A stretch of 20,219 nucleotides of DNA from a virus. The notes beneath the pieces were generated by a model. It was not told the DNA's origin and ran no database searches. It saw only the letters and a list, made by a program, of their open reading frames with translations. How positions within the stretch are numbered: position 1 is the first letter of the stretch; each line of letters opens with the position of its first letter. A program made the translations under genes and the position numbers. Of this stretch, positions 1 through 20,219 are shown one piece after another. Location of the stretch: IMG/VR virus record IMGVR_UViG_3300010883_000690, positions 1-20,219 of that record, one strand, 5' to 3'.

Positions 1-749
1 CCTAACTCACCTTCTTTAGTGATTCCTTTTACTATATTATTAACTCTAAAATTACTTTCCCCCTTAAGGTATTTATCTCTACACATATATAAAAAATATT
101 CAAGATTTATACTTTTTTCTAATATTTCAGGTACTGTGTTTATAACTGTTTTTATCCCAACACCTTTTATGCCACTTATATCGTCAGAAGAATCACCACA
201 TATGATTTTAATAACCTTTATGTTTTCTACTGGTATATAATGTTTTTCAAATTTAATTTTATCACCTTTTTTAACAACATCTGGGTTATTTAAAAGTTTT
301 AAATTAACACTGTCAGACACTAGTTGGGTTAGGTCTCTATCGTTGGATAGGATTGTTACTTCTTCATTTGTGTTATTTAAACAATAAAAAGCTATACAGT
401 CATCAGCTTCATGACCCGCAAACTCACATTGTCTTATAAAAATTTCTTCTAGGTATTGTTGTGTCCTTACTTTTTGGGAATATAGTGATTCTGTTTGTTC
501 ATCATTTAATCTTTTATTTGCTCGATTAATTTTATAGTTTTTATAAACCTTCCTTCTACTTTCATAGTTTTTTGGGCCGTCCCAAGTAACTACAACTTTA
601 TTAAAGGTATATTCTATTATTAATTTTTTTATAGTATTTAGAAAATAAAAAACAGCTCCAAGATTTGTGTTTTTGTCTTGGAAGTTTTTTAATCCATGAA
701 ATCCTAACTGTAATAATGAGTTTCCGTCAACAAGAAGAGTTTTAGTCAA
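1..749 (-). CDS. 5'-3' exonuclease / RNase H, FEN-like (3' end cut by window edge)
   Basis: Reading the minus strand from 749 gives at least 249 codons with no stop before the window edge, so the C-terminus is missing. The product has the full set of FEN/5'-nuclease marks: VDGN near the start (D8), TWDG (D57), an R-x3-Y-K-x-Y-K helix (residues 66-72), EADD (114-117), SNDRDL (135-140), and GDSSDD followed by GIKGVGIKT (185-201), the helix-three-turn-helix DNA-binding motif. In T4 this family (gp rnh) removes RNA primers and flaps during lagging-strand synthesis, and the UvsX/SSB neighbours fit that role. The start is TTG: an in-frame TAA lies three codons upstream (756-758) and no ATG fits. 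It begins 25 bases after the FKBP gene in the same operon. The family call is firm; whether it acts mainly as RNase H or as a general 5' exonuclease cannot be seen. Confidence 0.88.
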   Translation of the reverse strand, partial: MTKTLLVDGNSLLQLGFHGLKNFQDKNTNLGAVFYFLNTIKKLIIEYTFNKVVVTWDGPKNYESRRKVYKNYKINRANKRLNDEQTESLYSQKVRTQQYLEEIFIRQCEFAGHEADDCIAFYCLNNTNEEVTILSNDRDLTQLVSDSVNLKLLNNPDVVKKGDKIKFEKHYIPVENIKVIKIICGDSSDDISGIKGVGIKTVINTVPEILEKSINLEYFLYMCRDKYLKGESNFRVNNIVKGITKEGEL

Positions 750-774
750 TTTTTTTTACTTAAAGGGTTAAATA

Positions 775-1209
775 CTATTTTTCTATTTCTAGAAGTTCAA
801 TCTCAAAATTTAAATCTTTACCAGCTAATGGGTGATTCATATCCAACGTAACCTCTGTTCTAGTGACTTCTAATATTACAGCAGTTGCGGGTTTACCACT
901 TTTTGTATCACCCTTTATTCTTTCATCAATTATAAATCTAAAATCTTCAGGAAATTCATTTCTAGGTGCTTTTGTTATCGCTTCTTTAATAACCTCACCA
1001 TAAGCTTTTTCACAAGGGATGTGTACTTTTTTCTTATCACCAACAGACATAGTTCTGATAGTATTTTCAAATTCTAATAACACTTTACCCTCACCTATAA
1101 CTAAGTCTAGTGGTGTTTCTCTTTTTACTGAACTATCGAATTCAGTACCGTCTTTAAAAGTACCTACATAGTGTACTTTAACTTTATCCCCTATTTTTAT
1201 TTCACCCAT
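775..1209 (-). CDS. SlyD-like FKBP-type peptidyl-prolyl cis-trans isomerase
   Basis: 144 aa. Residues 1-70 and 125-142 form an FKBP fold (KVHYVGTFKDGTEFDSS, then MSVGDKK, AYGE). The stretch between, about 71-123, matches the insert-in-flap chaperone domain of bacterial SlyD, and the closing DMNHPLAGKDLNFEIELLEI is the SlyD signature near its C-terminus. The histidine-rich metal-binding tail of E. coli SlyD is absent. Such proteins speed proline isomerisation and hold unfolded chains. The ATG at 1209 was chosen because the open frame to 1245 only adds residues unlike the family, while MGEIKIGDKV starts where FKBPs start. It overlaps the end of the recombinase gene by 8 bases (ATGGGTGA), so translation is probably coupled. 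Its client in the phage is unknown; one of the replication proteins or an abundant structural protein are guesses. Confidence 0.88.
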   Translation of the reverse strand: MGEIKIGDKVKVHYVGTFKDGTEFDSSVKRETPLDLVIGEGKVLLEFENTIRTMSVGDKKKVHIPCEKAYGEVIKEAITKAPRNEFPEDFRFIIDERIKGDTKSGKPATAVILEVTRTEVTLDMNHPLAGKDLNFEIELLEIEK

Positions 1210-2206
1210 TTTCTTTATCTTCTTTAGTGTCGAACTCACCACCAATACCTAATTGTTCGGACCAAAAGGTAGCGTGTTCTTGTTTATAATTTTCTATTGA
1301 TTTTTTTTCTTCAGAGGGTTCTTTACCCGCCAAAAATCCGTGTGGTGTTATTAAGATTTTACCATCTTCGTACCCCAAACCATTAACATGGTTTTTCATA
1401 ATAGTTATCTTAGTTCTTGTTGCAAATTTAACCTTTCTTTTTTCTTTAACTGCTGAAATGTTTGTTGTGCCAGCATTTTTTTGGTTTCCAAATCTAAAAA
1501 CCAATGTAGAATTTAACCATAAAGCTTCTCCACCCTTTGCTTTAATCTTTGGTTGGCCAAAAGGATTGTCTGGTAGTTCTACCCAGGGTTGGTTTACCAC
1601 CACTAGTGTGTTTGTATGTTTTGAATCTTCTCTTCTAGATTTTCCTATTCTTTGGTTGATTCCCATGCCAATCTTATCAGCTAAGGTAGCTGCGTTATGC
1701 ATTTTACCACCCTTACCATCATAAGTCATTTTACACGGTATAGAACCTACTGAATCCCATAAGAATAATAAGTCGTAGTCTAACTCACCTTTTTCTTGAG
1801 CGTCTAATAAAGAATTTATATAATCTGTAATTTGTTCTATGTATTCGAAGTCGTTGTTGAATAGGAAGAACCCCTCCCAGTCTACCTCACCAGTACTTTC
1901 GTCTACCACTTCTTCACAATCAAACCCCAGTAACTTTGCGTAATTAAATCCCCATTTCTGTTCGGTTATCATTATTACAGGTAATATTCCTTTTTTCTGG
2001 GCATCAACAGCTGATTTAATAAGTGCTGTAGTTTTACCAGTATCTGAATGTCCTAAAAACATTTGTAAATGACCCATTGCTGGACCAGGTATTCCTGTCG
2101 CGTCAAGGAATTCCGGCCCTAGGTCAAAAAATTTATCTGATTTAAATTTAGCTTTTTTAGAGAATTTACTCTTAATGTCCGCGAAACTTCTTTTTTTTAA
2201 TGCCAT
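1202..2206 (-). CDS. uvsX: UvsX/RecA-family recombinase
   Basis: 334 aa. A RecA-type ATPase core is visible: Walker A GHSDTGKT (residues 52-59), the glutamate after strand 3 in ITEQKW (E82), Walker B LLFLWDSVGS (D151), the sensor NQ in VVVNQPW (205-206), and the KAKGGEALWLNSTLVFRFG segment (222-240) that closes the L2 loop region. Length is slightly below T4 UvsX and E. coli RecA. It would form filaments on ssDNA and drive strand exchange for recombination-dependent replication and repair. It follows the SSB gene by 10 bases and overlaps the FKBP gene at its 3' end. The leader has no Shine-Dalgarno motif. I call it UvsX rather than host-type RecA from the phage context and the lysine-rich short N-terminus; the family itself is not in doubt. 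Confidence 0.88.
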   Translation of the reverse strand: MALKKRSFADIKSKFSKKAKFKSDKFFDLGPEFLDATGIPGPAMGHLQMFLGHSDTGKTTALIKSAVDAQKKGILPVIMITEQKWGFNYAKLLGFDCEEVVDESTGEVDWEGFFLFNNDFEYIEQITDYINSLLDAQEKGELDYDLLFLWDSVGSIPCKMTYDGKGGKMHNAATLADKIGMGINQRIGKSRREDSKHTNTLVVVNQPWVELPDNPFGQPKIKAKGGEALWLNSTLVFRFGNQKNAGTTNISAVKEKRKVKFATRTKITIMKNHVNGLGYEDGKILITPHGFLAGKEPSEEKKSIENYKQEHATFWSEQLGIGGEFDTKEDKENG

Positions 2207-2216
2207 TTGTTAAAAT

Positions 2217-3086
2217 TTAAAATGGTAAGTCTTCGTCCGCTTTCTGGTTTGCTTGTGGGTCTTTCAAAGTACTTGTTGAACTCATATCTACAGTACTATT
2301 TGTTTTAGCGTTTGGGTCGTCGTATGTGTATTTTTTCAATTCACTATCCCAAACTGGGTCTAACCCTTTAGATATAGCCTCTAAGTATTCAACTGGTTTT
2401 TGAGAATATACATCTTTCCATGTTCTTTCATCTGAAGTCCAATCTTTCGCTTGAGCTGGGTCTGTCGATAGGGTTCCTGGGTCTTCATACATCACAGAAG
2501 ATACTGTAGTATACTCACCTCTACCACCTGGTAATGGAACTGCTTGTAATATAAGAATTAAATCTCTACCTTCATTAATATCAGTAACATCCCCTTTATT
2601 TCTCCAAATAGGTATAATTTTATCAATTGGTCCGTCACCTTTCCAATTATGTTTAAATCTCCAAAACTTAACACCATCCTCTTCCTTATCTCTATCAACA
2701 ACTTTCACTATGTAAAATTTTTGTGAACGATAACTCCTTGCTAATTCTTTTGATTGTTCATCACCAGCTAACCTTAAAGCTTCTTCCACTTCATTTAACG
2801 GACTTCTATCACCTGTTGGTTTACCGGTAGAGTCTTTACCTGGGTCATAAATTTTCATCCACCTACCTTGCACTTGTGTGTTATGGAAAAACACCTCTTT
2901 AAATGGGGAACTGCCGTCTGTTGTTGGTAGTATTCTAATTCTTTTTTCACCTTGTTTAACACCTTTAGGGAGTGCTATAGTGAAATATTGTTTTAATCTG
3001 TCTTCATCCGACATTCTCGGTTTTGAAGAAGTTGTTTGTTTGTTTTTTTCGTATTGGGCTAATACAGCGTCTAGGCTCGAACTCAT
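2217..3086 (-). CDS. gp32-like single-stranded DNA-binding protein
   Basis: 289 aa, near T4 gp32 length (301). The order of parts fits gp32: a short N-terminal arm with basic residues (1-25), an entry segment (LPKGVKQGEKRIRILPTTDG) leading into the OB fold, an aromatic- and basic-rich core (KFYIVKVVDRD, VKFWRFKHNWKG, about 120-160), and a low-complexity acidic tail (about 255-289). T4 gp32 carries a zinc site of three Cys and one His; this protein has no cysteine at all, so the site is gone. The last residues, DEDLPF, look like the DDDIPF tip by which bacterial SSB recruits partner proteins. First gene of the replication operon, behind the promoter at 3125-3153. It would coat ssDNA and load or regulate UvsX. 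The call rests on pattern and context rather than a catalytic motif. Confidence 0.8.
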   Translation of the reverse strand: MSSSLDAVLAQYEKNKQTTSSKPRMSDEDRLKQYFTIALPKGVKQGEKRIRILPTTDGSSPFKEVFFHNTQVQGRWMKIYDPGKDSTGKPTGDRSPLNEVEEALRLAGDEQSKELARSYRSQKFYIVKVVDRDKEEDGVKFWRFKHNWKGDGPIDKIIPIWRNKGDVTDINEGRDLILILQAVPLPGGRGEYTTVSSVMYEDPGTLSTDPAQAKDWTSDERTWKDVYSQKPVEYLEAISKGLDPVWDSELKKYTYDDPNAKTNSTVDMSSTSTLKDPQANQKADEDLPF

Positions 3087-3124
3087 AATGTTTTATTTTT
3101 ATTTAATGGTTAATTTCTTAGATA

Positions 3125-3153
3125 ATAATAACTAACTTATTTGGACTTGTCAA
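3125..3153 (-). promoter_or_regulatory. sigma70-type promoter of the replication operon
   Basis: On the minus strand a perfect -35 hexamer TTGACA (plus positions 3148-3153) is followed by a 17-base spacer and a TATTAT -10 box (3125-3130). Transcription would begin near 3118, giving a leader of about 30 bases before the SSB start at 3086. It lies just after the terminator at 3175-3201, which is where a new operon should start. It matches the housekeeping consensus of Proteobacteria/Firmicutes better than the TTTG / TAnnTTTG elements reported for Bacteroidota, which I do not find here. Confidence 0.6.
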
Positions 3154-3174
3154 TCATCTCGGTAAAATAATTAA

Positions 3175-3201
3175 ATAAAAAAAGCCCTCTATAAGGGCTT
3201 T
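3175..3201 (-). terminator. intrinsic terminator after the 256-aa gene
   Basis: Perfect 8-bp stem (AAAGCCCT at 3181-3188 pairs with AGGGCTTT at 3194-3201) with a 5-base loop. On the minus strand it is followed by a T-rich run ending near 3175. It separates the tail-side genes from the replication operon. The plus-strand side lacks a T-run, so it looks one-way. Confidence 0.85.
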
Positions 3202-3222
3202 AAATATAGTATATTTTTTTAA

Positions 3223-3993
3223 TTAATAAAAGCTCTTTTTCATGTCAGCGTCTGAAAAATTTTCTACATCATCAGTTCTAAGTATGTATTCTTCTTTACC
3301 CTGTTGTTCAAACTTTTCTTGTCCATCATCCCAAAAATCTGAAAGTGTTTGGTCAAAAGGGCCTGAATCCATTTTTCTCATTTCTAATTTTTCTTGTTCA
3401 CTTTTTGGTCTCTGATTTTCTATTTTTTCTTCTAGACTACTAATTTGAGTCATGAGTTGGTCCATCCCAGCTAATTTCTGTTCCATACCATCTAACATAG
3501 ACATTAACGAATCTAACTTAGTATTAGTTTCTTCTGTATTCTTTTCTAAGGTTTCTTGTTTATCAATTAAATCACCAACCTCAATTTCTGTCGTATCTTC
3601 AGTTTCTTCTGGTGTTTCTGGTACTGTTACTGGTTCCTCGGCTGCTGGTACTGCTGCGTCCGCTACTGGTGCTTCTGCGTCCGCTACTGGTGCTGCTGTG
3701 TCCGCACCCATCTCAGATTCTATATCAACCTCAACCGCTTCATCACCAACACCCATCTCAGCAAATGAAGACATCTCATCTTCTTCCGTTGGTACTTCTG
3801 GGTCTTCTTGCTCAGACATTTCTACCTGTCTTGACTGAAATTGTTTCAATCTGTTAGAGTCACCTTGTTTTGACATAAACCCAGAACCACCACCTACACC
3901 ACCTAACATTTGTTCCTCTAGGTTTATAGAATTATACCCTATTTGGTTAAATCTTTTTAGTTCTTCTTGTAGATTTTTTTCTAAGTTATCCAT
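3223..3993 (-). CDS. unrecognised acidic protein with Ala/Pro repeats and coiled coil
   Basis: 256 aa, not assigned to a family. What can be seen: an N-terminal helix with FNQIGYNSINLEEQ, then a Gly-rich hinge (GGVGGGSG, about 32-39). Residues about 60-140 are very acidic and low in complexity, with two APVADA(E/A) heptapeptides and Glu/Thr/Pro runs. About 140-195 is a predicted coiled coil (TLEKNTEETNTKLDSLMSMLDGMEQKLAGM). The C-terminus is more conserved-looking (FDQTLSDFWDD through MKKSFY), with spaced aromatic residues as in a docking peptide. Low complexity plus coiled coil would fit a scaffold-like, core or minor structural protein, but this is only inference. The start overlaps the end of the 80-aa gene by 8 bases (ATGGATAA), so the two are translated together. 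Terminated at 3175-3201. Confidence 0.8.
   Translation of the reverse strand: MDNLEKNLQEELKRFNQIGYNSINLEEQMLGGVGGGSGFMSKQGDSNRLKQFQSRQVEMSEQEDPEVPTEEDEMSSFAEMGVGDEAVEVDIESEMGADTAAPVADAEAPVADAAVPAAEEPVTVPETPEETEDTTEIEVGDLIDKQETLEKNTEETNTKLDSLMSMLDGMEQKLAGMDQLMTQISSLEEKIENQRPKSEQEKLEMRKMDSGPFDQTLSDFWDDGQEKFEQQGKEEYILRTDDVENFSDADMKKSFY
3652..3705 (-). repeat. 21-bp tandem repeat inside the acidic protein gene
   Basis: Two 21-base units (3652-3672 and 3673-3693) differ at a single base, and a partial third unit follows (3694-3705). They keep the reading frame and encode APVADAE/APVADAA. The unit is richer in G and C than the surrounding DNA. This looks like slippage-driven length variation of a flexible linker. 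Confidence 0.85.
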
Positions 3994-4228
3994 TTAATAA
4001 TTGTTTTACGTCTCCATTAGGTGATTCTACTCGTACTTTTCTATTGACTCTGGTTTCATTATCCACCCTTTCTATCAAGCCATCTCTTGTTCTAATAGTA
4101 TAACAAATACCCGTATCTAAGTCACAGACCTCTTTAGATTCACCATCTACAGCACTGGACCTCTCAACAACATTTGTATTTTTTCCTAAAAAATTATCTA
4201 TTTTATGTTTTAAATTTTCTGTCATCAT
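3986..4228 (-). CDS. unrecognised 80-aa protein
   Basis: 80 aa (or 79 from the second of two adjacent ATGs, at 4225). Not recognised. It has a hydrophilic N-terminal helix, two cysteines close together (VCDLDTGICY), and a C-terminal TRDGLIERVDNETRVNRKVRVESPNGDVKQLLNG that reads as short beta strands. It shares an ATGGATAA overlap with the 256-aa gene downstream. A weak TATAAT-like box lies in the gap upstream together with an ATATTTAT box (4244-4251), so the pair may have its own promoter. Likely a small structural or accessory protein by position only. Confidence 0.7.
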   Translation of the reverse strand: MMTENLKHKIDNFLGKNTNVVERSSAVDGESKEVCDLDTGICYTIRTRDGLIERVDNETRVNRKVRVESPNGDVKQLLNG

Positions 4229-4301
4229 CGTATTGTTTATTATATAAATATTGTGAAATATAATTAAATTCTTTTAAGTTAATTATTTATAAATTTTAAA
4301 C

Positions 4302-7300
4302 TTAAGATTTAGGTTCTAAATACTCACTACTAAACTGATTTGGGTTTAGGTAAAACTTGTGTTCTTTCAAATTAGCGTCTAGTTGGTACTTAAGTATCTC
4401 ATAGTGTAAATGCACACCGTCCGAATATCCTGTAGTTCCCATAACACCTATTTTAGAACCTTTACTTACAGAAGTGCCCACACCACTACTAGTAATTGTT
4501 TTCTCTTTTATGTGTGCTATTCTAAATTGGTACCTGGTTACCGCCCCATCAACATACGAAGAAATATCTGAATTTTCTATTAGTGTTTTTTGTATCAATA
4601 AAGTATTTCCATAACCACCACCACATGATTTAGCGGTCTCAGAACTACCAGCTATACACCCTGACTTCTTGGTTATTATCACACCAGTCACTGGTGATAG
4701 TAAATCTATATCTGTTCCTTGGTATTCTGTTTTAGGTGAATAATCTATTCCTTTATGTTGTTTAGTCCCAACTATCTTATTGTCTTTGACTACATTTCTT
4801 TTTACCCAGAATTCTTGATTTGATTGTGGTTTATTAATTTTACTTAAAGTTACTGGGTCTACCATAGCGAAAGGAAGTGTACTTATATCATCTTCAACTG
4901 ATACCAAATTTACCTCTTCTGGTGGTGTTAAATCGAATGGGTCCAACGCGTTTGGGTTAGGGATTGTTTCCTCATCACCTAAATCATCGTCCATAGATTT
5001 AAGTAGTGTCTCTTGTATTGAAGCTATTAGGTCTGTTATTTGTGGCAAACTAGGTATACCCACTCTAACACCCGTAAATGTTGTTGTCATATCATTAGGT
5101 GTTATACTATGACTAACATCCATAATAAGATATGGACCACTAAACATAGGGACGTACCTTAGTTGGAAGTAGGTGGTAGGTTGTATTAGTGCGTTACCCA
5201 TAGACGTTACTTGGCACTTATAGGACCTAGATTTATATAAATTAAATAAGTTAAGCGAGTTGGTGGAAACTTTTGACCCACTTGCCATTTTACCCATGTC
5301 TTCTAGAATTCTAAAAGATTCACTGGTATTAGGGAATTCTGACTGGTCTAACGATAAACTCTCAAAAACATTTTGGTTTGGTATTCCGAAGTCTACCGCA
5401 AAAGCAACCACTTTATTGCTTAGATTTTTTTCTTCTTCCGTTTCTGGTACTCCTTGACATAGTGGGTTAGGGCTAACTCTATTTAGGACGAAAGAATCAT
5501 TATTATAACCATATTTAGGAGTTTTAACATCTAAACTGGTGGAAGGTGGGCCAATATATTGACAGAGGTATTTTGGTGAGGATAGTGTGTAGTCAACCTG
5601 TTTGAACGCTCCAAACATAGCATTTCCTTGCCCTTTAGTGTCGTGTTCTTCTATATTATAAAAATTAACATAAGATGGTAGTGGTATGAAATTAAAAAAG
5701 TTTTTACTACACAAATGACTTACAAAACCACCTATATTTTGTTTAACAGAAGTATTAGGGTTATCTGTGAATGGCGTATCTAACCCTAAAAACTGATATA
5801 TGTCAATAACCGCATCATTTCCAATATCTGCATTAGTTCTATCTAGAAACATAAATTTCTCAAACTGAGTATTATAATTAGGTAGACTACTAGTACTGGT
5901 AGACGACGGTTTACCCACTTCAGTATTTTGCACATCAGTACCAGCTATCCATTTATCATTAAATGTTTTAAACACTTGGTATAGTTCTAATTTTAAATTG
6001 TCTGAAACTACCTTAGGTCTATCATCACCGTCTTGGTCTGTACCACCATTTAAACCTTTCCTAGTGTCTATATTTTTTAGTGAGTTAAAAAATTTACCCA
6101 AATAAGCGTTGGTATACGAATCTATATTATCGAAGTATGTACGCATTCTAGTTTTAAAATCACTCTTGGTTATACCATTAGTGGCTGTTGATGTTGTCCT
6201 AAAAGTTTCAGTAAGGTACTGTTTTAAAATGGGCGCAAATTGTTGTACTAGTGATGGTGATATGTTAAAGTTAACAAAGAAGTCAAAACATATTTTAGAC
6301 GCATTTGTAAATTGTGTATTATCACCTACCGAAACAGATGGTATTACGTTTTGGGCGATTGCCGTTAAAAATGTGGCTGTTGGTGTTGGGTATATTGAAA
6401 TGTCGTATGGTGGTAAATCAATAAATTCCCCATCAGCTATCATATTAAAAATTAACTGTTTAGTAGAAACGGGTTCTGCATTTAAATACGTAAGTGTATC
6501 CCAACCATTTATTGACCCGTGTTTATAAATTATGTTTTGATTTAAGAATACCTTACCAATATTAAGAAACTTTTTATATTGTGCTTTCGCAATCTCTTGT
6601 GTTTTATGTGTTGGGTTGGTGTTACCGGGATTAGCCTTTAGGTCTCCATTAACACTCTTTTTATCCACAATCATTAACTCTTTAAAAATTGTTTTAAACT
6701 CTGTGAACTGACCTTCCACTATTTTCGCGTCTGGGTTTTTTGTTTCTGAAAAGTTTAGAAATTGCTTTTCAAACTCATCCAACACTTCGGTAGGAAACAC
6801 AGATAGTAGTTCTGTAAAATCATCATACGATGTGTTATTATTATCTGTATTATTTAGATTCCAAGCTTGTTGTTGTGGTGTTAGTGTGTCTATTCTCTTT
6901 GTATAATGACTTGCTGGTACCCTTCCATACATAGCACCGTACTTAAGAGGTACACTACCTGGTTGAGTTACGTCAAAAGCTCCGTAACCTGCTCCTGCCC
7001 ATAAAAATCTTGCACTACCATCAAACCCAGCAGTGTTTATATTGTCACCAATAAAACTTAAATCACTATTTACCAATGCACCCGTAGAAGGATATAGTAT
7101 ATAATAAGGGTCTGTGGCAGCATCTACATCGTCTAACCCCTTACCACCAATAGTAGCTGAATCTATAAAAGTTGTGTAAAAATTATAATCTAACCCACCC
7201 TTATGGAAGAAAAGACCTTCTTCTTTAACTAGGTCAATGTTGACAACACCAACAAACATGGCATTTACGTCCGCTACTGGGACCCAACTACCAACACCCG

Positions 7301-10300
7301 GTAAAATATTCTTACCAGTAACCACTGTGTGCACAACATCCATTAATCTAGGCCAAAATCCAAGTGTAACCTCAGTAGTGTTTAATCCGGGTATTATATT
7401 ACCATTATATGAATAATCATAAAACCCAAAACCATTTGCGTATGCTTGGTCTACATACCACTCACCACATCTCAAGGTACCGTCATTTCCTAATCCACCA
7501 CCATCACCCGCACCTAACCCACCAAAAACACTATTAGCTACAGGACCTTGTCCGTTTTTATAATTCCACCAAAGTGACCCAATTTTAAGAATAAAAGCAT
7601 ATGGTAATTCGTGGTAACCAGCTAATTGTTTTATTGCTTGAGCTACATACGCACCATACTGGTGTTTACCCTCGTATTTAGTTATAATTTTTTCTAAAGT
7701 ACTAGTTAACGGTAAAGAGTTTAAAAATAAGTATGCTGCCTCAGCATATGGTGCTGTTGTTGACGTACTTTCATTTACAAACCCTTTATAGATAGCATTT
7801 GCAAACCAAGGTGTGTTTAACATTGATACTACTTGTGAGTCAAAACTGTCTGAAGTGTAGTTCACTCCTTCTGTTAAAGATTGTAATTCTATACTATCTT
7901 CTTTAGTTTTATAAAAAGTATTCCAAGGGTCCCAATCAACTATTGGTTTAAAATTACTAATGTAGTCTAGGTCACCTTCTACAATCGTTCTAAGTTCTCC
8001 GTTTATAGTTTTTAAGTCCCAATTTAGATTACTAAAGTAAAAAGATTTACTGTCTTCATTATTTGGACTGGTCATGTAGACATTGGTTTGTGTACCCATT
8101 TGTAGAACGTCTATTTGGAAAAACTTTTCATTTGTTAGGTTAGCTGAGTCCGATAATTTACTTTTTAAATTATTTATATTAACTAAATTAAATGGGTAAA
8201 AATCATGCCACCAATCCTGGGTCTTTTTACTATCTAAAAATAATGTTAAGTATTTTAAATACTTACCACCCTCAGTGAATATGTCTTTAGCACTAGATTC
8301 TGGGTATAACCCATAATTTGTACCAGTTATGTCGTAAGGCTTGGTGGATATAGGGTTAAGGTATTGTGTGTTAACAAACCCCCTAAGATATAAGGCATAC
8401 TTATCTGGGGATTCAGTTATTAGTGTGGTTAATAGTGAGCTAAAATCAAGATTGTTATCTTTAAAAAATTCTTGTAAATCGTAATCACTTTCTACAGCTT
8501 TCATTAAATTTTTACTATCGTTATCCCCAGCCTCCAAAACTGTTTCTGTGATTTGAGTTACTTTGGATTTAAATCCGGTTATTCCCGCGTAACTTGTAAA
8601 ATCAAGTGCTCTATCTAATATTTCCCACAAAATTAAGTTTTTAACACTATTTTCATATGGTGTAGTTATAAAAGGAAATTGTCTTACCGATAAAGGTGTT
8701 TCTTTTGTATACCTAACTTCGTTAGATGTCGGGAATGTGACTTGTTTAGTTCTGGTATTTATAGCTTTTGTATATTCTTCTATAAAATGTACTTCGGGCC
8801 ATGCTTTCACATTTTCAGCGTTTGTTTCTGATAAACTACCTGAAGCTCCTGGGTACGTTAAAACATATCTATTTTCGTTATCGTCGTATTGGTAGTATTG
8901 TGGCCATGGGAAAACTTCTTTACTACCTTTCACACTATCTTCATACCCTTTTTTATTTGTTATAACAGCCTTTACCCTGTGTTGGTTTGTTTTTTCTTCC
9001 ATTGCTTGTGTATGGACCCTATCCAACAATCTTAAATAGGTATCCACACCACCAATCACAATAGCCATAAGATTTCTAATAGAAGGGTAAAAAGATAAAC
9101 TTTGTTCGAATATAGTTCTTAGTTTAAGATTGGATTCAGTTTGGATTTCTTTAAATTTTTTGTCAAACTCTTCCTTAATTCTACCATATACCCCACCAAA
9201 ACTTTTAGGTGAAAGGTCAAGAACATAATAACCTTTACCACCATCAGGTATTTTACTACTATTCTTACTGCTATTATTTTTAGCTTGTTGATTTTCTAAA
9301 CTGAAATCTTTTATTATATTAATAGGTGCCCTACCATTTAACCCAAAAGTTACATTTTCACTTAATATTTGTTTATAACCCTCTATCACATATTTCAATT
9401 TAGATTCAGCATTAACAATAGATTCGTCGTCTATAACTTTAAGAGGTAAAGCCTTTGCTACAACATTCTTACCTTGTGTGTTTGGGTTCCCTGTAGAACC
9501 TAAAGTCATAGGGAGAGGAAACCCACCACCTTTATTATCTAAAAACTTTTCCTTCCACTCAAGTATTGCGTTTCTAAAATTTATTAGTGTCTTCTGATAT
9601 TCTTTCTGGTCATTAGTAAATCTTAGGTCTGCTTTACTAAAATTCTTTTTTAAATTATCCGTAAACCCCTCCACCTTACCTATTAATTCAAATATTGTTA
9701 ATCTAGGAAAGTCTTTAGGTATTAATTTTTTTTTCTCGTATATATCATACACCTCCCCCATAACCTGCCTACCTAACCCACTAGGTGAGTTTATACTATC
9801 CGTTGTGGTCTTACCTTTAACCGTTGGGTATAGGTATGGGGCTAACATAGCTTGTTGTAGGTTAATATCATTTAACATTGCTATGTGATTACCTATAAAA
9901 GTAGCTGTAACGTTGTAATCTCCTGACTGAGCGTCAAAATTAGTATTAAACTGTGTTAAAGCTAGTTGGTACTTCACCGCCTTTCCGTAATACCCTTTGA
10001 CCGTTAGTTCAAATTGTGGGTATGGTAAATGAAAAAAAGCTGTGTATGGTGTGTTGGTTTCTGCTTGTTCAAAAAGGGTCATCCCCCTAACATCGGTAAA
10101 GTTTATTGTAACTTGTGGGACGAATGACGAACTTATTTTTATATCTATATTTGTTATTCCGAATCCTTGGAAGTCATTTTTGTTTTCTATAGTTTTACTA
10201 TAGAAGGTTTGTCCTTTATCGTCGGTATTTTCATCACGTTTTACCCTATTAACTGAAGGGTCTGTAAATGCGTCTGTCCAATCACTATCTAAAGATTTTT

Positions 10301-10571
10301 TATTTAACGGTTTTAAAAAATTTATTTCACCATTAAATAAGTCAACCATAACTCCACTATCTGAAGCTCCTTTTCCGTCTATTAATTTAGAACGAGGAAC
10401 TACTCTTGCTACTAAATTAATATAAATAACTAAATCTTCGTGCCTAACAAGTCTATCCTCAATGGTTTTCCCATCTGCACTTTCAATCTTATTAGGGTCT
10501 ATTAGTATTAAGTTGTCACAAATTTGTTGTGTGTAAACACTTTCACTACCACTAGTAATATCATCTGCCAT
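4302..10571 (-). CDS. giant baseplate hub protein with C-terminal M23 peptidase (tail lysin)
   Basis: 2089 aa, by far the largest gene. Residues about 133-250 hold a beta-rich module (DFQGFGITNIDIKISSSF, PYPQFELTVKGYYGKAVKY) of a type I associate with myovirus hub/baseplate proteins. Residues about 1721-1840 (VDFGIPNQNVFESLSLDQS, RSYKCQVTSMGNALIQP, YFQLRYVPMFSGPYLIMDVSH) look like the closing half of a tail-hub fold. After an acidic Pro-rich linker (about 1860-1910) comes an M23/LytM endopeptidase: HKGID (H1939, D1943), AHI (H2020) and HLH (H2054, H2056), the zinc and catalytic residues. It would cap the tail tube and cut peptidoglycan cross-links in the periplasm during injection, replacing T4 gp27 plus the gp5 lysozyme. 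The middle (about 250-1720) is not recognised. Two cysteines (1972, 1983) bracket a loop in the enzyme. It overlaps the gp53-like gene by 11 bases. Peptidase firm, hub role good. Confidence 0.85.
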   Translation of the reverse strand: MADDITSGSESVYTQQICDNLILIDPNKIESADGKTIEDRLVRHEDLVIYINLVARVVPRSKLIDGKGASDSGVMVDLFNGEINFLKPLNKKSLDSDWTDAFTDPSVNRVKRDENTDDKGQTFYSKTIENKNDFQGFGITNIDIKISSSFVPQVTINFTDVRGMTLFEQAETNTPYTAFFHLPYPQFELTVKGYYGKAVKYQLALTQFNTNFDAQSGDYNVTATFIGNHIAMLNDINLQQAMLAPYLYPTVKGKTTTDSINSPSGLGRQVMGEVYDIYEKKKLIPKDFPRLTIFELIGKVEGFTDNLKKNFSKADLRFTNDQKEYQKTLINFRNAILEWKEKFLDNKGGGFPLPMTLGSTGNPNTQGKNVVAKALPLKVIDDESIVNAESKLKYVIEGYKQILSENVTFGLNGRAPINIIKDFSLENQQAKNNSSKNSSKIPDGGKGYYVLDLSPKSFGGVYGRIKEEFDKKFKEIQTESNLKLRTIFEQSLSFYPSIRNLMAIVIGGVDTYLRLLDRVHTQAMEEKTNQHRVKAVITNKKGYEDSVKGSKEVFPWPQYYQYDDNENRYVLTYPGASGSLSETNAENVKAWPEVHFIEEYTKAINTRTKQVTFPTSNEVRYTKETPLSVRQFPFITTPYENSVKNLILWEILDRALDFTSYAGITGFKSKVTQITETVLEAGDNDSKNLMKAVESDYDLQEFFKDNNLDFSSLLTTLITESPDKYALYLRGFVNTQYLNPISTKPYDITGTNYGLYPESSAKDIFTEGGKYLKYLTLFLDSKKTQDWWHDFYPFNLVNINNLKSKLSDSANLTNEKFFQIDVLQMGTQTNVYMTSPNNEDSKSFYFSNLNWDLKTINGELRTIVEGDLDYISNFKPIVDWDPWNTFYKTKEDSIELQSLTEGVNYTSDSFDSQVVSMLNTPWFANAIYKGFVNESTSTTAPYAEAAYLFLNSLPLTSTLEKIITKYEGKHQYGAYVAQAIKQLAGYHELPYAFILKIGSLWWNYKNGQGPVANSVFGGLGAGDGGGLGNDGTLRCGEWYVDQAYANGFGFYDYSYNGNIIPGLNTTEVTLGFWPRLMDVVHTVVTGKNILPGVGSWVPVADVNAMFVGVVNIDLVKEEGLFFHKGGLDYNFYTTFIDSATIGGKGLDDVDAATDPYYILYPSTGALVNSDLSFIGDNINTAGFDGSARFLWAGAGYGAFDVTQPGSVPLKYGAMYGRVPASHYTKRIDTLTPQQQAWNLNNTDNNNTSYDDFTELLSVFPTEVLDEFEKQFLNFSETKNPDAKIVEGQFTEFKTIFKELMIVDKKSVNGDLKANPGNTNPTHKTQEIAKAQYKKFLNIGKVFLNQNIIYKHGSINGWDTLTYLNAEPVSTKQLIFNMIADGEFIDLPPYDISIYPTPTATFLTAIAQNVIPSVSVGDNTQFTNASKICFDFFVNFNISPSLVQQFAPILKQYLTETFRTTSTATNGITKSDFKTRMRTYFDNIDSYTNAYLGKFFNSLKNIDTRKGLNGGTDQDGDDRPKVVSDNLKLELYQVFKTFNDKWIAGTDVQNTEVGKPSSTSTSSLPNYNTQFEKFMFLDRTNADIGNDAVIDIYQFLGLDTPFTDNPNTSVKQNIGGFVSHLCSKNFFNFIPLPSYVNFYNIEEHDTKGQGNAMFGAFKQVDYTLSSPKYLCQYIGPPSTSLDVKTPKYGYNNDSFVLNRVSPNPLCQGVPETEEEKNLSNKVVAFAVDFGIPNQNVFESLSLDQSEFPNTSESFRILEDMGKMASGSKVSTNSLNLFNLYKSRSYKCQVTSMGNALIQPTTYFQLRYVPMFSGPYLIMDVSHSITPNDMTTTFTGVRVGIPSLPQITDLIASIQETLLKSMDDDLGDEETIPNPNALDPFDLTPPEEVNLVSVEDDISTLPFAMVDPVTLSKINKPQSNQEFWVKRNVVKDNKIVGTKQHKGIDYSPKTEYQGTDIDLLSPVTGVIITKKSGCIAGSSETAKSCGGGYGNTLLIQKTLIENSDISSYVDGAVTRYQFRIAHIKEKTITSSGVGTSVSKGSKIGVMGTTGYSDGVHLHYEILKYQLDANLKEHKFYLNPNQFSSEYLEPKS

Positions 10572-10878
10572 AATATAAGAAATGTTTATCTAATTCACTT
10601 TTGTAATCTTGTAAACTAACTGTTAATGGAAACGGCACCCTAATTACCCTACCGTCACTAATATTCCACTCTTGTCCACCATACTCTGGGTTAGCTTGTA
10701 GTATTAACCAACCATAATATGGGGTGTTATAGATTTGTTGTGATATTTTATCCATCCTACTTTGGCCTACTTTATACACCAGATATTTATCCGAACTTTT
10801 TTTAGGTATTTCTATCAAAGGTACAGTTTTAGGTTGTCCGTTGAGTTCAAAATCTTTATATCTATTATAATATGACAT
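10561..10878 (-). CDS. small baseplate protein, gp53/LysM-like
   Basis: 105 aa. The core YKVGQSRMDKISQQIYNTPYYGWLILQANPEYGG followed by WNISDGRVIRVPFPLTVSLQDY has the plan of LysM-type tail proteins: a strand, a helix with R-x-D-x-I-S, a Y-x-x-P-x-x-W-x-I turn, ANP, then an IRVPFP strand. T4 gp53 (baseplate wedge) and P2 gpX share this plan; they help join hub and wedges or sit at the tube tip. It is sandwiched between the 363-aa gene (1-base gap) and the giant hub gene (11-base overlap), which agrees with a hub/wedge connector. It is not possible to tell gp53 from a gpX-like LysM protein by eye. Confidence 0.72.
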   Translation of the reverse strand: MSYYNRYKDFELNGQPKTVPLIEIPKKSSDKYLVYKVGQSRMDKISQQIYNTPYYGWLILQANPEYGGQEWNISDGRVIRVPFPLTVSLQDYKSELDKHFLYYGR

Positions 10879-10879
10879 A

Positions 10880-11971
10880 TTATGTAATGGTTATATTTTT
10901 TGTTATTTTTAGGTTATAACTACTGTTGTTCGTACCCATAACTGTGGAATCAAAAAACCTTCTTACCAATGATAGTTCAGTATTATTTTGTGTAAAGGTA
11001 ACTTCAAAATTATCTATAGCTTTAGGGATTGACTGTACTTGTTGTAAATAATTTGGTATTTCTGTTTTGTCAAAATATTTCTTATATTTTTTTGTGTCGT
11101 AATTTAAAAATGTTATAGCTAATTTTAATAAATTATTTCTGTATGGTTTTATTATTTCTTTTTTTATACCATCACTATATTTTTTTTTAGGTTTAGTTAA
11201 GTCTTTTATTAACTCATCATCTCTATAGTCAACTAACTTTTGAGCGTACCCATATCTATCGTGAGAATCCATATACCTAACAATTTCATTTGTCATTAAT
11301 TTATTTATAAAAAATAGATACTCGTTGGGGTATGTTAGTTGGTTTGTATATTCTGGTGAAAGAGAGCCGAAACTATTTGAACAGAACACCCCTAGGGTGT
11401 TAGTTGTACCCGAAACTTCTTTTAATAGATTAGTAGTACTAGTACCTGTAGTTAAATTAAAACTTACCATTCCATTATGTGAACTTCCAGTTATATAACC
11501 ACCAACATTCGCAAATACCAGATTTAATTTATCGATATTATTTGATAAATTTAATTGTCTTTCTCTTAATTCTATTAAAAACTCAACTAATGCACTTCTT
11601 AGTTCCCCCCAGGACTTTTTACTGTGTTTTAATAAAACTTTTTTAACATATTCTTTATCCAATTCACCAGTACCAAATGGTAATTCTTGTTGTATTGATG
11701 TGGTCTGTGCTGTTATTGAATTTGTTAATTCTTTATATTTTTCATCTAGTCGTTCTAGGGATTTTTCTGGGAACCCCACTAAATTTATACTACGATTCAT
11801 TATATTCCCCCATTCATAACTGACATACCTAAAAGTTTCCTCTAAAATACCATGTCCTTTTTGGTTATATAAATCTATAAAACCAGTATTAATAAAATTA
11901 CTATAATCTTTAGAACTCTTTAAAAAAGTGTTGTATAGTATCTTATATTTAGTTTCTCCTGTTAATGCCAT
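10880..11971 (-). CDS. unrecognised baseplate-region protein, 363 aa
   Basis: 363 aa with no family I can name. The N-terminal third is helical and rich in aromatic residues (YSNFINTGFIDLYNQKGHG, VSYEWGNIMNRSINLVGFPEK). About 100-140 is helical with many charged residues (WGELRSALVEFLIELRERQ). About 150-200 is a Gly/Ser/Thr-rich strand region. About 255-320 is strongly basic and Lys/Tyr-rich (TKPKKKYSDGIKKEIIKPYRNN). No signal peptide or transmembrane segment is apparent. Its ATG shares one base with the stop of the 1007-aa gene (TAATG), so it is translated by coupling inside the tail operon. Position between the tube initiator and the gp53-like gene makes a baseplate component the likeliest role, as inference. 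Confidence 0.72.
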   Translation of the reverse strand: MALTGETKYKILYNTFLKSSKDYSNFINTGFIDLYNQKGHGILEETFRYVSYEWGNIMNRSINLVGFPEKSLERLDEKYKELTNSITAQTTSIQQELPFGTGELDKEYVKKVLLKHSKKSWGELRSALVEFLIELRERQLNLSNNIDKLNLVFANVGGYITGSSHNGMVSFNLTTGTSTTNLLKEVSGTTNTLGVFCSNSFGSLSPEYTNQLTYPNEYLFFINKLMTNEIVRYMDSHDRYGYAQKLVDYRDDELIKDLTKPKKKYSDGIKKEIIKPYRNNLLKLAITFLNYDTKKYKKYFDKTEIPNYLQQVQSIPKAIDNFEVTFTQNNTELSLVRRFFDSTVMGTNNSSYNLKITKNITIT

Positions 11972-14900
11972 TATTCAGTAATTTCTTCTTTTTTCTCTTC
12001 AGTTGATAGGTACCCTTCACCAGTCTCACCTTCTGGTGTTATGGTACCACCTTCTGGTTTTTTAAAGAAGTTCACAAAGTTATCAGCTATTTGGTCTAGT
12101 GACATAGTAGCTTCTGGTGTGGTTTGAGGTTGGGCTCTTTCATCATACAATTCGGTATTTGCAAAATAACTAAATGATAATGCATTTTGTAATTTACTGA
12201 CCGGACCTTCAAGACTTTGCCCACCAATAAACTTAAAGTTAGATTGCACACTAACTATCATTGGTTGTACCCCTATACCTTCTGGGTTTAAATCTAAAAG
12301 ATTTTCGTCATAAGAAAAACTCATAGAATCAAAAACCACTTTAGAATGGTAAAAATCACCGATTCTTAAAACACAAACTGGTGGTGGACCAAATGCCGTA
12401 TTATCTGCGTCAACCATACTTGTACCCTGCTCAGTAACCGTTGGTATCGTTTTACCTGGTCGTGTACATTGTAATAAGAATGTCATCCTAGAGTTAAGCC
12501 CTTCTGGTGTCATCGCGTGAAAAGCTGGGTGAAAAAACTTTAAATTATCTCTTAATGATTGGTATAGGAATGGGTACTCTTCTCTTAGGAAAGTAAAGTA
12601 ATTTGCTTCTCCTAATAATTTTCTAATAATACTAGTCATAGTCGCTTTTTTACTTTGAGCCCCAATTCTAAAAGTACCATTTGTATTACCTTGGTTTACA
12701 TTATCAACATTAATTGACGCATCTGTTTCGTCTTTATTTTGATTTTTTTCTATCTCTTCAGCCTCTTCCGCTGATAGATAACCACCTAGGTCTTTTTCTG
12801 ATGTTGAGTTATCTAAAACGGTATCTTCCGCGTCTGATTGAACATCTGTTGTAACGTCTTTTGAACCACCCACTAACGCTACTTGTATTGAATTTATAAA
12901 TTCAAATCCTAAGTTAGGGTATTGTTCAGCTAACGCATATACATCATATTTTCTACATCCAGCAAAAAACGATTCTAAAACCGCATCTGCCTCCGCATCA
13001 GGCATTCCCCTTAGTTGTGTATCTATAATCGCGTTTAGTGTTGATGGGTGGTCAACTACTATTTTCCAAGAAAGAGTTCCTAGTCTTTCGGTGTGATTAT
13101 AAGTGTATATTGGTTCTGGTCTACCTAGGAATTGTGTTGGACTCCAACTAGCTGAATTTGTTTCCCCAACATTAATATCATAAGGTGGAAACCACATTAT
13201 TCTACCACCATTAGGTCCCTTTTCAGAAGCTGGTAAATTACTTTGTTCACCAGTACCCCTCCACGCTAGATTTTCAATAGAAAACATATATTTTTTCACC
13301 TTAGTACCATCAGGCATAGATGTAGATTTACCACCATCACGATTAGTAGGTGCTATATTTAAATTAAACGTAGAGTCTAAAACTGAGTTTGTGTTTTTCC
13401 ACTGATTACCCTCAGACTTAACTAAATTACTATATTTCCAATATGGTCTATCTTTTGTCCAAGCTCTACAATACTCTACACAATTCCAAACTACCTCACC
13501 TGGTATAAAATCTACAACTCTAGAACCTTTTGATATATTTTTGTAACCATCATTAAAAACTTTAGATACTTGGTCTATAGCGTTACCCGCGTGTTTCCAT
13601 TTTGCTCCACCATAAGATGGGGCTGAATCTATTAACTTTTGTGTTACATCTAGTAACGACCCTTTCTTTTTTGGTTTTAAATCAGACCTTGTGGAGAAGA
13701 ACATCATTGAGGAATCTATGGACTGTACCGAATTTCTACCAAACCAAGTAAACCCACCCTCAATGGTTCCACCATCTATCATAGCTTTACCTAATGGGCC
13801 AATCTGATAGTACCTCCATAACGCTTTACCATCTACATTATCAAATTCTTTATAGACTTCTGAAGGTCCATAAACTAAAGCTTTAACCTGTCTCCCAAAC
13901 ACGTCTCTAGGTGTAGCCTCGAGTGGTGATTGTATCGAACCTGGTTCACTATTTTTACTACCCACATAATAACTAGCTAGTGGTGCTTCCAGTGATGCTG
14001 CCGTTTCTACTCTTGAGTAGTCTGGTCTATATCTATTATAGTTTAGGCTATCAAATAATTCAGATTGTTGGTCTTTGCCCATGTACTCAACAAACTTATC
14101 TGATGGTGTAGGCGTGTTTGATGGTGTATTAGGTAATGGGTTAGAATTTGTTATTCCATTCCATATACCGTTTAATATGTTACCTGCCTGAGTTGCCATA
14201 TTGGTCTGAGATATGTTATTTGCTCCTTGACCGACGATACTATTAATATCTAATGGGGATACTGGTGTAAAATAATTACCAGGTATAGGTGAATCGTCAT
14301 GTGGGTATACACCTTCTAATCTAGAAAGGTAGTCGGATTTTGGTGGTATTAATTGTCCTGGGGGTGCGGTAACATTTAAACTCGCATCACCACCCTCCCC
14401 AATGTTAAAATCGAATTGAGCTAGATTAGCACCTAAATTATCTCTTAGATATGGGAACGATGACCGGATTAATGTGGAATCATCTAATATCATAGAATTA
14501 ATAGTAACCAGTTCACCATTACTACTGATAACTGATTGCATTATTTCTATAGCTGTATAGTTTGAATAAGTTAAGTTATCAAATGATAGTCCCGGAACAA
14601 ACCCTTGTGGTTGTAAGGTGTTAGGGCTAACATATAACAACTGTGCCTCTGTAACTAAATTTACAACATTAACTGAAAGTGGGTCACCATAACCTGTTTG
14701 TGGTCCGTATTTGTTTACTAAGAATTGGGTCTTTTTTAAAGGTATCCCATTCATATCAGTAACATCTTCAGGTAATGGAGAATCTTTAACGGATACCCAC
14801 GGTTGTGAAGTTATAACAACACTTCCTGGTTCTTGGTCACCGTTAGGTGGTATTGGGTTTCCCCTATTTAAGTAGGAACCATCAAGATTTCTAGCAAGTA

Positions 14901-14994
14901 AAGCATCTCTAATTGCTTTAGTACCTGATATTGAGATATTGAAGTCTCCTTGAGTCCACGGATATTTTACTCCTGTATTTTTACCTAATGACAT
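11971..14994 (-). CDS. gp48/gp54-like baseplate tube cap/initiator protein with long N-terminal extension
   Basis: 1007 aa. Residues about 567-710 (KKYMFSIENLAWRG, GPNGGRIMWFPPYDINVGE, FLGRPEPIYTYNHTERLG, LSWKIVVDHPSTLN) and about 840-970 (MTFLLQCTRPGKT, PPVCVLRIGDFYHSKVVFDSMSFSYD, LLDLNPEGIGVQPMI, KLQNALSFSYFANTELYD) are the tail-tube-like fold of proteins that sit on the hub and start tube polymerisation, as T4 gp54 and gp48 do. T4's proteins are about 320 and 364 aa, so this one is roughly three times longer. The first ~550 residues are unrecognised, Asn/Pro/Ser-rich, with a linker near 280-300 (NPLPNTPSNTPTPSD). An acidic loop (about 710-775) splits the conserved part. It follows the tape-measure gene, as 48-54 follow 29 in T4. 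The family link is from remembered motifs, not a search. Confidence 0.72.
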   Translation of the reverse strand: MSLGKNTGVKYPWTQGDFNISISGTKAIRDALLARNLDGSYLNRGNPIPPNGDQEPGSVVITSQPWVSVKDSPLPEDVTDMNGIPLKKTQFLVNKYGPQTGYGDPLSVNVVNLVTEAQLLYVSPNTLQPQGFVPGLSFDNLTYSNYTAIEIMQSVISSNGELVTINSMILDDSTLIRSSFPYLRDNLGANLAQFDFNIGEGGDASLNVTAPPGQLIPPKSDYLSRLEGVYPHDDSPIPGNYFTPVSPLDINSIVGQGANNISQTNMATQAGNILNGIWNGITNSNPLPNTPSNTPTPSDKFVEYMGKDQQSELFDSLNYNRYRPDYSRVETAASLEAPLASYYVGSKNSEPGSIQSPLEATPRDVFGRQVKALVYGPSEVYKEFDNVDGKALWRYYQIGPLGKAMIDGGTIEGGFTWFGRNSVQSIDSSMMFFSTRSDLKPKKKGSLLDVTQKLIDSAPSYGGAKWKHAGNAIDQVSKVFNDGYKNISKGSRVVDFIPGEVVWNCVEYCRAWTKDRPYWKYSNLVKSEGNQWKNTNSVLDSTFNLNIAPTNRDGGKSTSMPDGTKVKKYMFSIENLAWRGTGEQSNLPASEKGPNGGRIMWFPPYDINVGETNSASWSPTQFLGRPEPIYTYNHTERLGTLSWKIVVDHPSTLNAIIDTQLRGMPDAEADAVLESFFAGCRKYDVYALAEQYPNLGFEFINSIQVALVGGSKDVTTDVQSDAEDTVLDNSTSEKDLGGYLSAEEAEEIEKNQNKDETDASINVDNVNQGNTNGTFRIGAQSKKATMTSIIRKLLGEANYFTFLREEYPFLYQSLRDNLKFFHPAFHAMTPEGLNSRMTFLLQCTRPGKTIPTVTEQGTSMVDADNTAFGPPPVCVLRIGDFYHSKVVFDSMSFSYDENLLDLNPEGIGVQPMIVSVQSNFKFIGGQSLEGPVSKLQNALSFSYFANTELYDERAQPQTTPEATMSLDQIADNFVNFFKKPEGGTITPEGETGEGYLSTEEKKEEITE

Positions 14995-15034
14995 TATTTT
15001 AGTATTTTATTATAAATAGATTATGTTTTAATTT

Positions 15035-17248
15035 TTAACCTTCCGGTGTAGTAACCTTTAAACCAGCTAGACTCTTTCCTATGGATTGTATCACCGTTGG
15101 GTCTAACGCACTCATCAATTGTTTTGGTGTTAACCTTATTGTGTTACCATCATACATAATCTCTAATGGTGAAAATTTAACATTTATTGTATTTCCAACA
15201 GAATTACCTACATTTTGGTTTTGTTGGTTTTGTGGAAACACAGAAGGTGGATAACTACCTATATCGTTGGGTGGGTATGAGCCCCCATAGGCTCCACCTG
15301 AAGGTAGTTGATAACCTCCTTTTTCTTTTCCTTTTTGTGCGTTGTCTAAAGCTGTTGGGATACCCGAACCTTTCACTCCAGGTACTTTTTTTAAAAAGTT
15401 AGGGACAACATTAGCAAACTCACCTAATAACCCAATAAGATTTTGTTGGTCGGGTGGTAATGTTTTCCCCATTATTGGGTTACCTTGTGCGTCGACTTCC
15501 CCGGTATTATAATCAAACCCACCAGGTAATAAATCCCCAAGTCCTTCACCAACCAAATAACTACCTAATCCAGACTCAGCAAGTTCACCAGCAAAATCTT
15601 TTGCTGAAGACCCAAGTAACCCAGACGCTGCAGCTTGTGTCAACACCTGTTGTATAATTGCTGTGTTAGCTGCCATACCTTCTTGTACAGATAGTTGAGC
15701 TTTATTCACATCATCTAAATTCATATTTTCTTTTTCCGACTGTGTTCTAATTTTACTCAATAAAACAGTACTGTTTGACATGTGTGACCCTAACTCATCA
15801 AGAGATATTTTATCATCCCCAATAGATAATGAGAAATTTCCATCCATATCAATATCAGACATTGAAGCTATCAATTCTTTATCTTGTTCATTTAACTCTG
15901 GAATGCCACCCAGTTTTCCTATAGCTTGAGTTCTTTTTGCGGCCTTAATAGCCGTATCAGCAAGATTTGTATAGTCTTGTCCTGTAGCTTCAGCTACAGA
16001 TTTTAACCTCATTCTTTCACCTGGTGATATACCGAACTCTCCAGTTTCTTTATTAAACGTTACAGCACTTTCTGCTGTTTTTACAATTGCTTTTTGTAGT
16101 CCCTCAACATCATTTTGAGCCATATACATTAATTGAAATGGGTCTAGTAGTTCACTAGCTGCCCCTCCAATCATTTGTAATTGTGCTGCCATTTCAATCG
16201 CTCCTTCTGGTGTGAAAGCTTTATCCGCCATTGCCATTGCGTTTTCAAAATTATAACCCAACACCTGGGCTTTAGCAACCATCTCAGATAAACCAGCGAC
16301 ACCATTTTTGAAACCGTAAGTGTTTATTTTTGCAATATTATCCAAAACTGATGGTAATAATTTAGAAACTGTGGCTCCATATCTTCCTGCTGTAGCTACA
16401 GCTTCACTGGTAGTTCGTACAGCTTCCACAGACCCAGCACCAATTTTATCAAATTCTCTAAACACATTTGACATGTCCACATCATATAGTTCTTGTAGTT
16501 TTGCACCAGTAACTATCGCTTCGGTAGGTAATATAAACGCTCTACCCGTAGCCTCAGCGGTATCTTTTAATAACTCCATCGCGTCATTAGCTGTTAACGT
16601 CCAACCCGCAAACTCCCTAGATGCGGTAACAACTCCTTGAATAATGTCGTCCATGAAGACCTCATCCATCCCCATCACATTTATAATGTCCTTACGCATC
16701 TGGTCTGTAAGGGATAGGATTTGGATGTACGTACCTAACGCTTCTGTCTTCATATCAGCCCCTGACTTACCAGCTTTTAAGACATTGGTCATAGATTTCA
16801 TCATCATCATAGCTTGACCCATACTTAAATCAGCTTGACTTCTTGACTTAGATAGTTCATTTAAAACATTCCCCAAACTATCCGCTGCATTACCAGTGCT
16901 TTCCCAACCACCATTATCACCACTAGTGGGGTTCTTTCTGTTATATTCACGAACAGCTTTATTAAAACTCGCTTCGGTTACTTGAATATCTCCACCACCA
17001 GTTTTTTCTAGTGTGACTTGGAATGATGGTAGTGGGTTTTTTATACCTAGTTTATTTGCTAAAGTTAAAGATAGTTTACTTCCCTTTGGTCCTAATTTCT
17101 TGATGGATTTAATTCGAGAAGCGTGGTCTGGTTCGTCAAAAGTATTAAAAATACCTAAAGGCACTCCTAGTTCTGGATGTGAAGCTAAATAAGGTTTACC
17201 GTGTGATAGAAACCCCTCAATATAAAGTTGTTGCGTTAGATTAAACAT
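15035..17248 (-). CDS. tape measure protein (gp29-like)
   Basis: 737 aa, mostly helical with Ala/Met/Gly-rich stretches (MGQAMMMMKSMTNVLKAGKSG, NAMAMADKAFTPEGAIEMAAQLQMIGGAA). A segment at about 400-440 (FNKETGEFGISPGERMRLKSVAEATGQ) is of a kind seen in phage tape measure proteins. A Gly/Pro/Asn/Gln-rich spacer (about 630-680) leads to a compact C-terminal domain (KFSPLEIMYDGNTIRLTPKQLMSALD). Tape measures span the tube lumen and set tail length at roughly 1.5 angstrom per residue, which would give a tail near 110 nm. The position after the gp26-like assembly gene and before the tube initiator matches T4 gene 29. No long transmembrane segment is evident. Start at 17248: ATG with no Shine-Dalgarno sequence, 22 bases after the +1-frame ORF ends, with an ATATTTAT box in that gap. 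Confidence 0.75.
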   Translation of the reverse strand: MFNLTQQLYIEGFLSHGKPYLASHPELGVPLGIFNTFDEPDHASRIKSIKKLGPKGSKLSLTLANKLGIKNPLPSFQVTLEKTGGGDIQVTEASFNKAVREYNRKNPTSGDNGGWESTGNAADSLGNVLNELSKSRSQADLSMGQAMMMMKSMTNVLKAGKSGADMKTEALGTYIQILSLTDQMRKDIINVMGMDEVFMDDIIQGVVTASREFAGWTLTANDAMELLKDTAEATGRAFILPTEAIVTGAKLQELYDVDMSNVFREFDKIGAGSVEAVRTTSEAVATAGRYGATVSKLLPSVLDNIAKINTYGFKNGVAGLSEMVAKAQVLGYNFENAMAMADKAFTPEGAIEMAAQLQMIGGAASELLDPFQLMYMAQNDVEGLQKAIVKTAESAVTFNKETGEFGISPGERMRLKSVAEATGQDYTNLADTAIKAAKRTQAIGKLGGIPELNEQDKELIASMSDIDMDGNFSLSIGDDKISLDELGSHMSNSTVLLSKIRTQSEKENMNLDDVNKAQLSVQEGMAANTAIIQQVLTQAAASGLLGSSAKDFAGELAESGLGSYLVGEGLGDLLPGGFDYNTGEVDAQGNPIMGKTLPPDQQNLIGLLGEFANVVPNFLKKVPGVKGSGIPTALDNAQKGKEKGGYQLPSGGAYGGSYPPNDIGSYPPSVFPQNQQNQNVGNSVGNTINVKFSPLEIMYDGNTIRLTPKQLMSALDPTVIQSIGKSLAGLKVTTPEG

Positions 17249-17270
17249 ATAGTTCTTTAACTATAAATAT

Positions 17271-17447
17271 TTACCTTCTACTTTTATTACGAGCTTGTTC
17301 TGTTGCTTGATTTTTTTTCTCTTTTTCCTCCACTAATTTGTCTAAATAAAAACGCCTTTCGAATATTGGCATGTTCATAATGTCAGCTCTGGTAAAATTA
17401 AAATTTCTTGCTAGGTGATAAATCTCTTCCAACAGGGCATACCTATA
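17271..17447 (-). CDS. ATG-less +1-phase ORF, gp51/tail-chaperone-like extension
   Basis: Directly after the gp26-like stop, the frame shifted by +1 is open for 66 codons (stop TAA at 17273-17271; in-frame TGA upstream at 17474-17472). From codon TAT at 17447 it reads YRYALLEEIYHLARNFNFTRADIMNMPIFERRFYLDKL and then a Lys/Glu/Gln-rich helix ending in KSRR. The L-x-x-I-x-x-L-A... D-I-M-x-M-P-x-x-E-R-R-x-Y pattern is what tail assembly chaperone C-terminal regions look like, and T4 places gene 51 exactly here. The frame has no ATG before residue M32 of the open frame; CTG (17435) or TTG (17432) could start it. Alternatively +1 frameshifting would join it to the gp26-like protein as FFRPFFG-YRYALLEE, about 309 aa in all. 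That it is coding is fairly secure; how it is started is open. Confidence 0.65.
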   Translation of the reverse strand, partial: YRYALLEEIYHLARNFNFTRADIMNMPIFERRFYLDKLVEEKEKKNQATEQARNKSRR

Positions 17448-18201
17448 GCCCGAAGAAAGGACGAAAAAAGTTCAAACCAAAATTAATGTCATAGGGAACA
17501 TCAACACCTGATGGTGATTTTGCTACTTTACCAACATCTAACCCAGGTTCTACTGATTTTAAAAACTTTTTAATGTCTTGTGCGTCTTTTAGTGGTAAGG
17601 TGTGGATTGCGTTAGACAACATGATAGGGTCTCTTTCACCATCCAGTTCTATAACAGATTTTTCCAATCGTTTTGTCGCCATTGGTTTAATCTTCATGTC
17701 TTTGTAACTTTGTTCTAATTCTGAAAGAATTTTGGTGTCTTCCGGTGATAGTAATCTTAGTTTACATTTTTTACCTGATGTGGGTAGGAGATAGTCGAAT
17801 AACCCTTCGTTATCTGGTTTCACACTAATTTCTTTAGTCTTTAAAACTGATAGGTCTTCAGTATGTTCAAATTCCTTACTAGTTTCAGGGTCAACTAATT
17901 TAAATGTATAACTAGGCCCAAAAGCTGTATTTCTTAAGAATACAAAAATAGCTTGTTTATCACATTCAGCTAAATTCTTAACAACAACATCTTTATCTAG
18001 TACTTTTTGTGATAATAATGTGTCCATAAGTTCTCCAGACTCAGATAGGTTAGGTGAAGTTAGAATATTTTCATCAGCCGCTGTTAAGTAAGCTACCTTT
18101 AAAGTTTTTTTCTTATTTTTGTAAAAAATCCCTTGTGAAGGTAATACTACAATATCGTATGGGATGTTAGGTGTGATTTCTGGTGTTTGTAAGTTTTCCA
18201 T
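17443..18201 (-). CDS. gp26-like baseplate hub assembly protein
   Basis: 252 aa. The N-terminal half carries the marks of the T4 gp26-type baseplate family: DIVVLPSQGIFYKNKKKTLKVAYLTAADENILTSPN (about 17-50), then a helical region (ESGELMDTLLSQKVLDKDVVVKNLAECDKQAIFVFLRNTAFGPSYTF) and beta strands. The family's usual closing pattern, hydrophobic strand plus FFxP, is present (VDVPYDINFGLNFFRPFF). gp26 acts in hub assembly and is not a major virion part. The reading frame ends FRPFFGL-stop, and the +1 frame carries on with a chaperone-like sequence, so this may be the short form of a short/long pair. Its leader (18202-18294) is A/T-rich with no Shine-Dalgarno sequence. It lies after the tail tube terminator, so it probably has its own promoter, which I cannot place with confidence. 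Confidence 0.78.
   Translation of the reverse strand: MENLQTPEITPNIPYDIVVLPSQGIFYKNKKKTLKVAYLTAADENILTSPNLSESGELMDTLLSQKVLDKDVVVKNLAECDKQAIFVFLRNTAFGPSYTFKLVDPETSKEFEHTEDLSVLKTKEISVKPDNEGLFDYLLPTSGKKCKLRLLSPEDTKILSELEQSYKDMKIKPMATKRLEKSVIELDGERDPIMLSNAIHTLPLKDAQDIKKFLKSVEPGLDVGKVAKSPSGVDVPYDINFGLNFFRPFFGL
17446..17471 (-). other. candidate +1 ribosomal frameshift window
   Basis: These 26 bases are the only stretch where both the gp26-like frame and the downstream +1 frame are open. Two places could slip. Near 17468-17463 the zero-frame codons TTT-TTT-CGT allow tRNA-Phe to move forward one base onto TTC before a possibly slow CGT codon. Near 17451 the codons GGG-CTA-TAG precede the stop, and a forward slip on GGG/GGC yields FFG-YRYALLEE, the most natural-looking junction. 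A GGGC/GCCC inverted repeat (17451-17448 with 17438-17435) surrounds the stop codon. No mechanism is proven; a one-base insertion error would produce the same picture. Confidence 0.35.
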
Positions 18202-18294
18202 TTGTATTAAATAATGTTTTATTATTAATAATATAAAAATTTATTTATTAAGTGAACAAAAACTCATAAATATCTATAATAACTATTGTAAAGT

Positions 18295-18321
18295 AAAATA
18301 ACCCACATTGTGGGTTATTTT
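18295..18321 (-). terminator. intrinsic terminator after the tail tube gene
   Basis: A perfect 12-bp inverted repeat (AAAATAACCCAC at 18295-18306 with GTGGGTTATTTT at 18310-18321) with a 3-base loop lies 21 bases after the tail tube stop. The A/T half of the stem supplies the U-run in either direction, so it can stop transcription both ways. It allows the abundant tube protein to be made as a short separate message. Confidence 0.85.
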
Positions 18322-18341
18322 ATTAATATGTTAAAAATGAA

Positions 18342-18830
18342 TTAGTATACTAAGATACATCTATCCGGTCTTAATGTTGCTGCTATATTTGCCATACCTT
18401 CATCACTATAAGATAGGTCGTTAAAATTTACGTCAGTTAAGAAACAACCCTGTAGTATCCATTTTTCAACCACAACACCAGTAGGGTCTAACATCTCTAA
18501 ATCTATATTCTTTTTATATCCTGCCGCATAACCCATTCTACCCGTAACAGACTCAGCATGTAACCTTACCCATTCCATCAATGCTTGTGAAGCTGATGGT
18601 CCGATTGGGTCTCTAAACGTTACGTTAATTGTACCCCAAACAAATCTACCAGCCACATAAGTTGATGTGTTTAAGAATGGTATTTCTACAGAACCTATTG
18701 TAACTTGTGGTCTTGATGTACTTTCTACGTACCACTCGTTAATCCCTAAAGAAGAATCAAATCTCATTATAAACCTATTCTTTTTCTTTGGTTCGTAAGG
18801 TACGGGCATTTTCATTAATAAATCGGCCAT
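18342..18830 (-). CDS. tail tube protein (gp19-like)
   Basis: 162 aa, almost the same length as T4 gp19 (163). The content fits the gp19 tube family: an N-terminal PYEPKKKNRFIMRFDS strand, WYVESTSRPQVTIGSVEIPFLNTSTYVAGRFVWGTINVTFRDPIG (about 33-77), a helix with ALMEWVRLHAES, GYAAGYKKNIDLEMLDPTGVVVEKWILQGCFLTDVNFNDLSY, and a closing strand with ATLRPDRC. Rings of this protein stack into the channel for DNA delivery inside the contractile sheath. The gene stands alone between a 105-base leader and a strong terminator, consistent with high independent expression. The leader is nearly pure A/T just before the ATG, with no Shine-Dalgarno sequence. The sheath gene is not within the window; in T4 it precedes 19. 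Confidence 0.88.
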   Translation of the reverse strand: MADLLMKMPVPYEPKKKNRFIMRFDSSLGINEWYVESTSRPQVTIGSVEIPFLNTSTYVAGRFVWGTINVTFRDPIGPSASQALMEWVRLHAESVTGRMGYAAGYKKNIDLEMLDPTGVVVEKWILQGCFLTDVNFNDLSYSDEGMANIAATLRPDRCILVY

Positions 18831-18936
18831 GTTGTTTTAAGTTTTAATTTTTAATTTTTTTATTTGTTAATAAATATTACCTACTTTTATTATTTACTAG
18901 TTTTATATATAAATATATGATTGCAGCAAAATAATA

Positions 18937-19797
18937 TTACTCACTTACTTTAGATACAATAATTTTATTCTTTTCTCCTTGTGATGTGTCATATATGAAA
19001 AATTCGACATCTGGGTATTCGATACTTAGTTCATTCCTAATAAACTCCATCACAGCATCTATATTTCTTCTGTCATCATCACTAAACCCTATTGTCAATC
19101 TATCGTACTCACCACTAGTTAATTTTTCAGCCCCATTAACAACCCTCTTAACGTAATCCCTTAACGCTATTTTTTTCCCTTCTTCAGGTCTATCAGCGTT
19201 ACTGTCCATACCAAACTTCTCTTTAAATTCATTAGAAGAAACAGCTGAGTAGTCATTTTCTGACAAATAGAAGTCTATTTTTTCTTCTAATGACATGTCT
19301 ATTGTAGACGGGTAAGCACTTTCTATATTCCCCACCATAGTATCTACTTCATTAGTAGTGAAAGTGGTTCCTATTACCATTCTAACCCCCTCTTTAATAG
19401 CATGGGACGGTGTACCCCTAGCTGTAATAATAGAAAATGGGTTAGCGTTTATTAACGATTCTTTAAGTTTTTCAAAGCTTGGTGCAAATTTTTCATTTTC
19501 TATCGCCTTTCTAACATCACTAATAAATGTTTGTGGGTCTTCAAAATCCATAAATGCATGGTCAGTTAATCTATAGTCAGAATCATTTCTTAATTCTGCA
19601 AAATCTTCAGTACTTACATTTATCGGAACCCACACTAAAGATTCCTTTTTTTCCATTTTTATTTTGGTGGGCATAAATAATATATTATCATCCCAATCAA
19701 AAGAGTAACCTCTAATATTGCCATCAACCATAACCTCCCCAATTTCGTTAATTAGTGAGGTTAATTGTTTTTCAGTTAAAATTAAATTTCTTGTCAT
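18937..19797 (-). CDS. HAD-superfamily phosphatase-like protein
   Basis: 286 aa. HAD motifs are in order: motif I YSFDWDDNIL (nucleophile D34, acid D36), motif II FSIITARG (T125), a lysine in the EGKKIALRDY helix (about 207-214, motif III), and motif IV IGFSDDDRRN (D240-D242). The cap region between 40 and 120 carries aromatic and acidic residues. The first 20 residues (LILTEKQLTSLINEI) form a short amphipathic helix before the catalytic domain. HAD phosphatases of this kind remove phosphate from nucleotides, polynucleotide ends or small molecules; the substrate cannot be told. T4's PseT/Pnkp phosphatase domain is one analogue, but no kinase domain is present. It sits between a terminator and the tail tube gene, so it may be co-transcribed with the tube by read-through. 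Confidence 0.78.
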   Translation of the reverse strand: MTRNLILTEKQLTSLINEIGEVMVDGNIRGYSFDWDDNILFMPTKIKMEKKESLVWVPINVSTEDFAELRNDSDYRLTDHAFMDFEDPQTFISDVRKAIENEKFAPSFEKLKESLINANPFSIITARGTPSHAIKEGVRMVIGTTFTTNEVDTMVGNIESAYPSTIDMSLEEKIDFYLSENDYSAVSSNEFKEKFGMDSNADRPEEGKKIALRDYVKRVVNGAEKLTSGEYDRLTIGFSDDDRRNIDAVMEFIRNELSIEYPDVEFFIYDTSQGEKNKIIVSKVSE

Positions 19798-19821
19798 ATA
19801 ATATAAATATTTTTATAAGCC

Positions 19822-19849
19822 AAAAAAAACGTGATGGTGTCATCACGTT
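19822..19849 (-). terminator. intrinsic terminator after the Cys-rich gene
   Basis: A perfect 9-bp stem (AACGTGATG at 19828-19836 with CATCACGTT at 19841-19849) with a 4-base loop is followed on the minus strand by a run of eight T (19829-19822). It is 25 bases after the stop of the Cys-rich gene and 24 bases before the HAD gene's start codon, leaving almost no room for a separate promoter. Confidence 0.9.
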
Positions 19850-19874
19850 AATTTTATTAATCTAGATTAAACCA

Positions 19875-20219
19875 TTAATCTATACTAGGATTATAATTAG
19901 TCCCTGTTTTGTTCACCCTGTTAAACCATTTTTTCATATTTCTTATATCTGATTCGTTAATTGGGTTGGTGGTTTTTAATTTTCTACTCTCAGTATGTAT
20001 ATTGCCTTGAGTAGGTGGCGTCCCTCCCTTACATTTTATTTCTGGACAAGACTTAGGACATCTTGTTTGGTTCACCATTACCTTATCTCTACATTTACAA
20101 CACCTACCCTTCAAAGGTGAGGTAGGCGGCTTAGGCTTACAACAATTTTTTGTATCATTTTCACAATCTTGTAACGAAAAATATTGTCCTGTTCCATTAG
20201 GTGTTGGTACACACTTACA
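19875..20219 (-). CDS. cysteine-rich module protein (5' end cut by window edge)
   Basis: 114 codons are visible and the frame stays open to the window edge, so the N-terminus is missing. A TTG at 20114 could be mistaken for the start, but the 35 codons before it are equally Cys- and Pro-rich and clearly belong to the same protein. Visible residues 1-63 hold 11 cysteines in CxC, CC and CCxC groupings: CKCVPTPNGTGQYFSLQDCEND, then NCCKPKPPTSP, then RCCKCRDK and CPKSCPEIKC. The G-x-Y-x-S-L-x-x-C step recalls short repeated disulfide or metal-binding modules. The tail (about 80-114) changes character to a helix without cysteine (INESDIRNMKKWFNRVNK). Function unknown; a virion surface or fibre decoration stabilised by disulfides or zinc is a guess. 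It ends at the terminator 19822-19849. Confidence 0.75.
   Translation of the reverse strand, partial: CKCVPTPNGTGQYFSLQDCENDTKNCCKPKPPTSPLKGRCCKCRDKVMVNQTRCPKSCPEIKCKGGTPPTQGNIHTESRKLKTTNPINESDIRNMKKWFNRVNKTGTNYNPSID

What the first reader, a model, noticed from the sequence alone, without database searches (positions are those of the whole stretch)
17271..17471. Possible +1 frameshift fusing a gp26-like hub protein to a gp51/chaperone-like tail
The gp26-like frame ends FFRPFFGL-stop while the +1 frame, without any usable ATG, continues as YRYALLEEIYHLARNF...DIMNMPIFERRFYLDKL. The overlap of open frames is only 26 bases and the joined protein FFRPFFG-YRYALLEE reads smoothly. Short/long pairs made by frameshifting are established for siphovirus tail chaperones (gpG/gpGT) and P2-type E/E'. 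T4 uses separate genes 26 and 51 at this place. A recoding-coupled gp26-51 in a contractile-tail phage would be unusual.
Basis: partly seen in the sequence, partly recalled or inferred. Interest (0 to 1): 0.72.

Follow-up and report, generated by a model that had tools for sequence, protein, structure and literature searches.

The report
Phage tail chaperone +1 frameshift
Ribosomes making a phage tail-assembly chaperone probably skip one base at a conserved TTT-TTT-CGN signal to add a second domain; this type of signal is kept in about 180 distinct related phages, so it is a real coding device and not a sequencing error.

Summary
A gp26-like gene (17443-18201, minus strand) ends FFRPFFGL-stop, and a gp51-like tail continues in the +1 frame to 17271. 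Of 252 related loci carrying both parts, 250 have the tail in +1 (182 after dereplication at 90% aa; 42 lineages at 60%). The near-constant element is YTT followed by C or T at one fixed codon: TTT TTT CGN in the window's clade, TTT TTT TGG or TTT CTT TGG in deeper phages. The clade spends CGC/CGG there in 63 of 98 genomes, against 3 of 801 Arg codons elsewhere in the same genes. TTT-CGN occurs in frame once in 5,880 window codons: here. A quarter of the lineages have no start codon that could serve a separate gene. The gp26-like model's best solved match is the HK97 tail assembly chaperone (Z 5.6), and the locus lies between tail tube and probable tape measure. Best reading: the T4-type version of lambda G/GT, made by +1 programmed frameshifting on UUU_CGU. 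Nine T4-like phages carry the same T6CG string with the frames swapped and a -1 layout. Frameshifted tail chaperones are known; this +1 variant appears unreported in what I could read, but one key paper was unavailable. No product has been measured.

The parts
18342..18830 (-). tail tube protein (gp19-like), gene upstream of the chaperone
   Evidence: phrog_4542 tail tube E 2e-30; Pfam Phage_T4_gp19 E 1e-4, below its cut-off
17443..18201 (-). gp26-like ORF = short form of the tail assembly chaperone (252 aa), zero frame, ends TAG
   Evidence: phrog_150 baseplate hub E 1.8e-8; PF12322 T4_baseplate E 2.5e-4, below cut-off; model residues 132-220 vs HK97 tail assembly chaperone 2ob9 Z 5.6
17461..17469 (-). 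shift site TTT TTT CGT; slip codon is the second TTT (17466-17464), re-pairing with TTC (17465-17463); A-site codon CGT (17463-17461)
   Evidence: second codon YTT followed by C or T in all 182 dereplicated +1 loci except L083; rare CGN enforced in the clade
17452..17460 (-). conserved CCT TTC TTC after the site: wobble bases coincide with second bases of the +1 codons CTT (Leu), TCT and TCG (Ser)
   Evidence: CCT 92/97 and TTC 97/97 in the clade vs 34% and 19% background
17443..17445 (-). zero-frame stop codon TAG of the short form; its position relative to the site varies in relatives
17274..17462 (-). +1-frame extension of the long form (VLSSGYRYALLEEIYHLARNF...), gp51/DUF6760-like helical domain
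   Evidence: +1 frame in 250/252 loci; PF20546 E 1.3e-3, below cut-off; fused protein vs phrog_150 over residues 11-295, E 8e-13; model pLDDT 90
17271..17471 (-). full stop-to-stop open +1 frame, including the stop
15035..17248 (-). probable tape measure protein gene (737 aa), next gene downstream
   Evidence: position; the gene at the same place is annotated tail tape measure protein in Flavobacterium phage immuto; no family match of its own

Best explanation
[quoted passage not shown] Most ribosomes read the zero frame to the TAG and make the short gp26-like chaperone. A minority pause with tRNA-Phe on the second UUU and a rare CGU codon in the A site. The tRNA re-pairs on UUC one base on, and translation continues with GUC CUU UCU... 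to add a 63-residue helical gp51-like domain. By analogy with lambda gpG/gpGT, the short form would coat the tape measure protein and the rarer long form would recruit tail tube subunits. Shown here: the two ORFs, their fixed +1 phase, the conserved and codon-selected shift site, the gene position, and a modest fold match to a known chaperone. Inferred: that the shift is ribosomal, its mechanics and rate, and the functional split.
For: (1) 250 of 252 related loci with both parts have the second in +1; 182 of 184 after dereplication at 90% aa, 42 of 44 at 60%. The two exceptions (L087, L088) pair them in the other frame. (2) At one fixed codon the sequence is YTT followed by C or T: TTT_CGN (98 loci), TTT_TGG, CTT_TGG, CTT_TAC or TTT_TTC, all allowing +1 re-pairing; only L083 deviates. 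(3) In the CGN clade (n=98) the A-site Arg codon is CGG 35, CGT 32, CGC 28, CGA 3 and never AGA/AGG, while the same genes use AGA 79% and CGC+CGG 3/801 (Fisher p about 1e-67 treating sequences as independent). (4) The neighbouring Pro codon is not needed: L106 has TTC TTT CGC TTT TTC and is still +1 open. (5) The CCT, TTC and GAC wobble biases coincide with second bases of the +1 codons, so +1 appears to be translated from before CCT. (6) 46 of 182 loci have no ATG, GTG or TTG in the +1 frame before the conserved domain. (7) The fused protein matches phrog_150 over nearly its whole length, 49 bits against 35 for the short form. (8) A Bacteroidota locus with a gp19-like tube gene has the same two domains in one uninterrupted ORF (L276). 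(9) HK97 tail assembly chaperone is the top solved-structure match, Z 5.6. (10) Gene order is tube - chaperone - tape measure.
Against: No protein product has been seen. The relatives are mostly metagenomic contigs and share ancestry, so counts are not independent events. No downstream RNA structure stands out (mean z -0.8). The G-run common upstream in relatives (GGG, 87 of 97 in the clade) is GGT in the window. The Z of 5.6 is modest. Pfam matches of both halves are below curated cut-offs. A -2 shift would reach the same frame; it is disfavoured, not excluded, because in TTC TTT CGN variants (L106, L145, L147) it would mispair.
Confidence: 0.88

Rival explanations
1. Two separate genes: the gp51-like ORF is translated on its own from a non-ATG start or by termination-coupled reinitiation near the gp26-like stop.
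For: In many loci a TTG, GTG or ATG lies somewhere in the +1 frame near the junction. T4-like KVP40 relatives have a real TAATG overlap. Deposited annotations treat the parts as separate genes.
Against: 46 of 182 dereplicated loci have no ATG, GTG or TTG before the conserved domain; start candidates are not conserved in place; the conserved +1 residues F-[VAG]-L-S-S-x-Y-R lie upstream of and across the zero-frame stop; codon selection sits at TTT CGN, which reinitiation does not explain.
Confidence: 0.05
2. The shift into the +1 frame is real but uses another route: -2 slippage (as in phage Mu), slippage at the CCU codon, or transcriptional slippage on the T run.
For: T6 or T7 is present in most loci. 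CCT is conserved in nearly all. Proline-codon +1 shifts are known in Listeria phage PSA (PMC5009743).
Against: L106 lacks the Pro codon; L093, L094, L097, L108 have CCC and L096 CCA. In TTC TTT CGN and TTT CTT TGG variants the T run is broken to runs of three. Slippage at CCU does not predict the rare CGN codon.
Confidence: 0.06
3. Sequencing error or a degraded gene: one base too many or too few.
For: A single contig read alone would allow it.
Against: Hundreds of independently assembled relatives and isolate genomes (Microcystis phage Mel-JY01, Flavobacterium phage immuto) share the +1 phase; both parts are conserved at protein level.
Confidence: 0.01

Closest known systems
Lambda gpG/gpGT tail assembly chaperone frameshift (and Mu, P2 E/E', HK97 counterparts)
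   Same: Gene between tail tube and tape measure; short and long forms from one start; C-terminal extension reached by a frameshift near the end of the short ORF; model domain matches HK97 chaperone 2ob9
   Different: Lambda shifts -1 and Mu -2 (PMC5009743); here +1 on UUU_CGN; the N-terminal protein is gp26-like and shows no sequence similarity to solved chaperones
T4 gp26 / gp51 (reported as T4-like tail assembly chaperones, Vladimirov, Gautam and Davidson 2022, Virology 566:9-15; paper not held, known here only through PMC10885494 and PMC12846349)
   Same: Homologous N-terminal and C-terminal parts (phrog_150, phrog_634)
   Different: [quoted passage not shown] here one gene with a +1 shift
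T4-like phages KVP40, P-HM2, S-SM2, Bellamy, S-CAM1, AsFcp_4, Yut3 (examined)
   Same: Same string TTTTTTCG (or TTTTTTCGT; one has TTTTTTCGA) at the end of gp26 and a homologous C-terminal domain in a shifted frame
   Different: There gp26 reads NNT TTT TTC GNN (canonical -1 heptamer) and the extension is in -1; in the window gp26 reads TTT TTT CGN and the extension is in +1: the two frames are swapped
Influenza A PA-X (UCC_UUU_CGU, +1)
   Same: Same P-site/A-site pair UUU_CGU, +1 direction (Firth et al. 2012, listed in PMC5009743); rare Arg codon in the A site
   Different: Unrelated eukaryotic virus gene; the review states that the level there is very low and no stimulator is evident
Listeria phage PSA / A118 structural genes (+1 at CCC)
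   Same: Phage +1 frameshifting in structural genes (PMC5009743)
   Different: Proline codon next to a stop or pseudoknot, and not the chaperone gene

Membership tests
Tail assembly chaperone with programmed frameshift (gpG/gpGT kind) | lies between the tail tube and tape measure genes | tested here: met
   (tube matched by profile; tape measure by position and by annotation in a relative)
Tail assembly chaperone with programmed frameshift (gpG/gpGT kind) | second ORF overlaps the first in a fixed shifted frame across relatives, with a conserved slippery site | tested here: met
Tail assembly chaperone with programmed frameshift (gpG/gpGT kind) | chaperone fold | tested here: inconclusive
   2ob9_B top hit, Z 5.6, rmsd 3.2 over 79 residues; Foldseek E 1.8
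Tail assembly chaperone with programmed frameshift (gpG/gpGT kind) | both proteins made in a set ratio; short form binds tape measure, long form binds tube; absent from virion | not testable with these tools
   needs infected cells and binding assays
T4 gp26 family (PF12322 / phrog_150) | profile match | tested here: inconclusive
   phrog_150 E 8e-13 as fused protein; PF12322 E 2.5e-4, 21.2 bits against cut-off 24.5
T4 gp51 / DUF6760 C-terminal domain (phrog_634 / PF20546) | profile match | tested here: inconclusive
   phrog_634 E 0.004, PF20546 E 0.0013, 19.2 bits against cut-off 27; T4-like domain profile finds the window domain at E 9e-7 in a small set
Programmed +1 frameshift, UUU_CGN type | slip-prone P-site codon with +1 re-pairing and rare A-site codon, conserved beyond protein need | tested here: met
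Programmed +1 frameshift, UUU_CGN type | trans-frame protein detected | not testable with these tools
   mass spectrometry or reporter needed
RF2-like +1 site with Shine-Dalgarno-like stimulator | G-rich SD-like run about 3 nt before the slip codon | tested here: not met
   relatives have an enriched GGG but 9 nt before the slip codon; the window has GGT

The most novel reading that the evidence does not exclude
One ancestral slippery string, TTTTTTCG, has been used in opposite directions within one gene family: -1 on T_TTT_TTC in T4-like phages and +1 on TTT_TTT_C in this lineage, with the gp26 and gp51 frames exchanged; in the +1 lineage rare CGN codons were recruited to drive the shift.
Probability: 0.35. 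Interest if true: 0.72.

Novelty: new variant of a known kind. Interest (0 to 1): 0.6.

Why it matters
Tail assembly chaperone frameshifting is one of the most widely shared recoding events in phages, and T4-type phages were reported to depart from it. Here a large, mostly uncultured set of T4-related phages appears to use a +1 shift with a compact site, a clear rare-codon signature and no evident RNA structure, which is easy to test in a reporter. The swapped-frame relation to the -1 site of classical T4-like phages would make a switch of frameshift direction during evolution directly testable. Practically, gene callers miss the long form: deposited isolate genomes annotate two genes or a truncated fragment.

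Tried and rejected
Separate-start model: searched all +1 ORFs for ATG, GTG or TTG; not conserved. Slip at CCU: rejected as the constant element because L106 lacks it and others have CCC or CCA. Downstream stimulatory RNA structure: mean z about -0.8, no signal. Shine-Dalgarno-like stimulator: GGG is enriched in relatives of both groups, but the spacing is not that of RF2 and the window lacks it. Sequence search of gp26-like proteins against solved structures gave nothing significant. The 2022 Virology paper on T4-like chaperones is not held, so whether it mentions this +1 group could not be checked. A scan for DUF6760 in about 200 genomes of one phylum gave two matches; one is an in-frame fusion, which supports the two domains as one protein.

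Full report
What is there. On the minus strand the window reads tail tube (18342-18830), a gp26-like ORF (17443-18201), a 66-codon open +1 frame (17271-17471), and a 737-aa probable tape measure gene (15035-17248). The junction is GGT TTG AAC TTT TTT CGT CCT TTC TTC GGG CTA TAG, overlapping by 26 bases plus the stop. The window is T4-related: uvsX-like, gp32-like and gp19-like genes are present.

Relatives. Scans of IMG/VR with the gp26-like protein and with two alignments, a scan of bacterial and archaeal genomes and isolate phages gave 252 loci in which profiles find both the gp26-like part and the gp51-like part. In 250 the second part is in the +1 frame. The two exceptions are a Vibrio T4-like phage (L087) and an uncultured jumbo phage (L088). 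After dereplication at 90% amino-acid identity 182 of 184 remain +1, and at 60% 42 of 44.

The site. At one fixed codon the sequence is YTT followed by C or T: TTT TTT CGN CCT in the window's clade, and TTT TTT TGG CCT, TTT CTT TGG CCT, TTT CTT TAC CCT or TTT TTT TTC CCT in deeper phages. L083 (TTT CTA TTC) departs at that codon. Each form lets the P-site tRNA re-pair one base downstream (UUU to UUC, UUU to UUU, CUU to UUU, the last as in RF2). Variants that break rival sites remain +1: L106 has TTC TTT CGC TTT TTC, and L145 and L147 have TTC TTT CGG. The zero-frame stop moves between lineages while the site does not.

Codon selection. In 98 dereplicated clade members the codon after the slip codon is CGG 35, CGT 32, CGC 28, CGA 3. 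Elsewhere in the same genes Arg is AGA 630, AGG 71, CGT 55, CGA 42, CGG 3, CGC 0. In the window CGN is 15 of 164 Arg codons, and TTT-CGN occurs in frame once in 5,880 codons, here. The sequences are related, so the p-values overstate independence; at the 60% level (27 sequences) the excess is still strong. Other biases (CCT, TTC in the clade; CCT, GAC in the deeper group) fall on bases that are second positions of +1 codons for Leu and Ser/Thr. That indicates +1 translation starting before CCT, which places the slip at YTT. GGG is enriched three codons before the first TTT in both groups, but the window has GGT; its role is unknown.

Not a separate gene. In 46 of 182 loci there is no ATG, GTG or TTG in the +1 frame from its opening to about eight codons past the slip codon. 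The conserved residues (F-[VAG]-L-S-S-x-Y-R) begin before the zero-frame stop, and the first helix of the modelled domain starts there too.

What the protein is. The fused protein aligns with phrog_150 over residues 11-295 (49.4 bits), against 35.1 bits for the short form. The model of the short form (pLDDT 88.6) has the HK97 tail assembly chaperone as its best solved match (2ob9_B, Z 5.6, rmsd 3.2 over 79 residues); Foldseek alone gave E 1.8. Structure matches among viral proteins include many T4-like baseplate hub (gp26) proteins. With the gene order, the best functional reading is tail assembly chaperone of the G/GT kind. In a Bacteroidota locus the two domains form a single ORF behind a gp19-like tube gene (L276).

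Known background. Frameshifted tail chaperones are widespread, with -1, -2 and +1 used in different phages (PMC5009743). Vandenendeviridae are proposed to use -1 at GTTTTT (PMC12846349). T4-like chaperones were identified by Vladimirov et al. 2022, whose title says a mechanism other than frameshifting; PMC10885494 summarises it as separate short and fused long genes in some T4-like phages, while PMC12846349 credits it with poly-T -1 signals in T4-like phages. The paper itself was not available.

The mirror site. In nine T4-like phages examined (KVP40, F86, 1.081.O, P-HM2, S-SM2, Bellamy, S-CAM1, AsFcp_4, Yut3) gp26 ends NNT TTT TTC GNN stop and the homologous C-terminal domain is open in the -1 frame from that point. 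The string TTTTTTCG is the one seen in the window's lineage, with the two frames exchanged. The strings and frames are read directly from the sequences; common descent of the site is an inference.

Limits. No product, rate or phenotype is shown. A -2 shift is disfavoured but not excluded. Most relatives are metagenomic.

Noticed in passing
L265, L085, L087, L266-L271: T4-like phages end gp26 with T TTT TTC and have the gp51-like domain open in the -1 frame; deposited annotations show a separate short gp51, a hypothetical protein, or nothing.
   Followed up: partly
L274:6844-12763 (chromosome contig labelled candidate division WOR-3): A chromosomal sheath gene, a small ORF, a T4_baseplate-type gene with TTT TTT TGG CCT and the +1 extension, followed by a 633-aa ORF, close to ordinary sugar-metabolism genes: prophage remnant or contractile injection system with the same +1 site.
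   Followed up: partly
L169, L173, L175, L176, L180, L181 (mostly Bacteroidales MAG contigs): gp26-like genes without the conserved FF-x-P site or gp51-like extension, followed directly by a long ORF; a different expression layout of the same family.
   Followed up: partly
window 4302-10571 minus: A 2089-aa ORF ending in an M23 peptidase domain in the baseplate region; probably a large fused hub or tail lysin protein.
   Followed up: no
window 18937-19797 minus: A 286-aa protein without family match containing an aspartate-rich motif (SFDWDDNILFMPT) reminiscent of HAD phosphatases, next to the tube gene.
   Followed up: no
window 775-1245 minus: A phage-encoded FKBP-type prolyl isomerase overlapping the end of the uvsX-like gene.
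   Followed up: no
CGN and TGG groups of relatives, three codons before the first TTT of the site: GGG is strongly preferred for Gly (87 of 97 and 36 of 60, against about 10% and 8% elsewhere), with unknown role; absent in the window itself (GGT).
   Followed up: partly
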